64,000 bases of DNA, taken from NCBI RefSeq assembly GCF_011082725.1, contig NZ_CP049715.1, positions 1,736,001-1,800,000 on the forward strand, written 5' to 3'. A program made the position numbers and the translations under genes. The notes below the pieces were generated by a model. It was not told the origin of the DNA and did no database searches. It saw only the letters and a program-made list of their open reading frames with translations. Below are positions 1-64,000 of this stretch, in pieces (position 1 is the stretch's first letter; every line of letters begins with the position of its first letter). The stretch is from Apibacter sp. B3706. GTDB taxonomy: Bacteria; Bacteroidota; Bacteroidia; Flavobacteriales; Weeksellaceae.

Positions 1-931
1 CTATCCCTTATCAGTTAGTGCAGAAAGAATATTTCAGTCACTGGCTATAGCGGAATATGCAAAAAAAATAAATGCGGAATATATAGTTCATGGAAGCACG
101 GGAGCCGGTAATGATCAAATCCGATTTGATGTAGCCTTTGAAGTCATATCCCCTAAATCAAAAATAATTACACCGATTCGTGATGAAAATATTTCTCGTC
201 AAGAAGAAGTTGACTACTTACAAAAAAACGGAATTAACATGAATTGGGAAAAAGCAAAATATTCCATCAATAAAGGAATATGGGGAACTTCTGTGGGGGG
301 TGTTGAAACACTTTCCTCTGATCTCCCTTTGCCGGACGAGGCTTTCCCTACTCCCCTCTCTGAAACCACACCTTCCATAATTGAACTTGAATTTTCTAAA
401 GGAGAACCTATCGGATTAAATGGAGAAAAAATGAATCCGGTGCCATTAATTCAAAAACTGAATGAAATAGGAGGAAAATATGCCATTGGGCGAGATATAC
501 ATGTGGGAGATACCATTTTAGGAATTAAAGGAAGAGTGGGTTTTGAAGCTCCTTCACCTATGTTACTGATTAAAGCACATCATCTGCTGGAAAAACATAC
601 CCTATCCCGTTGGCAACTCTTACATAAAGATTCATTGGCCAATTGGTATGGTACTTTATTGCATGAAGCTCAGTATTTAGACCCTGTAATGCGCGACATT
701 GAAGCATTTCTTACGTCCTCTCAAAAACGAGTTAGCGGAACCGTAAAGATTCAGTTGTATCCCTATTATTTCCGTATGATCGGTATAAAATCTCCTTATG
801 ATATGATGCAATCAAAAGTTGCTACTTACGGTGAAGAAAATGAAGCTTGGGACAGTAGAGATGCCCGAGGATTCATTAAAATTTTTGGAAATCAATTAAA
901 AATTCACCATAGTTTCAATGATTTAGAATAA
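1..931 (+). CDS. argG: Argininosuccinate synthase, 5' end missing
   Basis: Joins citrulline and aspartate using ATP to give argininosuccinate, the penultimate step of arginine synthesis in the cytoplasm. The frame is open from base 2, so the gene enters the window already running; about 309 residues are visible out of the roughly 400 usual for the family, so some 90 N-terminal residues, including the ATP-binding P-loop, lie to the left. The motif HGSTGAGNDQIRFD, encoded near base 90, is the family's citrulline/aspartate-binding signature, and WGTSVGGVET follows around base 280. The first in-frame ATG (239) is internal and must not be taken as the start. argC follows after 65 bases with no visible terminator, so the two are probably cotranscribed. 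Confidence 0.96.
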   Translation, partial: YPLSVSAERIFQSLAIAEYAKKINAEYIVHGSTGAGNDQIRFDVAFEVISPKSKIITPIRDENISRQEEVDYLQKNGINMNWEKAKYSINKGIWGTSVGGVETLSSDLPLPDEAFPTPLSETTPSIIELEFSKGEPIGLNGEKMNPVPLIQKLNEIGGKYAIGRDIHVGDTILGIKGRVGFEAPSPMLLIKAHHLLEKHTLSRWQLLHKDSLANWYGTLLHEAQYLDPVMRDIEAFLTSSQKRVSGTVKIQLYPYYFRMIGIKSPYDMMQSKVATYGEENEAWDSRDARGFIKIFGNQLKIHHSFNDLE

Positions 932-996
932 TTTACGAACTTTATCTTGAATTAAAGTAAATAAAAATTGAAAGTATAGTTTAGTTTAAAAAACCA

Positions 997-1977
997 ATGA
1001 ACAAAATAAAAGCTAGTATTGTGGGAGGGGCAGGATATACTGCTGGCGAATTATTGCGAATCCTCATTAATCATCCAAAAATAGAACTCACATCCGTTTA
1101 CAGCACTTCCAATGCAGGAAATCCTGTCACAACGGTTCATGAAGACCTTATAGGAGAAACCGATTTAATTTTTTCTGATCGCATTGATCAAGAGGCAGAT
1201 GTTGTTTTTTTATGTTTGGGACATGGTAAATCCAGGGATTTTTTGACAAAAAATGTGTATTCTAAAAACACAAAAATTATAGATTTAAGTAATGATTTCA
1301 GGGTTAAACCTCATCATGTGTTTCAAGACAGGACATATATTTACGGTCTTCCCGAATTACAAAAAGAAGAAATAAAAAAGGCAAAAAATATTGCTAATCC
1401 CGGATGTTTTGCCACCGCCATACAATTAGCTTTACTTCCCTTAGCAAAGAAAAGTTTATTGTCGCAAGATATTCATATCCATGCTGTAACCGGCTCTACC
1501 GGTGCAGGGCAATCACTTTCAGCAACTGCTCATTTCAGTTGGAGAAATAATAATGTTTCCTTTTATAAAGAATTTAGTCATCAGCATGAGGCAGAAATTT
1601 CACAAAGTATTGATCAGTTAGGAACCAACCGACATCAACTCTATTTTTTACCTATGCGGGGAAATTTTACTCGAGGGATTCTTGCCGGCATATATTTAAA
1701 ATGTGAAATTACAAAGGAGGAAGCTTTTTCTTTATATCGTGAATATTATCAGGATCATCCATTTACCTTTGTTTCTAACACTCCTCTATCTGTAAAGCAG
1801 GTAGTCAACACAAATAAATGTATGTTAGAAATACAAAAACATAAAGATACCCTATTAATCACTTCGGTGATTGATAATTTAAGTAAAGGTGCTTCGGGTC
1901 AAGCCGTACAAAACATGAACCTTATTTTCGGATTTGAGGAATCGGAAGGGTTACATTTAAAACCGGTGGCATTTTGA
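997..1977 (+). CDS. argC: N-acetyl-gamma-glutamyl-phosphate reductase
   Basis: NADPH-dependent reduction of N-acyl-glutamyl phosphate to the semialdehyde, third step of arginine synthesis. The 326-residue length is normal for the type 1 family. The N-terminal nucleotide-binding loop reads GGAGYTAGELLRIL (about residues 10-23), and the catalytic cysteine is C137 in NPGCFATA. The family's MRGNFTRGI segment follows around residue 220. It lies between argG and proC in a run of arginine genes all read the same way. A gap of 189 bases follows, in which I see no hairpin terminator and no clear TAnnTTTG promoter, so read-through into proC is possible but unproven. Confidence 0.96.
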   Translation: MNKIKASIVGGAGYTAGELLRILINHPKIELTSVYSTSNAGNPVTTVHEDLIGETDLIFSDRIDQEADVVFLCLGHGKSRDFLTKNVYSKNTKIIDLSNDFRVKPHHVFQDRTYIYGLPELQKEEIKKAKNIANPGCFATAIQLALLPLAKKSLLSQDIHIHAVTGSTGAGQSLSATAHFSWRNNNVSFYKEFSHQHEAEISQSIDQLGTNRHQLYFLPMRGNFTRGILAGIYLKCEITKEEAFSLYREYYQDHPFTFVSNTPLSVKQVVNTNKCMLEIQKHKDTLLITSVIDNLSKGASGQAVQNMNLIFGFEESEGLHLKPVAF

Positions 1978-2166
1978 TAAAATTAGAGTTATGAATTAAC
2001 TATTCCATCTTAAAATGATTAACCAGAAAAACTCAAAATACAATATCAGTTTCCTTAGTTTATTTAAAAAGTTCTTATGGTTCTTTTAGAGATGTTAACT
2101 AAAAAAAGGATAAATTACTGATTTTAATGAATAATAAAAATTATATAATTAGTACAAAATTATAAT

Positions 2167-2961
2167 ATGAAAATAGCAATTATTGGAGCCGGAAATTTAG
2201 GTCTGGCAATCGCAAAAGGAATTATTAACAGCAATTTTGCTGAATCATTATATATTACTAAGCGAAATATTAAAACCTTACATGAACTGGAAAATAAACA
2301 AAATATAGTTCTTACCTCAGATAATAACGAGGCAATTAAAAATTCAGAGATTATACTGTTTGCGGTTCAGCCTAATGTCTTAACCAATGTTTTACAAGAA
2401 TGCCGGCATTTATTTACGGAACATCATACTTTACTATCAGTAGTTGCCGGATTTGATTTAAGTAAACTAGAAGAAATCATAGGCAGTCATTTTCCAATCA
2501 TTAAGGCCATGCCTAATACTGCTATATCGGTGAATAAATCCATGACCTGTCTTTGTTCCAATAAAAAAGGAAAGGATCGGATCAATATCGCGTTGGAAAT
2601 CTTTAATCAATTGGGACATGCTGTAGAAATCCCTGAAGAGCAAATGCAAGCGGCAACAATTATTTGTTCCAGCGGTATAGCTTTTTGGCTGAGAATCATT
2701 CGTGCACATATGTTGGGAGCTATAGAAATGGGACTGGAGGCGCAAGAAGCCCTATCCATGATTACTCAAACTTGTATGGGAGCGGCACAATTAATTGAGT
2801 CTAAAAAAAGTCATCCCGAGCAAGAAATTGATAAGGTCACAACTCCGGGCGGATGCACCATAGCCGGAATTAATGAAATGGATCATCAAGGAGTTAACTC
2901 AGCCATTATTAAAGGGCTATTAGCTTCCTATACCAAAATCAACCAATTGACTAAGAAATAA
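2167..2961 (+). CDS. proC: Pyrroline-5-carboxylate reductase
   Basis: Reduces pyrroline-5-carboxylate to proline with NAD(P)H. The 264-residue protein starts with a Rossmann loop, IIGAGNLGLAIAKG (GxGxxG at residues 7-12), and ends with the family signature region VTTPGGCTIAGINEM near residue 220, where GGCT replaces the more common GGTT. Its place inside the arginine cluster is typical of flavobacteria; the likely logic is that proline and arginine share glutamate-semialdehyde chemistry, but I cannot exclude that this enzyme acts mainly in proline synthesis. Start chosen at the ATG preceding the Rossmann strand; the leader is A-rich without a strong Shine-Dalgarno sequence, as is usual in this phylum. 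Confidence 0.95.
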   Translation: MKIAIIGAGNLGLAIAKGIINSNFAESLYITKRNIKTLHELENKQNIVLTSDNNEAIKNSEIILFAVQPNVLTNVLQECRHLFTEHHTLLSVVAGFDLSKLEEIIGSHFPIIKAMPNTAISVNKSMTCLCSNKKGKDRINIALEIFNQLGHAVEIPEEQMQAATIICSSGIAFWLRIIRAHMLGAIEMGLEAQEALSMITQTCMGAAQLIESKKSHPEQEIDKVTTPGGCTIAGINEMDHQGVNSAIIKGLLASYTKINQLTKK

Positions 2962-3024
2962 ATGGTAAAGTATCACATGAATACCACAAAGAAACAATAA
3001 TAAAAATTTATAAAGGATACTAAT

Positions 3025-4149
3025 ATGAGTCTATTCAATGTATATCCTATCTACTCTGTAACCCCTGTTAAAGCATCAGGTTGTACCGTATGGGATGAAA
3101 AAGGAGATGCTTACCTTGACTTTTATGGTGGGCATGGGGTTATTTCCATCGGTCATTCGCATCCGACATATATCAAACATGTAACTGAACAAATCAATTC
3201 CATCGGATTTTATTCCAATTCAATTATCAATCCTGTTCAGGAAAAACTGGGTAATTTATTACCTCAAATTTGCGGATATCCCGACTATTCGTTATTCCTC
3301 TGCAATTCAGGAGCAGAAGCTAATGAAAATGCTTTAAAATTAGCCTCTTTTCATACCGGAAAATCAAAAATTTTAGCCTTTAAAAACAGCTTCCACGGGC
3401 GTACTTCCGCAGCAGTTGCCGTGACCGATAATCCAAAAATTATTGCTCCTATCAATGCTCAACAGGAAGTGGTATTTTGCGAATTAAACGACATTGAAAG
3501 TGTTAAAAAAGAGATTGCTAAAGGGGAGGTATCTTCCGTAATTATCGAAGCTATTCAAGGAGTGGGTGGATTGGATGAAGGAAGTACTGAATTTTTTCGG
3601 GAATTGGAAAAGGTTTGTAAAAATAATAAGGTAGTTCTAATTCTGGATGAAATTCAATGTGGATATGGACGATCCGGTAAATTTTTTGCCCATCAACATC
3701 ACGGAATCAAAGCAGATATTATATCGGTAGCGAAAGGGATGGGAAACGGATTTCCTATCGGAGGGATCTTAATTTCTCCTGAATTTACTTCTTCTTTTGG
3801 ATTATTAGGAACTACTTTTGGCGGAAACCATCTCGCTTGTGCCGCAGCATTAGCGGTTTTAGAAGTAATGGAGGATGAAGATATTTTAAACAATGTTCAA
3901 AAACAATATGAATATTTCATTAAAAAATTTTCTTCTCTATCGCAAATTAAGAAAATTAAGGGTAAAGGATTAATGCTGGGATTAGAATTTGATTTCGAAG
4001 TCGCAGATCTCCGTAAAAAATTAATCTATGAAAAAAAGATTTTTACGGGTAATTCCAATAATAAAAATCTACTGCGTGTGCTTCCGCCGTTAACTATTTC
4101 CAAAAATGAAATTGATATGCTTTATGACAGTTTACAGTCTTGTCTTTAA
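3025..4149 (+). CDS. argD: N-acylornithine aminotransferase (class III, PLP)
   Basis: Transaminates N-acyl-glutamate semialdehyde to N-acyl-ornithine with glutamate as amino donor. The 374-residue protein has the class III fold: a cofactor phosphate-binding stretch CNSGAEANENALKLA (about residues 93-107), the LDEIQCGYGRSGK motif near residue 208, and the PLP-binding lysine K237 in SVAKGMGNG. Whether the acyl group is acetyl or succinyl is not visible in this sequence. An AAGGA stretch lies 7 bases before the ATG, one of the better ribosome sites in the cluster. It is followed by argF' after 22 bases, so the two are almost certainly cotranslated from one message. Confidence 0.94.
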   Translation: MSLFNVYPIYSVTPVKASGCTVWDEKGDAYLDFYGGHGVISIGHSHPTYIKHVTEQINSIGFYSNSIINPVQEKLGNLLPQICGYPDYSLFLCNSGAEANENALKLASFHTGKSKILAFKNSFHGRTSAAVAVTDNPKIIAPINAQQEVVFCELNDIESVKKEIAKGEVSSVIIEAIQGVGGLDEGSTEFFRELEKVCKNNKVVLILDEIQCGYGRSGKFFAHQHHGIKADIISVAKGMGNGFPIGGILISPEFTSSFGLLGTTFGGNHLACAAALAVLEVMEDEDILNNVQKQYEYFIKKFSSLSQIKKIKGKGLMLGLEFDFEVADLRKKLIYEKKIFTGNSNNKNLLRVLPPLTISKNEIDMLYDSLQSCL

Positions 4150-4171
4150 CAACCTTATAAAATAAGAAATA

Positions 4172-5122
4172 ATGAAAAAGTATACTTCTGTCGATGATAT
4201 TACTGACCTAAACGAGATGTTAAATTTGGCTAAGAAGATTAAAGCTACTCCTTTAGCCAACCAAGTTTTGGGAAAAAATAAAACTTTAGGGCTTTTATTT
4301 TTTAATCCGAGCTTAAGAACGCGATTAAGCACACAAAAAGCAGCTCGCAATCTGGGTATGGATTGTATGGTTATGAATTTAAACACAGAAGGCTGGACAT
4401 TAGAATTTGAAGATGGAACGGTAATGGATGGTTCTGCTTCCGAACATATAAAAGAAGCCGCTAAAGTTATATCAGTTTATTGTGATATAATAGCCATTCG
4501 AAGCTTTCCCACTTTAAAGGATAAGGAAAAAGACGAAGCGGAAACAGTCATTTCTTCTTTCGTCAAATACGCCACCGTTCCGATCATCAGTTTAGAAGGG
4601 GCTACAGAACATCCCCTACAAGCTTTGGCTGATGCGTTGACCATTGAAGAATACAAAAAAACGGAACGTCCTAAAGTAGTATTGAGTTGGGCTCCCCACC
4701 CAAAAGCTCTTCCTCAATCTGTTTCCAATTCATTCGTGAAAATGATGAAAAAAATGGAGGTGGATTTTGTTATTACTCATCCGGAAGGATACGAATTGAA
4801 CCCTGAAATTACCAAAGGTGTTCCCATTGAATATAATCAAGAAAAAGCATTTTTAAATGCTGATTTTATATATGCTAAAAATTGGAGTAATTACAACGAT
4901 TATGGTAAAATATTAAATGAGGACCCTCATTGGACCATCGGAAAAAGACAAATGGAATTGACAAATCACGCTAAATTCATGCATTGTTTACCGGTACGAA
5001 GAAATATGATTGTAACTGATGACATATTGGACAGCGATGCATCGATAGTTATACCTGAAGCAAATAATCGAACGTATTCTGCTCAAACCATTCTTACTCG
5101 AATTCTGGAAGGGCTCACATAA
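4172..5122 (+). CDS. argF': N-acylornithine carbamoyltransferase (acetyl or succinyl type)
   Basis: Transfers the carbamoyl group from carbamoyl phosphate to an N-acylated ornithine, giving N-acyl-citrulline; this replaces the ordinary ornithine carbamoyltransferase in Bacteroidota and Xanthomonas. The 316-residue protein has the carbamoyl-phosphate motif SLRTR (47-51), HPLQ in the middle, and HCLPVRRN near residue 270. The segment MDGSASEHIKEA (85-96) matches the acyl-ornithine family rather than classical ArgF. As I recall from published work, the residue deciding acetyl versus succinyl preference is Glu92 in the Xanthomonas enzyme and Pro90 in the Bacteroides fragilis enzyme; by motif alignment the equivalent here is Ser90, so the acyl specificity is open. 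The neighbouring argE fits either. Confidence 0.93.
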   Translation: MKKYTSVDDITDLNEMLNLAKKIKATPLANQVLGKNKTLGLLFFNPSLRTRLSTQKAARNLGMDCMVMNLNTEGWTLEFEDGTVMDGSASEHIKEAAKVISVYCDIIAIRSFPTLKDKEKDEAETVISSFVKYATVPIISLEGATEHPLQALADALTIEEYKKTERPKVVLSWAPHPKALPQSVSNSFVKMMKKMEVDFVITHPEGYELNPEITKGVPIEYNQEKAFLNADFIYAKNWSNYNDYGKILNEDPHWTIGKRQMELTNHAKFMHCLPVRRNMIVTDDILDSDASIVIPEANNRTYSAQTILTRILEGLT

Positions 5123-5196
5123 ATATTAATTATTTGATTTTTGGTAAAAAAACAGATATTTAACTAATTACTAACAAACAACCCAATAAGTTGAAT

Positions 5197-5979
5197 ATGG
5201 AAAAGAAAAAATTAACCGTTATAAAAATAGGAGGAAATGTAATTGATAATCAAAAAGTCCTTACTCAATTTTTACAAGATTTTTCTAAATTGGAAACCCC
5301 AAAAATTTTAGTCCACGGAGGGGGAAAAGCAGCTACAAGATTAGCGGGTAAATTGGGAGTTGAATCGATCATGATTGAAGGACGAAGAGTAACCAACGAA
5401 GAAATGCTAGATGTGGCAATAATGACATATGCAGGACTTTGCAATAAAAAAATTGTAGCTCAACTTCAAAGTTTACAAACCTCTGCTATCGGGCTAACCG
5501 GTGCAGATGGAAATTCTATTGTTTCGAAAAGGAGAGAAAATAGCGCTTATGATTATGGATATGTAGGGGATATCATTGAAATTAACTCCGAATGGATTAA
5601 ATTTTTACTCGATACCGATACGATTCCTGTATTCTGTGCAATTACCCACGATAAAAAAGGACAGTTGCTTAACACGAATGCTGATTCCATTGCACAATTT
5701 TTGGCTGTGGCCCTATCCTCTTTTTATGAAACCACTTTATTGTATTGTTTTGAAAAAAAGGGTGTTTTACAAGATATTGAAGACGAAAATAGTATTATTG
5801 AAACGATAAATTACAGTTCCTATCAACAATTAAAAAAGGATAATATTATTCACTCGGGTATGATCCCAAAACTTGATAATTGTTTTGAAGCGCTGAAACA
5901 GGGAGTTAAAAATATTATTATTTCTAACCCTGAAATAATTAACAACTTTAATCATTCTCATACTTGTATTACCTTATAA
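5197..5979 (+). CDS. argB: Acetylglutamate kinase (N-acylglutamate kinase)
   Basis: Phosphorylates N-acyl-glutamate, the second step of arginine synthesis. The amino-acid-kinase fold shows as IKIGGNVID near the N terminus (glycine-rich ATP loop), HGGGKAATRLAGKLG for the substrate/phosphate site, and GLTGADGN around residue 100. The 260-residue length is in the usual range. I place the start at the ATG at 5197; a TTG two codons earlier in frame is possible but has no advantage. It follows argF' after 74 bases and precedes argE by 9, so argB and argE are tightly coupled. No arginine-sensing N-terminal extension of the kind seen in feedback-inhibited kinases is apparent, though sensitivity cannot be judged from sequence alone. 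Confidence 0.94.
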   Translation: MEKKKLTVIKIGGNVIDNQKVLTQFLQDFSKLETPKILVHGGGKAATRLAGKLGVESIMIEGRRVTNEEMLDVAIMTYAGLCNKKIVAQLQSLQTSAIGLTGADGNSIVSKRRENSAYDYGYVGDIIEINSEWIKFLLDTDTIPVFCAITHDKKGQLLNTNADSIAQFLAVALSSFYETTLLYCFEKKGVLQDIEDENSIIETINYSSYQQLKKDNIIHSGMIPKLDNCFEALKQGVKNIIISNPEIINNFNHSHTCITL

Positions 5980-5988
5980 TTAAGTCTT

Positions 5989-7065
5989 ATGAAAACCATT
6001 GAACAACTAACTTATGAAGCAATTGATCTGTTAAAAAAATTAATTGCAACGCCCTCATTTTCCGGAGAAGAACATCATACCGCTTTATTGATCGAAGCTT
6101 GGTTCAGACATCATTCAATTCCTTATGAAAGAGAGAATAATAATATATGGGCATATAATAAATATGTAGATAAAAACAAACCTTATTTACTGCTGAATTC
6201 TCATCAAGACACTGTTTTTCCTAACAAAGACTATACTCATAATCCTTTTGATGCCATTGAAAAAGAAGGTAAAATATTCGGTTTAGGTTCTAATGATGCC
6301 GGAGGATGTTTGGTGTCTCTTTTAGCCACATTTACTTATTTTTATTTACATAAGAATATGAAATATAATTTAATTATGGTGGCTTCCGCTGAAGAAGAAA
6401 ACAGTGGAAAAAAAGGTCTAAACAGTGTGTTGGCTCACTTGCCACCATTAGAATGTGCTATTATAGGTGAACCTACTCAAATGCAACTTGCCATTGCTGA
6501 AAAAGGCTTGCTTGTTTTAGACGTTCTCATAAAAGGAACTGCCAGTCATGCAGCTCATAATAATCCTGATAATTCCATTTATAATGCTTTTGAGGTAATT
6601 GAATGGTTTAAAAATTTCTCATTTGAAAAAATATCAGAAGTTTTGGGACCTATGAAAATGACAGTTTCTCAAATTGAAGCAGGTAAACAACACAATCTTG
6701 TACCTGAAGAATGTCGCTTGGTGGTAGATATCCGTGTGAATGATTGTTATACAAACGAAGAGATACTATCAATAGTAAAGAAAAATTTATCATCTGAAAG
6801 GGTGATAATTACTCCCCGATCATTGAAACTTAAATCTTCTTCCATTCCCAAAACTCATCCGTTGGTTATATCCGGAATTGCTCTGGGGAGAGAAACTTAT
6901 GGGTCTCCTACTCTTTCAGATCAAGCCGTCTTACAATGTCCTTCTTTAAAAATGGGGCCGGGAAATTCTTTACGATCTCACACTGCCGATGAATACATTT
7001 TTAGGGAGGAAATTGTAGAAGCAATTCCTCTGTATATAGAATTATTAAATCAAACGATCTTATAA
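5989..7065 (+). CDS. argE: M20-family N-acyl-ornithine/citrulline deacylase
   Basis: Zinc-dependent amidohydrolase that removes the acyl group; given the argF' gene two positions upstream, the physiological substrate is probably N-acyl-citrulline rather than N-acyl-ornithine (inference). The 358-residue protein has the M20 metal ligands in order: H72 and D74 in SHQDT, D103 in SNDAGG, the catalytic/bridging pair E135-E136 in SAEEENSG, E161 in IIGEPT, and a C-terminal histidine in SLRSHTADEY. The smaller dimerisation domain lies between about residues 165 and 280. It sits 9 bases after argB and 30 before argH, so it belongs to the operon. Confidence 0.92.
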   Translation: MKTIEQLTYEAIDLLKKLIATPSFSGEEHHTALLIEAWFRHHSIPYERENNNIWAYNKYVDKNKPYLLLNSHQDTVFPNKDYTHNPFDAIEKEGKIFGLGSNDAGGCLVSLLATFTYFYLHKNMKYNLIMVASAEEENSGKKGLNSVLAHLPPLECAIIGEPTQMQLAIAEKGLLVLDVLIKGTASHAAHNNPDNSIYNAFEVIEWFKNFSFEKISEVLGPMKMTVSQIEAGKQHNLVPEECRLVVDIRVNDCYTNEEILSIVKKNLSSERVIITPRSLKLKSSSIPKTHPLVISGIALGRETYGSPTLSDQAVLQCPSLKMGPGNSLRSHTADEYIFREEIVEAIPLYIELLNQTIL

Positions 7066-7095
7066 AAGATAATTGAAACTATTAAATTTTAAAAA

Positions 7096-8382
7096 ATGAA
7101 GCTTTGGGAAAAAGGTATACCGACTGATCAGAGAATTGATTTATTTACCGTAGGTAATGATCGGGAATTAGATATTGTTTTAGCTAAATATGACGTTTTA
7201 GGTTCATTAGCTCAAACTAAGATGTTGTATCAAGTAGGGCTTATTACGGAAAATGAAAAAAAAGATTTACTTCAAGCATTAAATGAAATTCTCACAGATA
7301 TTGAAAATCATACGTTTAAAATTGAAGAAAATTTTGAAGATGTTCATTCTAAAATAGAATTTTTACTAACTGAAAAAGTGGGAGATGCCGGTAAAAAGAT
7401 TCATACGGCTCGTTCCCGCAATGATCAGGTTTTAGTGGATATGAACTTATATCTGAAAGATGAATTAAAAGTGATTAAAGATCAAAGTCGTAAACTTTTT
7501 GATCTTCTACTGATTCTTGCAGAAAAAAATAAAAACATTTTATTGCCCGGATATACGCATTTTCAAATAGCTATGCCTTCTTCCTTCGGAATGTGGTTTT
7601 CTGCATATGCTGAAAGTTTGATTGATGATGTAATTTTACTTAATGCAGCTTTAAAAATAGTCGATCAAAACCCTTTAGGATCAGCAGCGGGATATGGTAG
7701 TTCTTTTCCTATAGATCGAACGTTTACTACTCGGGAATTGGATTTTAAAACATTAAAATTTAATTCCGTTGCCGCACAAATGAGTCGAGGTAAATCGGAA
7801 AAAAGCACGGCATATGCTCTTAGCAGCTTGGCCGGTACTTTATCCAAGTTAGCAATGGATGTAACTTTATATTTAAGTCAAAATTTTAACTTTCTTTCAC
7901 TTCCCACCCATTTGACAACGGGTTCCAGCATTATGCCTCATAAAAAAAATCCCGATGTTTTTGAATTGATACGAGGAAAATGCAATAAAATACAAGCTTT
8001 GCCTTATGAGTTGACTTTGATAACCAATAATCTTCCTAGTGGATATCATAGAGATTTACAGTTATTAAAAGAAGGAATTATTCCGGGAATACAAAATTGT
8101 AAGGCATGTTTAGAAATGGCTCATTATTCTCTTCAAGATATACAAGTTAATAAAAATATCCTCGAAGATCCTAAATACGATTATTTATTTACCGTAGATG
8201 CTCTTAATGAATTGGTAGCTGAAGGAATTCCATTTCGTGATGCATATAAAATGATCGGTCAACAGGTGGAACAGGGAACGTTTCAATCTCCTAAAAAAAC
8301 TACTCATACGCATGAAGGAAGCATAAATAATTTGTGTTTAGAGGAAATTAAAAGGAAAATGGATGATTATTGGATGGATTAA
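7096..8382 (+). CDS. argH: Argininosuccinate lyase
   Basis: Splits argininosuccinate into arginine and fumarate, the last step of the pathway. The fumarase/aspartase-superfamily signature GSSIMPHKKNP occupies residues 276-286 and includes the mobile catalytic serine loop. HTARSRND at 103-110 contributes to the active site. At 428 residues the length is slightly below the approximately 460 of the E. coli enzyme, as in other Bacteroidota. It is the last gene of the arginine operon; its stop overlaps the stop of the convergent exporter gene by 4 bases, so no room exists for a conventional terminator and the two transcripts must overlap at their 3' ends. Confidence 0.96.
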   Translation: MKLWEKGIPTDQRIDLFTVGNDRELDIVLAKYDVLGSLAQTKMLYQVGLITENEKKDLLQALNEILTDIENHTFKIEENFEDVHSKIEFLLTEKVGDAGKKIHTARSRNDQVLVDMNLYLKDELKVIKDQSRKLFDLLLILAEKNKNILLPGYTHFQIAMPSSFGMWFSAYAESLIDDVILLNAALKIVDQNPLGSAAGYGSSFPIDRTFTTRELDFKTLKFNSVAAQMSRGKSEKSTAYALSSLAGTLSKLAMDVTLYLSQNFNFLSLPTHLTTGSSIMPHKKNPDVFELIRGKCNKIQALPYELTLITNNLPSGYHRDLQLLKEGIIPGIQNCKACLEMAHYSLQDIQVNKNILEDPKYDYLFTVDALNELVAEGIPFRDAYKMIGQQVEQGTFQSPKKTTHTHEGSINNLCLEEIKRKMDDYWMD

Positions 8383-9365
8383 TACATCCTAAATACGAGT
8401 AAAATCAAAGTTAAAAAAGATACGCTTGTCCATAAGATAACGCCCAAAAGTAAAGGCTTTATACCAATTTTTTTTAAGGTTTGTAAACTTAATCCTGCTC
8501 CTATTAAAAATAAGGTTACGGTTAGTCCTCGTTTAGCTTCCATAACCAACCCATGGTCAATAATCTTAAATACAGGAAAGTATTGGGGTAAATAGGTATT
8601 ACTTATCATGGCCGCAATAAATAAAAATGTAAAGTAAGGTAGTTTTATTTTCTTATGTATATTTTCCTGATCTTCTTTAAAAGTCAATATAATCAGAAAA
8701 GATAAGGGAATGATCCATAAAGCTCTTTCCAGCTTAACCGTCGTCGCAATTTCTAAGGCTCTTGAACCATAGTGCTGTGCAGCGCCAACTACAGAACTTG
8801 TATCATGTATAGCCAATGCAGACCAATATCCGAATTGTTCTTGTGAAAGATGTATTAGATGTCCGATTGCCGGAAATATAAATAAAGCAATGGAATTTAA
8901 AATAAAAATAGTGGCTAAAGACAGGCTGGTTTCTTCTTCATCTGCATGGATAAGTGGGGCAACGGCAGCTATAGCACTTCCTCCACATATAGCAGTTCCT
9001 GATGATATCAACAAGGTTATTTTCCTATCAATTTTAAAAAATTTTCCTATCAATATTCCCAAGAATAAGGTAAGAAAAATTGATCCAACCGTTAATAACA
9101 ATCCTTCTTTACCAACTTGAATTGCTGTATTTAAATTCATCCCAAATCCCAATCCTATAACAGAAAGTTGAAGAAGATAGCGCGTTATTTTTTTAGTATA
9201 GATGGGATAAGGATTACCGAAACTAAAGGAAAATAACATTCCCATCAATAACGCTAGAGGGGTGTCTATAGATACAATCAGGCAAAATAAACCTAAAAGA
9301 ATAAAAATTATTTTTTTTACCCGATCATTGGCGACTAATTTTTTCTTGGTTGTTGCTTGATTCAT
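8379..9365 (-). CDS. YeiH/UPF0324-family membrane protein, putative sulfate exporter
   Basis: Integral membrane protein of the conserved 698 (UPF0324) family. Its best-supported role in other bacteria is export of sulfate or a related anion, but direct proof is thin. The 328 residues contain about ten hydrophobic helices, with the family's conserved glycine-rich stretch SGTAICGGSAIAAVAP in the middle. I place the start at the ATG at 9365, which has AAGGA 10 bases upstream (9376-9380); a TTG 36 bases earlier in frame would add twelve hydrophilic residues and has no ribosome site. It follows a LysR gene by 53 bases on the same strand, an arrangement resembling the yeiE-yeiH neighbourhood of enterobacteria. 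Confidence 0.82.
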   Translation of the reverse strand: MNQATTKKKLVANDRVKKIIFILLGLFCLIVSIDTPLALLMGMLFSFSFGNPYPIYTKKITRYLLQLSVIGLGFGMNLNTAIQVGKEGLLLTVGSIFLTLFLGILIGKFFKIDRKITLLISSGTAICGGSAIAAVAPLIHADEEETSLSLATIFILNSIALFIFPAIGHLIHLSQEQFGYWSALAIHDTSSVVGAAQHYGSRALEIATTVKLERALWIIPLSFLIILTFKEDQENIHKKIKLPYFTFLFIAAMISNTYLPQYFPVFKIIDHGLVMEAKRGLTVTLFLIGAGLSLQTLKKIGIKPLLLGVILWTSVSFLTLILLVFRMY

Positions 9366-9418
9366 TGTACAAATATCCTTTAATGAATACAAATCTGCCA
9401 ATGAAAAAATGTTATTCC

Positions 9419-10318
9419 TTATAACGATGGGTTATAATGTGAAGTAGCAAATTTTATAAAAAGATCTGAATTTCCTTCAGGAACTCCTTGCTTATAAACA
9501 AAATAAAACCAGCGTTTTATATTTATTCCCTCTATATCAATTATTTGAAATTCTCCTTTTTTTATATCTTTAGCTACTGCTGCTATGGATATAAAACCTA
9601 TACTGTTGGTATGGGTAAGGTAGGACTTGATGCCTTCTGTACTTCCTAAATGCATAGCAATGTTCAGATCTTTAAGCTGTATATTGACAGCTTGGAAAGC
9701 ATCTCGTATAATATCCAAACTTCCTGATCCTAATTCTCTCAAAACTAGGGGTACTTTTTGTAATTCATCTAAAGTCAAAATTTCTATTTTTGAAATTTCC
9801 TGTGAGGTGTGTGCAATGGCAACAATTTCATCTTTTAAAAAAGGAATGTATTTAAGTTGCTTATTTTTGGGTTTGCCTTCAACCATTCCTAACTCAATTT
9901 TTTTTTCAATCAGATATTTTTCAATTTCTTCTGTATTTGCGGTTATAAGAGACATTTTAATTTTCGGATATTTGGAATGAAATTGAGACATTAAAGCAGG
10001 AAGTAAATATTGTCCTAAAGTAGTACTTGCTCCTAGTTGAAAAGTTCCTGAAAAATTTTCTTTCAGTAAATCAAAATCATATTGTATTTGTTTATAAATA
10101 TTCATGATTTTTTCTGAATGGATCAATAATATTTTACCGGCATCGGTAAGCTCTATTTTATTTCCTTTTCGAAGAAATAGGGTTAAATCATATTCGGATT
10201 CCAACTCCTTTATATTTTTAGTCACAGCAGGTTGTGAAATATATAATTCCTCGGCAGCTTTGGTAAAACTTAAATTTTTAGCTACAGCATAAAATATTTT
10301 CAATCGGAAATCAGACAT
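9419..10318 (-). CDS. LysR-family transcriptional regulator
   Basis: DNA-binding regulator of 299 residues. The N-terminal winged helix-turn-helix covers residues 1-60, with the recognition region SFTKAAEELYISQPAVTKNI (17-36). The C-terminal two-lobed effector-binding domain begins near residue 90 at QLGASTTLGQYLLPAL. It resembles the CysB/CysL/YeiE-like branch by general pattern, and its position directly upstream of the YeiH-like exporter suggests that it controls that gene, possibly in response to a sulfur-containing ligand (inference from neighbourhood). A 216-base region separates it from the divergent BON lipoprotein gene; I see no perfect TAnnTTTG in front of it. Confidence 0.9.
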   Translation of the reverse strand: MSDFRLKIFYAVAKNLSFTKAAEELYISQPAVTKNIKELESEYDLTLFLRKGNKIELTDAGKILLIHSEKIMNIYKQIQYDFDLLKENFSGTFQLGASTTLGQYLLPALMSQFHSKYPKIKMSLITANTEEIEKYLIEKKIELGMVEGKPKNKQLKYIPFLKDEIVAIAHTSQEISKIEILTLDELQKVPLVLRELGSGSLDIIRDAFQAVNIQLKDLNIAMHLGSTEGIKSYLTHTNSIGFISIAAVAKDIKKGEFQIIDIEGINIKRWFYFVYKQGVPEGNSDLFIKFATSHYNPSL

Positions 10319-10534
10319 TATAATTTTTATTATTTCTTGCTAAGTAAATTACTATAAATATTTTATTAAATCATACAATTATTGACTTATAAAAAAAATT
10401 GAACCTATTCAAATTAACTTTTATCCTTAGATCCTGTTTTTTAACACAATAGTAAATCTATATATATGGAATAATTTTTGTTTTGGATGGGTATTAAACA
10501 ATGTTAATTTTAAATAGACCTAAAAAACCAAATT

Positions 10535-11014
10535 ATGAAACAATTAAAAAAAATTTTATGGGCTTTTGCATTAATGGGTACGCTGAGCTTTTCTTTGACA
10601 TCATGTAAAAACGAGCCTAAAGATTCAGATTTAGTTACCAAAGCAAAATCCGTTATTCCTGAAGGAGTTACTATTGATGTTAAAAAAGGGGTGGCTACAC
10701 TTACCGGAGAGTATAAAGATAATGACGCTAAACAAACAACTGAAAATGCTGTTAAAGCAATACCGGGTATAAAATCTGTTGAAGATAATGCAACGGTTAA
10801 ATCAGAATCAGGTGATGTAGTGGTTTCTGTGGATTCCGTATTAAAATCTAAAGTAAATGATATTTTAAAAGGGTATACAGGTGTTACAGCGGATATAAAT
10901 GATGGTGTGGTAACTCTTAACGGTGAATTAAATAGAAGCGAATTGCCTCGACTTATGCAAGCAATTAACACGCTCCAACCTAAAAAAATTGAACAAAAAT
11001 TATTACTAAAATAG
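10535..11014 (+). CDS. BON-domain lipoprotein
   Basis: Predicted outer-membrane or periplasmic lipoprotein of 159 residues. The signal peptide ends in the lipobox LTSC, with C24 as the lipidated residue. Two BON-like repeats follow: about residues 30-85 (containing GVTIDVKKGVATLTGEY) and 90-155 (containing GVTADINDGVVTLNGEL). BON modules bind phospholipid surfaces or stabilise the envelope, as in OsmY and DolP, so a role in envelope integrity is plausible but not shown. The next gene begins 4 bases after the stop and appears to continue the same theme, so both are probably made together. The ATG is preceded only by an A-rich leader. Confidence 0.85.
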   Translation: MKQLKKILWAFALMGTLSFSLTSCKNEPKDSDLVTKAKSVIPEGVTIDVKKGVATLTGEYKDNDAKQTTENAVKAIPGIKSVEDNATVKSESGDVVVSVDSVLKSKVNDILKGYTGVTADINDGVVTLNGELNRSELPRLMQAINTLQPKKIEQKLLLK

Positions 11015-11018
11015 AAGT

Positions 11019-11438
11019 ATGGCTTTACAAGATAAATACGCAGATTTAATAAATAAGGCGAAAAGTCTGGGAACAACAAATCTTTCTGTTAAAGAACAAA
11101 ATAATGTTCTTTATATTGATGGAGAAGTTCCGAATGGAGAATCTAAAGATCAGTTGTGGGCTGCTTATAATAAAATTGATCCTGATTTCAGATCCGCTGA
11201 TTTAATTTTAAATATTAATGTATCACCCAATGCTCCTTCTTCAAAATATAAAGTAACCACTCAAAGTTCTAATTTAAACATTAGAAAAGGACCGGGTACG
11301 GATCAACCTATTTTAGGAAAAGCTGCACATCAATCTACGGTAACTTTTCTGAGCAAATATAATGACGATTGGTATTTAATACGATCTGAAGATGGAACCG
11401 AAGGATATTGTAATACTGAATATTTAACAGCTATATAA
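11019..11438 (+). CDS. BON-like plus bacterial SH3-domain protein
   Basis: A 139-residue protein with no signal peptide or membrane helix that I can see. Residues 1-65 resemble the second BON unit of the preceding lipoprotein, a beta-alpha layout with NVLYIDGEVPNGESKDQL. Residues 75-139 form a bacterial SH3 domain (SNLNIRKGPGTDQPILGKA, then GTEGYCNTEYL), a fold that often binds peptidoglycan peptides. An SH3b domain normally acts outside the cytoplasm, so the absence of a signal sequence is odd; either export is non-classical or the protein acts inside the cell. It starts 4 bases after the upstream stop and is followed by a hairpin terminator. Confidence 0.8.
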   Translation: MALQDKYADLINKAKSLGTTNLSVKEQNNVLYIDGEVPNGESKDQLWAAYNKIDPDFRSADLILNINVSPNAPSSKYKVTTQSSNLNIRKGPGTDQPILGKAAHQSTVTFLSKYNDDWYLIRSEDGTEGYCNTEYLTAI

Positions 11439-11779
11439 AATTATTATACTTAAATATTTTTTGAGGGGCTTGAATTAATTTTCTTGCCCTTTTTTTTTCT
11501 AATTGAATATACCGGAATCACATTGATATTTTTTTAAGATTGCTTGACCTGTTGATACTATGACTTTTTAAAAAACATTTAAATTTTTTGTTTATTGTTG
11601 CATCTAATTAAATTTAGATAGAATTATAGTTTCTTAGGATTGATTTTTGCTAGTATCTTATCTAATATTTTTATTTAAACTGTTTTTATTTTTTTGTGTA
11701 TAATTTTATTTTTTATTTACTATTGCCTTTGAATTTTGATCAACAGAGAACTAGTATTATTTTAATACCTATATATTAA
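11439..11779. other. Intergenic region, 341 bases
   Basis: Holds the terminator at 11465-11499 and then about 280 bases of T-rich sequence without an open frame of note. It should contain the promoter of the ABC/membrane/kinase group, but I found no perfect TAnnTTTG close to the 11780 start. Confidence 0.6.
11465..11499 (+). terminator. Intrinsic terminator after the BON/SH3 pair
   Basis: Hairpin with arms GGGC-TT-GAA (11466-11474) and TTC-TT-GCCC (11481-11489), a 2x2 internal mismatch and a 6-base loop, followed by a run of nine T (11490-11498). It lies 27 bases after the stop of the SH3 gene. The stem is imperfect but the T-run is strong. Confidence 0.65.
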
Positions 11780-12931
11780 ATGAATTTATTCGAAAAGCAA
11801 TTTCAAGATATTATACATTTTTTACAGTTTGACGATTATTCTTTAGTTTTAAAGAGAATTATTGACTTAACGTTAGATACGGAAGAGATATCTTTTTATA
11901 AGAAAACAAGTGATTTACTTCAATGGGTTGATTATAATGAATCCAATGAAAAAGGAAAAAAGGAAAAATATTCTGTCATCTTAAATGAACTTTATCAATT
12001 TCTTTCTAAAAAAGAAATTCATGAACCGAAAAAACTTCTTGAAGCCGAAAAAGTTAAAAAATCATACAGTAAATCTGCTTTTTCTTTAGGTCCTATAAGC
12101 TTAAAAATTTCCGAAGGAGAAATTATTGGTTTAGTGGGAGAAAATGGAAATGGTAAAACTTCTTTGCTTAGACTTTTATGTGGAGAATTGGAAGTGACTG
12201 AAGGAAATATATCTTATACGCTGGATTTTAAAGATCGATATGAGTTAAGAACTAAGTTGATTTATATTCCTCAAAGGCCGAATCTATGGTACGGTTCTAT
12301 ATTAGATAATCTTCAATTTACTGCATCTTCTTATAATATTAAGGGAGAAGAAAACGAATTAATGGTTGATTTGATTACTTCCAGAATGGGATTGCGAAAC
12401 TATCGGAAAATGAATTGGGCTAATCTTTCTTCAGGATATAAAATGAGGTTTGAATTAGCCCGAATGTTACTTAGAAAACCTAAACTTTTACTGATTGATG
12501 AGCCTTTAGCTAATTTAGATATTCTTTCTCAACAAACGGTATTGGAAGATTTTAAAGCAATAGCAAAATCTCCATTCAGACCTTTGGGTATCGTTGTAAG
12601 CTCTCAGCAATTGTATGAAGTGGAAAAAAATTCCGATCAAGTGCTATTCTTAAAACATGGGGAACAAAAAAATATAAAAAGTGAGAGTTCTGATAAAAAA
12701 GAATTGCCTGAATTGATTATTGAGTTTGAATCGGAATGGCCTCAGGAAAAACTTTATGCTTCTTTATCTAAAATCTCTTTACTAAAATTACAATATAATG
12801 GAGGTTCTTATATTGCGCATTTTCCTGATACTACGTCGGTGAATAATTTTTTAACTCTTTGTATTGATGATCAGATACCCATTAAGTATTTTAGAAATAT
12901 ATCTGATTCAACTCGTAGATTTTTTATTTAA
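11780..12931 (+). CDS. ABC-type ATPase with N-terminal extension
   Basis: ATP-binding subunit of an ABC system, 383 residues. The first 85 or so residues belong to no domain I recognise. The ABC domain then shows Walker A GENGNGKT (120-127), the signature loop as LSSGY (216-220) in place of the usual LSGGQ, and Walker B LLLIDEP (236-242). At the switch position, normally histidine, the sequence reads VSSQQLYEVE, so Q276 stands where His is expected. The last 90 residues form a separate C-terminal domain. The next gene encodes a polytopic membrane protein, which may be its partner. The altered signature and switch residues suggest slow or regulated ATP hydrolysis (inference). Confidence 0.85.
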   Translation: MNLFEKQFQDIIHFLQFDDYSLVLKRIIDLTLDTEEISFYKKTSDLLQWVDYNESNEKGKKEKYSVILNELYQFLSKKEIHEPKKLLEAEKVKKSYSKSAFSLGPISLKISEGEIIGLVGENGNGKTSLLRLLCGELEVTEGNISYTLDFKDRYELRTKLIYIPQRPNLWYGSILDNLQFTASSYNIKGEENELMVDLITSRMGLRNYRKMNWANLSSGYKMRFELARMLLRKPKLLLIDEPLANLDILSQQTVLEDFKAIAKSPFRPLGIVVSSQQLYEVEKNSDQVLFLKHGEQKNIKSESSDKKELPELIIEFESEWPQEKLYASLSKISLLKLQYNGGSYIAHFPDTTSVNNFLTLCIDDQIPIKYFRNISDSTRRFFI

Positions 12932-12952
12932 TTCTTTTAAAAATCCGTGATC

Positions 12953-14335
12953 ATGTTTACAAAAACACAAAAACGTTTGCTAGAAAATTACCCTATTTTA
13001 TGGAACACAAAATTTGTTCCGATGGGTATAACAGTTCTATTTATTAATATTTTTTTCTTTATTACGGGTTATTTTTCCGGATCTATTAATTTTTATGAAA
13101 CAGATTATGATTTAAATAGCACCACTGTCATCTATCTTATTTCAGTTTTAGCTAGTTTATTAATTCTCATTATATGGTTAGTATTTTATTTAAAGAATAA
13201 TGGCTTTAAGTCCTTTTACCCAAAACAATCTAATGCTCTATATGTGGAATGGCTATTGACTTTCATCTTACTCATCGGCAATCAATTATATTCTTACAGT
13301 TATTATCAAGGTATTACATATAAGGAAAGAGCCTTTGCTTCAAAACAACAAATCTATGAAGCTAAAAAAATATTGAATCAAATTCAAATATTAATACCTG
13401 ATTCGTATAATTATTATCAATTCAATCCTATCGAGAAAACTATTGATTCTTTAGAAAAAGATCCTGATTCAACTCCCATGCACTTATCTCTTCTTAATTT
13501 TTATCCATATAATAAGGAGATTGAGCAGGTTAAAGATTGGTTAATTACCGAACAAAAGGATAGCATAAGAAATTTAATTCGAGAATATTTAGATCTTCAA
13601 AAAAAACATAATCTTTCTACCAATCTTACTGTAAACAGTTGGATGAAAATAGTTTATAATCCACCCAATTATATTGTTACTGAATCAAATTATATTAGCA
13701 ATGCAAAAAATCAAAATGATGATAACATAAAAAATTATGTGGAATTTAAAAAACTCGATTTTGCTTATCAAAAAATGTTTGACGCATATAATAATGGGAA
13801 TTTTTCCAATGAGTTTATTTTAATCATTTTATATATTGCTTTAAGTTTATCTATAGCAATATTATCCTTTCGTACAACAAGTGGAAAAGCCTGGTTAATC
13901 GCATTTATAACATTTGGATTACTTATTTTTATTAACGGAATTATTTCTGTTTTATTCCGTCTATTTTCTTTTGAAATTAATGAGTATAATATCACTTATT
14001 TAATAACTATTTATTGGACATTGATACTCTTATTTATGAGCATTTATATTGTACTTAAACTCTATAAAAAAAGCGCAAAGAATAAATCAACTGTACTGAT
14101 AAATTTAATTTTATGGATATTACCCTATATGCCTATACTTTATTTTACAACGTTTATGATAATAATGAATGAAACCTCTTGTAGTGAATATCTGAATCAT
14201 TATATTAGTACTATATACCTTTACTTTTTTAATCATTCTATCGCCTTTTTTTGGATTAATCTTATATTTGTAGGTATCATTTTATTCTTTATAGCTAAAA
14301 TAATAAAAAACTGGAAAGCTTTGCCTGAAGAATAG
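12953..14335 (+). CDS. Polytopic membrane protein of unknown family
   Basis: I do not recognise this 460-residue protein. It has about eight hydrophobic helices (numbering from the ATG at 12953: roughly 22-40, 58-80, 99-112, 286-305, 313-338, 347-370, 382-404, 428-448). A hydrophilic segment of about 170 residues lies between the third and fourth and contains predicted helical, charge-rich sequence. This layout, three helices, a large loop, then five helices, resembles an ABC-2-like permease only loosely. It starts 21 bases after the ABC ATPase and ends 28 before a sensor kinase, so the three look like one transcription unit. I prefer the ATG at 12953 to the GTG two codons earlier. Confidence 0.75.
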   Translation: MFTKTQKRLLENYPILWNTKFVPMGITVLFINIFFFITGYFSGSINFYETDYDLNSTTVIYLISVLASLLILIIWLVFYLKNNGFKSFYPKQSNALYVEWLLTFILLIGNQLYSYSYYQGITYKERAFASKQQIYEAKKILNQIQILIPDSYNYYQFNPIEKTIDSLEKDPDSTPMHLSLLNFYPYNKEIEQVKDWLITEQKDSIRNLIREYLDLQKKHNLSTNLTVNSWMKIVYNPPNYIVTESNYISNAKNQNDDNIKNYVEFKKLDFAYQKMFDAYNNGNFSNEFILIILYIALSLSIAILSFRTTSGKAWLIAFITFGLLIFINGIISVLFRLFSFEINEYNITYLITIYWTLILLFMSIYIVLKLYKKSAKNKSTVLINLILWILPYMPILYFTTFMIIMNETSCSEYLNHYISTIYLYFFNHSIAFFWINLIFVGIILFFIAKIIKNWKALPEE

Positions 14336-14363
14336 ATGAAATTAACCCTATTTTTTATTTTAA

Positions 14364-15800
14364 ATGTACAAAAGATTCCCATTATCCTTGCGAATTTTTT
14401 TAGTGATGATCCTCGTTGTGGTCAGCACTATATTTGCCATGGGATTGATAACTTTTTATCAATATATAAGAATTGCGGAGGAATATAATAATAAAAGGCT
14501 AGAAAGAAAGGAACAATTAATTATAGAAACTTTCGATTATCTCATTTCCAATCGAAATACAAAACCGGAGGAGGTTAAAAATAAAATTGGCAATAAAATT
14601 TATGAAATTTCAGATATTAATAATATCGATATAAATTTTTATTCTCTGGATGGAAAATATATTTTAGGGAATAAATTACCCAATCCTAAGACTGAATTTG
14701 TTCCTAAAGAAATCTTAAAAAATCTGAATGTAAATAACGACCGTATAGAGGTTATAAACAAGCTTCCTAATTCAGAAGAAAGTTTTACGTCCGTATACAG
14801 ATACCTTTACAACAATGATTATCAACCTATTACAATTATAAATTTTCCTTTTTTACATGATGAAGCATTTCTAAAAAAAGATTTTTATTCCTTATTATAT
14901 AGATATTTAGTTATCATGCTTATCGTATTAATTGTAAGTGGTATTTTTTCATGGTTCTTTTCACTTACTTTAACCAGAAAAATTAAAGATATTGCTTATC
15001 GGCTTAGGGATACCGGCGCACTTACTCATAATAGACCCCTTTTATATAATTATATTGATGAAGTGAGTCCATTGGTTAAAGCTTACAATATTATGCTGAA
15101 TAAATTTAGAGAGCAAACTGATGCACTGGTTAAAAAAGAAAAAGATAATGCTTGGCAGGAAATGGCAAGACAAGTGGCTCATGAAATTAAAAATCCGCTT
15201 ACCCCTATGCGGCTCGAAATTCAAAGTTTTCAATTAAGATTTAATCCAGAAGATCCACAAATTCATGAAAAGTTAGATTCATTAACCCGTTCATTAATAC
15301 AACAAATAGATACTATTGCCTCGATTGCCGGCGCATTTTCGGACTTTGCAAAAATGCCTGTAAAAAAGGATGAAAAGTTAAACGTAATTGAAGTTGCTAA
15401 AATTTCATTAGAAATATTTCCATCTCAACAAATTTCACTTGATACACTTGATGAATTGGTCATTTTAAATATCGATCCTAATTTATTGAACCGTATATTA
15501 ACCAATTTAATAAAAAACGCTTTTCAATCGATACCGGAAGGAAGAACTCCCCATATTATTGTAAAAATCAGACAAGACATACGAATGGTTTATTTTTCTG
15601 TTATTGATAACGGAAATGGAATTCCGGAAGAAATAAAAAGCAAAATTTTTACTCCTCAATTTTCGACTAAAACCAGTGGAAGTGGTTTAGGTTTAGCTAT
15701 CATTAAAAAACTAATTGAAGAATATAATGGGTCTATAACCTTTATGTCTGAAGAAGGGAAAGGAACTATTTTCAAATTTGAAATCCCTAAAGGTGAATAA
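14364..15800 (+). CDS. NtrY-like membrane sensor histidine kinase
   Basis: Inner-membrane sensor kinase of 478 residues. The first helix is at about 9-33, an extracytoplasmic sensor domain spans 34-178, the second helix is at 181-203, and a HAMP linker follows to about 255. The phosphoacceptor is H273 in VAHEIKNPLTPMRLE, a variant typical of NtrY-like kinases. The N box (NLIKNAFQSIPEG), G1 (DNGNGIPEE) and G2 (GSGLGLAIIK) boxes are all intact. No response regulator gene lies nearby, so the partner is encoded elsewhere. It follows the ABC ATPase and membrane protein closely, suggesting that the kinase reads or controls that system (inference). The next gene overlaps its last codons. Confidence 0.88.
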   Translation: MYKRFPLSLRIFLVMILVVVSTIFAMGLITFYQYIRIAEEYNNKRLERKEQLIIETFDYLISNRNTKPEEVKNKIGNKIYEISDINNIDINFYSLDGKYILGNKLPNPKTEFVPKEILKNLNVNNDRIEVINKLPNSEESFTSVYRYLYNNDYQPITIINFPFLHDEAFLKKDFYSLLYRYLVIMLIVLIVSGIFSWFFSLTLTRKIKDIAYRLRDTGALTHNRPLLYNYIDEVSPLVKAYNIMLNKFREQTDALVKKEKDNAWQEMARQVAHEIKNPLTPMRLEIQSFQLRFNPEDPQIHEKLDSLTRSLIQQIDTIASIAGAFSDFAKMPVKKDEKLNVIEVAKISLEIFPSQQISLDTLDELVILNIDPNLLNRILTNLIKNAFQSIPEGRTPHIIVKIRQDIRMVYFSVIDNGNGIPEEIKSKIFTPQFSTKTSGSGLGLAIIKKLIEEYNGSITFMSEEGKGTIFKFEIPKGE

Positions 15801-16488
15801 TATTTTTAAGTTTAAAAAATTTAATATATTTCAAAATAATTCCGTATTCAAAGTAGGTACAGATAGTGTATTATTAGGTTGTTTTGCTGATATACATAAT
15901 GCCTCCCACATTCTTGATATTGGTACCGGTACAGGGATACTTTCGTTAATGTGCGCGCAAAGAAATTCCATTTCTCATATTACAGCCATGGATTCTGAAT
16001 ACAATGCGTATTCTTTGGCCTTGGAAAATTTTAAAAATTCTTCTTTTTCTCAAAGGATCACAGGTATCCATTGCGATTTAGACCGTTTCTTTAGTGATAT
16101 ATTATTTGATTATATTATTTGTAACCCTCCTTATTTTAAAATTTCAGAAGTATTACATCGTAAACATCCTGTCGCCAGGCAGCAAATAAAACTTAATTAT
16201 CATCTTCTTATTAAAAAATCGGCATCATTACTATCTCAAAATGGAAAAATTGGATACATTTTTCCTATAGAAAATGAGCAAGAAATACTTGAACTATCAA
16301 ATAGATATAATTTATTTCCCAATCGCATTATATATATTTCAGGAATAAGAAATGGAAAAATTAAAAGAATTTTCCTTGAACTTAGCAGAGAAGATAAAAA
16401 TCCTATAATTAAATACTTTGTTATAGAAGAAAAAAGCCGTATTTGGTCGGAAGAATATAAAAAATTAACATCAGATTTCTATTTATAA
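15793..16488 (+). CDS. trmN6: tRNA1(Val) (adenine37-N6)-methyltransferase-like protein
   Basis: SAM-dependent methyltransferase of 231 residues. The SAM loop reads ILDIGTGTGILSLM and the adenine-N6 motif is CNPPYF, the combination found in the TrmN6/YfiC family, which methylates A37 of valine tRNA. The sequence around VFKVGTDSVLLG at the N terminus is also characteristic. I take the GTG at 15793 as the start; it overlaps the end of the kinase gene by 8 bases, and no ATG is available near the conserved N terminus. A TTG at 15778 would lengthen the protein by five residues. The stop overlaps that of convergent yraN by 6 bases. Confidence 0.87.
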   Translation: MNNIFKFKKFNIFQNNSVFKVGTDSVLLGCFADIHNASHILDIGTGTGILSLMCAQRNSISHITAMDSEYNAYSLALENFKNSSFSQRITGIHCDLDRFFSDILFDYIICNPPYFKISEVLHRKHPVARQQIKLNYHLLIKKSASLLSQNGKIGYIFPIENEQEILELSNRYNLFPNRIIYISGIRNGKIKRIFLELSREDKNPIIKYFVIEEKSRIWSEEYKKLTSDFYL

Positions 16489-16845
16489 TATCATAGAAAA
16501 GGCGTCTTTTATATGTTCAATTTGCCATCTGTAATCTTTTTTTATGATGGAAATAATATCGAACCTTACATTGACATCCATTTTTTTACAAAGCACATAT
16601 TCATTTGCTGCTTTAATCAATAATTTTCTTTTTGATCTGGTTACTGCCTCTATAGGATCAATGATAGTTGTATAGTTTCTAGCCTTAACTTCTACTATTA
16701 CCAACTCAGAAGCATTTTTAGCAATAATATCAATTTCCGCCTTATCATATTTCCAATTTCTATCTAATATTTCATATCCTATATCTAAAAGATAATAAAA
16801 TGCTTTCATTTCTGCTTCTTTTCCAAATTCATTATGATAAGCCAC
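16483..16845 (-). CDS. YraN/UPF0102 family endonuclease-like protein
   Basis: Small protein of 120 residues in the UPF0102 family, which has a Holliday-junction-resolvase-like restriction-endonuclease fold. The characteristic segments are GKEAEMKAFYYLLDIGYEIL, NWKYDKAEIDIIAK and LVIVEVKAR; the E-(x)n-D and ExK residues of the last two form the presumed metal site. Biological function remains uncertain in this family. It is the only gene on its transcript, with a consensus -7 element at 16892-16899, and it converges with the tRNA methyltransferase gene with a 6-base overlap. Confidence 0.9.
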   Translation of the reverse strand: MAYHNEFGKEAEMKAFYYLLDIGYEILDRNWKYDKAEIDIIAKNASELVIVEVKARNYTTIIDPIEAVTRSKRKLLIKAANEYVLCKKMDVNVRFDIISIIKKDYRWQIEHIKDAFSMIL

Positions 16846-16891
16846 ACTATATTTTTTAGTTTATTAATTAAAATTATATTTATATGAAATA

Positions 16892-16899
16892 CAAATATA
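16892..16899 (-). promoter_or_regulatory. -7 element (TATATTTG) for yraN
   Basis: Perfect match to the Bacteroidota TAnnTTTG element on the minus strand, giving a predicted start of transcription near 16886 and a leader of about 40 bases. It directly abuts the mirror-image element for the plus-strand lipoprotein gene. Confidence 0.7.
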
Positions 16900-16900
16900 C

Positions 16901-16908
16901 TATATTTG
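16901..16908 (+). promoter_or_regulatory. -7 element (TATATTTG) for the YD-repeat lipoprotein
   Basis: Perfect TAnnTTTG on the plus strand. Transcription should begin around 16912-16915, downstream of the 16884 ATG and upstream of the 16923 ATG, which is the main reason for choosing 16923 as the translation start. Confidence 0.72.
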
Positions 16909-16922
16909 AAAAAAAATCCTGT

Positions 16923-17702
16923 ATGAGGAATAAGACCCTATTATTTTTTAGTTTTTTTAGTTTCTTCATTTTTTTCTCCTGTGGAGACGAAAATTTTGAA
17001 CCCTATCCTAATCATGAATTTGATAACCATAAAGGTTTATTACCTTCAGAATATATAAAAACTGAAATAGATAAAAATACAGGGAATAAATTAACTGTAA
17101 CTACTTCTATGCAATACGATAATTTGAATAGATTAATAAATATTAAATCGTCTATCTCAGATTCGATAATTAATATTCATATGATCACTTATAATGAAAG
17201 TAATGGTAAAGTTTATACCGTTACTACCGAGAATGCCGGAGGAACTTATTTGTATTCTTATGAATATACCAAACCCGGTATTATACTTGAGCATAGAAGT
17301 TTTAAAACAAATCCTCCTCCCGGATATCCTGAAATTAAACCTTATACAAGAACCTTAGCTGTTTCGGGCGATAAATTACTAAAAATAGAAGATCCAAAAG
17401 ACGCACAAACCCATCTTTTCAAATACGACAAATACGGAAATTTAACTCAATTTGATACTACTATTTATACTTATGACATCTTAAAAGGCTTGATGAACAA
17501 CGTAAAAACTCCTCATTGGTTATTTGCAGCATTCGAAGGAAATTTTCCATTCACTTACAATCTGGTTAATAATATTACCGGTGATAATAAGGGAACTGTT
17601 TATAATTATGAATATAATAAAGACTTACATCCTGATTATCCTACAAAAATTATTCTTAACAACACAGAAGAAATAATTATCAATTATATAGTTGCTAAAT
17701 AA
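16923..17702 (+). CDS. YD-repeat-like lipoprotein
   Basis: Predicted lipoprotein of 259 residues. The signal peptide is very phenylalanine-rich and ends at FFSC, with C20 lipidated. The mature part contains degenerate YD/RHS-like repeats, seen as QYDNLNRLINI, KYDKYGNLTQFD and NYEYNKDLHPDYPTKI. Bacteroidota genomes carry many such small surface lipoproteins of unknown function, some resembling DUF4595. The start at 16923 is set by the promoter element at 16901-16908; the upstream ATG at 16884 would place non-signal residues in front of the hydrophobic core. The gene seems monocistronic; a hairpin terminator lies 144 bases beyond the stop. Confidence 0.78.
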   Translation: MRNKTLLFFSFFSFFIFFSCGDENFEPYPNHEFDNHKGLLPSEYIKTEIDKNTGNKLTVTTSMQYDNLNRLINIKSSISDSIINIHMITYNESNGKVYTVTTENAGGTYLYSYEYTKPGIILEHRSFKTNPPPGYPEIKPYTRTLAVSGDKLLKIEDPKDAQTHLFKYDKYGNLTQFDTTIYTYDILKGLMNNVKTPHWLFAAFEGNFPFTYNLVNNITGDNKGTVYNYEYNKDLHPDYPTKIILNNTEEIIINYIVAK

Positions 17703-17845
17703 ATCAAAATTTACCCTTTAAAAAATACACAAACTTTTAAATCTTAATACAATTAAATTTATTATTGAAAGTAATAAACAATAAATTATTATTCTCAAAT
17801 CTATTGCATTAACTAACACTAAAAATGATTATATAATTACCTATG

Positions 17846-17870
17846 AGCTACATTTATAATGTAGCTTTTT
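17846..17870 (+). terminator. Intrinsic terminator hairpin
   Basis: Perfect 9-bp stem, AGCTACATT (17846-17854) and AATGTAGCT (17858-17866), with a 3-base loop and four further T. It is the only clear terminator downstream of the lipoprotein gene. Confidence 0.75.
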
Positions 17871-18036
17871 GCATTTTATATCTACCTTATTAATCAATCT
17901 CAATTATAGTAACACATATAAATATCCGAATACATTACTTCAATTATTAGATTATTAAAACATATAATAGCTTAAATATTGAATCATATTTCTATTACTA
18001 TTTATTTTTCTTACCCAATAAAGAATAAATTAATTA

Positions 18037-18044
18037 TATTTGCC
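18037..18044 (+). promoter_or_regulatory. -7 element (TATATTTG) upstream of the orphan ORF
   Basis: Perfect TAnnTTTG match 68 bases before the ATG at 18112, in the right orientation to drive it. No obvious -33 TTTG at the expected distance. In such AT-rich sequence a chance match is possible. Confidence 0.5.
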
Positions 18045-18111
18045 ACTTAAATTAGATAAAATATACGATTATTTATTATTAAACTAACTTATTATTGAAA
18101 AATATAATCTT

Positions 18112-18624
18112 ATGAATTTATTCGATAAAAAAAAAATGTTGATACCAATTTATAATGATTTCGCTATGTTTAAAGCTCCTTCTTTTTTTATTAATTATAG
18201 AATTTATCAGAATGTAAAAAAATTTATTATCCTAATTCCTTTTGAAATAAAAAAATTAAAAACTAATATTAGCAAATTATTATCTAAATGTTATTATACT
18301 TTCAAATATAATTTATTCAACTTTTCTAATTACTTGTTTTTTCCACAACCTTTCAAATTTAAAAAACAAACCTATCCATTGATTATTAAATTGTATAGTT
18401 TATACGTTTCTCAAATTATTAGTAATCAATTTATATATGCTATTTTAAGTATGAATATAATTCAATTGTATGATTATTTTGCTTTTTTTAACTACAAAAT
18501 ATTGAGCATCATACCATTATTTAAATTGCTAGATTTATTATCTAAAAACTTAAATAATAATATTTCAATATTTGGAAATAAAATAAAAAGAGATAATTTA
18601 GATTTACTTTTCGTACCATACTAA
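18112..18624 (+). CDS. Hypothetical basic protein in AT-rich region
   Basis: I do not recognise this 170-residue product. It is rich in Lys, Ile, Phe, Asn, Leu and Tyr, has very few acidic residues, and has hydrophobic stretches around residues 95-125 that could be weak membrane segments. There is no signal peptide. The local GC content is about 20 % in the lines I counted, where stop codons should occur about every 11 codons by chance, so a 170-codon open frame argues for a real or recently active gene. A consensus -7 element lies 68 bases upstream. It could also be a decayed fragment of a transferred gene. Confidence 0.45.
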   Translation: MNLFDKKKMLIPIYNDFAMFKAPSFFINYRIYQNVKKFIILIPFEIKKLKTNISKLLSKCYYTFKYNLFNFSNYLFFPQPFKFKKQTYPLIIKLYSLYVSQIISNQFIYAILSMNIIQLYDYFAFFNYKILSIIPLFKLLDLLSKNLNNNISIFGNKIKRDNLDLLFVPY

Positions 18625-18898
18625 AGAATAGACCTTACACATACCAATTTATACTAAAAAAAGATATCTTATCTTAAATTTTATTTTTTTTACAATTATA
18701 TAACTGTAAATCTAATCTTTATAGATTGATTTCAAAAGATCTATTTTATATTGTATTTATAAAAGGGGAAGATTTATTTAAATATAATATATATTATAAA
18801 TACCAATAATTTTATTTTTTTGTTAAAAGTATCTTCAAAATAACAAATATTTTGTCTAATTATAAGTGACTGTAAAATAAAGAAAACTACAAAATATT

Positions 18899-19687
18899 AT
18901 GAACAAAAAAAATTTAAAAAAAATAATAGAACAATGCATATACTATGAGGAATATGGAAAATTTACAGATTGTTTGACAATTTTACATCATTTAACTAAG
19001 CAATACCCTAAGGTTAGTTATTTTTATCATTTAGCCCAAGTATATTACAAAAACAAAAACCCGGATTTAACATTAAAATTTATAAATGAGGCAGTACTTA
19101 CACAACCTAAACATAAAAAATCTTGGTTTTTAATAAAAGGTGTCTTTTATGAAGATCAAGGAAAGCTTAATGAAGCCGAACAAATGTATTTAAAAGCGTT
19201 AGATATTGATTACGATCATTTTGACTCTAGAATTCAATTAATAAGCCTATATTTTTATAAATACAAAGATTATCAGGAAACAATTAAACAATGTGAGTTC
19301 GTATTCTCCTATAAAAAATTTGAATATACCAAAAAAAAAAAGTGCCGTACATCTTTTATGTGGTTGTATGCACTATGGGCTCCTTTGTACAAATCCTATA
19401 TTTATTCTCACCAATATAAGCAAGCCATTAAAATAATAAATCATAAAAAACAAACTATTAATTTTATGTCTGTTGAAATAAAAGAAGATTTTTTTCGTAG
19501 GGAGGATAAAATTTTATTTAAACTATATTATCTTTTAAACGATAAAAAAAAATTAGACGAAATAACTTATTTATGGAAACATTATTACAAAGTGAGCGAT
19601 AAGTACATTAAAGGAATGAAACTTGATGCTGATCAAAACTATATTACTCATATAAATCCAAAAAATTACGACATAGATATATTTTAG
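18899..19687 (+). CDS. TPR-repeat protein
   Basis: A 262-residue cytoplasmic protein with tetratricopeptide repeats between about residues 1 and 140; the clearest unit is GVFYEDQGKLNEAEQMYLKA, preceded by HLAQVYYKNKNPDLTLKFIN and followed by ISLYFYKYKDYQETIKQCE. The C-terminal half is lysine- and tyrosine-rich without a domain that I recognise. TPR units bind partner proteins; the partner is unknown. It is flanked by long AT-rich gaps on both sides and stands alone on its strand. No signal peptide is visible, so it is likely intracellular. Confidence 0.75.
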   Translation: MNKKNLKKIIEQCIYYEEYGKFTDCLTILHHLTKQYPKVSYFYHLAQVYYKNKNPDLTLKFINEAVLTQPKHKKSWFLIKGVFYEDQGKLNEAEQMYLKALDIDYDHFDSRIQLISLYFYKYKDYQETIKQCEFVFSYKKFEYTKKKKCRTSFMWLYALWAPLYKSYIYSHQYKQAIKIINHKKQTINFMSVEIKEDFFRREDKILFKLYYLLNDKKKLDEITYLWKHYYKVSDKYIKGMKLDADQNYITHINPKNYDIDIF

Positions 19688-20379
19688 GAATGTAATACAT
19701 TATTAGACGGATGCTTAAAATCTAAATTTAAATAGATACAAATACCATTTTGTTTTATAATTCATATTTATATAAGTAAAGTTAAAAATTCTTAACAAAG
19801 CTCGTAAGCTTTTGAGATTTAAAACTATTACTAATTAAGACGAAGTATAAAACAGGATTTGCATATTAATTATTTATTGTGAAATATCTTAAAGCTTATT
19901 ATAAAATGTAAGCGATTTTTGTTTAATAAATTTCATCATAAATCAACTGTAAAAAAAGATGTTAACTATGAACTTTAAAAGTATTAAATAGTATATATTC
20001 TAGAATAAGTGTATAGGTTAAAATTTTTATAAACTAATAATAAATTGTACTAAACAAATATAGACTTATTAAAAAATGAGATCGTAAAATTTCTTTGAAA
20101 TTCAGAAACTATGTTTTCACTATGTAAACTTATAAGTTGTTCGGAAACATACTATATAAACTTATTATTTTTAAAAATATACAAAATAAGCCTCAATGTT
20201 TTTTATTACAATTTAAAAACATTAATGGCTAAAAGATTTATCTTCTTACTACGGAATTCGATGAAATATGGGATAATTACTTAATAAGTATTTCATAGTT
20301 TCTTTCATAAAAAAAGTTGAATTAGTTTTTTAAAAAATTATTTCAATAAATGTAATATGAAATAAACTTTTGTTTAAGT
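19688..20379. other. Intergenic region, 692 bases, no gene seen
   Basis: The longest gene-free stretch of the window. I find no open frame of note, no RNA gene and no strong terminator; an 8-bp AT-rich stem (20338-20345 with 20358-20365) lies next to the helicase stop and may act as a weak terminator for it. It could be eroded coding sequence. Confidence 0.55.
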
Positions 20380-23300
20380 TCAAACATATATCACTTCCAC
20401 ATCATCTGAAGAAATATATACCAATAATTTACTTGCAACTTTTTTATTCATTCCCACTAAGGCTTTTTCATATAGCGAAATTTGTTTTTTATGACCGGTT
20501 AATTTTTCACCCGTTTTGAAATCAATAAGTGTTAATGAATCTTGCTTTTCTATGATTCGATCGGGGCGGTAAATTTTTCCTTCATATATTATTTCCCGTT
20601 CTTGATATACAGTTATCCCTTTTGAAAAATAATCTTTTAATTGAGGATTGGATATAACTTTTTGTATTATTTTTTCAATTTCTACTTCCTGACCGATTGG
20701 AATAAATCCCGTCAAAGTTAATTTTTTAATTACCAGTGGCAGATCTTCCGGAGTATTAATTTCTGCTAAAATAGCATGTATACTATTACCGTATTGAATG
20801 TCTTCGTTCTCCTCACTATAAAATTTATGAGCCTCGGAACTTACTTTTATTTTAGAATTCCATCTTTCAGAGGTCCATTGTATTTTTTCTTCTTGAACAA
20901 TATTTTTTGCGCTTTTTTCATTATTTTTCTTAAAATCGGGAGCAGGATAAAGTTCAACTATTCCTTCTGAAGATTTCCCTTGCTGAATTAAAAATTCACC
21001 CAACGAACTTAATTTATCTTTTCTTTCTTCCAATAAAAATAATTGTTGTGACGCCCGTGTGGTTGCAACATATTGTATACATAATTCATCTATCTTATTT
21101 TCAAATTCTCGGATAGTTACCACCTCTTTTATACTATCACCGGTATCATCTAAGCCTGATTTTGAAGATGTGTAAAACTTATCAAACCCATTATATAAGT
21201 CTTTATCAAGTGGAAACCAATATTCTTCCTTTCTAGAATTGCTATCGATCATAGGATAAATTACAATTGGAAATTCCAATCCTTTAGATTTATGTATAGT
21301 CATGATCTGGATGGCATTTCGATTATCGGGAAATCGTATGGATAATCCCGGGCTTTTTAATTCCCAATATTCTAAAAATTCTTGTAAACTTATAACTCCA
21401 TTTTTTTCCAGCTGAACTATCATATCCAATAAGGCAGAAATATATAAATCTTCTTTCTCTCCAAACCCTAAAGAATTAATAAATTCTTCTACATAATCAT
21501 AAAAGCTTAAATTATATATTTGTTGATAAGGCAAAGAAATATTCAATTTTTCTTTAAACCAATTAATAATATCGTCAAAATCCAAATCTTTTATTTTACA
21601 AATTTCTTCTGTAAAATCTTCAAATTCCGCTCTACCTATGGTAAAAAGAAGATGGAGCATTCTCACCAAATTTTCTTTGTCTTCAGGATTGGAAATCCAT
21701 TGTAAAGCATAAATAAGAGCCTGGATTTCAGGGGACGATACAACTAATAACGCTTCTTCTGTCAGAATCGGATATCCTTTTTCTGCAATTTTATCTACAA
21801 TGGAAACACTATGCTTTTTATTTCTTACTAAAATAGTTATATCTTTAAAATCAAAACCATTCTGTAAAGACTCTTCAATTATTTCAACAATTCTTTCTTC
21901 TAAAAGATTTTCTTCTTTTGGAGAGATAAATGATACCTGTACCCTTCCCCCTTTGGGTAAGTGGGAGATTTGCTGTGCATGGACTCCAAACAATGAAGAA
22001 TATTCGGGATTATTTACTAAATAAGAAGATACATATTGATAATAGGTATTATTAAAATCAACAATATTGGGCAAACTTCTGAAATTATTCTGCAAAGTTT
22101 TTACATGAATGCCTTTGTCTTCTGCATTAGCTATAAGATCGATTAATATTTCAGGATTTCCTGAACGAAATCTGTATATGGCTTGCTTGGGATCACCAAC
22201 CAAAGTAATTGAATTTCCATCTGAGACTTTTGCATTATCTAACAAAGGAATTATATTATTCCATTGAAGTTGTGAAGTATCTTGAAATTCATCTATAAAG
22301 TAGTGATTGTATCTCCCTCCTAATTTTTCATATATAAAGGCTACCGGTTCCTCTTTTAAATGAGTTCCTATAATAGGATTTACATCTGATAGAAATACTA
22401 CATCATTTTCTGTTTTTCGTCTGTGTAAAAATCGATTAATTTCAGATTGCAATTCAATCGTAATTAGATTTTTACGAACAGATTCATCTACTTTAATTCT
22501 AATGATCGCTTGTTTTATTTTATAAAATGCTTCAATAATTTGCGGTGCAATACCTTTTATATCTTCTTCATGACTCGATTTTGATTTTGCATATTTTTCT
22601 TCTTCACAAAAAGCTTTATAGTAAGAAGAAGATAAGTTTATACTAAGTATTTTGCTCGTGTCCTGCATTTTATAAAAAAATCCGGCCATACCTCTCGCTC
22701 CTTGATAAAAATCTCCTACTTCTAAACCGCTAGATTCAAATAACGCTATAATTTCATCGGCTGTTTTTTGTATTAAGGTATAATTTTCCTGTACTCGCCT
22801 ACTTATTAACTGATTCAATTTTTTAAAATCTTCAATCTCTTTAGAAGTCAAAGAATTAATCTGTTCCAGATTCTTTTCTTTTAAAAAATTTTGTGAGGAA
22901 GTCAATAGTTCCTTTCTAATATCTGTAGATGATTCGTTCTCGAATTTCCAAAATATATAATTTAAAATGACCTCAGCAAAAGGATTATCTGTTCCTAATT
23001 CATCTACTAATTCATCAATTGACTGTTTGAGATATTCCGAAGAATCCAGTTCCACCGCAAACGAATACGACAACCCCAATTCTTTGGTAAATGCCTTCAT
23101 CAATCGTAAATTAAACTTATCAATGGTACTGATGGAAAATAAAGAATAATGATGTAAGATATAGGATAAGGCCCTATACGATCGCTGATGTAAAAGAGAT
23201 ATATCTATATTCAGTTCTTGAGATATCTGCTGTAAAACTATATTCGATTGATAATTTTTTTCATCTGAAAAATCCTTTAACCATGAAAGTATGCGCGTTT

Positions 23301-23460
23301 TCATTTCATTAGCTGCTTTATTGGTAAAAGTTACTGCTACTATGGAACGCACAGACTCTACGGTATCATTTTGCAACAGGATACAAAGGAAATTTTTCAC
23401 CAAAGTAAATGTTTTCCCGGCACCTGCAGATGCATTGTATATCGTATAGCTTGAACTCAT
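20380..23460 (-). CDS. UvrD-type helicase with C-terminal nuclease (AddA-like)
   Basis: A 1026-residue superfamily 1A helicase with a fused nuclease, resembling AddA/RecB, the enzyme that processes double-strand breaks for recombination. Walker A is SAGAGKT (11-17), Walker B DEFQDTS lies near residue 390, GDPKQAIYRFR near 425, and MTIHKSKGLEFP near 720 (motif V). The C terminus carries a PD-(D/E)XK nuclease: RPDRIIEKQ and LIDFKTGEKL near residue 965. The partner AddB-like protein is not in this window. The ATG at 23460 lies 21 bases downstream of a -7 element found inside the cydAB terminator. Confidence 0.9.
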   Translation of the reverse strand: MSSSYTIYNASAGAGKTFTLVKNFLCILLQNDTVESVRSIVAVTFTNKAANEMKTRILSWLKDFSDEKNYQSNIVLQQISQELNIDISLLHQRSYRALSYILHHYSLFSISTIDKFNLRLMKAFTKELGLSYSFAVELDSSEYLKQSIDELVDELGTDNPFAEVILNYIFWKFENESSTDIRKELLTSSQNFLKEKNLEQINSLTSKEIEDFKKLNQLISRRVQENYTLIQKTADEIIALFESSGLEVGDFYQGARGMAGFFYKMQDTSKILSINLSSSYYKAFCEEEKYAKSKSSHEEDIKGIAPQIIEAFYKIKQAIIRIKVDESVRKNLITIELQSEINRFLHRRKTENDVVFLSDVNPIIGTHLKEEPVAFIYEKLGGRYNHYFIDEFQDTSQLQWNNIIPLLDNAKVSDGNSITLVGDPKQAIYRFRSGNPEILIDLIANAEDKGIHVKTLQNNFRSLPNIVDFNNTYYQYVSSYLVNNPEYSSLFGVHAQQISHLPKGGRVQVSFISPKEENLLEERIVEIIEESLQNGFDFKDITILVRNKKHSVSIVDKIAEKGYPILTEEALLVVSSPEIQALIYALQWISNPEDKENLVRMLHLLFTIGRAEFEDFTEEICKIKDLDFDDIINWFKEKLNISLPYQQIYNLSFYDYVEEFINSLGFGEKEDLYISALLDMIVQLEKNGVISLQEFLEYWELKSPGLSIRFPDNRNAIQIMTIHKSKGLEFPIVIYPMIDSNSRKEEYWFPLDKDLYNGFDKFYTSSKSGLDDTGDSIKEVVTIREFENKIDELCIQYVATTRASQQLFLLEERKDKLSSLGEFLIQQGKSSEGIVELYPAPDFKKNNEKSAKNIVQEEKIQWTSERWNSKIKVSSEAHKFYSEENEDIQYGNSIHAILAEINTPEDLPLVIKKLTLTGFIPIGQEVEIEKIIQKVISNPQLKDYFSKGITVYQEREIIYEGKIYRPDRIIEKQDSLTLIDFKTGEKLTGHKKQISLYEKALVGMNKKVASKLLVYISSDDVEVIYV

Positions 23461-23473
23461 TCAGATGAAAATT

Positions 23474-23506
23474 AAAAAAGGATTTAACAAAATTAGTTAA
23501 ATCCTT
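23474..23506 (-). terminator. Intrinsic terminator of the cydAB operon
   Basis: Perfect 11-bp stem AAGGATTTAAC (23478-23488) with GTTAAATCCTT (23496-23506) and a 7-base loop. Read on the minus strand it is followed by a run of T (23474-23479 are A on the plus strand). It lies 38 bases after the cydB stop. Confidence 0.85.
23488..23495 (-). promoter_or_regulatory. -7 element (TAATTTTG) for the AddA-like gene
   Basis: Perfect TAnnTTTG on the minus strand, occupying the loop of the cydAB terminator. Predicted transcription start is near 23482, giving a leader of about 20 bases to the helicase ATG. Confidence 0.65.
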
Positions 23507-23543
23507 AATAGTATGGAATTTTATAACTTAATAAAGCTTTTCT

Positions 23544-24548
23544 CTATCTTCTTTTTTGAAATGAATAAATTAAATGGAATACTCCCGGAAGTATAAAAAT
23601 ACTTCCTAACATTAGTGCCCATGCTAGCATAGCAATTGTTTTATGTATGTATTGGTCTTCAATCAAAGATAGACTACCCTGTTTTAATATAACTAAATTA
23701 GGATAATGCCGGTAGGTTACCGCAAACAATATGGTTAATACCTGAAATCCTGCTAATACTCTTATCCAAGAATATTTTTTTTCTTTCAATGCATATAGAG
23801 TTCCAAAAACAGAGACGGTTGCTAAAATTACCGCAATCCATCCGACTGTTTCTCCAAATATCCATTGAATTAAAGGAACATGTGAAAAATAAGCACATAC
23901 AAATACTAAACCTCCGGTAACCACCACTACAAATAAAAATATAGTAAGTTTTTTAGATAAATATTCACGATCATCAAAATTTTTAACTTGAGACAATGAA
24001 TAGGAAACTGCCAAATATCCACAAATACTGCAAGTGAAAACACCCAGCGCACATCCAAACGGAGTAAGCCAACTCCAAATATAAGCATTCATAAAATCGG
24101 TAGGTTCTACATCAATAGTTCCGGAAACCGTTGCTGCTGCAATTATACCTAAGAAAAAAGGCGTGATTACACTGGAATATCTAAATATTTTATTATAAAC
24201 AAATTGCCAATGATCTTTAACCGCATCGTAATTTCGAAAAGAAAAGGCAGTTCCCCTGGCAATTATACCTATAAGCATTAATAGTAAAGGTATATGTAAA
24301 TAGGTTGATAGTACCGAATAAATATCAGGAAATCCTACAAAAAGAATTACAATTACAATGATCAACCACATATGATTAGCTTCCCATACGGGTCCCATTT
24401 CTTCATACATGATTTTTTCAATTCTTTTTTCATTTTTGTGTTTACTGAATAATTCTAAAATTCCAACTCCAAAATCTGCACCTCCTAATAATAAATACAA
24501 AGCGATCGCTGTCCAGAGGAAAAAAATTACTACATATAAATAAAACAT
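23544..24548 (-). CDS. cydB: Cytochrome bd oxidase subunit II
   Basis: Second membrane subunit of the quinol-oxidising bd terminal oxidase, which reduces oxygen with high affinity and without proton pumping. The 334-residue protein has about nine helices and begins with the family's WTAIALYLLLGGADFGVGIL segment (17-36), followed by MGPVWEANHMWLI. It starts 3 bases after the cydA stop, so the two are translated together. No cydX-like small ORF or cydCD transporter is seen. A strong terminator follows. Confidence 0.96.
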   Translation of the reverse strand: MFYLYVVIFFLWTAIALYLLLGGADFGVGILELFSKHKNEKRIEKIMYEEMGPVWEANHMWLIIVIVILFVGFPDIYSVLSTYLHIPLLLMLIGIIARGTAFSFRNYDAVKDHWQFVYNKIFRYSSVITPFFLGIIAAATVSGTIDVEPTDFMNAYIWSWLTPFGCALGVFTCSICGYLAVSYSLSQVKNFDDREYLSKKLTIFLFVVVVTGGLVFVCAYFSHVPLIQWIFGETVGWIAVILATVSVFGTLYALKEKKYSWIRVLAGFQVLTILFAVTYRHYPNLVILKQGSLSLIEDQYIHKTIAMLAWALMLGSIFILPGVFHLIYSFQKRR

Positions 24549-24551
24549 ACT

Positions 24552-25889
24552 CTACTTCTTATTAGGTTTATAATTCTTATCCGTTGCGTCATATAATATA
24601 GGAACCATTTTCATTTGCCTATATAAAAGGAAAATTACAATGGCTGATAATGAAATAAAAATAGCTGTGAATAAATAGAATGAATATGCTATTCCGGGCA
24701 TAGGTGTTACAGCATCAGCAGTCCTCATTACTTTATAAATTATCCACGGTTGACGTCCAACTTCCGTTACGGTCCATCCAGCCTCCAGCGCTATATATCC
24801 CAAGGGGGTGGCTATTACAAATAATTTATAAATCCATTTTTTTGTAAGCCAATTTTTAGTTTTGAATCTTGCTAATAAATATATAACCGCCAATATCATT
24901 AATGCCACACCTAATATAATCATGATTTGAAAGGAATAATGCGTAATTGCAACGGGCGGTCTATCGTCTTTGGGAAAATCAGTGATTCCTTTAACCGGAT
25001 CTTTTACATTTCCATAAGCTAAAAAACTTAATAAACCGGGTATTTTTATAGCGTAATCAACTCTTTCTTCCTTTTCATTTACAATACCTCCTAAAATAAA
25101 TGAGGCCGGGGCTTCTGTATGGAAGTGTGCTTCCATGGCCGCCAACTTTTCCGGTTGTCTTCTACTTACATCTTTCGCAGAGATGTCTCCACTTAAAGGT
25201 TGAATCAAAGCTGCAATACATGCACAAGTGGCAGCAATTTTAAATGCTTTACTATGAAATTCGATATTCTTTTTCTTTAAAATCATGAATGCATGCATAC
25301 CGGCTACGGCAAATCCGGTAGCCACAAATGCGGCTATTATCATATGTAATGCCTGAGAAAACCAAGCATCATTAAACATTGCCTTTACAGGGTCTATGTT
25401 TATATAGTTTCCGTTAACATAGTCGAACCCTGCGGGACTATTCATCCAAGCATTAGCTGCTAAAACCAGTATACCTGATGACAATCCGCTAATTCCAACT
25501 AATAATCCTGTTAACCAGTGAAACCAAGGGTTGAATTTATTCCAACCGTAAAGAAAGAATCCTATAGCTATAGCTTCTACGAAAAAGGCAGTACCTTCTA
25601 AAGAAAAAGGCATTCCAAAAATTGGACCTGCATGTTTCATGAATTCAGGCCATAATAATCCTAATTCAAATGAAAGCATAGTACCTGAAACCGCTCCGGT
25701 TGCAAATAATATTGCGATTCCTTTACTCCATGCTTTTGTTAGACCTTTGTATACTTCATCTCCGGTCTTTAAATATTTATAATGTGAAATTGCCATAAAG
25801 AAAGGCATAACCATACCTATACATGAAAATATGATATGGAATCCTAATGAAACTGCCATCTGCGATCGAGCAGCAATAAAATCATTCAT
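24552..25889 (-). CDS. cydA: Cytochrome bd oxidase subunit I
   Basis: Haem-bearing subunit of the bd quinol oxidase in the inner membrane. By comparison with the E. coli protein, the haem ligands and proton-path residues are present: H18 (b595), E98 and E105, H182 (b558). The quinol-binding residues K248 and E253 sit in RRQPEKLAAMEAHF. The signature GRQPWIIYKVMRT lies near residue 370. At 445 residues the Q-loop is of the short type. Together with cydB it suggests life at low oxygen. A -7 element sits 23 bases upstream of the start. Confidence 0.97.
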   Translation of the reverse strand: MNDFIAARSQMAVSLGFHIIFSCIGMVMPFFMAISHYKYLKTGDEVYKGLTKAWSKGIAILFATGAVSGTMLSFELGLLWPEFMKHAGPIFGMPFSLEGTAFFVEAIAIGFFLYGWNKFNPWFHWLTGLLVGISGLSSGILVLAANAWMNSPAGFDYVNGNYINIDPVKAMFNDAWFSQALHMIIAAFVATGFAVAGMHAFMILKKKNIEFHSKAFKIAATCACIAALIQPLSGDISAKDVSRRQPEKLAAMEAHFHTEAPASFILGGIVNEKEERVDYAIKIPGLLSFLAYGNVKDPVKGITDFPKDDRPPVAITHYSFQIMIILGVALMILAVIYLLARFKTKNWLTKKWIYKLFVIATPLGYIALEAGWTVTEVGRQPWIIYKVMRTADAVTPMPGIAYSFYLFTAIFISLSAIVIFLLYRQMKMVPILYDATDKNYKPNKK

Positions 25890-26472
25890 TGAAAAAACAA
25901 ATTAAAGGGTGCAAATTTATAATAATTCTTAACTTTTAAAATCATTTAATAAAAAGTTTTACTATAAGTCATGATTTATTTTATCATTATATAACAATAA
26001 TTTAATTAAGATATTTATATAATTATATTTTTTTAGCATAATTATCATAGTTGCTTTCACTTATTATAAAAAACAACTCATATTCATTATTGTTAAACAA
26101 ATCATTATTTTTTATTAAAAAATTATGCCGAAAATTTAGAATTACTAATTAAAATCTTATTTTTTGAGGTCAAACTTCAAAAAAAAGAATTTTCAACATC
26201 AATATTTATTTGTAATTTGATTTTAATTATTGAGGTTCAATTAATTTAAAATTTACTTTAAGTAGGCATGGTTATAATTCATTAAAATAAATGGGCTTAG
26301 CGCTAAAAAGAAGGAGGATTTTACTTATTATTTAATTTTTTATTTACAATGAGCTAAAATTAAGAGCTATTTAAAGAATTAAAACCATTCAGTTATGAAA
26401 CTTTATTTTGAATATTAAAGTTTCCAATTATATATGTTACTAACATTATTATTTTTCGAATGTCAAAATAAT
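25890..26472. other. Intergenic region, 583 bases
   Basis: Contains the cydAB promoter at its left end and a 9-bp hairpin (26397-26405 with 26416-26424) near the stop of the YHS gene, without a clear T-run. A 10-bp palindrome TTAGCGCTAA (26297-26306) is followed by a perfect AAGGAGG (26311-26317), but no start codon lies within range. No gene was found. Confidence 0.55.
25912..25919 (-). promoter_or_regulatory. -7 element (TAAATTTG) for cydAB
   Basis: Perfect TAnnTTTG on the minus strand, predicting transcription from about 25906 with a leader of 15-20 bases. No FNR-like site was recognised near it. Confidence 0.7.
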
Positions 26473-26748
26473 TTACTCATTTTTAGATAAATATTTTCCC
26501 GGATTTTTTTTGAATTCTTCCTTACAATGTGAACTGCAAAAACCATATAATTTACCTTGATAATTTAAGGTATCTTTTAAATTTTCATGGGTAGACATAC
26601 TACATACAGGATCTACTTCATTCACAACTTTTACATTGGAGAGTATTTCTTCTTTGCTAGTATCCTTATTATTATTCTTAAATTCACAAGAAGTCATCCA
26701 CATCATTACAATTATATTGAGTGCGATAAATTTTATATTTTTTTTCAT
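26473..26748 (-). CDS. YHS-domain lipoprotein
   Basis: A 91-residue predicted lipoprotein: the signal ends in the lipobox MTSC with C21 lipidated. The mature part is a YHS/TRASH-like metal-binding module, with DPVCSM (46-51), then GFCSSHCKEEFKKNPGKY (69-86). Cysteines C49, C71 and C75 are the likely ligands. YHS modules commonly appear in copper-handling proteins, so binding of copper or a similar metal at the cell surface is a reasonable inference. It follows rsmA by 26 bases on the same strand, probably only by transcriptional read-through. Confidence 0.83.
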   Translation of the reverse strand: MKKNIKFIALNIIVMMWMTSCEFKNNNKDTSKEEILSNVKVVNEVDPVCSMSTHENLKDTLNYQGKLYGFCSSHCKEEFKKNPGKYLSKNE

Positions 26749-26774
26749 TAGTTAGGAATTTTAAATGTGATGTT

Positions 26775-27539
26775 TTAAGTTGAACTCCATAATCGAGCTA
26801 AATTTATGAAATTTTCTACGGATAATTGTTCGGCGCGTAGATTTAAAAATTCATGGGATTCAAGATGTTGAGGAATGTTTAAAACTTTTAATGCATTTTT
26901 CAGTGTTTTCCGTCTTTGATTAAAACCTGCCTTTACTAACTTAAAAAAGAATTTATCATCTATACCCTCAATTTTATCTCTATATCGTTTTAAGCGTATA
27001 ACTGCCGATTTAACTTTGGGAGGTGGTGTAAATACATTTTCATGAACAGTAAATAGGTAGTCTACGTTATAATATGCTTGGGTTAAAACGGATAATATAC
27101 CATAAATTTTATTTCCTTTTTGAGCGGCAATTCTTTCTGCTACTTCTTTTTGAAACATTCCAACCATTTCAGGTATTGCATGCTTATTTTCTAAAATCTT
27201 AAAAACAATTTGTGAAGAAATGTTGTAGGGAAAATTACCGATTACAGCAAAATTATCTGAAAATAATTCCTCAAATTCTAACTTAAGAAAATCACCTACG
27301 ATATTGTTTTCCAGTTGAGGATAATTTATTTTTAAATAATCTACAGATTCCTTATCAATTTCAGCAACATATACTTTCACCTGTTTTTGAAGTAAAAACT
27401 GAGTCAGAACTCCCATACCCGGACCAACTTCCAACACTAAGTCATACGGATGATAGCTTAATGAATCTACTATTTTTGAGGCGATATTCTGATCATTTAG
27501 AAAATGTTGCCCTAAATGCTTTTTAGGTTTAACTTTCAA
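26775..27539 (-). CDS. rsmA: 16S rRNA A1518/A1519 dimethyltransferase
   Basis: Dimethylates two adjacent adenines near the 3' end of 16S rRNA during 30S assembly (also called KsgA). The 254-residue protein has KPKKHLGQHFLND at the N terminus, the SAM loop VLEVGPGMGVLT and the catalytic GNFPYNISSQ. The start is TTG at 27539: there is no in-frame ATG between it and the upstream stop at 27564, and the protein begins exactly where the family does. A consensus -7 element lies at 27571-27578, leaving about 26 bases of leader. Confidence 0.95.
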   Translation of the reverse strand: MKVKPKKHLGQHFLNDQNIASKIVDSLSYHPYDLVLEVGPGMGVLTQFLLQKQVKVYVAEIDKESVDYLKINYPQLENNIVGDFLKLEFEELFSDNFAVIGNFPYNISSQIVFKILENKHAIPEMVGMFQKEVAERIAAQKGNKIYGILSVLTQAYYNVDYLFTVHENVFTPPPKVKSAVIRLKRYRDKIEGIDDKFFFKLVKAGFNQRRKTLKNALKVLNIPQHLESHEFLNLRAEQLSVENFINLARLWSST

Positions 27540-27570
27540 TTGTATCTTTATTTTAACAATAATTTATATC

Positions 27571-27578
27571 CAAAATTA
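27571..27578 (-). promoter_or_regulatory. -7 element (TAATTTTG) for rsmA
   Basis: Perfect TAnnTTTG on the minus strand in the 88-base region between divergent rsmA and ftsX. Confidence 0.65.
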
Positions 27579-27627
27579 CACTAAAATAAATGAAGTTTTT
27601 ATATTTTAGCGAATATTTAATAAAAAT

Positions 27628-28527
27628 ATGGCCAATAAAACAGACAAGCTAAATAAGGGAAGATTGCGTTCTTCTAACATTACTGTAGTCATCAGTATTT
27701 CTTTAGTCTTATTTTTAATTGGAATCATTGGCATGATTGTAATTAATGCCAATTCTTATATTGATTATTTGAAAGAACAAATGGTGATTGAAGTTTTCTT
27801 TAAAAACGACAGAAACAAAAATAATCTAATAAAAAACGAAAAAGCCCAACTAAATTATCTTGATAGTATACAAGTAAATCCTTACGTAAAAAAGGCTAAG
27901 TATATATCTAAAGAACAAGCAACTTACACCGCAAAAAAAGATTTAGGAGTTGACTCTCAATCTCTTTTCGAAGAAGATATATTTCCGGCTTCCATTACTA
28001 TCGCTTTAAAACCGGAATATACTGATTCCGTACATATTGAAACTATAAAAAAGCAAATTCAAAAAAATGTTTTAGTTGATGAGGTAAAATCCGACAGTAA
28101 TTTATTAACTCAGATGAATAAAGGAGTTCGAAAAATTACGTTAGGTATTTCCATACTCGCCGGTATTATCTTATTAATTGCCATTTCATTAATTAATAAT
28201 TCCATTCGATTGAAAATTTACGCTAAAAGATTTATAATCAAAACCATGCAATTAGTGGGCGCAAAGCGTTTATTTATTATGAAACCCTTTTTAATTCAAT
28301 CGGTAATTTTAGGAGCCATAGGATCTGCAATAGCCTTAGTTCTTTTATTTGCCGTAAATTATATGCTTATCCGTTATAATATTCTTCCGCCAATTGTAGA
28401 TTATTCTAACCACATTATCTTGTCTTTGTTTATTTTGCTTATTGGAATTTTGATCACAACGGTTAGTACTTGGTTTGCTACTTGGAGATATTTAAAACTT
28501 AAAATAGACGATCTATATTATTCATAA
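27628..28527 (+). CDS. ftsX: Cell-division ABC permease FtsX
   Basis: Membrane part of the FtsEX complex, which couples division to peptidoglycan hydrolysis. The 299-residue protein has the family layout: a short cytoplasmic N terminus, a helix at about 17-40, an extracytoplasmic domain to about 165, then three helices (about 168-190, 222-248, 262-288), with the FtsX-like MQLVGAKRLFIMKPFLIQ in the cytoplasmic loop. Its ATPase partner ftsE lies about 8 kb away on the other strand. It is followed by the DUF3098 gene after 28 bases and by uppP. Confidence 0.93.
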   Translation: MANKTDKLNKGRLRSSNITVVISISLVLFLIGIIGMIVINANSYIDYLKEQMVIEVFFKNDRNKNNLIKNEKAQLNYLDSIQVNPYVKKAKYISKEQATYTAKKDLGVDSQSLFEEDIFPASITIALKPEYTDSVHIETIKKQIQKNVLVDEVKSDSNLLTQMNKGVRKITLGISILAGIILLIAISLINNSIRLKIYAKRFIIKTMQLVGAKRLFIMKPFLIQSVILGAIGSAIALVLLFAVNYMLIRYNILPPIVDYSNHIILSLFILLIGILITTVSTWFATWRYLKLKIDDLYYS

Positions 28528-28555
28528 TTCTTAAATTGGCTGAAAATTTAATTTT

Positions 28556-28849
28556 ATGAAAGATCAACCATCAAAAAATATATATTCTGAATCTGATAAA
28601 CCTTTTTTATTTGGAAAAAGAAATTATAAATTTATGTTTATCGGTTTGGGTTTAATTGCTCTAGGTCTTATTTTGATGACAGGACCGGATGCGAATACTG
28701 TAAATGGAGTTTATGATAAGAATAACTGGAACGAAGATATTTTTAGTTTCAGAAGAATTCGACTGGCCCCAATTCTTATTGTTCTTGGATTTTTAGTCGA
28801 AATTTATTCAATCATGACTCATTCTAATCCAAAAAAGAACTCTAAATGA
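28556..28849 (+). CDS. DUF3098 family small membrane protein
   Basis: A 97-residue protein with two hydrophobic helices (about 26-43 and 71-89) separated by a segment containing NEDIFSFRRIRLAP, the hallmark of DUF3098. Found in Bacteroidota between ftsX and uppP. No biochemical role is known; the conserved location suggests a link to division or lipid-carrier recycling. Its stop overlaps the uppP start (ATGA), indicating translational coupling. Confidence 0.85.
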   Translation: MKDQPSKNIYSESDKPFLFGKRNYKFMFIGLGLIALGLILMTGPDANTVNGVYDKNNWNEDIFSFRRIRLAPILIVLGFLVEIYSIMTHSNPKKNSK

Positions 28850-29667
28850 ATACGTTAGAAGCGATCATTATTGCTATTGTTGAAGGTCTTACAGAATATT
28901 TACCTGTTTCCTCCACTGCCCATATGATTTTTACCAGTTCCATTTTAGGAATACAAGAAAATAACTTTGTAAAAATGTTTGAATATTGTATTCAACTGGG
29001 CGCAATCTTAGCTGTTGTTGTTTTATACTGGAAAAAATTTTTCGATTTTAAAAGATTAAATTTTTATTTGAAATTAATATGTGCTGTAATTCCTGCTTTA
29101 ATTTTAGGCAAATTATTTAATGAAAAAATTGATGCTATTTTAGAAAAACCCATTCCTATTGCCATCGTTTTAGTTGTTGGCGGATTTATACTTCTGTTTG
29201 TAGATCGTTTTTTTAAAAATCCTACTATACTTAAAGAAGAGGATATTTCAATTAAACAAGCTATAATTATAGGTTTTTGGCAATGTTTAGCAATGATGCC
29301 GGGTACCAGCCGATCTGCAGCCTCAATTATTGGCGGAATGCAACAAAAATTAAGCAGGGAGGTTGCCGCTGAATTTTCTTTTTTTCTGGCAGTTCCAACT
29401 ATGCTGGCGGTTACTGTATATTCTCTTACATTAAAAACATGGGAAGAAAACGGAATCAGCATGAAAGGGTATGAACTATTGGCTTCAAATAGTAATCAAA
29501 TGTGGCTTTTTATTTTAGGAAACCTTGTTGCCTTTGTAGTAGCAATTTTTGCTATTAAATTTTTTGTTGGAGTGATTAAAAAATACGGATTTAAAATTTG
29601 GGGCTGGTACAGAATTATTATAGGTTCTTTATTATTGATATATTTTATTTACTTCCAAAAAGCTTAA
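28846..29667 (+). CDS. uppP: Undecaprenyl-diphosphatase
   Basis: Dephosphorylates undecaprenyl diphosphate so that the lipid carrier can be reused for peptidoglycan and glycan export; the protein is also known as BacA. The 273-residue integral membrane protein has both active-site motifs: EGLTEYLPVSSTAHM (13-27) and PGTSRSAASIIGGM around residue 150. About eight helices are predicted. It overlaps the preceding gene by 4 bases. No terminator is apparent after it. Confidence 0.96.
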   Translation: MNTLEAIIIAIVEGLTEYLPVSSTAHMIFTSSILGIQENNFVKMFEYCIQLGAILAVVVLYWKKFFDFKRLNFYLKLICAVIPALILGKLFNEKIDAILEKPIPIAIVLVVGGFILLFVDRFFKNPTILKEEDISIKQAIIIGFWQCLAMMPGTSRSAASIIGGMQQKLSREVAAEFSFFLAVPTMLAVTVYSLTLKTWEENGISMKGYELLASNSNQMWLFILGNLVAFVVAIFAIKFFVGVIKKYGFKIWGWYRIIIGSLLLIYFIYFQKA

Positions 29668-30100
29668 AAGTTTGAATTTTAATTATTGAATATTTACTTA
29701 CAATTTAAAAAAGTTGAATTTAAGATTTTACGTTTACTTAAATACTGTAGAGTACTATAACGCATTAATATTTAACTGTTTTTATTTTTCTATATTTTAA
29801 ATGTAATTTATATATCTTGTATGGGATAAATACAATTACTTATTTTAGTTTAAAATTATACCTTATTAATAATCATAGTATATATAATCATCAAAAATTA
29901 TCAGACGTTCGATATTCTCAATAACAACACTGTATTATTATTTATTTTTCAGTTAAGGAATGTAATTTGCATTCATCAATTTAATAGCTTAGATATTTTT
30001 AAAGTTTATAAATATCTAATATAATAAACTACAAACAAGATAAAGCTTAAAAAATACTTTTTAATTAATATTATCATAAATTTACCAAAAACTAATAATA
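29668..30100. other. Intergenic region, 433 bases
   Basis: No open frame or RNA gene seen. A 10-bp AT-rich stem (29989-29998 with 30010-30019, 11-base loop) lies 80 bases before panB and could be a weak terminator or leader structure. The panB promoter should be here; the nearest match to the -7 element, TAAATTTA, is imperfect. Confidence 0.5.
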
Positions 30101-30916
30101 ATGTCAATACACTCGGAAATTAAAAAGATAACTACTGAAACTTTCAAAAAAATGAAAGTTTCGGGAGAAAAAATATCTATGTTAACTGCTTATGATTACA
30201 CTATGGCAAGTCTTGCAGATGAAGCCGGAATAGATGCTATTTTAGTTGGCGATTCTGCAGCTAATGTGATGGCAGGATATGAAACTACGTTACCTATAAC
30301 GTTGGATCAAATGATTTATCATGCCCAATGTGTATCAAGAGGAATTAAAAGAGCTTTATTAGTTGTAGATTTACCTTTCGGTACCTATCAATCCGATCCT
30401 TTACAAGCTTATCATTCTGCCGTTCGAATTATGAAAGAAACCGGTGCTTCCGCAATAAAAATGGAGGGTGGAATTGAAATAAAAGATTCTATAGAAGCCA
30501 TTGTTAAAGCCGGAATTCCCGTTATGGGACATTTAGGTTTAACTCCTCAATCCATTCATCAATTTGGATCTTTCAAGTTAAGAGCGAAAGAAGATGCCGA
30601 AGCGGATAAACTAATTTCCGATGCTAAATTATTAGAGGAAATAGGGTGTTTTTCACTGGTATTAGAAAAAATACCGGCTCAATTAGCAGAAAAGGTAACC
30701 AATGAATTAGATATTATTACCATTGGTATCGGTGCAGGAAATGTTACAGATGGCCAAGTTTTAGTTATTCATGATTTACTAGGCTTAAATAAAAATTTCA
30801 AACCGAAATTTGCCAGAAAATATTTACATCTTCATGAACAAATTGTTGAAGCCGTTTCAAATTATGTTCAAGATGTAAAAAGCCAAGAATTTCCAAGTAA
30901 AGAAGAAAGCTTTTAA
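30101..30916 (+). CDS. panB: 3-methyl-2-oxobutanoate hydroxymethyltransferase
   Basis: First committed step of pantothenate synthesis: transfers a hydroxymethyl group from methylene-tetrahydrofolate to ketoisovalerate. The 271-residue TIM-barrel protein has MLTAYDYTMA, VGDSAANVMAGYETTLP (metal and substrate site), MGHLGLTPQSIHQFG and GIGAGNVTDGQVLV, all in the family's order. panC and panD are not nearby. It is followed by an RluA-type synthase after 67 bases containing a weak hairpin (30933-30955) without a T-run. Confidence 0.96.
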   Translation: MSIHSEIKKITTETFKKMKVSGEKISMLTAYDYTMASLADEAGIDAILVGDSAANVMAGYETTLPITLDQMIYHAQCVSRGIKRALLVVDLPFGTYQSDPLQAYHSAVRIMKETGASAIKMEGGIEIKDSIEAIVKAGIPVMGHLGLTPQSIHQFGSFKLRAKEDAEADKLISDAKLLEEIGCFSLVLEKIPAQLAEKVTNELDIITIGIGAGNVTDGQVLVIHDLLGLNKNFKPKFARKYLHLHEQIVEAVSNYVQDVKSQEFPSKEESF

Positions 30917-30983
30917 ATTTTTCACCTATTTAAGGATACAAAATTTTAGTGTCCTAAATTATTGGAATTATTTTTTTAAAAAT

Positions 30984-31673
30984 ATGCTTACTGAAAATCA
31001 AATACTTTTTGAAGATAATCATATCATCATTATAAATAAAAAAGCCGGTCAGCTCGTTCAAGGAGACAAGACCGGTGATATTTCCTTATTAGATGAGGTA
31101 AAATCTTATATTAAGCTAAAGTATTCCAAACCCGGAAATGTTTTTGCAGGACTTGTTCATCGCATTGATCGTCCTACTTCCGGCATTGTTATATTTGCTA
31201 AAACCAGTAAAGCCCTTACTCGATTGACGGAAATGATCAAGAAAAGAGAAATTAAAAAAACATATTGGGCAGTAGTAAAAAAAAATGAAATTCCTAAAAC
31301 ACAAAGGTTAGTTCACTATTTAAAGAAGAATGAAAAGAATAATAAGGCAATTATTTTTAATACATCGAGTGCTCAAAGCGGTTCCAAAGAGGCCATTCTA
31401 ACTTATAAAATAATAAAAAAATCTGACCACTACCTATTATTGGAAATCGATTTGGAAACAGGAAGACATCATCAAATACGAGCACAACTCAGTGCAATTA
31501 AATGTCCAATAAAAGGAGATTTAAAATACGGTGCTGATCGTTCCAACTCTGATGGCAGCATTCACCTATTAGCCAGAAAAATTGAATTTATTCACCCCAT
31601 TAAGAAGGAAAATATTGTACTGGAAGCTCCTGTTCCGGAAAATGATAATTTATGGAAAAGCTTTGAAAATTAG
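30984..31673 (+). CDS. RluA-family RNA pseudouridine synthase
   Basis: Converts uridine to pseudouridine in rRNA or tRNA. The catalytic aspartate lies in VHRIDRPTSGIVIFAKT (about residues 55-71), and the second conserved region is LETGRHHQIRAQLS near residue 160. At 229 residues it lacks the N-terminal S4 RNA-binding domain, so it belongs to the short RluA/RluC-like group and its exact target cannot be told from sequence. The stop overlaps that of the convergent flippase gene by 4 bases. Confidence 0.9.
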   Translation: MLTENQILFEDNHIIIINKKAGQLVQGDKTGDISLLDEVKSYIKLKYSKPGNVFAGLVHRIDRPTSGIVIFAKTSKALTRLTEMIKKREIKKTYWAVVKKNEIPKTQRLVHYLKKNEKNNKAIIFNTSSAQSGSKEAILTYKIIKKSDHYLLLEIDLETGRHHQIRAQLSAIKCPIKGDLKYGADRSNSDGSIHLLARKIEFIHPIKKENIVLEAPVPENDNLWKSFEN

Positions 31674-32914
31674 AGTTTTTTAAAATATAAATATACAGTA
31701 CTCATATTGTAAAATCCGGAAAATATATACGCTAAACCGGTTGCTATTGCTGCTCCTGCTATTCCATAGTGAGGAATCAATAATAATCCTACAATTAGCT
31801 GAATAATAATAGCTCCTACGGAAGCATAAATATTCTTTCTTAGTAACCCTAATGCTGCTGAAATATTTCCAAAAGGAATCAATACGAGTAAAGAAAAAAC
31901 CGAAGCAATCATAAGAATATAAAAGGCCGTATTTGCCTGATAATTACTTCCAAATAATAAATTAATTATAAAATCTCCAAATAAAAAAAATATCGATATA
32001 AGAACACTTCCCAAACTAAAAAAAATTATAAAATAATTTTTCATATAAGTTTGAAAATACTTTTTGTTGTTAAAATTCTTTACAAATTTAGGATAATCTG
32101 TTACTATAAACATTTGAGCAATAAAGAATAAATTAAAAGGAATGATAGATGAAATTCTATATTCTGCAATACTAACTGCCGAAAGAAAATATCCTACCAT
32201 AAAAGTATCTATCGATGAAATAGAAGTATGTAAAAAATTAGCTACGGAACTACCTATTGAATACTTCCAAAATTCTTTTTTAGATACGGGAAGTTTCACA
32301 TTTTCTTTAGACTTACTATATTTCTTAAGGAAGAAATAAAAAAAAATAAATGAAACGGATAATGAAATTACATATCCATAAACTCCAAATATAAAACTGA
32401 ACAATAAAGAAATTACTAATGTGCTAACATTAAAGACAATATCCGTCATAGCATAACCATAATTATTATCTCGTATTTGAAAATCTATGCGTATTTGATA
32501 AAAAAAGGAAAGACTGACGAAACGTAAGCTCAATATTAATGAAATTATTGTTAGATAATTATATTTTGTAGCATACAACAAGCAAATAATAAGAAATAAA
32601 AATATGGTGATACTATTGAGCTTATTACCTACTTTAAAATTATAAATACTTAATATATCCTTTTCCTTATTGTCGGAAACTAATGAGCCGTAACGAAGTA
32701 ATGCATTTTGACTTCCCATATTTATAAAAGGCATAAGAAATGATAAAATGGACAAGGCTAATGTAACCGATCCAAATTCCTCTTTGGTAAGAATTCTAAC
32801 TATAAAAAACGAATTACTTACCATAGCCAATTTACTTACTATTTGAGATATAGCAATATACCCTCCTTTATTTTTTTTGAATTCAAGTAAAAAAGATGAT
32901 AAACTTTTTATCAT
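31670..32914 (-). CDS. Polysaccharide flippase (Wzx/MATE-like)
   Basis: Membrane protein of 414 residues with about twelve hydrophobic helices and the N-terminal GGYIAISQIVSKL and RILTKEEFGSVTLALSIL pattern of polysaccharide biosynthesis (RfbX) flippases, which move lipid-linked glycans across the inner membrane. Which glycan is moved cannot be seen. It lies 9 bases downstream of a glycosyltransferase gene on the same strand, so the two form an operon. No polymerase (Wzy) gene is present in the group, so repeating-unit assembly, if any, needs genes elsewhere. Confidence 0.85.
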   Translation of the reverse strand: MIKSLSSFLLEFKKNKGGYIAISQIVSKLAMVSNSFFIVRILTKEEFGSVTLALSILSFLMPFINMGSQNALLRYGSLVSDNKEKDILSIYNFKVGNKLNSITIFLFLIICLLYATKYNYLTIISLILSLRFVSLSFFYQIRIDFQIRDNNYGYAMTDIVFNVSTLVISLLFSFIFGVYGYVISLSVSFIFFYFFLKKYSKSKENVKLPVSKKEFWKYSIGSSVANFLHTSISSIDTFMVGYFLSAVSIAEYRISSIIPFNLFFIAQMFIVTDYPKFVKNFNNKKYFQTYMKNYFIIFFSLGSVLISIFFLFGDFIINLLFGSNYQANTAFYILMIASVFSLLVLIPFGNISAALGLLRKNIYASVGAIIIQLIVGLLLIPHYGIAGAAIATGLAYIFSGFYNMSTVYLYFKKL

Positions 32915-32923
32915 TGGTAGTAT

Positions 32924-34069
32924 CTATTTAGTGTATTTGAACATAACATTCATATATATTTGATCCATTTTTTTGGCTATACTTTTTATACTAAAATGCT
33001 TATCAGAAAATTGATGCATAACATCAGCTTCAGCAAATTCTACTTTACCCGTAATACATTTTTCCATTGCTTCATACAATTGATCCTCATTACCTTTTTC
33101 TATAAGAATCCCAAAATTTTCAGGAAACAACTCAGAAATTCCTCCTACATTAGTCGAAATTACCGGTAAACCGCACGAAAAAGCTTCATTAATTACACAC
33201 GGTTGGCTTTCAGTATTACTGAACATGACTAATAGATCCGCATTCTTCATTTTATCCGAAACCTCAAATTCAGATAAAGAACCAAAAGTAAAAATGTATT
33301 CTTCCAGCTTATTATTTTTTATAAATTCTTTTATATGAGTATTATCTCCATCCCCCCCTATTTGAAGTGTAAATCTATATCCTGAATCAGCTAATCTTTT
33401 AGTTACATTTAAAATACCTGTAATATTCTTGTATTCATTGTTTAAATTCGAAATATGAAGAAATTCATTTTTTTTCGTTTTTTTCTCTATTGGTTTAAAA
33501 ATTTCCGTATTTACCACATTTGGAACAATACTAAATTTCCCTTTAATTCCTTTATTTTTCATGTTTAACTCCAAATCTTTAGTTACGGGTATCAGACAAC
33601 TTGCTTTAGAACAAATTAGCTTCATTAGTAGATAATAAAGTTTGAGAGACAGACTAGAATTGTTTGTGAGCCAACGCGACCAGTGTTCTGTAACTACAAA
33701 ATTTATGTTCTTCCTCATCTTAAAATAATAAGCAAGAATAGCATAATAATGTAAGACATGAATATGAAGTAAATCTACTTTTTCTATTATCCGTAAACCT
33801 TTTATATAGGCTTGACATTTTTTTACGTAGTTAATAAGTTTATAAGAACTTCCTTTATAATAAATTTTTAAAATAAATAAATTTTGTTCTTTATCCGTAG
33901 TAATTTCAAATTCATTTTTTAACCGTTCATCTCTTTCAACATAAAGAATACTTACCTTATGTATTGTTGCAACCGCTTGAGCATGTCGTAAGATAAAATT
34001 ACCATTTTTAGGATTTTTTTTGGAAGGAAACCAATAAGGTAAAAAAAGAATATGTAATTTTTGTCGCAT
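32924..34069 (-). CDS. GT-B glycosyltransferase, family 4-like
   Basis: Retaining glycosyltransferase of 381 residues. The N-terminal domain has LFLPYWFPSKKNPKNGNFI, typical of GT4 enzymes, and the C-terminal nucleotide-sugar site has EAFSCGLPVISTNVGGISEL, containing the E-x7-E pattern. Donor and acceptor are unknown. It is the first gene of a two-gene unit with the flippase and has its own -7 element at 34090-34097. It is divergent from a second GT4 gene, and the three-gene set looks like a small surface-glycan locus. Confidence 0.86.
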   Translation of the reverse strand: MRQKLHILFLPYWFPSKKNPKNGNFILRHAQAVATIHKVSILYVERDERLKNEFEITTDKEQNLFILKIYYKGSSYKLINYVKKCQAYIKGLRIIEKVDLLHIHVLHYYAILAYYFKMRKNINFVVTEHWSRWLTNNSSLSLKLYYLLMKLICSKASCLIPVTKDLELNMKNKGIKGKFSIVPNVVNTEIFKPIEKKTKKNEFLHISNLNNEYKNITGILNVTKRLADSGYRFTLQIGGDGDNTHIKEFIKNNKLEEYIFTFGSLSEFEVSDKMKNADLLVMFSNTESQPCVINEAFSCGLPVISTNVGGISELFPENFGILIEKGNEDQLYEAMEKCITGKVEFAEADVMHQFSDKHFSIKSIAKKMDQIYMNVMFKYTK

Positions 34070-34089
34070 CAGTAAAAGAGAACAAACTA

Positions 34090-34097
34090 CAAATATA
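34090..34097 (-). promoter_or_regulatory. -7 element (TATATTTG) for the GT4-flippase unit
   Basis: Perfect TAnnTTTG on the minus strand, predicting a leader of 15-20 bases before the start at 34069. Confidence 0.65.
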
Positions 34098-34124
34098 TTA
34101 TTTTTATCCAGATAATTAATTTAT

Positions 34125-34132
34125 TATTTTTG
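34125..34132 (+). promoter_or_regulatory. -7 element (TATTTTTG) for the plus-strand GT4
   Basis: Perfect TAnnTTTG ending 9 bases before the ATG at 34142. Transcription would begin only 3-6 bases before the ATG, which rules against the TTG at 34130 as a start. Confidence 0.65.
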
Positions 34133-34141
34133 TTAGTTAAA

Positions 34142-35269
34142 ATGATTCAACGAAAAAAAGTATTAGTTTCTGTAATTAATAATATAGCTACGGATCAAAG
34201 AGTAGAAAAGGTTTGCAATTCCTTATATAAAAATGGTTACGAAATTTCAATTATCGGTACTAATTTATATGGAAAGCCCCCATTAAATAGACCCTATTCT
34301 TTTCACCGATTCCATCTTATCTTTCAAAGAAAATTTTTATTATTTGCGGAATTTAATTTTAAATTATTCTGGAAACTATTATTTCAATCCGATAAACACA
34401 CCATATTATTAGCTAACGATCTGGATTCTCTTTTGCCTAATTATTTAGTTTCAAAATTTAGAAAAATTCCTTTAGTCTTTGATAGTCATGAAATATACTC
34501 AGAGCTGCCGTCCATACAAGGTAGATATGCTCAAAAACTATGGAGAAAACTAGAAAAATATCTTATACCCAAAATTGAATATTTTTATACCGTTAGTGAA
34601 GGATATGCAGATTTTTTTGAAGAAAGATACAGCAACCGCCCTATTATAATTAAAAATGTTCCAATCATCCCTACTATATCCAATAAGAATAAAGATATTC
34701 ATACTAAATTACCTGAAACTCCATGTAATAAGAAAATTATAGTATACCAAGGAGCCATTAATTACTGCAGAGGGATTGATAAAATGATAGAAGCCATGAA
34801 ATATATTGAAAATGCACAATTATGGATTATTGGTAATGGCCCATTAAAAAACATATTCGAAAATTTAAGTAAAGAATTATGTTTAGATCATAAAATTTAT
34901 TTCTTAGGAGAAATTTCTCCTGAACAACTAAAATTAATAACTCCTAAAGCTGACTTAGGTATAAGTCTGGAAGAAGACGGGGGTCTAAGTTATCGTTATG
35001 CTCTTCCTAATAAAATATTTGATTATGTTCATGCTAAAATACCTGTTCTAGGAACCTATCTTCCGGAAATAAAAAACATGATAAATGAAAATCAAATTGG
35101 CGAAGTAATTACTAATCATTCAGCGATTGAAATTTCAGAAAAAATAAAATTATTACTTTCTAAAGGAAAAAAACATTATGAAAATAATTTGGAAAAAACT
35201 TCAATAAAATACAATTGGGAAGCACAGGAATCAACCTTGTTAAATATTTTCAATCAGGCGAGTAAATAA
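34142..35269 (+). CDS. GT-B glycosyltransferase, family 4-like
   Basis: Retaining glycosyltransferase of 375 residues. The N-terminal half carries NIATDQRVEKVCNSLYKNGY and LVFDSHEIYSELPS; the C-terminal half has LWIIGNGPL and then YALPNKIFDYVHAKIPVLGT, the region that holds the nucleotide sugar in this subfamily. A second enzyme of the same fold is divergent from it. I choose the ATG at 34142; the TTG at 34130 lies inside the -7 promoter element. Its stop overlaps the convergent GT2 gene by 16 bases. Confidence 0.84.
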   Translation: MIQRKKVLVSVINNIATDQRVEKVCNSLYKNGYEISIIGTNLYGKPPLNRPYSFHRFHLIFQRKFLLFAEFNFKLFWKLLFQSDKHTILLANDLDSLLPNYLVSKFRKIPLVFDSHEIYSELPSIQGRYAQKLWRKLEKYLIPKIEYFYTVSEGYADFFEERYSNRPIIIKNVPIIPTISNKNKDIHTKLPETPCNKKIIVYQGAINYCRGIDKMIEAMKYIENAQLWIIGNGPLKNIFENLSKELCLDHKIYFLGEISPEQLKLITPKADLGISLEEDGGLSYRYALPNKIFDYVHAKIPVLGTYLPEIKNMINENQIGEVITNHSAIEISEKIKLLLSKGKKHYENNLEKTSIKYNWEAQESTLLNIFNQASK

Positions 35270-36150
35270 CACAAATACCCAATTTTGTATAATTGAAAAA
35301 TTTTTAAATCTGCATTTTCGGACAATAAATTCTTTTTCATTAAACCACGATTTTTTTTAAATAAATAGGTAACGAATTTAACGCCGTTCACTTTTTTTAT
35401 TTGAAAATATACTTTTGCTAGTCTGATTTTTTTACATAGTATTTCATCATGTTTTATTAAACTTGATAAATTTTTAATAGCTTCTTCCGTTTTGTTTAAA
35501 AATATATGGTTCGATTCAATTCCCTCATGATAAACAGGATTTTCTATTAATTCAAGTTTAATAGTATTTGCTTCTAAGGTTAACCCAAACATTGTATCTT
35601 CATATCCATAATTGCGTTCTAAAACAGGAAAAGGAATGGAATGAAAAATACTTTTTCTAATCATTATATTAGCTGTTTTTAAATAGAGATAATTTGAGTT
35701 ACCAGAATTTTTTTTTAGAGAAGTTTCTTCATAAGTAACTCCGTATTTCCAACGTAAAGACTTCTGAATAGTTTGTTCCAAATTCCTCCTATATAATATA
35801 ATCCCGCTTAAAACCTGACTTTCACAATGAATAGATGAAACAAAAGTTTTAAGATACGATGAAGTAGCCGGTATAACATCGGAATCCATGAATACTAACC
35901 ATTCATAGTTAGCTTTTTGTGCTAATAAATTCCGAGCTTTAGCTCTTCCTAAATTTTCTTCGGAAATGATATAAGTAAGATTGTTTTTTGCACAAAATAA
36001 TTGATTACTTTTAGTGATTTCATGATTTACAGAGGCATCATCAAGAAAAAGTACCTCATAGGTTACATTTAATTCTGCTCCTTGTTTTACCAATTCTTTA
36101 CCTAAATTTATAATGGAATAATTATAAACTGGAACAAGAATTGAAATCAT
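35254..36150 (-). CDS. Family 2 glycosyltransferase
   Basis: Inverting GT-A transferase of 298 residues. The N terminus ISILVPVYNY begins the nucleotide-binding domain, followed by LFLDDAS, ENLGRAKARN and the metal-binding DxD as D89-S90-D91 in FMDSDVIPA. The acceptor-binding part includes NYGYEDTMFGL, a common ED motif. Substrate unknown. It is 35 bases downstream of ftsE on the same strand and probably shares its transcript, an unusual pairing of a division ATPase with a glycosyltransferase. Confidence 0.87.
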   Translation of the reverse strand: MISILVPVYNYSIINLGKELVKQGAELNVTYEVLFLDDASVNHEITKSNQLFCAKNNLTYIISEENLGRAKARNLLAQKANYEWLVFMDSDVIPATSSYLKTFVSSIHCESQVLSGIILYRRNLEQTIQKSLRWKYGVTYEETSLKKNSGNSNYLYLKTANIMIRKSIFHSIPFPVLERNYGYEDTMFGLTLEANTIKLELIENPVYHEGIESNHIFLNKTEEAIKNLSSLIKHDEILCKKIRLAKVYFQIKKVNGVKFVTYLFKKNRGLMKKNLLSENADLKIFQLYKIGYLCYLLA

Positions 36151-36185
36151 AGAACATTAAATATTATAATTTCAATTAATATAAT

Positions 36186-36878
36186 TTAAATAAAAAGATC
36201 ATTGGAATCACCATGATAAATCTTTCCATTTTCACATTTAATAGTTTTTGCAGGAAAGTTCTTAATCATCGAATAATCATGAGTAGCCATTAATATGGTG
36301 CAATGATTTTGTTGTGCAATGCCTTTAAGTAACAGCATAATCTCATTAGATGTTTCAGGATCCAAGTTTCCGGTCGGCTCATCTGCCAAAATTAAGGACG
36401 GATGATTTAATAAGGCTCTTGCGATAGCTACCCGTTGCTGTTCACCTCCGGAAAGTTCATGCGGCATTTTATGTTTTTTTGTTGCCATTCCAACGCTTTG
36501 TAAAACCTCCTCAATTCTTTCATTGATGGCATACGCATCTTTCCATCCGGTCGCTTTTAAAACAAACAATAAATTCTTTTCTACGCTCCTATCCGTTAAT
36601 AATTGAAAATCTTGAAATACAATACCTAACTTCCTTCTTAATGTAGGAATTTCACTATCTTTCAAGGAAACCAAATCAATATCAACTACTTTCCCCTGTC
36701 CCTCAAGCAAAGGAATATCTCCATATAAAATTTTTAACAATGAGCTTTTCCCACTACCCGTTTTACCAATAAGATAATAAAATTCACCCTTTTCTAAGCT
36801 CATGTTAACATGACTTAGAACTAAAAAGTTTTTTTGATAAATATTAGCATTTCTTAAGTACAAAATAGGCTCACTCAT
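36186..36878 (-). CDS. ftsE: Cell-division ABC ATPase FtsE
   Basis: Cytoplasmic ATPase of the FtsEX complex, 230 residues. Walker A is GKTGSGKSS, the signature loop LSGGEQQRVAIARALL, Walker B ILADEPTGNLDP, and the switch histidine sits in MATHDYSMI; all are intact. The family resemblance is to FtsE/LolD, and I favour FtsE because of the local neighbourhood in Bacteroidota and the absence of a permease beside it; LolD is the main alternative. ftsX lies 8 kb away. A -7 element at 36920-36927 drives it. Confidence 0.8.
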   Translation of the reverse strand: MSEPILYLRNANIYQKNFLVLSHVNMSLEKGEFYYLIGKTGSGKSSLLKILYGDIPLLEGQGKVVDIDLVSLKDSEIPTLRRKLGIVFQDFQLLTDRSVEKNLLFVLKATGWKDAYAINERIEEVLQSVGMATKKHKMPHELSGGEQQRVAIARALLNHPSLILADEPTGNLDPETSNEIMLLLKGIAQQNHCTILMATHDYSMIKNFPAKTIKCENGKIYHGDSNDLFI

Positions 36879-36919
36879 TAGTAAAAGTTGTATAAGTTAT
36901 AAAAGAGAATTAATTTTCA

Positions 36920-36927
36920 CAAAAATA
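36920..36927 (-). promoter_or_regulatory. -7 element (TATTTTTG) for ftsE
   Basis: Perfect TAnnTTTG on the minus strand; predicted leader about 35 bases. Confidence 0.65.
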
Positions 36928-37002
36928 ATAATTTAAAATATATTGCTTATTTTACTCCATTTTAAAGTTTTGTTAAAAATAGCTTATATGACTATTTTTA
37001 AC

Positions 37003-37010
37003 TATTTTTG
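37003..37010 (+). promoter_or_regulatory. -7 element (TATTTTTG) for the M13 peptidase
   Basis: Perfect TAnnTTTG 21 bases before the ATG at 37032, predicting a leader of about 15-18 bases. Confidence 0.65.
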
Positions 37011-37031
37011 ATTGAGAATTAATTTTTAATA

Positions 37032-39050
37032 ATGAAAAATTTAATATTATTTATTGCAACTGCGCTGCTGCCTTTTACCGGAGTATTTGCTCAAAAACAT
37101 GCAATTAATGAAGAGTACATGGATAAGAAAGTAAGACCGCAAGACGATTTTTATAACTATGTTAACGGAAATTGGATGAAAACCACTCAAATTCCTCCTG
37201 ACCGTTCCAGATGGGGAAGCTTTGACCAATTACGTGAATTTACAGATTCTGTATCACTTACGATTCTAAAAAAATCAAATAATAAAAATTATCCTAAAGG
37301 TTCTGAAGGACAAAAAATTAAAGATTTGTTTAGTTCATTCATGGATATGGATGCTAGAAACAGACAAGGCATAGCCCCTATTCAACCTTATTTAAAAAAA
37401 GTGGACCGGGTTAAAAACTTAACGGACTTACAAAATTTACTTATCGAGTTCACTCCGTTAGAAATGAATCCTTTTTATGAATACAGCGTTCAATCCGATT
37501 TAAATAACAGCAATAAAAATGCGGTATATTTAGGAGATGTAAGTTTGGGCTTGGGAAGAGATTATTATCAAAAAAACGATGAAAAATCCTTAAAAACATT
37601 ACAGGATTATACAATCTATTTATCAAAATTATTAAAGGTAATCGGACACAAACAACCGGATAAAACCGCTTCTGCTATTGTTGCTTTCGAGAAACAATTA
37701 GCTTCTAATCTCTTAACGGTAGAGCAAATTAGAAACGCACAACTTCAAAATAATCCTTATTCATTTACAAGTTTATCCGAATTATCCAAAAATATAAATT
37801 TAACGGATTATTTGACAAAACTGGGAGTACGTGTAGATACTGTAATTATTCCCGAAAAAAAATATTTTGAGAACCTAGATAATAATATTACTCCACAAAA
37901 CCTTTCATTAGTAAAAGATTATATAAAAATAAATATTGTTAGATCTGCAGCCAATAGCCTAACCAAAGAATTGGATGATATAAACTTTGATTTTTACAAT
38001 AAAACATTGGGAGGACAATCAGAGCAAAGATCAATGGAAAAACGCGCTCTTACAAGTATCAATTCTTTAGTAGGAGAAGCATTTGGTAAACTTTACGTAG
38101 CTGAAGTATTTCCGGAAGAAGCTAAGAGAAACGCTAATGAATTGATTGAATATCTAAAAAAATCGTTTGCCATCCATATTAATAATTTAACTTGGATGTC
38201 ACATCCTACCAAACAAAAAGCCTTAGATAAGCTAAGTAAGTTTACGGTTAAGATTGGATATCCGGATAAATGGAAAGACTATTCTAAGTTAGAAATAAAA
38301 TCTGTAAAAGAAGGTGGATCTTATTTTCAAAATAAATTAAATGCTATTGTATTTAATTATGAGAGAGATAAAGACAAAATAGGTAAACCGGTTGATAAAA
38401 CCGAATGGCTGATGTCTCCTCAAACAGTAAATGCCTATTATAATCCTTCTTATAATGAAATTGTATTTCCGGCAGCTATTTTACAGCCTCCATTTTATGA
38501 TTATAAAGCAGATGCAGCAATAAATTTTGGTGGAATCGGAGCCGTAATCGGCCATGAAATATCTCACGGATTTGATGATAGCGGTTCTCAATTTGATGGA
38601 GATGGAAATTTAAAAGATTGGTGGACACCCGAAGATAAAGAAAAATTTGAGAAAGCTACTCAAGCACTTGAAAAACAATATAATTCTTATGAACCCATTC
38701 CGGGTTTACATATAAACGGAAAATTGACATTAGGTGAAAATATAGCAGATTTAGGCGGAGTTGCCATTGCTTATGATGCCTTAGAAATTTATTTAAAAGA
38801 AAAAGGTAATCCCGGTAAAATTGATAATTTTACACCGCAACAAAGATATTTTATATCTTGGGCAACCATATGGAGAACCAAATCCAAGGAAGAAGCTTTA
38901 GTTAACCAAATTAAAACAGATCCTCATGCTCCGGGTTATTATAGAGCTATTGCCCCTCTAGAAAATGTTGAAGGCTTTTATAAAGCATTTAACGTACAAA
39001 AAGGAGATAAAATGTTTAAACCTAAAAAAGAAAGAATTATTATTTGGTAA
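37032..39050 (+). CDS. Secreted M13-family zinc metallopeptidase
   Basis: Neprilysin/PepO-like peptidase of 672 residues that cuts small peptides outside the cytoplasm. A signal peptide (MKNLILFIATALLPFTGVFA) precedes an N-terminal helical domain. The zinc site is HEISH (508-512) with the third ligand in ENIAD (569-573), and the substrate-binding NAYYNPSYNEI lies about 35 residues before HEISH. The cut after FAQ without a lipobox Cys suggests a soluble periplasmic or secreted protein. A small rhodanese gene follows 2 bases after the stop. Confidence 0.93.
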   Translation: MKNLILFIATALLPFTGVFAQKHAINEEYMDKKVRPQDDFYNYVNGNWMKTTQIPPDRSRWGSFDQLREFTDSVSLTILKKSNNKNYPKGSEGQKIKDLFSSFMDMDARNRQGIAPIQPYLKKVDRVKNLTDLQNLLIEFTPLEMNPFYEYSVQSDLNNSNKNAVYLGDVSLGLGRDYYQKNDEKSLKTLQDYTIYLSKLLKVIGHKQPDKTASAIVAFEKQLASNLLTVEQIRNAQLQNNPYSFTSLSELSKNINLTDYLTKLGVRVDTVIIPEKKYFENLDNNITPQNLSLVKDYIKINIVRSAANSLTKELDDINFDFYNKTLGGQSEQRSMEKRALTSINSLVGEAFGKLYVAEVFPEEAKRNANELIEYLKKSFAIHINNLTWMSHPTKQKALDKLSKFTVKIGYPDKWKDYSKLEIKSVKEGGSYFQNKLNAIVFNYERDKDKIGKPVDKTEWLMSPQTVNAYYNPSYNEIVFPAAILQPPFYDYKADAAINFGGIGAVIGHEISHGFDDSGSQFDGDGNLKDWWTPEDKEKFEKATQALEKQYNSYEPIPGLHINGKLTLGENIADLGGVAIAYDALEIYLKEKGNPGKIDNFTPQQRYFISWATIWRTKSKEEALVNQIKTDPHAPGYYRAIAPLENVEGFYKAFNVQKGDKMFKPKKERIIIW

Positions 39051-39052
39051 TT

Positions 39053-39337
39053 ATGGATTTAAAAGAACTTTTGAAAAAAAGCACAGCAACCCTTCTGGAT
39101 GTAAGAGAAAAAGAAGAACTAATTAAAGAAGGAGAAGTAGAAGGAGCTATTTTAATTCCCATGAATGAGATACCATCAAAAATTGAAGAAATTCGCAAAT
39201 TTCCTACCCCACTTATAGTTTTTTGCAGATCAGGAATACGATCCGAAAAAATAGTTAACTACCTCAAAAAAGAAGGAATTAATGACATATATAATGGCGG
39301 TGGATTTAAAGAGATTAATCAATTGTTAAATTCCTAA
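39053..39337 (+). CDS. Single-domain rhodanese-like protein
   Basis: A 94-residue cytoplasmic rhodanese-like domain. LLDVREKEELIKEGEVEGA is the family N-terminal motif and the active-site loop is VFCRSGIRS, with the cysteine that carries persulfide sulfur. Roles in sulfur transfer or redox handling are known for the family but the substrate here is unknown. I use the ATG at 39053, 2 bases after the peptidase stop; a TTG at 39044 overlaps that gene. Coupling to the peptidase is probably positional only. Confidence 0.87.
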   Translation: MDLKELLKKSTATLLDVREKEELIKEGEVEGAILIPMNEIPSKIEEIRKFPTPLIVFCRSGIRSEKIVNYLKKEGINDIYNGGGFKEINQLLNS

Positions 39338-39434
39338 TTTATCCTGAATTTATACTTTGGCAAAATATTTGAGATAACGCTTTAAAAGTTAAAAAAGGCT
39401 TATATAAGCTTAAAAATTTAATTTAAAATAATAT

Positions 39435-39893
39435 ATGAAAAATTTAATTAAAATTAGTATTACCAGTTTATTCTTATTATTTTTAGGTACTACATTTCAA
39501 AGTTGTAATTCTACCAAAAATGTTGCACAAAAAGTGGATGATAAAGAATTACAAATTAAACTAAGAGGTACATGGTATCTAACTTCTATAGACGGTACGT
39601 TGGCAACAAATTCATTTAAAGGAGAAATTCCTACTTTAAATTTTGACTTTGATAAAAACAGAACCAATGGTAATGCAGGATGCAATCAATATAACGGTTC
39701 ATTTGCTCTAATTGGTAATGTATATAATCCTAGTCCAATGGTTTCAACTCTTATGGCTTGTCCTGAATACAACCAAGAGCCTAGATTTTTAGAATTAATG
39801 GGTAAAAGAAGTACCTTAGTATTTACCAACTACACCTTACAATTTGTTCAAGATGGTAAAGTAGTACTTGAATTTGCTCCGTTAACAAAATAA
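39435..39893 (+). CDS. META-domain (HslJ-like) lipoprotein
   Basis: Predicted lipoprotein of 152 residues with lipobox FQSC, C24 lipidated. The META domain follows: GTWYLTSIDG, then FDFDKNRTNGNAGCNQYNG and PMVSTLMACPE, ending in LEFAPL. The family includes HslJ, a heat-inducible outer-membrane protein linked to novobiocin resistance in E. coli; function here is unknown. It is monocistronic with a strong terminator 32 bases after the stop. Confidence 0.88.
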   Translation: MKNLIKISITSLFLLFLGTTFQSCNSTKNVAQKVDDKELQIKLRGTWYLTSIDGTLATNSFKGEIPTLNFDFDKNRTNGNAGCNQYNGSFALIGNVYNPSPMVSTLMACPEYNQEPRFLELMGKRSTLVFTNYTLQFVQDGKVVLEFAPLTK

Positions 39894-39925
39894 GTAAATA
39901 ATAGTAAGATACAGCAAACTATATA

Positions 39926-39964
39926 AAAATAAGAGTGTATTTTTCACAAAAGCACTCTTATTTT
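39926..39964 (+). terminator. Intrinsic terminator after the META lipoprotein
   Basis: Perfect 12-bp stem AAAATAAGAGTG (39926-39937) with CACTCTTATTTT (39953-39964) and a 15-base loop. The A- and T-ends of the stem serve as bidirectional U-tracts. Confidence 0.8.
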
Positions 39965-39986
39965 CTTTACATCTAAAAAAAAGTTA

Positions 39987-39994
39987 TATATTTG
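39987..39994 (+). promoter_or_regulatory. -7 element (TATATTTG) for rpsO
   Basis: Perfect TAnnTTTG, predicting a leader of about 32 bases before rpsO. It begins 23 bases after the preceding terminator stem. Confidence 0.7.
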
Positions 39995-40031
39995 CTGCTC
40001 AATACATAATAATCATTAAAATAATATTGGC

Positions 40032-40301
40032 ATGTATCTAACATCAGATGTAAAAAAAGAAATTTTCGCTAAACACGGTAAAGATGAAAAAAATACCGGT
40101 AGCGCCGAAGGACAGGTAGCTTTGTTTACCTTTAGAATTAACCATTTAACACAGCATCTTAAAAGAAATCATAAAGATTTCAACACTGAAAGAGCTTTAG
40201 TGGCATTAGTGGGAAAAAGAAAAAAATTACTTGATTATCTAAAGAAAAAAGATATCAACAGATATAGAGCAATTATTGCAGAATTAGGTATTCGTAAGTA
40301 A
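40032..40301 (+). CDS. rpsO: 30S ribosomal protein S15
   Basis: Ribosomal protein of 89 residues that binds the central domain of 16S rRNA early in 30S assembly. The family pattern is complete: GSAEGQVALFTFRINHLTQH, then KDFNTERALVALVGKRKKLL and LDYLKKKDINRYRAIIAELG. It precedes pnp, the arrangement conserved from E. coli, but a full palindromic terminator separates the two here. The last A bases of its stop codon are part of that palindrome. Confidence 0.97.
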   Translation: MYLTSDVKKEIFAKHGKDEKNTGSAEGQVALFTFRINHLTQHLKRNHKDFNTERALVALVGKRKKLLDYLKKKDINRYRAIIAELGIRK

Positions 40302-40349
40302 AAGATAATAAAAGAGGCAATTGATCAATTGCCTCTTTTATTATCTTTT
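40300..40349. terminator. Perfect 50-base palindrome, rpsO terminator
   Basis: The 25 bases from 40300 are the exact reverse complement of the next 25; the centre is CAATTGATCAATTG and the outer arms end in AAAAGATAATAAAAGAGG and its complement. It begins within the rpsO stop codon. As RNA it would fold into a 23-bp hairpin with a 4-base loop, ending in a U-rich arm, and can stop transcription from either side. Confidence 0.88.
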
Positions 40350-40418
40350 GAAAAAAGCACGAAAAGAAAAAAGTTTAATTTAATAAGTTATTCATTTTAT
40401 ATATTTTAACACACTGAG

Positions 40419-40461
40419 CACTGAATTCCATTAATCTTCATTATTTTAATGGACTTGAGTG
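40419..40461 (+). promoter_or_regulatory. Stem-loop in the pnp leader
   Basis: Arms 40419-40434 and 40446-40461 pair at 14 of 16 positions around an 11-base loop; the inner seven pairs (CCATTAA / TTAATGG) are perfect. It lies about 100 bases upstream of pnp and could be an RNase target in an autoregulatory leader, as for E. coli pnp (inference by analogy). Confidence 0.5.
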
Positions 40462-40564
40462 TTCTCTGGTGTTTTCCTATTTAGGATAAGTAACTAAATA
40501 TTTTATAAATACTATCTTTTCTTTTTGCTTTATTATATATTTATTAACAAATTTTTTATTTTTT

Positions 40565-42712
40565 ATGGAGATTCCAAAAGCAATTACAGAAAAAATTGTC
40601 TTGGATGATGGAAGAGAAATCATCTTAGAAACCGGAAAACTTGCTAAACAAGCAGATGGCTCTGTGGTAGTTACCTGTGGTGGAACCATGTTATTAGCAA
40701 CAGTAGTAGCTGCAAAAGAGGCTAATCCCGGAGTAGATTTTCTACCTCTTACAGTGGATTACAGAGATAAATTCTCAGCCGGAGGACGTATTCCGGGTGG
40801 ATTTATGAAAAGAGAGGGAAGACCAACGGATGAAGAAATACTAACCATGCGATTGGTAGACCGTGTGTTACGCCCTTTATTTCCCGACGACTTTCATGCC
40901 GAAATACAGGTAATGATTCAACTTATTTCGTACGATGGCTCCATACTTCCCGATTCATTAGCAGGACTAGCTGCTTCAGCAGCTATAAGCATCACTGATA
41001 TTCCTTTTAACGGACCAATTTCTGAAGTTCGAATTATTCGCCATAACGGAAAGTACATCATTAATCCGAGCCTTGCTCAAATGGATGAAGGATTTGATCT
41101 TGATATAATGGTGGGTGCTTCCAAAGATTCAATTGTTATGATTGAAGGAGAAATGAGCGAAATTTCTGAAAAAGATATGATCGATGCAATTTCGGTAGCT
41201 CATGAAGCCATTAAAAAACAAATTGATGCTGAAGAAAGATTAGCCGCTAAGGTTGGAAAATCTCAGCCTAAAAGGGAATATTGCCATGAAACTCATGATG
41301 AAGAATTAAGAAGTGCTATTACAGAATTTTCCTATCAAAAAATTTATGATATAGCCAAAACACCTTCTGAAAAACATGAGAGAAGCGAAAAATTTGATGC
41401 TGTTTTAGAAGAATTTTTATCAAGATACACTGAAGAAGAGTTAGAAGAAAAAAAATCTTTAGCCGCTACTTATTTTCATGATGTACAAAAAGACGCTGTT
41501 AGACAACTTATATTAAATGAAGGCATTCGTTTAGACGGTAGAGACACAAAAACTATCCGACCTATTTGGTGTGAAGTTAATTACCTTCCTGGGTCTCACG
41601 GATCAGCCATTTTTACACGCGGTGAAACTCAATCATTGACTACTGTTACCCTAGGTTCTTCATTGGATGCTAATCGAGTGGACAATGTAATATCTCAACA
41701 CGAAGAAAAATTCTATTTACATTATAATTTCCCGCCATTTTCAACCGGTGAGGTTAGACCGGTAAGAGGGGTTTCTCGTAGAGAAATAGGTCATGGTAAT
41801 TTAGCTCAAAGAGCCTTAAAATATGTTATTCCAAAAGATTCTCCGTATACTATACGTGTTGTTTCCGACATTTTAGAATCTAACGGTTCTTCTTCAATGG
41901 CAACTGTTTGCGCAGGAACATTAGCATTAATGGATGCGGGTATTAAAATAAAGAAACCTGTATCCGGTATAGCCATGGGATTAATCACTGATAAGGAATC
42001 AGGCAAATGGAGCGTTCTCTCTGATATACTTGGAGATGAAGACCATTTAGGAGATATGGACTTTAAAGTAACCGGTACTGCCGACGGTATTACCGCTTGC
42101 CAAATGGATATTAAAATTCAAGGGTTATCTTTTGAAATTATGGAAAAAGCTTTGAATCAAGCGAAGGAAGGGCGTTTACATATTTTAGGTAAAATATTGG
42201 AAACCATCTCCGCTCCTAATGATCATTTGAAACCCAATGCACCTAAATTGGTATCTTTGGAAATTCCTAAAGACTTTATTGGCGCTGTTATCGGACCCGG
42301 AGGAAAAATCATTCAACAACTTCAAAAAGATACAGACACTGTAATTACGATTGAAGAGAGTAATGATGTAGGAAAAGTTGAAATATCGGGAGTTGATCAA
42401 GCCAAAATTGATGAAGCAATTGAAAAAATTAAACAAATAGCTTTCGTTCCTGAAGTTGGAGCTACTTATAAAGCTAAAGTGGTTTCAATAAAACCTTTTG
42501 GAGCATTTGTTGAGATTTCTAAAGGTGTTGAAGGATTGGTTCATATTTCTGAGTTAGAATGGAGACGTTTGGAAAAAGTTGAAGATTCCGTTAAGCTTGG
42601 AGATATCATCGAAGTGAAATATTTAGGTGTAGACGATAAGAAAAAGATTAAGCTTTCAAGAAAAGTCTTATTACCTAAACCTGAAAAAAAGGATTCTGAA
42701 AGTAAAAAATAA
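40565..42712 (+). CDS. pnp: Polyribonucleotide nucleotidyltransferase
   Basis: Phosphorolytic 3'-5' exoribonuclease of RNA turnover, 715 residues. Two RNase PH domains (about 10-230 and 320-560) are joined by a helical linker; PHAGKAxx-like features include [13 protein letters not shown] and the second-domain [16 protein letters not shown] with [16 protein letters not shown] (acid catalytic residues). A KH domain ([15 protein letters not shown]) and a C-terminal S1 domain ([20 protein letters not shown]) bind RNA. A 216-base leader separates it from the rpsO terminator; I see no TAnnTTTG in it. Confidence 0.97.
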
Positions 42713-43019
42713 TACTTTATAATAAAAAAGGTTGAAATTAATTTCAACCTTTTTTTATTTAGTTCATCGAATGAAATATATTTTATAAAAATCAGATTTT
42801 ACCTACTTTTTTACGCATATTAGTAAAACCCTTATTTTCAACCACTTATTATTTCAATAAAATATTTAAAACTATGATATTACCAAAAAATTGAAATAAT
42901 CCGACTAGTTCTCATCTTAACTATATATCTTAAAACTTATAATTAAAGTATAATTTATTTAGTAATTGCACTACTTATAATTATAATAATTTATATTTTT
43001 ATATTTTAGTTTCTTTTTC
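42713..43019. other. Intergenic region, 307 bases
   Basis: Contains the pnp terminator at 42724-42755 and about 260 AT-rich bases that must hold the exosortase-F promoter. The best -7 candidate, TATATTTTAG near 43000, is imperfect. No gene or other signal seen. Confidence 0.55.
42724..42755 (+). terminator. Intrinsic terminator of pnp
   Basis: Perfect 16+16 palindrome centred on GAAATTAATTTC, with arms that end in six A and eight T, starting 11 bases after the pnp stop. Confidence 0.85.
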
Positions 43020-43550
43020 ATGAAGGAATATAGGCCCATATTTATAAGTTTACTTAAATTTTTCTCTGTTTATTTAATTTTAACAGCACTTTATTATTGG
43101 TATCTTACTTATTATCAAAATGACCTGGCGACCTGTGATATTTATACTTTTAACGTAGCTAAACAATCGTCTTGCTTACTCCAATGGATTGGCATTACAA
43201 GCAAGGCGATCCATATAGATCATGAAAATTTCATGCGTTTTTATATCAATAATAAATTTGTTAGCATTGTAAATGAGGGCTGCAATGCTTTGTCGGTAAT
43301 TATTCTTTACCTATCGTTTATAATAGCTTTTGCTAATTCTTTCAAAAAAACCTGTATTTATCTGGTTATCACAATCATATTTATATACTTAATAAACATT
43401 ATAAGGATAAGCTTTATTAATTATATATTTTATTACTATCCGCAATATGGAAAATTCAGCCATGACTATTTATTTCCATCAATTATATATGGATTAATAA
43501 TTTTTTTATGGATTGTATGGATAAAATATTTCATATTTAAAAAGAAATAA
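43020..43550 (+). CDS. xrtF: Exosortase family protein XrtF
   Basis: Membrane cysteine peptidase-like protein of the exosortase group, 176 residues with about five helices. The presumed catalytic triad is present: C88 in NEGCNALS, R129 in NIIRIS, and H148 in KFSHDYLFP. Exosortases of other types cut C-terminal PEP-CTERM-like tails and hand the protein to the surface; as I recall, no sorting signal has been firmly assigned to the F type of Flavobacteriia. The next gene, starting 4 bases later, is its usual partner. Confidence 0.86.
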   Translation: MKEYRPIFISLLKFFSVYLILTALYYWYLTYYQNDLATCDIYTFNVAKQSSCLLQWIGITSKAIHIDHENFMRFYINNKFVSIVNEGCNALSVIILYLSFIIAFANSFKKTCIYLVITIIFIYLINIIRISFINYIFYYYPQYGKFSHDYLFPSIIYGLIIFLWIVWIKYFIFKKK

Positions 43551-43554
43551 AAAT

Positions 43555-43998
43555 ATGAAAAAAACAGGTAAAATTATTGGAATTCTATTAAGCATGCTTG
43601 CTTTAATTTTGGTACGAAAATTTGAAACCTCTTTGTTTTATGATCCTCTACTCTTATTTTTTAAACAAAAAGATTTTAATCATCAAATTCCTCCTGAATT
43701 TAATCTCATAAAAGTTACAACGTCTCTTATCTTTCGATACGGATTAAATTCTATTATAACGCTTGTGATTATATATTTATGGTACAATGATAAAAAAATA
43801 ACGAAAGTATGTTCCTATATTTTAGGTATAGGATTCCTTATTTTTATATCCCTTTATTTATTTTCCTTACTAACCAATTTTAGTTTGGGTTACATGCCAA
43901 CATTTTATATAAGAAGAGTTTTAATTCAGCCTATATTTTTACTGTTGCTTATACCCGCAATATATTATTATAAAAATTTACCCACTAATTCCCGTTAG
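43555..43998 (+). CDS. Exosortase F-associated membrane protein
   Basis: Membrane protein of 147 residues with about four helices (7-22, 66-77, 85-107, 125-140) and conserved-looking charged segments VRKFETSLFYDPLLLFF and FRYGLNSIITL. This pattern and its place directly after xrtF match the exosortase F system-associated family, whose function is unknown; a role as an assembly partner or co-factor of the exosortase is likely. Its stop overlaps a small convergent gene by 14 bases. Confidence 0.8.
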   Translation: MKKTGKIIGILLSMLALILVRKFETSLFYDPLLLFFKQKDFNHQIPPEFNLIKVTTSLIFRYGLNSIITLVIIYLWYNDKKITKVCSYILGIGFLIFISLYLFSLLTNFSLGYMPTFYIRRVLIQPIFLLLLIPAIYYYKNLPTNSR

Positions 43999-44266
43999 GA
44001 GTATCGTTATTGGTTGTTGTTTCTTGATTTTGTAGCTTATTTCTCATAACTTCTCTTTCGGCTTCTCTAGCTTTTCTCTTTATACTTTGCGTTTTACTGC
44101 TATAACCGCCAATAGCACCTAATATGAGACCTATTCCGGAACCGGCCAATAAACCAATAACTAATGTAATTGTTAAAAAGGGTTCTTTTGATCCATTACA
44201 TTGGATGTACCCTAAGGCTATTCCCAGGATTAAAAATAGAATACCAATAATTATTGAACTTTTCAT
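43985..44266 (-). CDS. Small membrane protein, function unknown
   Basis: I do not recognise this 93-residue protein. Two hydrophobic helices (about 3-20 and 31-54, the second glycine-rich: GLLAGSGIGLILGAIGGY) are followed by a basic, charged tail with possible coiled-coil character and an asparagine/threonine-rich end. It lies 37 bases downstream of rlmB on the same strand and overlaps the 3' end of the exosortase partner. Ordinary codon and base use for the region supports a real gene. Confidence 0.65.
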   Translation of the reverse strand: MKSSIIIGILFLILGIALGYIQCNGSKEPFLTITLVIGLLAGSGIGLILGAIGGYSSKTQSIKRKAREAEREVMRNKLQNQETTTNNDTPNGN

Positions 44267-44303
44267 TATTATAATATATTTTAGATAATAAATTTATGAA
44301 AAT

Positions 44304-45047
44304 TTATTTATTTGAGTTTAAATTCTGCCTTACCACTTCGTATAAAAAGGCGCCACAAGCTACAGATACATTTAAAGAATCCGTTTTACCGTAAATAGGC
44401 AGCTTTAATTTTGCATCAGAATTTTTAAGTAGATCCCTTGAAATTCCTTTTTCTTCATTTCCTACAATAACAGCTAACGGAAGTTCCAATACTTCATCAT
44501 ATAAATATGTATCTGTTTTCTCAGTAGCACTAACAACTTTTATACCACTTAGCTTTAAAAACTCCAATACTTTTAATAAATTCTTCTCCTTGCAAATTTT
44601 TAAATTGTAAATAGCCCCTGCAGATGTTTTAATAGAATCCGAATTGATTGGAGCCGAACCTTCATCTGGAATAACTATGATGTCAACACCAACAATTTCT
44701 GCAGTTCTGCAAATTGCTCCAAAATTTCTAACGTCAGTTAAATGATCTAAAATAAGGACTAATGGCATTTTCCCGTCTTCAAACAATTGAGGTATAACAT
44801 CCTCAATTGCAAAAAATTGTACCGGTGAAAGAAAAGCACATACACCTTGATGATTTTTACGGGTCAATCGATTCAATTTTTCAATCGGTACATACTTAAC
44901 ACGAATTCCCGCTTGTGAAAATTTCATCTTCAAGACTTTAATATTATCTCCTAATAAACCATTTTGAATAAATACCTTATCAAAAGTTTTTCCTGCCTCT
45001 AAAGCCTCCATAACAGGCCGTATTCCGAATATAAAATCTTTTTCCAT
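44304..45047 (-). CDS. rlmB: 23S rRNA G2251 2'-O-methyltransferase family (RlmB)
   Basis: SpoU-class rRNA methyltransferase of 247 residues. The N-terminal substrate-binding domain starts FIFGIRPVMEALEAG; the knotted SAM-binding domain has LDHLTDVRNFGAICRTAE (motif 1), VIVGNEEKGIS (motif 2) and LPIYGKTDSLNVSVACGAFL (motif 3). It probably methylates the peptidyl-transferase loop of 23S rRNA; other SpoU targets cannot be ruled out. Confidence 0.9.
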   Translation of the reverse strand: MEKDFIFGIRPVMEALEAGKTFDKVFIQNGLLGDNIKVLKMKFSQAGIRVKYVPIEKLNRLTRKNHQGVCAFLSPVQFFAIEDVIPQLFEDGKMPLVLILDHLTDVRNFGAICRTAEIVGVDIIVIPDEGSAPINSDSIKTSAGAIYNLKICKEKNLLKVLEFLKLSGIKVVSATEKTDTYLYDEVLELPLAVIVGNEEKGISRDLLKNSDAKLKLPIYGKTDSLNVSVACGAFLYEVVRQNLNSNK

Positions 45048-45111
45048 ATATTTAAATGAGGGTAATTTATAAATATTTAGTCAAGCTTCTACTAATTATT
45101 TGGTTAGATTA

Positions 45112-45735
45112 TTAATCCCCAAAATAAATTTTATTTCTTGCCAAATATTTATTGGTATCTTCAATAAAAGAAAGTATCTCTTCTTTTCCAATCTTCTTTT
45201 CTGATGAAGATTTAAACATTTCAGGAAGATCATCCCAAGTTTTACGTAATTCTTGAGAATACTTTTTAAAATTAAAAGAAAACTCTTTTTGAGTGACTTT
45301 ATCCAACTTGGTGAAAATTAATGAAAAAGGGATACCAGATTCTCCCAGCCAGTTGATAAAATCTATATCAATTTTAAGAGGTAAATGACGAGCGTCTATT
45401 AATACAAAAAGGTTTACTAAATTTTTTCTAGACAACACATATTTTTCAATCATCTTAGAAAATGCAGCCCTATTCGTTTTAGAAGCTTTCGCATAACCAT
45501 ATCCCGGCAAATCTGTTAAATACCAGTTGTCATTAATTAAAAAATGATTTATCAATTGAGTCTTTCCGGGAGTGGATGAAGTTTTAGCTAACCCTTTTTT
45601 ATTGGTAAGCATATTAATTAAAGATGATTTACCTACGTTAGATCTGCCTATAAAGGCATATTCAGGCTTATTGCCTTCCGGACAATCTTCAATTAATTTA
45701 CTGCTTTTTATAAATTCTGCTGAATATATATTCAT
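45112..45735 (-). CDS. ysxC: Ribosome-biogenesis GTPase YsxC/EngB
   Basis: Essential GTPase for 50S assembly, 207 residues. GTP motifs: G1 [10 protein letters not shown]2 SSTPGKTQ, G3 [11 protein letters not shown]4 TKLDKV and G5 SSSEKKIG. I take the ATG at 45735 as the start, 12 bases after the hydrolase stop; the TTG at 45771 would overlap that gene by 25 bases and add residues not usual in the family. It is cotranscribed with the upstream hydrolase. Confidence 0.93.
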
Positions 45736-45746
45736 GATTTGATTTT

Positions 45747-46511
45747 CTACAATTTCATCTCTTTCAGCCAATTAAAAAGAATTTCATTAAATTCAATCGG
45801 TTTTTCCATCATTGGCGAATGACCGCATTGATCTACCCAAAATAATTGAGAATTAGGAATTCCTTCATGAAATTCTTCCGCTACTTCCGGTGGAGTTACA
45901 TTGTCTTGTTTTCCCCAAATCAGACATGTCGGTTGATGAATATTTTTTAACTCTTTAGATAAATTATGCTTGATGGCACTTCTTGCAATGTGAATTGTTT
46001 TTAAAACTTTGCTCCTGTCAGACAATGTTTCGTATACTTCTTCAACTAATTCTTTAGTGGCAATCTTAGGATCATAAAAAACCTCTTCCGATTTCTTTTT
46101 TATATAATCATAGCTGCCTCTTTTAGGATAGGACTCTCCAAAACTTCTCTCATATAATCCTGAACTACCGGTTAAAACCAAAGAATCAACATATTGAGGT
46201 TTTTTCAAAGAAATCATTAATCCTAAATGTCCACCTAAAGAATTCCCCAAAATAATGGATGGCTCATCAACAACCTTTTGTAGAAAGCTAATCACATAAT
46301 TAGTTAATCCCATTACGTTAGTCCTCAAAGTAGGAAGAGAATATAAAGGAAGTTCAATAGAATACACCTTATAGCCATTTTTGGAAAAAAAATTAACCTG
46401 ATCCGAAAAATTGCTTAAACTACCCATTAAACCATGCAATAAAACTATTGGTTTGCCTTCTCCCTCTACCGTATATGCAAATTTTTTTTCTTTACGAAGA
46501 TTAAAAATCAT
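45747..46511 (-). CDS. Alpha/beta hydrolase
   Basis: Serine hydrolase of 254 residues in the alpha/beta fold. The oxyanion region is [13 protein letters not shown]; the nucleophile is the serine of [10 protein letters not shown]; the acid lies near [12 protein letters not shown] and the catalytic histidine in [10 protein letters not shown]. No signal peptide, so cytoplasmic. The substrate cannot be told. It has a -7 element at 46538-46545 and heads a two-gene unit with ysxC. Confidence 0.88.
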
Positions 46512-46537
46512 TAGTCAATCTTATTGCTGTGCAGATG

Positions 46538-46545
46538 CAAAAATA
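46538..46545 (-). promoter_or_regulatory. -7 element (TATTTTTG) for hydrolase-ysxC
   Basis: Perfect TAnnTTTG on the minus strand; predicted leader about 20 bases before the ATG at 46511. Confidence 0.65.
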
Positions 46546-46652
46546 CATCATTTATTACTAAATAAAAACATTATTTACTAATAACTTTCCTTCTTTATGT
46601 ATTTAAATATCCTTTTTTTACCGAATTATTTAGCCCACAAAAGTTATCAACA

Positions 46653-46679
46653 AAAGTGGGTAAAAGTGGAGCAAAGTGG
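46653..46679 (+). promoter_or_regulatory. MraZ operator: three AAAGTGG boxes
   Basis: AAAGTGG occurs at 46653-46659, 46663-46669 and 46673-46679, spaced exactly 10 bp apart by 3-base gaps. This matches the known MraZ target (three TGG[GT]-type repeats, one helical turn apart, before mraZ). The boxes end 11 bases before the -7 element and cover where the -33 element would be, so bound MraZ should block the promoter. Confidence 0.85.
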
Positions 46680-46690
46680 AAAATAATTTC

Positions 46691-46698
46691 TAATTTTG
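46691..46698 (+). promoter_or_regulatory. -7 element (TAATTTTG) of the dcw operon
   Basis: Perfect TAnnTTTG ending 9 bases before the mraZ ATG at 46708; transcription is expected 3-6 bases before the ATG, so the mRNA would be almost leaderless. Confidence 0.72.
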
Positions 46699-46707
46699 AA
46701 GACTAAT

Positions 46708-47175
46708 ATGGTAAATCTTATTGGAACATATGAATGTACCCTTGATTCAAAAGGAAGAATGTTGCTCCCTTCAGGTTTGAAGAAGCAAATGGATACCCTT
46801 TTGCAAGAAGGTTTTGTCCTAAAAAGATCCGTATTTCAACCTTGTTTAGAGCTTCACCCCATGTCTGAATGGAATCAGGTAATGGGCAAAATAAATAAAT
46901 TAAACCGTTTTGTGAAAAAAAATAATGATTTTATCCGCCAATTTACAGCCGGTTTAAAAAATGTGGAAATAGATACCAGCGGACGTTTACAGATAAGTAA
47001 AGATTTGATACAATTTGCTAAGCTTGAAAAAAATATTGTAGTAGCGGCAGCTATTAATGTTATAGAAATATGGGATAAGAACCTTTATGAAGATTCTGTT
47101 AATGTAAATGATTTAGACTTTGCCAATTTAGCAGAGGAAGTAATGGGTAATATATCTGAAGATGAATTATCATAA
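46708..47175 (+). CDS. mraZ: Transcriptional regulator MraZ
   Basis: AbrB-like DNA-binding repressor of 155 residues that controls the division-cell wall operon it heads. Two copies of the swapped-hairpin motif are visible: DSKGRMLLPSGLKKQM (near residue 13) and DTSGRLQISKDL (near residue 90). The start is the ATG at 46708; a TTG at 46696 lies inside the -7 element. Three binding boxes directly upstream imply self-repression. It overlaps rsmH by 14 bases. Confidence 0.95.
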   Translation: MVNLIGTYECTLDSKGRMLLPSGLKKQMDTLLQEGFVLKRSVFQPCLELHPMSEWNQVMGKINKLNRFVKKNNDFIRQFTAGLKNVEIDTSGRLQISKDLIQFAKLEKNIVVAAAINVIEIWDKNLYEDSVNVNDLDFANLAEEVMGNISEDELS

Positions 47176-48070
47176 GCCTGTATTATTACATCCAAGCGTA
47201 GATGCTTTAATTTCTAATCCCAAAGGTATTTACGTAGACTGCACTTTTGGCGGCGGAGGGCACTCTCGTTTAATTTTGGAAAAATTATCTCCTGAAGGAA
47301 AGCTGTTTGCTTTTGATCAAGATTATGATGCAATTGCCAACCTTATTCAAGATAGTCGCTTTACGTTCATTCAACAGAATTTTCGTTATTTAAAAAATTC
47401 GTTGCGATTTTATAAAGTGGACGCTGTTGATGGTATACTTGCCGATTTAGGGGTTTCATCCCATCAATTTGATATGCCGTTAAGAGGTTTTTCCACTCGA
47501 TTTGACGGCCCATTAGACATGAGGATGAATAATAAACAACCCCTAAGTGCAAAAGATATTATTAACAACTATACAGAAGATCAATTAGCTGAAATTTTTT
47601 ATTTATATGGAGAATTAAAACAATCCAGAAAAATTTCAAGAGAAATTATAGAAGCAAGAAAAGAAAAACATATAGAAACAACCTCAGATCTTAAAGTAAT
47701 ATTTGAAAAGAGCATTCCCTCTTTTAAACAAAATAAATTTTTCGCTCAATTATTTCAAGCACTTAGAATTGAAGTAAATGACGAATTAAATGCTTTGAAA
47801 GAACTATTAACTCAAAGCTATGAAATGCTTAAGCCGGGAGGAACATTGGTGTTTATCTCCTACCATTCGCTTGAAGATCGATTGGTTAAAAAATTTTTAA
47901 AAACAGGATTATTTAAAGGAGAGCCGGAAAGAGATATTTACGGGAATTGGGACAAACCTTTTGATATTCCTTATTCAAAAGCTTTAATCCCGGATAACGA
48001 AGAAATCTTAGATAACACAAGAGCACGTAGTGCAAAAATGCGAATAGCAACAAAACGGTACAATGGCTAA
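47162..48070 (+). CDS. rsmH: 16S rRNA C1402 N4-methyltransferase
   Basis: Methylates C1402 in the decoding centre (formerly MraW), 302 residues. Family motifs: DCTFGGGGHSRLIL (SAM loop), GILADLGVSSHQFD, and FISYHSLEDRLVK near residue 238. The start at 47162 overlaps the mraZ end by 14 bases, and its stop overlaps the FtsL-like gene by 8, so translation is chained through the operon. Confidence 0.97.
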   Translation: MNYHKPVLLHPSVDALISNPKGIYVDCTFGGGGHSRLILEKLSPEGKLFAFDQDYDAIANLIQDSRFTFIQQNFRYLKNSLRFYKVDAVDGILADLGVSSHQFDMPLRGFSTRFDGPLDMRMNNKQPLSAKDIINNYTEDQLAEIFYLYGELKQSRKISREIIEARKEKHIETTSDLKVIFEKSIPSFKQNKFFAQLFQALRIEVNDELNALKELLTQSYEMLKPGGTLVFISYHSLEDRLVKKFLKTGLFKGEPERDIYGNWDKPFDIPYSKALIPDNEEILDNTRARSAKMRIATKRYNG

Positions 48071-48413
48071 AAGAAGAGCTAAAAATAAAAAAGCTAGAAC
48101 TATTTTAGATATACTAAAAGGAAAATTTTTAGTAGAGGGAGATGCTTTTTCCGTTTGGAAGTTTATTTTATTTATGATGATTTTGTCTTTAATTTCAATT
48201 TCTTCTTCTCATATAGTTGACGAAAAAGTAGTTGAAATTTCAGAGTTAAAAGAAAAATCAGAAGAATATAAAGCCCGATATGCTTTAATACATAATAAAC
48301 TAATGAAATTGAAAGTAGAATCAGAATTGGAGGACATGGTCATCTCTGATTCACTTCATGCATTAGATAAACAACCTTATAAAATTTTGGTACCTAAAGT
48401 TAAAGATGAATAA
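48063..48413 (+). CDS. FtsL-like division protein
   Basis: A 116-residue bitopic membrane protein: basic cytoplasmic N terminus (KRRAKNKKARTI), one helix at about 33-51, then a periplasmic coiled-coil rich in E and K (KVVEISELKEKSEEYKARYA). Size, topology and position between rsmH and the penicillin-binding protein identify it as the FtsL equivalent of Bacteroidota, although FtsL sequences diverge too much for motif proof. It overlaps both neighbours by 8 bases. Confidence 0.8.
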   Translation: MAKRRAKNKKARTILDILKGKFLVEGDAFSVWKFILFMMILSLISISSSHIVDEKVVEISELKEKSEEYKARYALIHNKLMKLKVESELEDMVISDSLHALDKQPYKILVPKVKDE

Positions 48414-50370
48414 TGAGCGAAAAAAAATATTAGCACGTACCTACTTGGTTGCCGCACTTATTTTATTATTTGCGGTATCCGTGTTTGCTCGCCTTATTTA
48501 TATTCAAACTCATGATACCGAAAAATATAAAAATCTTGCTCAAACCACCAATTTCCGAAATGTAGAAGTTGTAGCCGCAAGAGGTAATTTATATGCGTCG
48601 GACGGTATCTTACTTGCCACCACGATTACTAAGTATGATATATATATGGATATGAAAACTATCCGTAATGAATTGTATCAAAATAACATTGGAGCATTAT
48701 GCGATTCTTTGCAAAAAATGTTTAAAAAGCCAAGCTTTTATTTTTATTCAAAATTAAACGAAGCAAGAAAAAAAGAAAATCAATACTTAAAACTAGCCAA
48801 AGGCCTTGATTACGAACAATTTGCCAGACTTAAAAATTTTCCAATCTTAAACAAAGGAAAAAACAAAGGTGGCTTTATAGTTGAAAGAAGAACCGAGAGA
48901 ATAAAAACCATTTCAGGATTTGGAATCAGAACCTTAGGATTTGATGATGAAAGAGGAAAATCAGGGTTAGAAGGTGCATTTTCTTGTTATTTAAAAGGTA
49001 AAAACGGTAGAGAAATCCAACAAAGAATTAATCAAAAACAGTGGAAACCCATTAATATAGAGTTAGAACCTCAAGATGGAAATGATGTGTATACAACTAT
49101 AGACATGAGGATTCAAGACATTGCTTATTCTGCTTTGCAAGAACAACTTGAAAAATCTGAAGCGGATCATGGTTGTGCTATAGTTATGGAAGTTGCCACC
49201 GGTAAGATCGTTGCCCTTACCAATCTTCAACGAACAAAGGACGGAGGATATGACGATTTACGAAATTTTGCTGTATGGGAGGCAGCAGAACCGGGATCAA
49301 CATTTAAATCAATATCTATGTTGGCTCTTCTGGATGACGGATATGTAGAACCGAATACCACGGTTGATATTGGCCCCGGGTATTGGAAATACTATAAACA
49401 TACCATACGAGATGATCACGGAAGCGGTATTATCACTCTATCACAGGTTCTTTCTCAATCGAGCAGTGTGGGAATTTCTAAAACAGTAGATAAATATTTT
49501 TCTAAAAATCCGCAAGATTTTTTAAATAAAATAAATTCATGGAGCATTAATAAAAAAACAGACATTGATATACCCGGAGAAAGCGCTCCTTACATACCTA
49601 AATACGGTAAAAAATGGAGTCCGGTTACCCTTGCTTGGATGTCATTCGGTTATGGCGTAAAACTTACTCCGCTGCAAATTCTTACTTTTTACAATGGAGT
49701 AGCTAATAACGGCAAATTAATGAAACCTCAACTTCTGTATAAAATTGAATCTAAAGGCATCGTTACCGAAAAATTTACGCCTATAGTTATAAATCAAAAA
49801 ATGGCTTCCCAAAAAGCGATCAACGATTTAAAGAAAATGTTAACCTATGCCGTGGAAACAGGAACGTCAAAAAGTATTTATACACCGAATTTATCAATGG
49901 CCGGTAAAACAGGAACTGCTCAGGTGGAATACTGGAATAAAGGAAAAGGCAGATTATATCAAGCCTCTTTCTGCGGATTTTTTCCCGCAGATCATCCTGA
50001 ATATTCGTGTATAGTAGTCATTAATAAACCAAAAAAAGGATTTTATGGATCTCAGGTTGCGGCTCCTGTATTTAAAGAAATAGCAGGTAAAGTATATCTT
50101 AAAAAACCATTAAATCTTCCCAAAGAAGATAAATCTAAAGAGTCACAAAATATAAATGTATTATTAACTAAAAACCAAAAGCTAACTATTAGCCCATCTA
50201 CTGCCTTGGTTCCAAACGTAATTGGCTATTATGGAAAAGATGCTATCCCCGCTTTGGAAAACCTGGGATTAAAAGTAGTTTATTCAGGAAATGGAAAAGT
50301 CATTGAACAATCCATAATTGGCTATCCCATAAAAAAAGGTATGACTGTATATTTAAAATTAAGCGCATGA
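48406..50370 (+). CDS. ftsI: Division transpeptidase FtsI/PBP3 with PASTA domain
   Basis: Septal peptidoglycan transpeptidase, 654 residues, anchored by one N-terminal helix (about 12-30). Active-site motifs: nucleophile S298 in STFK (298-301), and KTG at 501-503 in GKTGTAQVE. The SxN motif reads SSS (352-354) in LSQSSSVGISK, with serine where asparagine is usual. A C-terminal PASTA domain covers about 600-654 (VPNVIGYYGKDAIPALENLG). It overlaps the FtsL-like gene by 8 bases and murE by 4. Confidence 0.95.
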   Translation: MNNERKKILARTYLVAALILLFAVSVFARLIYIQTHDTEKYKNLAQTTNFRNVEVVAARGNLYASDGILLATTITKYDIYMDMKTIRNELYQNNIGALCDSLQKMFKKPSFYFYSKLNEARKKENQYLKLAKGLDYEQFARLKNFPILNKGKNKGGFIVERRTERIKTISGFGIRTLGFDDERGKSGLEGAFSCYLKGKNGREIQQRINQKQWKPINIELEPQDGNDVYTTIDMRIQDIAYSALQEQLEKSEADHGCAIVMEVATGKIVALTNLQRTKDGGYDDLRNFAVWEAAEPGSTFKSISMLALLDDGYVEPNTTVDIGPGYWKYYKHTIRDDHGSGIITLSQVLSQSSSVGISKTVDKYFSKNPQDFLNKINSWSINKKTDIDIPGESAPYIPKYGKKWSPVTLAWMSFGYGVKLTPLQILTFYNGVANNGKLMKPQLLYKIESKGIVTEKFTPIVINQKMASQKAINDLKKMLTYAVETGTSKSIYTPNLSMAGKTGTAQVEYWNKGKGRLYQASFCGFFPADHPEYSCIVVINKPKKGFYGSQVAAPVFKEIAGKVYLKKPLNLPKEDKSKESQNINVLLTKNQKLTISPSTALVPNVIGYYGKDAIPALENLGLKVVYSGNGKVIEQSIIGYPIKKGMTVYLKLSA

Positions 50371-51824
50371 AAAAGCTTTCAGACCTATTATATAAAGTAT
50401 CCATTGAAAAACTAATTGGTAATGTTGGTTCTTCAATTAAAAATATTTCATTTGATTCAAGAAAAATTGAATCGGGATATATTTTCTTTGCCATAAAAGG
50501 ATACGATTTAGACGGTCATAAATATATACCCCAAGCTATAACCCAAGGGGCAACTGTTGTCGTATGCGAAGAACTTCCTGAAGAGTTATCAGATTACGTA
50601 ACTTATGTTCAGGTTAAAAATTCAAGCATAGCTTTAGGTATAGTCGCTTCAAACTTTTATGACAATCCTTCCGAGAAATTGACACTTGCAGGGATTACAG
50701 GAACTAATGGTAAGACGACCACAACAACTTTACTCTATAATTTATTTACACAATTAGGTTTTCGTTGTGCTTTACTTTCAACAATAGAAAACAGAATTTC
50801 AGATAAAGTTTTAAATTCAAATCATACGACTCCTGATCCTATTACCATAAACCAGTTACTAGCTCAAGCAGTAGACGAAGGTTGTCAATATGCATTCATG
50901 GAAGTCAGTTCTCACGGAATACATCAAAATAGGTTAGCAGGGTTAACTTTTAAAATTGGAGCTTTTACAAATATCACGCATGACCATTTGGATTATCACC
51001 AAACGTTTTCCAATTATATTGCTGCAAAAAAGAAATTTTTTGATGAATTACCAAAGACCGCGATTGCGATCACTAATATGGATGATAAAAATGGTCTTAT
51101 AATGCTTCAAAATACGAACGCTAAAAAAGTAACCTACTCCTTAAAATCAAATTCAGAGTATAAGGGAAAAATTATTGAGAATAGATTAGACGGAATGTTG
51201 TTACAATTTAATAATCAAGAATTTTGGACAGTTTTAGCAGGAAAATTCAATGCATACAATGAACTTTTAGCTTATACTATTGCTTCTGAATTAGGCTTTG
51301 ATTCTTTAGATATTGTAACGGCATTAAGTAAATTACAACGAGTGAAAGGACGATTTGAAACCTATGTGAGCGATGACAAAAAATACATTATTGTGGATTA
51401 TGCCCATACTCCCGATGCGTTACAAAACATTTTGGAGGCCATCAATCAATCCCGTACTAGAAATGAAAAACTAATTACTGTTTTTGGTTGTGGAGGACAT
51501 AGAGATAAGGAGAAAAGACCCAAAATGGGAAATATTGCCACTCGATTATCCGATTTAGCAATTATAACATCCGATAATCCCAGAGATGAAAATCCGGATG
51601 AAATAATACAAGAAATTGAAACTGGAATTGAACCTCAAAATACCAATAAATATTTATCCATAACAGATAGAAAACAAGCCATACGAACAGCCATTAAAAT
51701 AGCAGCACCTAAAGATATAATCCTGATTGCAGGAAAAGGACATGAAAATTATCAAGAAATTAATGGAAAGCATTTTCCATTTGATGATATGAAAATAGCT
51801 AAAGAATTATTAAAAAACACATAA
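50367..51824 (+). CDS. murE: UDP-MurNAc-L-Ala-D-Glu:meso-DAP ligase
   Basis: Adds the third peptide residue to the peptidoglycan precursor, 485 residues. ATP loop [15 protein letters not shown] near residue 110; the amino-acid specificity motif is [11 protein letters not shown], and DNPR is the sign of meso-diaminopimelate rather than lysine, so the wall is of the DAP type. It overlaps ftsI by 4 bases (ATGA) and precedes mraY by 5. Confidence 0.97.
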
Positions 51825-51829
51825 AAAGG

Positions 51830-53053
51830 ATGCTTTACCACTTATTTGATTATTTAAATGTAAATTATTATATACCCGGAAGCGGTTTATATAGATATAT
51901 TACATTCCGAGCCTTAGCAGCGGTATTTACATCTCTATTTATCTCTTTAATTATTGGTAAAAAAATTATCAATTTCCTTCGTAGAAAACAATTAGGTGAA
52001 ACAGTAAGAGAACTGGGACTTAGCGGACAAAAAGAAAAAGAAGGTACTCCGACTATGGGAGGAATTATTATCATCTTGGCAACGTTGATTCCGGTACTTT
52101 TATTTTGTAAATTAAACAACATCTATATTATTATATTGGTCATATCAACCATTTGGATGGGAATTATTGGCTTTTTAGACGATTTTTTAAAAATTCATAA
52201 AAAAAATAAAGTCGGATTAAAAGGTAAATTCAAAGTTTTAGGTCAGATAAGTCTCGGTATTTTTGTGGGAGTAGTTTTGTATACGAATAAAGATATTGTA
52301 ATCAAAGAAAAAATTGAAGGCTCACATAATATAGAATTCGCAAAAGATTTCTATCCCAGAGAAAAAACATTTAAAACTACTATTCCATTTTTTAAAAACA
52401 ATCAATTTGATTACGGAAAAGTTCTCAAATGGATAGGAATGGATGAAAAAGAATCAGAAGATTTAGTATGGATCATTTTAATTCCGGTAGTTATAACTAT
52501 CGTTACTGCAGTTTCTAACGGAGCCAACCTCACCGATGGAATTGACGGATTAGCAGCTGGAAGTTCTGCAATTATTGTTACCACTCTAGCTTTATTTGCT
52601 TATGTATCCGGAAATATAATGATGGCGGATTACTTAAATTTGATGTATATCCCTAATTCGGGCGAAATAGTAATATTTTCGGCAGCCTTTGCCGGTGCTT
52701 TGATCGGCTTTTTATGGTATAACACGTATCCGGCTCAAATATTTATGGGAGATACGGGAAGTCTTACTATCGGAGGCGTTATCGCAGTTTTAGCTATAGT
52801 TTTAAGAAAAGAATTACTAATCCCTGTATTGTGTGGAATATTTTTAATTGAAAATCTTTCTGTAATACTCCAGGTAATTTATTTTAAATATACTAAGAAA
52901 AAATACGGAGAAGGAAAAAGAATATTTTTAATGTCTCCCCTTCATCACCATTTTCAAAAATTAGGATATCACGAAAGTAAAATAGTAACCCGTTTTTGGA
53001 TTATTGGAATTATGCTGGCCATATTCTGTATCATAACCCTAAAAGTAAGATAA
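51830..53053 (+). CDS. mraY: Phospho-MurNAc-pentapeptide translocase
   Basis: Makes lipid I by joining the precursor to undecaprenyl phosphate in the inner membrane. About ten helices; active-site segments [31 protein letters not shown] and [12 protein letters not shown], ending [11 protein letters not shown]. The 407-residue length includes an extra loop near 155-205 as in other Bacteroidota. It is 5 bases after murE. Confidence 0.97.
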
Positions 53054-53059
53054 AAAGAA

Positions 53060-54394
53060 ATGAAAAGGCTAGTTATATTAGGAGGTGGAGAAAGTGGCGT
53101 AGGTGCAGCCATATTAGGAAAAAAAGTTGGATTTGAAGTTTTTCTTTCCGATATGGGTTCTATGAAGGATGAATATAAAGCGATTTTATCTGAAAAGGAA
53201 ATTCCATTTGAAGAAAAACAACATACAGAGGCATTAATACTCAATGCTGATTGGATCATAAAAAGCCCGGGGATCCCTAAAAAATCACCCATAATTCAAC
53301 AAATTAATGAAAGACAAATTCTTATTTCATCAGAAATTGAATTTGCCTCGCAATATACCGATGCTACACTTATTGCAATTACCGGTTCAAATGGTAAAAC
53401 AACCACTACCTCATTAACCTATCATATGTATAAAAAAGCAGGTTATTCAGTTGGATTGGCAGGAAATATCGGTAAAAGCTTTGCTTGGCAGGTAGCTGAA
53501 GAAAATTTTGATTATTATATACTTGAAATTAGCAGTTTTCAGTTAGATGACATTCAAAACTTCAAACCCCATATAGCCATGGTCTTGAATTTAAGCCCTG
53601 ACCATCTCGATCGATATGAATACACCTATCAAAAGTATATCGATGCAAAATTTACAATAACTAAAAATCAAGATACTAAGGATTATTTTATATATAATGA
53701 GGATGATCCAATGACTACTAATTGGTTTCAAAATCACAATACCAAAGCGCAAAAGCTTCCTTTTTCTTTACATATGAAAATTGAAAACGGAGCTTTCAGC
53801 GATCATGAAAATATAAACTTCCACATTAACTCAGATACTTTTAAAATGAAAATCAACGAATTAGCACTTACAGGAAAACACAATATTGCCAATTCCATGG
53901 CAGCAGGAATTGCCGGAAAACTATCTAAAATTAAAAATGATTTCATAAAACAAAGTTTAATGGATTTTGAAGCGGTAGAACACCGTTTGGAATTTGTTTT
54001 AAAAATTAATGGAATTAATTTTATCAACGACAGTAAGGCGACCAATGTAAATTCTGTTTATTATGCTTTAGAAAGTATGAAAACACCTGTGGTATGGATT
54101 GTGGGAGGAACCGATAAAGGAAATGATTACAGTGAACTTATTCCATTTGTTCAAAGAAAAGTCAAAGCCATAGTTTGTTTAGGTGTTGATAATAAAAAGA
54201 TAATTGATACTTTTCAGGATATAGTTTCAAACATTGTTGAAACTAAATGTATGAAAGATGCCGTAAATGCAGCCTATAGTTTAGGCTCAAAAGGAGATTC
54301 TGTTCTTCTTTCACCCGCTTGTGCAAGTTTCGATCTATTTAAAAATTATGAAGATCGAGGAAATCAGTTTAAGGAGGAAGTTAGAAAACTTTAA
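53060..54394 (+). CDS. murD: UDP-MurNAc-L-Ala:D-Glu ligase
   Basis: Adds D-glutamate to the peptidoglycan precursor, 444 residues. N-terminal Rossmann start LVILGGGESGVGAAILGKK, ATP loop ITGSNGKTTTTS, LSPDHLDRY, and HRLEFV with NDSKATN in the C-terminal half. It lies 6 bases after mraY and 3 before ftsW. All conserved motifs are intact. Confidence 0.97.
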   Translation: MKRLVILGGGESGVGAAILGKKVGFEVFLSDMGSMKDEYKAILSEKEIPFEEKQHTEALILNADWIIKSPGIPKKSPIIQQINERQILISSEIEFASQYTDATLIAITGSNGKTTTTSLTYHMYKKAGYSVGLAGNIGKSFAWQVAEENFDYYILEISSFQLDDIQNFKPHIAMVLNLSPDHLDRYEYTYQKYIDAKFTITKNQDTKDYFIYNEDDPMTTNWFQNHNTKAQKLPFSLHMKIENGAFSDHENINFHINSDTFKMKINELALTGKHNIANSMAAGIAGKLSKIKNDFIKQSLMDFEAVEHRLEFVLKINGINFINDSKATNVNSVYYALESMKTPVVWIVGGTDKGNDYSELIPFVQRKVKAIVCLGVDNKKIIDTFQDIVSNIVETKCMKDAVNAAYSLGSKGDSVLLSPACASFDLFKNYEDRGNQFKEEVRKL

Positions 54395-54397
54395 TAA

Positions 54398-55588
54398 ATG
54401 AGAAAATTAAAACAATACTTTAAGGGAGATATAACTCTTTGGGCAGCGATATTACTGATTTCGTTAGCTTCCTTCTTACCCGTATATTCTGCCAGTTCGA
54501 ATTTGCAATATGTAGTCGGACAAGGATCTGTTTTGGGACATTTTGCCAAACATGCCGGGTTTATCATAGTCGGAATAGGTATTGTTTTTATTTTTCAAAA
54601 AATTGATTATAAATATTTTGGCGGATTTTCCAAATTATTATTACCGGTAGTTATTTTTTTATTGATACTTACTTTAATGCAAGGAAAAAGTATTGATGGA
54701 GCGAATGCTTCTCGTTGGTTGAAACTTCCGGGGGTTCCGTTTGCCTTTCAAACCTCTGTTTTTGCTGCATTAGTATTAAATATATATGTTGCCCGATATC
54801 TTGATAGAAATAAAGATAAAGAAATAACTTTCAATAATAGTTTTATACCCATTTTACTACCTATTTTTATGGTAGTCGGACTTATATTTCCTGCAAACGG
54901 ATCAACGGGAATTTTAATTTTTTTGATGGTTTTAGCTTTATTGTTTATCGGGGGATATCCTATCAAAATATTACTTTCAATTATCGGGGTTGGTATAATT
55001 GTGGCTATTCTTTTTATAACAATCGTGTTGGAATATCCGGATATGTTTCCCGGCCACAGGGTACATACTTGGAAGAGCAGAATTGAAAACTTTGCAGGAG
55101 AAGATGGAGAAGAAAGTTACCAGGTACAACAAGCTAAAGCAGCTATAGTTCAGGGCGGTATTATACCCAGAGGACCGGGAAAAAGCGCTTTTAAGCAATC
55201 TTTACCTCAATCTTCTTCGGATTTTATATTTGCTATTATAGTAGAGGAATACGGTTATGCAGGTGTGTTTTTATGTTTTTTCCTTTATTTACTTATACTT
55301 TGGAGAATCATTGTTATAGCCACTAAGGTAGAAAATATATTCGGTACTTTATTAGTGGTGGGTATTGGTTTACCGGTTATATTTCAGGCATTTTCCAATA
55401 TGGCTGTAGCCGTAAATTTAATTCCGGTTACCGGACAGCCTCTACCCATATTAAGTTACGGAGGAACTTCCATGTGGGTAACTTATATGGCTTTAGGGAT
55501 TATTATTAGTGTAAGTCGTGATATTGTTTCAAATGAAAACACAGTTAAAGAAAATAATAAAGGAGATATGAATTATGAGATCGCCTAG
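54398..55588 (+). CDS. ftsW: SEDS glycosyltransferase FtsW
   Basis: Septal glycan polymerase that works with FtsI, 396 residues, about ten helices. Typical features: GANASRWLKLPGVPFAFQTS, LPQSSSDFIFAIIVEEYGY and LPILSYGGTSMWV near the C terminus. The catalytic aspartate of SEDS proteins would be in the SSSDFIFA segment. It overlaps murG by 14 bases. Confidence 0.95.
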   Translation: MRKLKQYFKGDITLWAAILLISLASFLPVYSASSNLQYVVGQGSVLGHFAKHAGFIIVGIGIVFIFQKIDYKYFGGFSKLLLPVVIFLLILTLMQGKSIDGANASRWLKLPGVPFAFQTSVFAALVLNIYVARYLDRNKDKEITFNNSFIPILLPIFMVVGLIFPANGSTGILIFLMVLALLFIGGYPIKILLSIIGVGIIVAILFITIVLEYPDMFPGHRVHTWKSRIENFAGEDGEESYQVQQAKAAIVQGGIIPRGPGKSAFKQSLPQSSSDFIFAIIVEEYGYAGVFLCFFLYLLILWRIIVIATKVENIFGTLLVVGIGLPVIFQAFSNMAVAVNLIPVTGQPLPILSYGGTSMWVTYMALGIIISVSRDIVSNENTVKENNKGDMNYEIA

Positions 55589-56675
55589 ATTTATAATAAG
55601 CGGAGGTGGAACCGGTGGACATATTTTTCCTGCAATTGCCATTGCAGATGAAATAAAACATCGTATTCCTAATGCAGAATTTCTGTTTATTGGTTCGGAA
55701 AATAAAATGGAAATGGAAAAAGTACCTCAAGCCGGTTATGCTATTGAAGGATTATGGATCTCAGGAATTTCACGATCGTCCATGCTATCTAATTTTAAAT
55801 TTCCTTTTAAAATTATTTCGAGCCTGGTAAAATCACGGAAAATTATTAAATCTTTCCAACCAAATGCAGCGATAGGTACCGGCGGATATGCATCCGGGCC
55901 TGCTTTATATGTTGCGGCTCAAGCAAACATTCCCACTTTTATACAGGAACAAAATTCGTTTCCCGGTATTACCAATAGAAAACTTGGAACTAAAGCCAAA
56001 GGAATTTTTGTTGCTTATGAAGGCATGGAAAACTATTTCCCAAAAGATAACTTATATGTTACGGGAAATCCTGTTAGGAAATCTTTATTTGGAACTATAA
56101 CTCAAGAACAAGCAAAAAAAGAATTAGGACTCGATCCATCGAAATTGGCAATTTTATCTATAGGAGGGTCTTTAGGTTCGAGAACTATCAATAATTTTTG
56201 GAAGGAAAATTCCAAGATAATTGCTGATACCAATATTCAAATCATATGGCAAACCGGAAAATTGGATTATTCTGACATTAAAGCCAATAACAACTTAAAA
56301 CACAACAATATATTTATTTTTGAGTTTATAAAAGATATGTCCGTTGCTTACGCTGCCGCTGATATCATTATATCTAGAGCCGGAGCAATAGCCATATCGG
56401 AATTAACCTTAGCCGGAAAGCCAACAATACTTATACCTTTCCCCTTTGCTGCAGAAGATCATCAAACTAAAAATGCCCGGCAATTAGTTAACGCAAACGC
56501 TGCAAAAATGGTAAAGGATTCAGAGGTTTCTCAAAAATTATTAAGCGAGATACAAAATCTTTGTAACGATAAAAAAGAAAGAGAACTATTGTCTGAAAAT
56601 ATTGTTAAATTGGCTAAGCCCAATGCAACTGAAGAAATTGTAACTCATATATTAAATGAATTGAAAATTTACTAG
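55575..56675 (+). CDS. murG: Lipid II synthase (GlcNAc transferase)
   Basis: Peripheral GT28 glycosyltransferase that adds GlcNAc to lipid I on the inner face of the membrane, 366 residues. GGGTGGHIFPAIAIADEI is the acceptor/phosphate loop, GTGGYASGPALYVA follows, and RAGAIAISELTLAGKPTILI with EDHQTKNA binds UDP-GlcNAc. It begins inside ftsW (14-base overlap) and precedes murC by 3 bases. Confidence 0.97.
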   Translation: MRSPRFIISGGGTGGHIFPAIAIADEIKHRIPNAEFLFIGSENKMEMEKVPQAGYAIEGLWISGISRSSMLSNFKFPFKIISSLVKSRKIIKSFQPNAAIGTGGYASGPALYVAAQANIPTFIQEQNSFPGITNRKLGTKAKGIFVAYEGMENYFPKDNLYVTGNPVRKSLFGTITQEQAKKELGLDPSKLAILSIGGSLGSRTINNFWKENSKIIADTNIQIIWQTGKLDYSDIKANNNLKHNNIFIFEFIKDMSVAYAAADIIISRAGAIAISELTLAGKPTILIPFPFAAEDHQTKNARQLVNANAAKMVKDSEVSQKLLSEIQNLCNDKKERELLSENIVKLAKPNATEEIVTHILNELKIY

Positions 56676-56678
56676 TCT

Positions 56679-58040
56679 ATGAAAGATATTCATACATATA
56701 AAAATTATTACTTTATAGGAATTGGAGGAATAGGAATGAGTGCTTTGGCTCGTTATTTCAAATTTTCCAATGCAACTGTGTATGGATATGATAAGACTCC
56801 TACTAAACTGACTCATAACCTGGAAAAGGAAAATATATCCATTATTTATGAGGATACGATTTCATTACTTCCGAAAAATATTTCCAAAGAGGATACGGTA
56901 GTAATTTATACACCTGCTATACCTGAAAATTTAAAAATTAAACACTATTTTATTGAAAAAGGATTTACACTTTTCAAACGATCCCAAGTTTTAGGTGAAA
57001 TCACTAAAAGTACTCTGTGTTTAGCTATTGCAGGAACTCATGGAAAGACGACAACTTCAACCTTATTAGGACATATTTGTAAGTATGCAAATTTACCTGC
57101 TACTGCTTTCTTAGGCGGTATTTCTGCCAATTATAATTCTAACTTCATTTACAATGGGGCCAAGATTTCCATTGTTGAAGCTGATGAATTTGATCGGTCC
57201 TTCTTGTCTCTTTCTCCAAACATGGCAGCTATAACATCTACAGATTCAGATCACTTGGATATTTATGGAAATCATGAAAATATTATTGAATCTTTTAATC
57301 AATTTGCAAACTTAATTCCCGAAAACGGATTTTTAATAGTTAAAAAAGGGTTACCCATCAATGCAAAACACCTTACTTATTCAGCTTATGAAAAGGCAGA
57401 TTATTATGCTGAAAATATACAGATAATCAATGGGCAATTCCATTTTGATTTAGTAACGCCTCATCAAATTATAAAAGATTTTATTGTACCCATACCCGGA
57501 AAACACAATGTTGAAAATGCAATAGCCGCTTTAACAATCAGCTTACAACTGGGTATTGAAGCCGATATACTTCGTAAGGCTTTAATTGATTTTAAAGGGG
57601 TTTTACGAAGATTTAATAAACATATATTTGAAAATAATAAAATTTACATCGATGATTATGCCCATCATCCAACTGAAATCAATGCTGTTATCGATACAAT
57701 TAGAAATTTGTATCCTACCAAAAAATTACTGACAGTATTTCAGCCTCACTTATATTCAAGGACCGCTGACTTTGCAGAGGATTTTGCTAAAAGTCTCAGC
57801 AAAACAGATACGCTTATTTTATTGGACATCTACCCGGCCAGAGAAACTCCTATCGAAGGAATAACTTCGGAATGGTTGGCAGATAAAATACAACTTGACG
57901 ACAAGGAAGTATGCTCGATTGATAATGTTTTAAAAAGTATTAAGACAAAAGATTTTGATGTGCTCTTAACCATAGGAGCCGGTAATATTGATACCTTATA
58001 TGATCCCATTATAAATTGGCTTAATGAAATTAAAATATAG
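56679..58040 (+). CDS. murC: UDP-MurNAc:L-alanine ligase
   Basis: First peptide-adding ligase of peptidoglycan synthesis, 453 residues. NADP-like N-terminal loop FIGIGGIGMSALARYF, ATP loop AGTHGKTTTSTLLG (near residue 115), EADEFDRSF, and DDYAHHPTEINAVI in the C-terminal part. It ends 17 bases into ftsQ. murF and ddl, needed to complete the peptide, are not in this operon. Confidence 0.97.
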   Translation: MKDIHTYKNYYFIGIGGIGMSALARYFKFSNATVYGYDKTPTKLTHNLEKENISIIYEDTISLLPKNISKEDTVVIYTPAIPENLKIKHYFIEKGFTLFKRSQVLGEITKSTLCLAIAGTHGKTTTSTLLGHICKYANLPATAFLGGISANYNSNFIYNGAKISIVEADEFDRSFLSLSPNMAAITSTDSDHLDIYGNHENIIESFNQFANLIPENGFLIVKKGLPINAKHLTYSAYEKADYYAENIQIINGQFHFDLVTPHQIIKDFIVPIPGKHNVENAIAALTISLQLGIEADILRKALIDFKGVLRRFNKHIFENNKIYIDDYAHHPTEINAVIDTIRNLYPTKKLLTVFQPHLYSRTADFAEDFAKSLSKTDTLILLDIYPARETPIEGITSEWLADKIQLDDKEVCSIDNVLKSIKTKDFDVLLTIGAGNIDTLYDPIINWLNEIKI

Positions 58041-58752
58041 ATTAATTAAAATTTTTTTATTACTAATAGTACTAGGATTTTTGATGAACTTTGCAGTTCG
58101 AAGACATAATGATAAAAGTATAGATAACGTCAGTATTCTAATTGATAATTCTGATTATATACATTTTATCACCAATGCCATGGTTTATGACATTGTCAAT
58201 CGATCATCAAAAAATGAAAAGAAAGCAAGTAAAATAAAAGATATTGATATTTCAAAAACCGAAGAAAATTTGGATACCATACCGTTTATTTCAAACAGTA
58301 ATGTTTATATAGACTTAAATGGTTCCCTAAATATACATGTGAGTCAAAAAATTCCAATTGTTCGAATTAAGACTCCTAATGATGAATTTTATTTGGATCA
58401 AAACGGTACGAAATTTCCTTTGTCCCAAAACTTTTCATTGCCTTGTTTACTTGTAAGTGGTGATATTAAAGCAGAGGAATATAAAAAATTAGTAAAATTA
58501 TCTCAATTAATAAGTGAAGATAAGATATTAAAAAATCACATTATAAGCATTGATAAAGACAAAAAAAATAGTTATAATTTACTTTTAAATGTAGCCGGAG
58601 TATATATAGAATATGGTGATCTTAAAAACAATCATCAGAAACTTACAAATCTAAAAGAATTTTACAAACAATATCTAGATTATGTAGGTTTTGGCGTTTA
58701 TAAGAAAATAAGTTTAAAATATGACAATCAAATAGTTGCAACAAAGAGATAA
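58024..58752 (+). CDS. ftsQ: Division protein FtsQ/DivIB-like
   Basis: Bitopic division protein of 242 residues: short cytoplasmic end, one helix (about 7-24), and a periplasmic domain that starts with a reduced POTRA-like segment (about 32-100, with the ISKTEENLDTIPFISNSNVY region). The overall sequence is divergent but size, topology and its place between murC and ftsA identify it. It overlaps murC by 17 bases. Confidence 0.87.
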   Translation: MKLKYRLIKIFLLLIVLGFLMNFAVRRHNDKSIDNVSILIDNSDYIHFITNAMVYDIVNRSSKNEKKASKIKDIDISKTEENLDTIPFISNSNVYIDLNGSLNIHVSQKIPIVRIKTPNDEFYLDQNGTKFPLSQNFSLPCLLVSGDIKAEEYKKLVKLSQLISEDKILKNHIISIDKDKKNSYNLLLNVAGVYIEYGDLKNNHQKLTNLKEFYKQYLDYVGFGVYKKISLKYDNQIVATKR

Positions 58753-58754
58753 AT

Positions 58755-60131
58755 ATGGACAACAACAACAATATTGCAGTAGGTTTGGATATAGGCACAA
58801 CAAAGATTGTTGCTATAGTTGGGCAAAGGAATGAACATGGAAAATTGGTTATTCTGGGAATGGGAAGAGCTAAAAGTTTAGGCGTTCATCGGGGTGTAGT
58901 AAATAATATTACTCAGACTATTGATTCAATAAAAAAAGCAATTTCTGAGGCTGAAAAAGCAGCAAATTACAAAATTACCGATGTTACTGTTGGAATTGCA
59001 GGACAACATATTAGAAGTCTTCAACACAGCGATTATATTTCCAGACCTAACTTTGAAGATGTTATTGACGATACGGATATTGAAAAGTTAAAAGAACAAG
59101 TACATAAACTAGTCATGCTTCCGGGAGAAGAAATTATACATGTTCTTCCTCAAGAATACAAGGTTGATTCTCAATCTGAAATTATTGAACCGAGAGGTTT
59201 CCACGGTAGCAGATTGGAAGCTAATTTTCATGTAGTAGTTGGTCAAATTTCTTTAATTAGAAATATTGCCAGATGTGTTAAAGAAGCTGGGTTAAATTTA
59301 GTAGGTATAACATTGGAACCCCTTGCCTCTTCGGATGCGGTTTTGAGTCAAGAAGAAAAAGAAGCCGGAGTTGCTTTGATCGATGTAGGAGGAGGTACAA
59401 CCGATATTGCCGTTTTTAAAGATAATATTATTCGTCATACAGCGGTAATACCTTTCGGTGGAAATGTGATTACTGATGATATCAAATCAGGTTGTTCAAT
59501 TATTGAAAGACAAGCAGAAATTTTAAAAGTTAAATATGGTTCTGCCTGGCCATCTGAAAATAAAGAGATTGAAGTTATCAGTATACCTGGATTGCACGGA
59601 AGAGAACCCAAAGAAATTACCGTTAAGAAATTATCTCAAATTATACATGCAAGGGTTGAAGAAATTATTTCCTTAGCTTATTTAGAATTAAAAAATTACG
59701 GATGTGAGGAGCAAAAGAAAAAGTTGATTGCAGGAATCGTAATGACGGGAGGAGGCTCTAAGTTAAAGCATTTAAGGCAATTAACAGAATATACCACAGG
59801 TATGGATGTTCGCATTGGTTATTGTAATGAACATTTAGCCGGAGGACAGCCTGAAGAATTAGCCAGTCCTGAATATGCTACTGCCATAGGATTATTAATG
59901 ACAGGGCTCAATAATCTTGAACTAAAGAAAAATAAAATTCAACAGGAAACTAAAAATATAAAGAAACCTGAAGTTTCTTCAGATATTCCGACTGAAAATT
60001 CTAATACAACTACCCTAAATATTGAGCAAAAAACTTTGAAAGAAGAAAAGAAGAAAAGTAAAGAAAAGAAAAAATCTATATTCGCTTCTTTTCAAGAAAA
60101 ATTTATTAAATATATTAACGATACAGAATAA
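58755..60131 (+). CDS. ftsA: Division protein FtsA
   Basis: Actin-like ATPase that ties FtsZ filaments to the membrane, 458 residues. AVGLDIGTTKIVAIVG opens the phosphate-1 site, ALIDVGGGTTDIAVF is phosphate-2 and GIVMTGGGSKLKHL the adenosine motif. A lysine-rich linker of about 60 residues ends in FASFQEKFIKYIND, a plausible amphipathic membrane-targeting helix. It starts 2 bases after ftsQ. Confidence 0.96.
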   Translation: MDNNNNIAVGLDIGTTKIVAIVGQRNEHGKLVILGMGRAKSLGVHRGVVNNITQTIDSIKKAISEAEKAANYKITDVTVGIAGQHIRSLQHSDYISRPNFEDVIDDTDIEKLKEQVHKLVMLPGEEIIHVLPQEYKVDSQSEIIEPRGFHGSRLEANFHVVVGQISLIRNIARCVKEAGLNLVGITLEPLASSDAVLSQEEKEAGVALIDVGGGTTDIAVFKDNIIRHTAVIPFGGNVITDDIKSGCSIIERQAEILKVKYGSAWPSENKEIEVISIPGLHGREPKEITVKKLSQIIHARVEEIISLAYLELKNYGCEEQKKKLIAGIVMTGGGSKLKHLRQLTEYTTGMDVRIGYCNEHLAGGQPEELASPEYATAIGLLMTGLNNLELKKNKIQQETKNIKKPEVSSDIPTENSNTTTLNIEQKTLKEEKKKSKEKKKSIFASFQEKFIKYINDTE

Positions 60132-60145
60132 ACAGATAGAATACA

Positions 60146-61972
60146 ATGGATAATACAGAGAACAATAAGCTATTTTTTGAGCTGCCCAAAAATAAAACTT
60201 CAGCCATCAAGGTAATTGGTGTCGGAGGTGGAGGAAATAATGCTGTTGGTTATATGTATGATCAAGGCATTACCGGTGTAGATTTTATAATTTGCAATAC
60301 GGATGCACAGGCATTAATCAATAATCCTATCCCAAATAAAATTCAGTTGGGAAATACCATTACGGAAGGTTTAGGTGCCGGAGCTAATCCTGAAATCGGA
60401 GAACAGGCTGCTTTAGAGAGTATAGATGACATTAAAAATGCTTTAGGTGATCAAACTAAAATGGTTTTCATTACCGCAGGAATGGGAGGAGGAACCGGTA
60501 CAGGAGCAGCGCCTATTATTTCGGGTATTGCAAAAGAAATGGGTATTCTAACTGTTGGTATTGTCACTATTCCTTTTTCTTTTGAAGGTAAATCGCGATT
60601 GGAACAAGCAGAAAAAGGTCTTGAAAAAATCAGGAAAAACGTTGACTCTTTAATTGTCGTAAAAAACGATAAGTTGAGAGAATTGTATGGAAACTTGGGT
60701 TATAAATCCGGATTCTCAAAATCCAATGAGGTGCTAAGCACAGCTGCTAAAGGAATTGCTGAAGTTATTACCAAAAATTACTCCATTAATATAGATTTAC
60801 GTGATGCTAAAACCGTTCTGGCAGATAGCGGAACTGCCATCATGGGATCTGCTGTTTCTTCCGGACCTAACAAAGCCCAGGATGCTATCATGGCTGCCTT
60901 GGATTCTCCTTTGCTTAATGATAATAAAATTACGGGGGCTAAGAATGTATTATTGTTAATCGTATCCGGCGATGATGAGATAACAGTAGACGAAATAGGT
61001 ATCATTAACGATTATATTCAATCTGAGGCCGGTAATAGTACAAATATTATTATGGGTATCGGTGAGGATGAAAGTTTAGGAGATAGTATCAGAGTAACTG
61101 TCATTGCAACCGGTTTTCCTGTAGACGATGAAAGAAACAGCGGTAAAGAAAAAGAGAAGATCGTACATACGTTAACTGATGATTTTCCAACTTCTAATCC
61201 CTTGAATTTAGGAAATGCAAAAGCTGCAAATTTCAATAGTCATAAAGATAATAGATCTGATGAACCACAAATAATTTCTTCAGTTAATAAAGGAAATTAT
61301 GTTCAGGAAAAAAACGAAGAAAAAACGATTCAAAAAATAATAACTCTAGAAGATGAAGAAGAGGTAACCACTTTTGGAATCTCTAACAGAAAAGATCCGA
61401 TTGTTCCCTCTTTTCCTATTGATGAGGAAATAAATATTATTAAAAAGGATGTATATCCTCCCCAAAATAATGAAACAACTTTATTTTCTAATACAGAAAA
61501 TACATTTAAGGAAATCAAAGAAGATAAACTTCCCGAGCCTCCTGTAAACCAATCAACTATATTCACTTTAGATGAAGCTGAGGATTTTACTCAAAAAGTA
61601 AATTTTCAAACGGAAACCGAAGAATTTAGTTCTTATAATAACAAGTTTCAGCTTCCTGAAGAAAAAAAGGAAATTTTCACAGAAGATCAAACCGTTTCTG
61701 AAGATAAAAATTATTCTTCAGAATCCTTGAATGAGCTTATGGAGAAAAAAATCCAAGAAAGAAGAGAACGATTGAAAAAACTGAACAGCAAATTTCAAGG
61801 ATTATCTAAACAAAATGTTGATGAAGTAGAAAAAGTTCCTGCTTATAAAAGACAAGGCATTAATTTAGATGAAAATATAGATTCTAATAAAAGTTCGGAT
61901 ATGTACTTTAACAAAAATTCTAATGAAGTTCAAATCCGACCGAATAATTTTTTCCATGATAATGTTGATTAG
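60146..61972 (+). CDS. ftsZ: Division GTPase FtsZ, long C-terminal linker
   Basis: Tubulin-like GTPase that forms the division ring, 608 residues against about 380 in E. coli. The GTP-binding GGGTGTGAAP starts at residue 114, and VIGVGGGGNNAVGYM lies near the N terminus. The conserved globular part ends near residue 325; a charged, low-complexity linker of about 240 residues follows. The C-terminal peptide VPAYKRQG (564-571), the likely FtsA-binding site, is not at the extreme end: 37 residues follow it. Confidence 0.96.
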   Translation: MDNTENNKLFFELPKNKTSAIKVIGVGGGGNNAVGYMYDQGITGVDFIICNTDAQALINNPIPNKIQLGNTITEGLGAGANPEIGEQAALESIDDIKNALGDQTKMVFITAGMGGGTGTGAAPIISGIAKEMGILTVGIVTIPFSFEGKSRLEQAEKGLEKIRKNVDSLIVVKNDKLRELYGNLGYKSGFSKSNEVLSTAAKGIAEVITKNYSINIDLRDAKTVLADSGTAIMGSAVSSGPNKAQDAIMAALDSPLLNDNKITGAKNVLLLIVSGDDEITVDEIGIINDYIQSEAGNSTNIIMGIGEDESLGDSIRVTVIATGFPVDDERNSGKEKEKIVHTLTDDFPTSNPLNLGNAKAANFNSHKDNRSDEPQIISSVNKGNYVQEKNEEKTIQKIITLEDEEEVTTFGISNRKDPIVPSFPIDEEINIIKKDVYPPQNNETTLFSNTENTFKEIKEDKLPEPPVNQSTIFTLDEAEDFTQKVNFQTETEEFSSYNNKFQLPEEKKEIFTEDQTVSEDKNYSSESLNELMEKKIQERRERLKKLNSKFQGLSKQNVDEVEKVPAYKRQGINLDENIDSNKSSDMYFNKNSNEVQIRPNNFFHDNVD

Positions 61973-61994
61973 TCCCTAACTAAAACAAATAATT

Positions 61995-62441
61995 ATGAGC
62001 TTAGAAACTAAAATAATGGAAGCGATGAAAGTCGCCATGAAAGATAAAGATAAAGTAGCATTGGAATCATTACGAGCTATTAAATCTCAATTATTATTAC
62101 TTAAAACAGATGGTAAGACGGAAGATATTTCTCCGGACCAGGAAATTGCTTTATTACAAAGATTGGTTAAGCAAAGAAAAGAGGCTTATGAACAATTTTT
62201 AGCTAACAACAGGAATGAATTGGCTGAAAATGAATTAGCACAAGCAAAAGTCATTGAGCAATTCCTTCCGACACAACTTACTCCTGAAGAATTAGAAAAA
62301 GAACTTCGAGAGATTATAGCCGAAACCGGTGCTCAAGATATCAAAGATCTGGGAAAGGTTATGGGCATAGCTTCAAAAAAATTACAAGGAAAATCCGAAG
62401 GAAAAACAATATCAGAAACTGTTAGGAAGTTGTTGTCCTAA
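61995..62441 (+). CDS. GatB/YqeY domain protein
   Basis: A 148-residue cytoplasmic protein matching the YqeY family, which resembles the tail domain of GatB (tRNA amidotransferase) and may bind tRNA. The family segments are MKDKDKVALESLRAIKSQLL, RLVKQRKEAYEQF and IEQFLPTQLTPEELE, ending in GKVMGIASKKLQGKSEGKTI. It is the last gene of the dcw run, 22 bases after ftsZ, and is followed by two hairpins. Confidence 0.92.
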   Translation: MSLETKIMEAMKVAMKDKDKVALESLRAIKSQLLLLKTDGKTEDISPDQEIALLQRLVKQRKEAYEQFLANNRNELAENELAQAKVIEQFLPTQLTPEELEKELREIIAETGAQDIKDLGKVMGIASKKLQGKSEGKTISETVRKLLS

Positions 62442-62457
62442 TTTATCTTTTGTATGT

Positions 62458-62484
62458 AAGCCGATAATATCAGTCGGCTTTTTT
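62458..62484 (+). terminator. Intrinsic terminator of the dcw operon
   Basis: Perfect 7-bp stem AAGCCGA (62458-62464) with TCGGCTT (62474-62480), 9-base loop, then four more T. It begins 17 bases after the yqeY stop. Confidence 0.85.
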
Positions 62485-62491
62485 AAATTAA

Positions 62492-62519
62492 AAAAGACAT
62501 TCGTAAATGAATGTCTTTT
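62492..62519. terminator. Second, bidirectional terminator
   Basis: Perfect 11-bp stem AAAAGACATTC (62492-62502) with GAATGTCTTTT (62509-62519), 6-base loop. It lies 29 bases after the stop of the minus-strand T9SS gene and probably serves that gene, with back-up for the dcw operon. Confidence 0.8.
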
Positions 62520-62548
62520 CTATTTTGTATTGTTTATAAGCAAACTCT

Positions 62549-64000
62549 TTATCGATCTGATTCATTGTAATTCCTTAACATAATCCAACCGGTAAATTCT
62601 CTCCCGTCGGCAATTGTAATTATGTACCAATAGGAAGATGTCGGCAGATTTCTGCCTAAATGTTTTCCGTCCCATACAAAACATGTATTAGAGGTTTCTT
62701 CAAAAACTTGTTTACCGTATCGGTCAAAGATTTTAACTTGAGAATTTTCGCCTTTAAACAAATCTAATCCGCATACTCTCCATGCATCGTTATAATTATC
62801 ACCGTTGGGAGTTATCACATTATTAATTCCGAAAATTATTCCTTTGGATGTTATAGCATCACAAGAATTGGCAACAGAACGTACATAGAATGTATAAATT
62901 CCTTGTTTTAAATTAGTAAATGTGTTACTTCTTTGCCAATTTATCTTATCGATGGAATATTCCAACGGAGCCGGTCCATTTGCTATTACGGTTATATAAT
63001 CTTTTCCTTGCTGTAATTCAACAATAATCGGTTCTTCCAATAATTTAACTTCTATTTGATGCGTAGTAGTACAGCTGATATTATAATTTAAAATTTTAGT
63101 ATGTTCAACCGTATAAATACCTATGTCTCTAACATTTTCCAGATATTGACCGGTCCCAACTAATTTTCCTTTGAAATACCATCGGATTTGATCGTATCCA
63201 TCATCTCCTGCGTCTAGTGTTGCAGCATATCTTGGACAGATATAAACTATTTCATTAGGAGGCGTTGGAGAAACATAAGGAATCAACTCTACTTTTGCTA
63301 CCGATGGACAAAAATCATCATCTATATTATCCACACGAACATATACATATCCTTTATTACTTTTATAATTAGATAATTCGGGTTCTTGTATTTGTTTTGA
63401 AGGTTTACCCATTGCTTCATCTTTCAAGGCATTATTTGCATCCCTTTCGGTTCTATAAAAACGAATTGTTGAATTGGGTTGATTTTTAAATAAATGTTCA
63501 ACTAACGGAAGTTGAAAATACGCGTATCCGTCTTTATCTCCATCACAAGCATATAGGGTAGCATCATTAAGTTCTACAGGATCATTGGTTTCAAATTCTA
63601 TTTTTGTAATGCCGATACATTCGGTTTGAATATTTTTAATTCTACAATAAATTGAATCGGATAAATTAAAATATTTGTTTTTATCTAATACCCCTGTTCC
63701 GTTCAATGCTTTTTTATATCCTTCATGATAGGTAATTTCATATACGCGTTGATCTAAATAATTATGTCCTGATTTATCTTTAATTTTAGGATCAAGGTCT
63801 TTGAGTAACAGGTCATCATATTTTCCATTATTGTCTCCATCACATACAAATTGAGGTATCAGTTGTGGACGTGGCGTTTCTTTTTGGGTGATTATAATCG
63901 TTCCTTCATTTCCACATCCATTCTCTTTGTTTTCGAATTTGACTTTTATTTCTACTTTGTTTTCTCCTACAGGGGGTTCGTAATCGGTTAAAGCATTAGG
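62549..64000 (-). CDS. T9SS type B / gliding-motility C-terminal domain protein, 5' part missing
   Basis: The C-terminal 483 residues of a large secreted protein. The frame stays open to the right edge, so the start lies beyond the window; the in-frame TTG at 63706 is internal. The last 95 residues form the gliding-motility-associated C-terminal domain (type IX secretion, type B sorting): NVITPNGDNYNDAW, then VKIFDRYGKQVFEE and FTGWIMLRNY. The rest shows repeated modules with CDGD segments (VCDGDNNGKYDD, YACDGDKDGYAY), as in large flavobacterial surface proteins. It shows that the organism uses a type IX secretion system. Confidence 0.88.
   Translation of the reverse strand, partial: PNALTDYEPPVGENKVEIKVKFENKENGCGNEGTIIITQKETPRPQLIPQFVCDGDNNGKYDDLLLKDLDPKIKDKSGHNYLDQRVYEITYHEGYKKALNGTGVLDKNKYFNLSDSIYCRIKNIQTECIGITKIEFETNDPVELNDATLYACDGDKDGYAYFQLPLVEHLFKNQPNSTIRFYRTERDANNALKDEAMGKPSKQIQEPELSNYKSNKGYVYVRVDNIDDDFCPSVAKVELIPYVSPTPPNEIVYICPRYAATLDAGDDGYDQIRWYFKGKLVGTGQYLENVRDIGIYTVEHTKILNYNISCTTTHQIEVKLLEEPIIVELQQGKDYITVIANGPAPLEYSIDKINWQRSNTFTNLKQGIYTFYVRSVANSCDAITSKGIIFGINNVITPNGDNYNDAWRVCGLDLFKGENSQVKIFDRYGKQVFEETSNTCFVWDGKHLGRNLPTSSYWYIITIADGREFTGWIMLRNYNESDR

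Follow-up and report, generated by a model that had tools for sequence, protein, structure and literature searches.

A two-gene ABC module with an undescribed membrane subunit lies beside an NtrY-like kinase gene in Apibacter

The locus analyzed here lies within a 64,000-nucleotide stretch of the Apibacter sp. B3706 genome (the window), where an ORF check confirmed three open reading frames, all on the plus strand. These encode an ABC ATPase of 383 residues (11780..12931), a membrane protein adjoining it (12947..14335), and an NtrY-like histidine kinase (14364..15800), with gaps of 15 bp between the first two genes and 28 bp between the second and third. A fourth codirectional gene (15778..16488, plus strand) overlaps the 3′ end of the kinase gene and encodes a trmN-like tRNA methyltransferase, whose top NCBIfam model is NF047853 with 152 bits, short of the cut-off of 350. 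The membrane protein frame opens with a GTG at 12947, but an ATG at 12953 suits the relatives better as judged by eye and is the likely start. In a comparison with the closest congener among those fetched, the dN/dS values are 0.12 for the ATPase, 0.20 for the membrane protein, and 0.03 for the kinase, and therefore all three genes are maintained as proteins; the corresponding identities are 86%, 73%, and 97%. No terminator-like site was found between 11300 and 17000, and a Bacteroidota-type promoter consensus has no plus-strand site between 11200 and 16900. Over the plus strand of the whole window this consensus yields 4 sites versus 4.55 in base shuffles, which is near chance, and a sigma-70 scan yields 28 sites versus 40.2 in shuffles, fewer than expected, such that no predicted promoter was used.

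The ATPase matches the Pfam ABC_tran profile at 5.7e-28 (98.7 bits; cut-off 25). A first-pass annotation of this DNA had drawn attention to its signature, LSSGY (residues 216–220; 12425..12439), and to a glutamine where the switch histidine is expected (residue 276; codon at 12605..12607), and both are present. Among 101 aligned ATPase rows, representing 97 distinct sequences, [LI]SSGY and the switch glutamine, in the context SSQ, occur in every row, as does the Walker B glutamate; the ABC motifs are likewise found in 101/101 rows, with the exception of the Q-loop context, which is YIPQR or a close variant. The two features are hallmarks of this ATPase family. The word "degenerate," which had been applied to the signature, proves too strong: the protein retains its Walker A motif, Q-loop, and Walker B glutamate, and LSKGY is found in a further ABC ATPase encoded in the same genome. 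Walker A, the Q-loop, the signature, and Walker B with its glutamate place the protein in the ABC ATPase superfamily. The histidine expected at the switch is absent from all 101 rows, which does not remove the ATPase from the superfamily because exceptions are known among degenerate ABC sites, according to a review (PMC7756269). The same review describes ABCC1 with a glutamine at the H-loop as having kept wild-type-like transport (PMC7756269).

In a single-chain structure model (pLDDT 88.6), the ATPase is composed of an N-terminal helical domain, a nucleotide-binding domain, and a C-terminal alpha/beta domain. The latter two (model residues 83–383) align with TM_1403 (4yer) over 252 residues, with a Z score of 24.3 and an rmsd of 4.4, and NosF is among the Foldseek matches. 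Thus, of the two terminal domains that had been called unrecognized, the C-terminal one resembles its counterpart in NosF and TM_1403, whereas the N-terminal part, with helices within residues 3–75, received no domain assignment from the searches. The order of nucleotide-binding domain and C-terminal alpha/beta domain is that of the ABC-2 exporter ATPases (DrrA, GldA, NosF, and TM_1403), from which this protein differs in its extra N-terminal helical domain and its switch glutamine. GldA and DrrA models are among the better NCBIfam matches, and none of the 25 matches listed reaches its curated cut-off. Damaged ATPase copies were also encountered, with a stop codon in one genome (G083), a shortened frame in another (G120), and a split frame in F. 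rakeshii (L205).

The second gene had been described as encoding an unknown eight-helix protein with a loop of about 170 residues between helices 3 and 4. The structure model (pLDDT 82) does contain eight membrane helices, in agreement with the charge pattern, and the loop is present, at about 155 residues. This insert (residues 130–284; 13334..13798), placed in the periplasm by the charge pattern and helical in the model, has a mean length of about 255 residues in 38 relatives and is variable, with no column conserved at 95%. Its dN/dS in three comparisons is 0.14, 0.26, and 0.55, with dS exceeding 1 for the second and third, and no claim of positive selection is made. The first cytoplasmic loop (residues 81–101; 13187..13249) is conserved as [KR]NNxFKxxYP, and N85, K88, and P92 are identical in 38/38 rows from motif-independent searches; conservation was counted only in this set because the pattern used in our scan of named genomes itself requires the loop motif.

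Searches of Pfam, NCBIfam, PDB sequences (best E value 0.26), and PDB folds (best Z score 6.2) returned no convincing match for the membrane protein, a result that does not in itself prove a new fold. Among 20 members of its family, none matches an ABC-2 permease profile at an E value of 0.1, and there is no clear match to the ABC-2 fold, which the protein may nevertheless adopt. Nor does it match an FtsX-type permease profile; BceAB-type permeases are ten-helix proteins of the FtsX type. DUF3810 was considered and not accepted, as it matches 2 of the 20 members (best E value 0.004), and the same holds for other weak profile matches, each confined to a single member.

The ATPase gene was found in 75 of 292 genomes of the family (Weeksellaceae), and in 75/75 of these it is adjacent to the membrane protein gene on the same strand; one-strand orientation was observed in 100/100 measured pairs, a set that partly overlaps the 75 genomes. 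The partnership between the two proteins that was proposed from this locus is therefore upheld. These 75 come from 80 family rows, from which three weak matches with broken frames (G168, G195, and G252), one at a contig end (G081), and one outside the ATPase sample (G295) were removed. Weak relatives of the membrane protein in G043, G150, and G160 have no ATPase neighbor; all three are included in our 23/346 count, and G043 in the 6/296 count. A scan of named genomes with a single membrane protein sequence as query gave no matches, and an alignment-based scan gave 157 relatives; the 80 best of these were retained. Within these 80 loci, the ATPase gene lies upstream of the membrane protein gene in 79, the other being cut at a contig end, and carriers of the pair include Flavobacterium, Dysgonomonas, and Tenacibaculum, among others. 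That the ATPase and membrane protein constitute a tight two-gene module with a patchy distribution in Bacteroidota is strongly supported.

The Apibacter ATPase is about 56–65% identical to Flavobacterium copies, 56–60% identical to Dysgonomonas copies, and about 43–50% identical to the copies in most family members that encode one. In a tree of the ATPase, the group joining Apibacter to Flavobacterium copies and to a small number of Weeksellaceae has a support of 0.998, and the step adding Dysgonomonas has a support of only 0.498; four loci are absent from this tree for want of an ATPase row passing the score cut (L148, L205, where the gene is split, and L206 and L045, where it is cut). Upstream of one Chryseobacterium gene, the pair is present as a unit in 2 of 16 loci and absent as a unit from the other 14. 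In the loci read by eye, no third partner gene was seen to recur across clades. Neighbors noted in this reading, named by eye from their sequences, included ClpB, a serine dehydratase-like gene, ATP synthase subunits, a GNAT gene, a solute-binding protein, and a TetR-type gene ahead of an apparent paa cluster. Term searches of an open-access library turned up no description of the pair, and neither did PMC7756269, PMC10710014, or PMC12316311, which does not prove it to be unpublished.

The kinase contains HATPase_c (4.1e-25) and HisKA (6.3e-7) domains by Pfam, with no HAMP or PAS match at an E value of 1 or better, and its presumed membrane segments, judged by eye, enclose some 160 residues in the N-terminal part; this composition is that of an NtrY-type kinase. 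It is encoded in 290/292 family genomes, and given the 75/292 for the ATPase it mostly exists without the transporter. Kinase loci away from the pair, from which L171 and L174 were omitted because they had been fetched at guessed places and contain no kinase, lack the pair in 23/23 cases and have ribE and trmN as flanking genes in 20/23 each, with trmN directly downstream. Next to the pair, the kinase gene was found in 8/8 genus members carrying the membrane protein gene, in 0/31 fetched family loci outside the genus with an ATPase or membrane protein gene, and in 4 of the best 80 named loci, all four from genus members; one further genus member (G097) has kinase and trmN alone. The kinase is an old and widespread gene that neighbors the pair only in Apibacter, a bee-gut genus. 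Of the three-gene unit proposed in the first-pass annotation, the linkage of the pair holds and that of the kinase fails outside the genus, an outcome that the annotation itself had set as refuting. A sensing complex that includes the kinase is accordingly rejected as a conserved system.

These observations show that the pair is linked, patchy in distribution, and conserved in its motifs, and that the kinase is independent of it; they support an ABC module whose membrane subunit has yet to be described. We consider it probable, at roughly 60%, that the two proteins make up an ABC system complete in itself. Such a system would probably contain two copies of each protein, and the ATPase dimer, on binding and hydrolyzing ATP, would move the eight-helix subunit through a putative contact with the first cytoplasmic loop, thereby changing the variable periplasmic domain. 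By analogy with ABC-2 systems, its likeliest task would be to export or extract a hydrophobic or antimicrobial compound; the analogy rests on the ATPase because the membrane partner, unlike those of ABC-2 systems, matches no ABC-2 permease profile or fold. The two genes have presumably been acquired and lost together as a cassette, any direction of transfer being an inference, and in Apibacter they lie upstream of the resident kinase gene, which elsewhere in the family usually sits between ribE and trmN. If this is true, it adds an ABC system with a membrane subunit that went unrecognized by the profiles and solved folds searched, and a natural family with glutamine in place of the switch histidine throughout, which would make the dispensability of that histidine directly testable. 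A bolder version, in which the eight-helix protein has its own fold and founds a class of ABC membrane subunits not seen before, with [KR]NNxFKxxYP as coupling loop, the ATPase uses a switch glutamine by rule, and the horizontally exchanged Bacteroidota system perhaps serves in defense against competitors, is speculative and on present evidence doubtful.

Another possibility, to which we give some but clearly lesser weight, is that the pair is a self-protection module that clears the envelope of a toxin, bacteriocin, or antibiotic; its patchy and apparently transferred distribution would then be accounted for. The lantibiotic protection model TIGR03740 is among the better ATPase matches, yet at 90.7 bits it is well below its cut-off of 309.75, and a relative of the membrane protein without an ABC partner lies in what appears by eye to be a type VI effector locus (L153). 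However, among the loci inspected by eye, no biosynthetic or toxin gene was seen to recur beside the pair, and PADLOC returned nothing for the membrane protein and, for the ATPase, only matches shared with ATPases at large. We think it rather unlikely that the pair is a non-transporting ABC system, an FtsEX- or ABC-F-like switch that uses ATP to gate the periplasmic domain and moves no substrate: the switch glutamine throughout the ATPase family and the variable insert would suit such a role, but the Walker B glutamate is intact in every row, and eight helices exceed the four of FtsX. A sensing complex particular to Apibacter, recent in origin and BceAB-BceS-like in idea, in which transporter state or co-expression is coupled to signaling, is not supported and seems very improbable, for although the short gaps, common strand, terminator-free interval, and adjacency retained in the genus would be compatible with a link at genus level, the kinase lacks the pair in most family genomes and in one genus member (G097) and is far more conserved than either protein. 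The comparison with BceAB-BceS drawn from this locus extends to ABC genes beside a kinase gene within one genus; membership was rejected, as the transporter–kinase neighborhood is not conserved in relatives. Other differences are that no regulator adjoins the kinase and that BceS is not known to have some 160 residues between its membrane segments, as the kinase here does. Single-genus adjacency can thus hint at a sensing complex that relatives contradict.

As had been remarked, no response regulator gene lies near the kinase gene; the closest in the genome is some 70 kb off, next to a different kinase gene. Among its five regulators, the genome encodes an orphan NtrX/NtrC-like one that is as widespread in the family as the kinase, and by elimination this NtrX-like sigma-54 activator is most likely the partner, which would provide a likelier candidate for the near-universal orphan kinase of Weeksellaceae. 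As both are near-universal, their co-occurrence is uninformative on pairing. The arrangement recalls NtrY/NtrX in combining a HisKA and HATPase_c kinase with such a regulator, and differs in that the kinase has no HAMP or PAS match and the two genes lie apart, being adjacent neither here nor in any of the 10 genomes checked outside the family. A genome paper on Chryseobacterium oranimense lists both ntrY and ntrX (PMC10710014).

Four codirectional genes occupy positions 11780–16488 (+) of the window, encoding an ABC ATPase (11780–12931), an eight-helix membrane protein (12947–14335), an NtrY-like histidine kinase (14364–15800) and a trmN-like product (15778–16488), with successive spacings of 15 bp and 28 bp followed by an overlap. 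The genome carrying this run is a single 2.30-Mb contig. The first-pass annotation rightly singled out the first three genes; its suggestion that they could form one sensing unit is half right. The pairing of the ATPase and membrane protein genes is borne out by the genomic comparisons, and together they constitute a novel ABC system variant, whereas the kinase is a neighbor that occurs independently of the pair almost everywhere.

Among Weeksellaceae genomes, the membrane protein gene was present in 80 of 296. The ATPase gene, with a threshold of E 1e-60, was found in 75 of 292, spanning 11 of 33 genera. In all 75, the two genes share a contig and strand, with 10–69 bp separating the matched ranges. 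Of the five membrane-gene matches lacking an ATPase match, three are weak and fall in broken frames, one sits at a contig end, and one belongs to a genome outside the second sample. Profile searches recovered membrane protein relatives in 23 of 346 genomes of the order sample and 6 of 296 of the phylum sample, including three and one, respectively, that are only weakly related and lack the ATPase. A search through named genomes yielded 157 relatives, and in 79 of the best 80 the ATPase gene lies upstream (split in one case and detected by tblastn in another), the remaining locus ending at a contig edge. These best 80 include representatives from Flavobacterium, Chryseobacterium, Empedobacter, Dysgonomonas, Tenacibaculum and Winogradskyella, along with one Chitinophaga MAG and one Phycisphaerales MAG; the contig bearing the pair in the latter (L210) may reflect either inter-phylum transfer or misbinning. 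Two genomes of the Empedobacter group (G083 and G120) carry a broken or shortened ATPase gene, and in a Flavobacterium rakeshii locus (L205) it is split, so the module can apparently be lost.

The distribution of the kinase is quite distinct. A relative was found in 290 of 292 family genomes (E 1e-60 or better) and, beyond the family, in all 10 genomes examined (E 1e-30 or better). Among 23 fetched loci in which the kinase lies apart from the pair, which include the Apibacter member G097 and a locus (L164) whose genome has two such kinases, none contains the ATPase or membrane protein gene; in 20 of the 23, the gene directly upstream encodes what we take, from its MFTGI start, to be riboflavin synthase, and in 20 trmN lies directly downstream. 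In the 10 genomes outside the family, the neighbors differ, often being HemJ-like and enoyl-CoA hydratase-like genes as judged by eye, and no response regulator adjoins the kinase. Only in Apibacter was the kinase seen beside the pair, in 8 of 8 members having the membrane gene. In the genome G055, about 10 kb separate the kinase from the pair. Identity to the closest congener is 97% for the kinase, 86% for the ATPase and 73% for the membrane protein.

A more plausible partner for the kinase lies elsewhere in the same genome, which encodes five response regulators and nine HATPase_c proteins, five of which we judged, on size and sequence, to be sensor kinases, a count that could miss kinases with a divergent ATPase domain. 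Three of these five adjoin regulators, leaving the window's kinase and a 382-aa kinase beside an lptB-like gene, together with an NtrX-like sigma-54 activator and a PorX-like protein (provisional names, assigned partly by eye). By elimination, the orphan NtrX-like activator (G000:C1:539968-541143; L080:1492-2670 in the fetched locus) is the likely partner. Since it occurs in 283 of 286 family genomes, this pairing is beyond the reach of a co-occurrence test.

Within the ATPase, the Walker A sequence VGENGNGKT[TS], the signature [LI]SSGY, the DEP ending Walker B and the H-loop SSQ are each found in 101 of 101 aligned rows (97 distinct sequences, some genomes having been fetched twice). Judging from this alignment, the unusual signature and H-loop residues are to be regarded as hallmarks, not decay. 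For the second site of ABCC1, one review describes wild-type-like transport being kept when the H-loop histidine is changed to glutamine or asparagine (PMC7756269). The ATPase model (pLDDT 88.6) comprises an N-terminal helical part, the NBD and a C-terminal domain for which TM_1403 gave a structural alignment over 252 residues (Z 24.3, rmsd 4.4); Foldseek matches to the model include NosF.

The membrane protein (model pLDDT 82, pTM 0.76) gave no convincing match in Pfam, NCBIfam, PDB sequences or PDB folds. Its K+R content is 18–26% in segments assigned inside and 8–13% in those assigned outside, which supports a predicted topology with both termini inside. Variation is lowest, at a mean entropy of 1.25–1.29, in these termini and in the first cytoplasmic loop (residues 81–101, [KR]NNxFKxxYP), and the periplasmic insert (residues 130–284) has no column conserved at 95%. 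All 38 motif-independent rows share W77, N85, K88 and P92. Chryseobacterium relatives of about 400 aa that have no ATPase neighbor are, by eye, missing the FKxxYP part of the motif, and a role for this loop in ATPase coupling would fit their absence of both. Our best guess, at moderate confidence, is that the pair exports in an ABC-2 manner. Sequences related to the membrane protein's first half, but with no adjoining ABC gene, occur at L149:6022-7236, L150:5859-7061, L151:6465-7718, L152:7415-8677 and L153:1-548, the last a truncated Flavobacterium copy in what by eye appears to be a type VI effector locus; these might be repurposed or immunity proteins.

The window's ATPase shares about 56–65% identity with Flavobacterium copies, 56–60% with those of Dysgonomonas and 50–55% with a few Weeksellaceae, versus about 43–50% with the copies in most other Weeksellaceae that carry the gene. 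In the ATPase tree, Apibacter groups with these few Weeksellaceae and the copies from Flavobacterium (support 0.998); the node that then brings in Dysgonomonas is unreliable (support 0.498). Transfer would be the simplest reading of both the identities and this placement. In Chryseobacterium, the pair is present 5′ of a DUF2911-like gene (named by eye) in 2 of 16 fetched loci and absent from 14, a split that reflects presence or absence as a unit rather than frequency, because the 14 were chosen on the basis of the family search, which had found no ATPase in 13 of them and had not covered the other, G841. One of these 14 has carB followed directly by the DUF2911-like gene. The gene set at this position changes across loci L281–L296 and L244, with the ABC pair in some genomes, and the stretch is possibly a gene-exchange hot spot. 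Elsewhere in the window, positions 18001–20000 are very A+T-rich (20.4% GC) and contain an open reading frame at 18112–18624.
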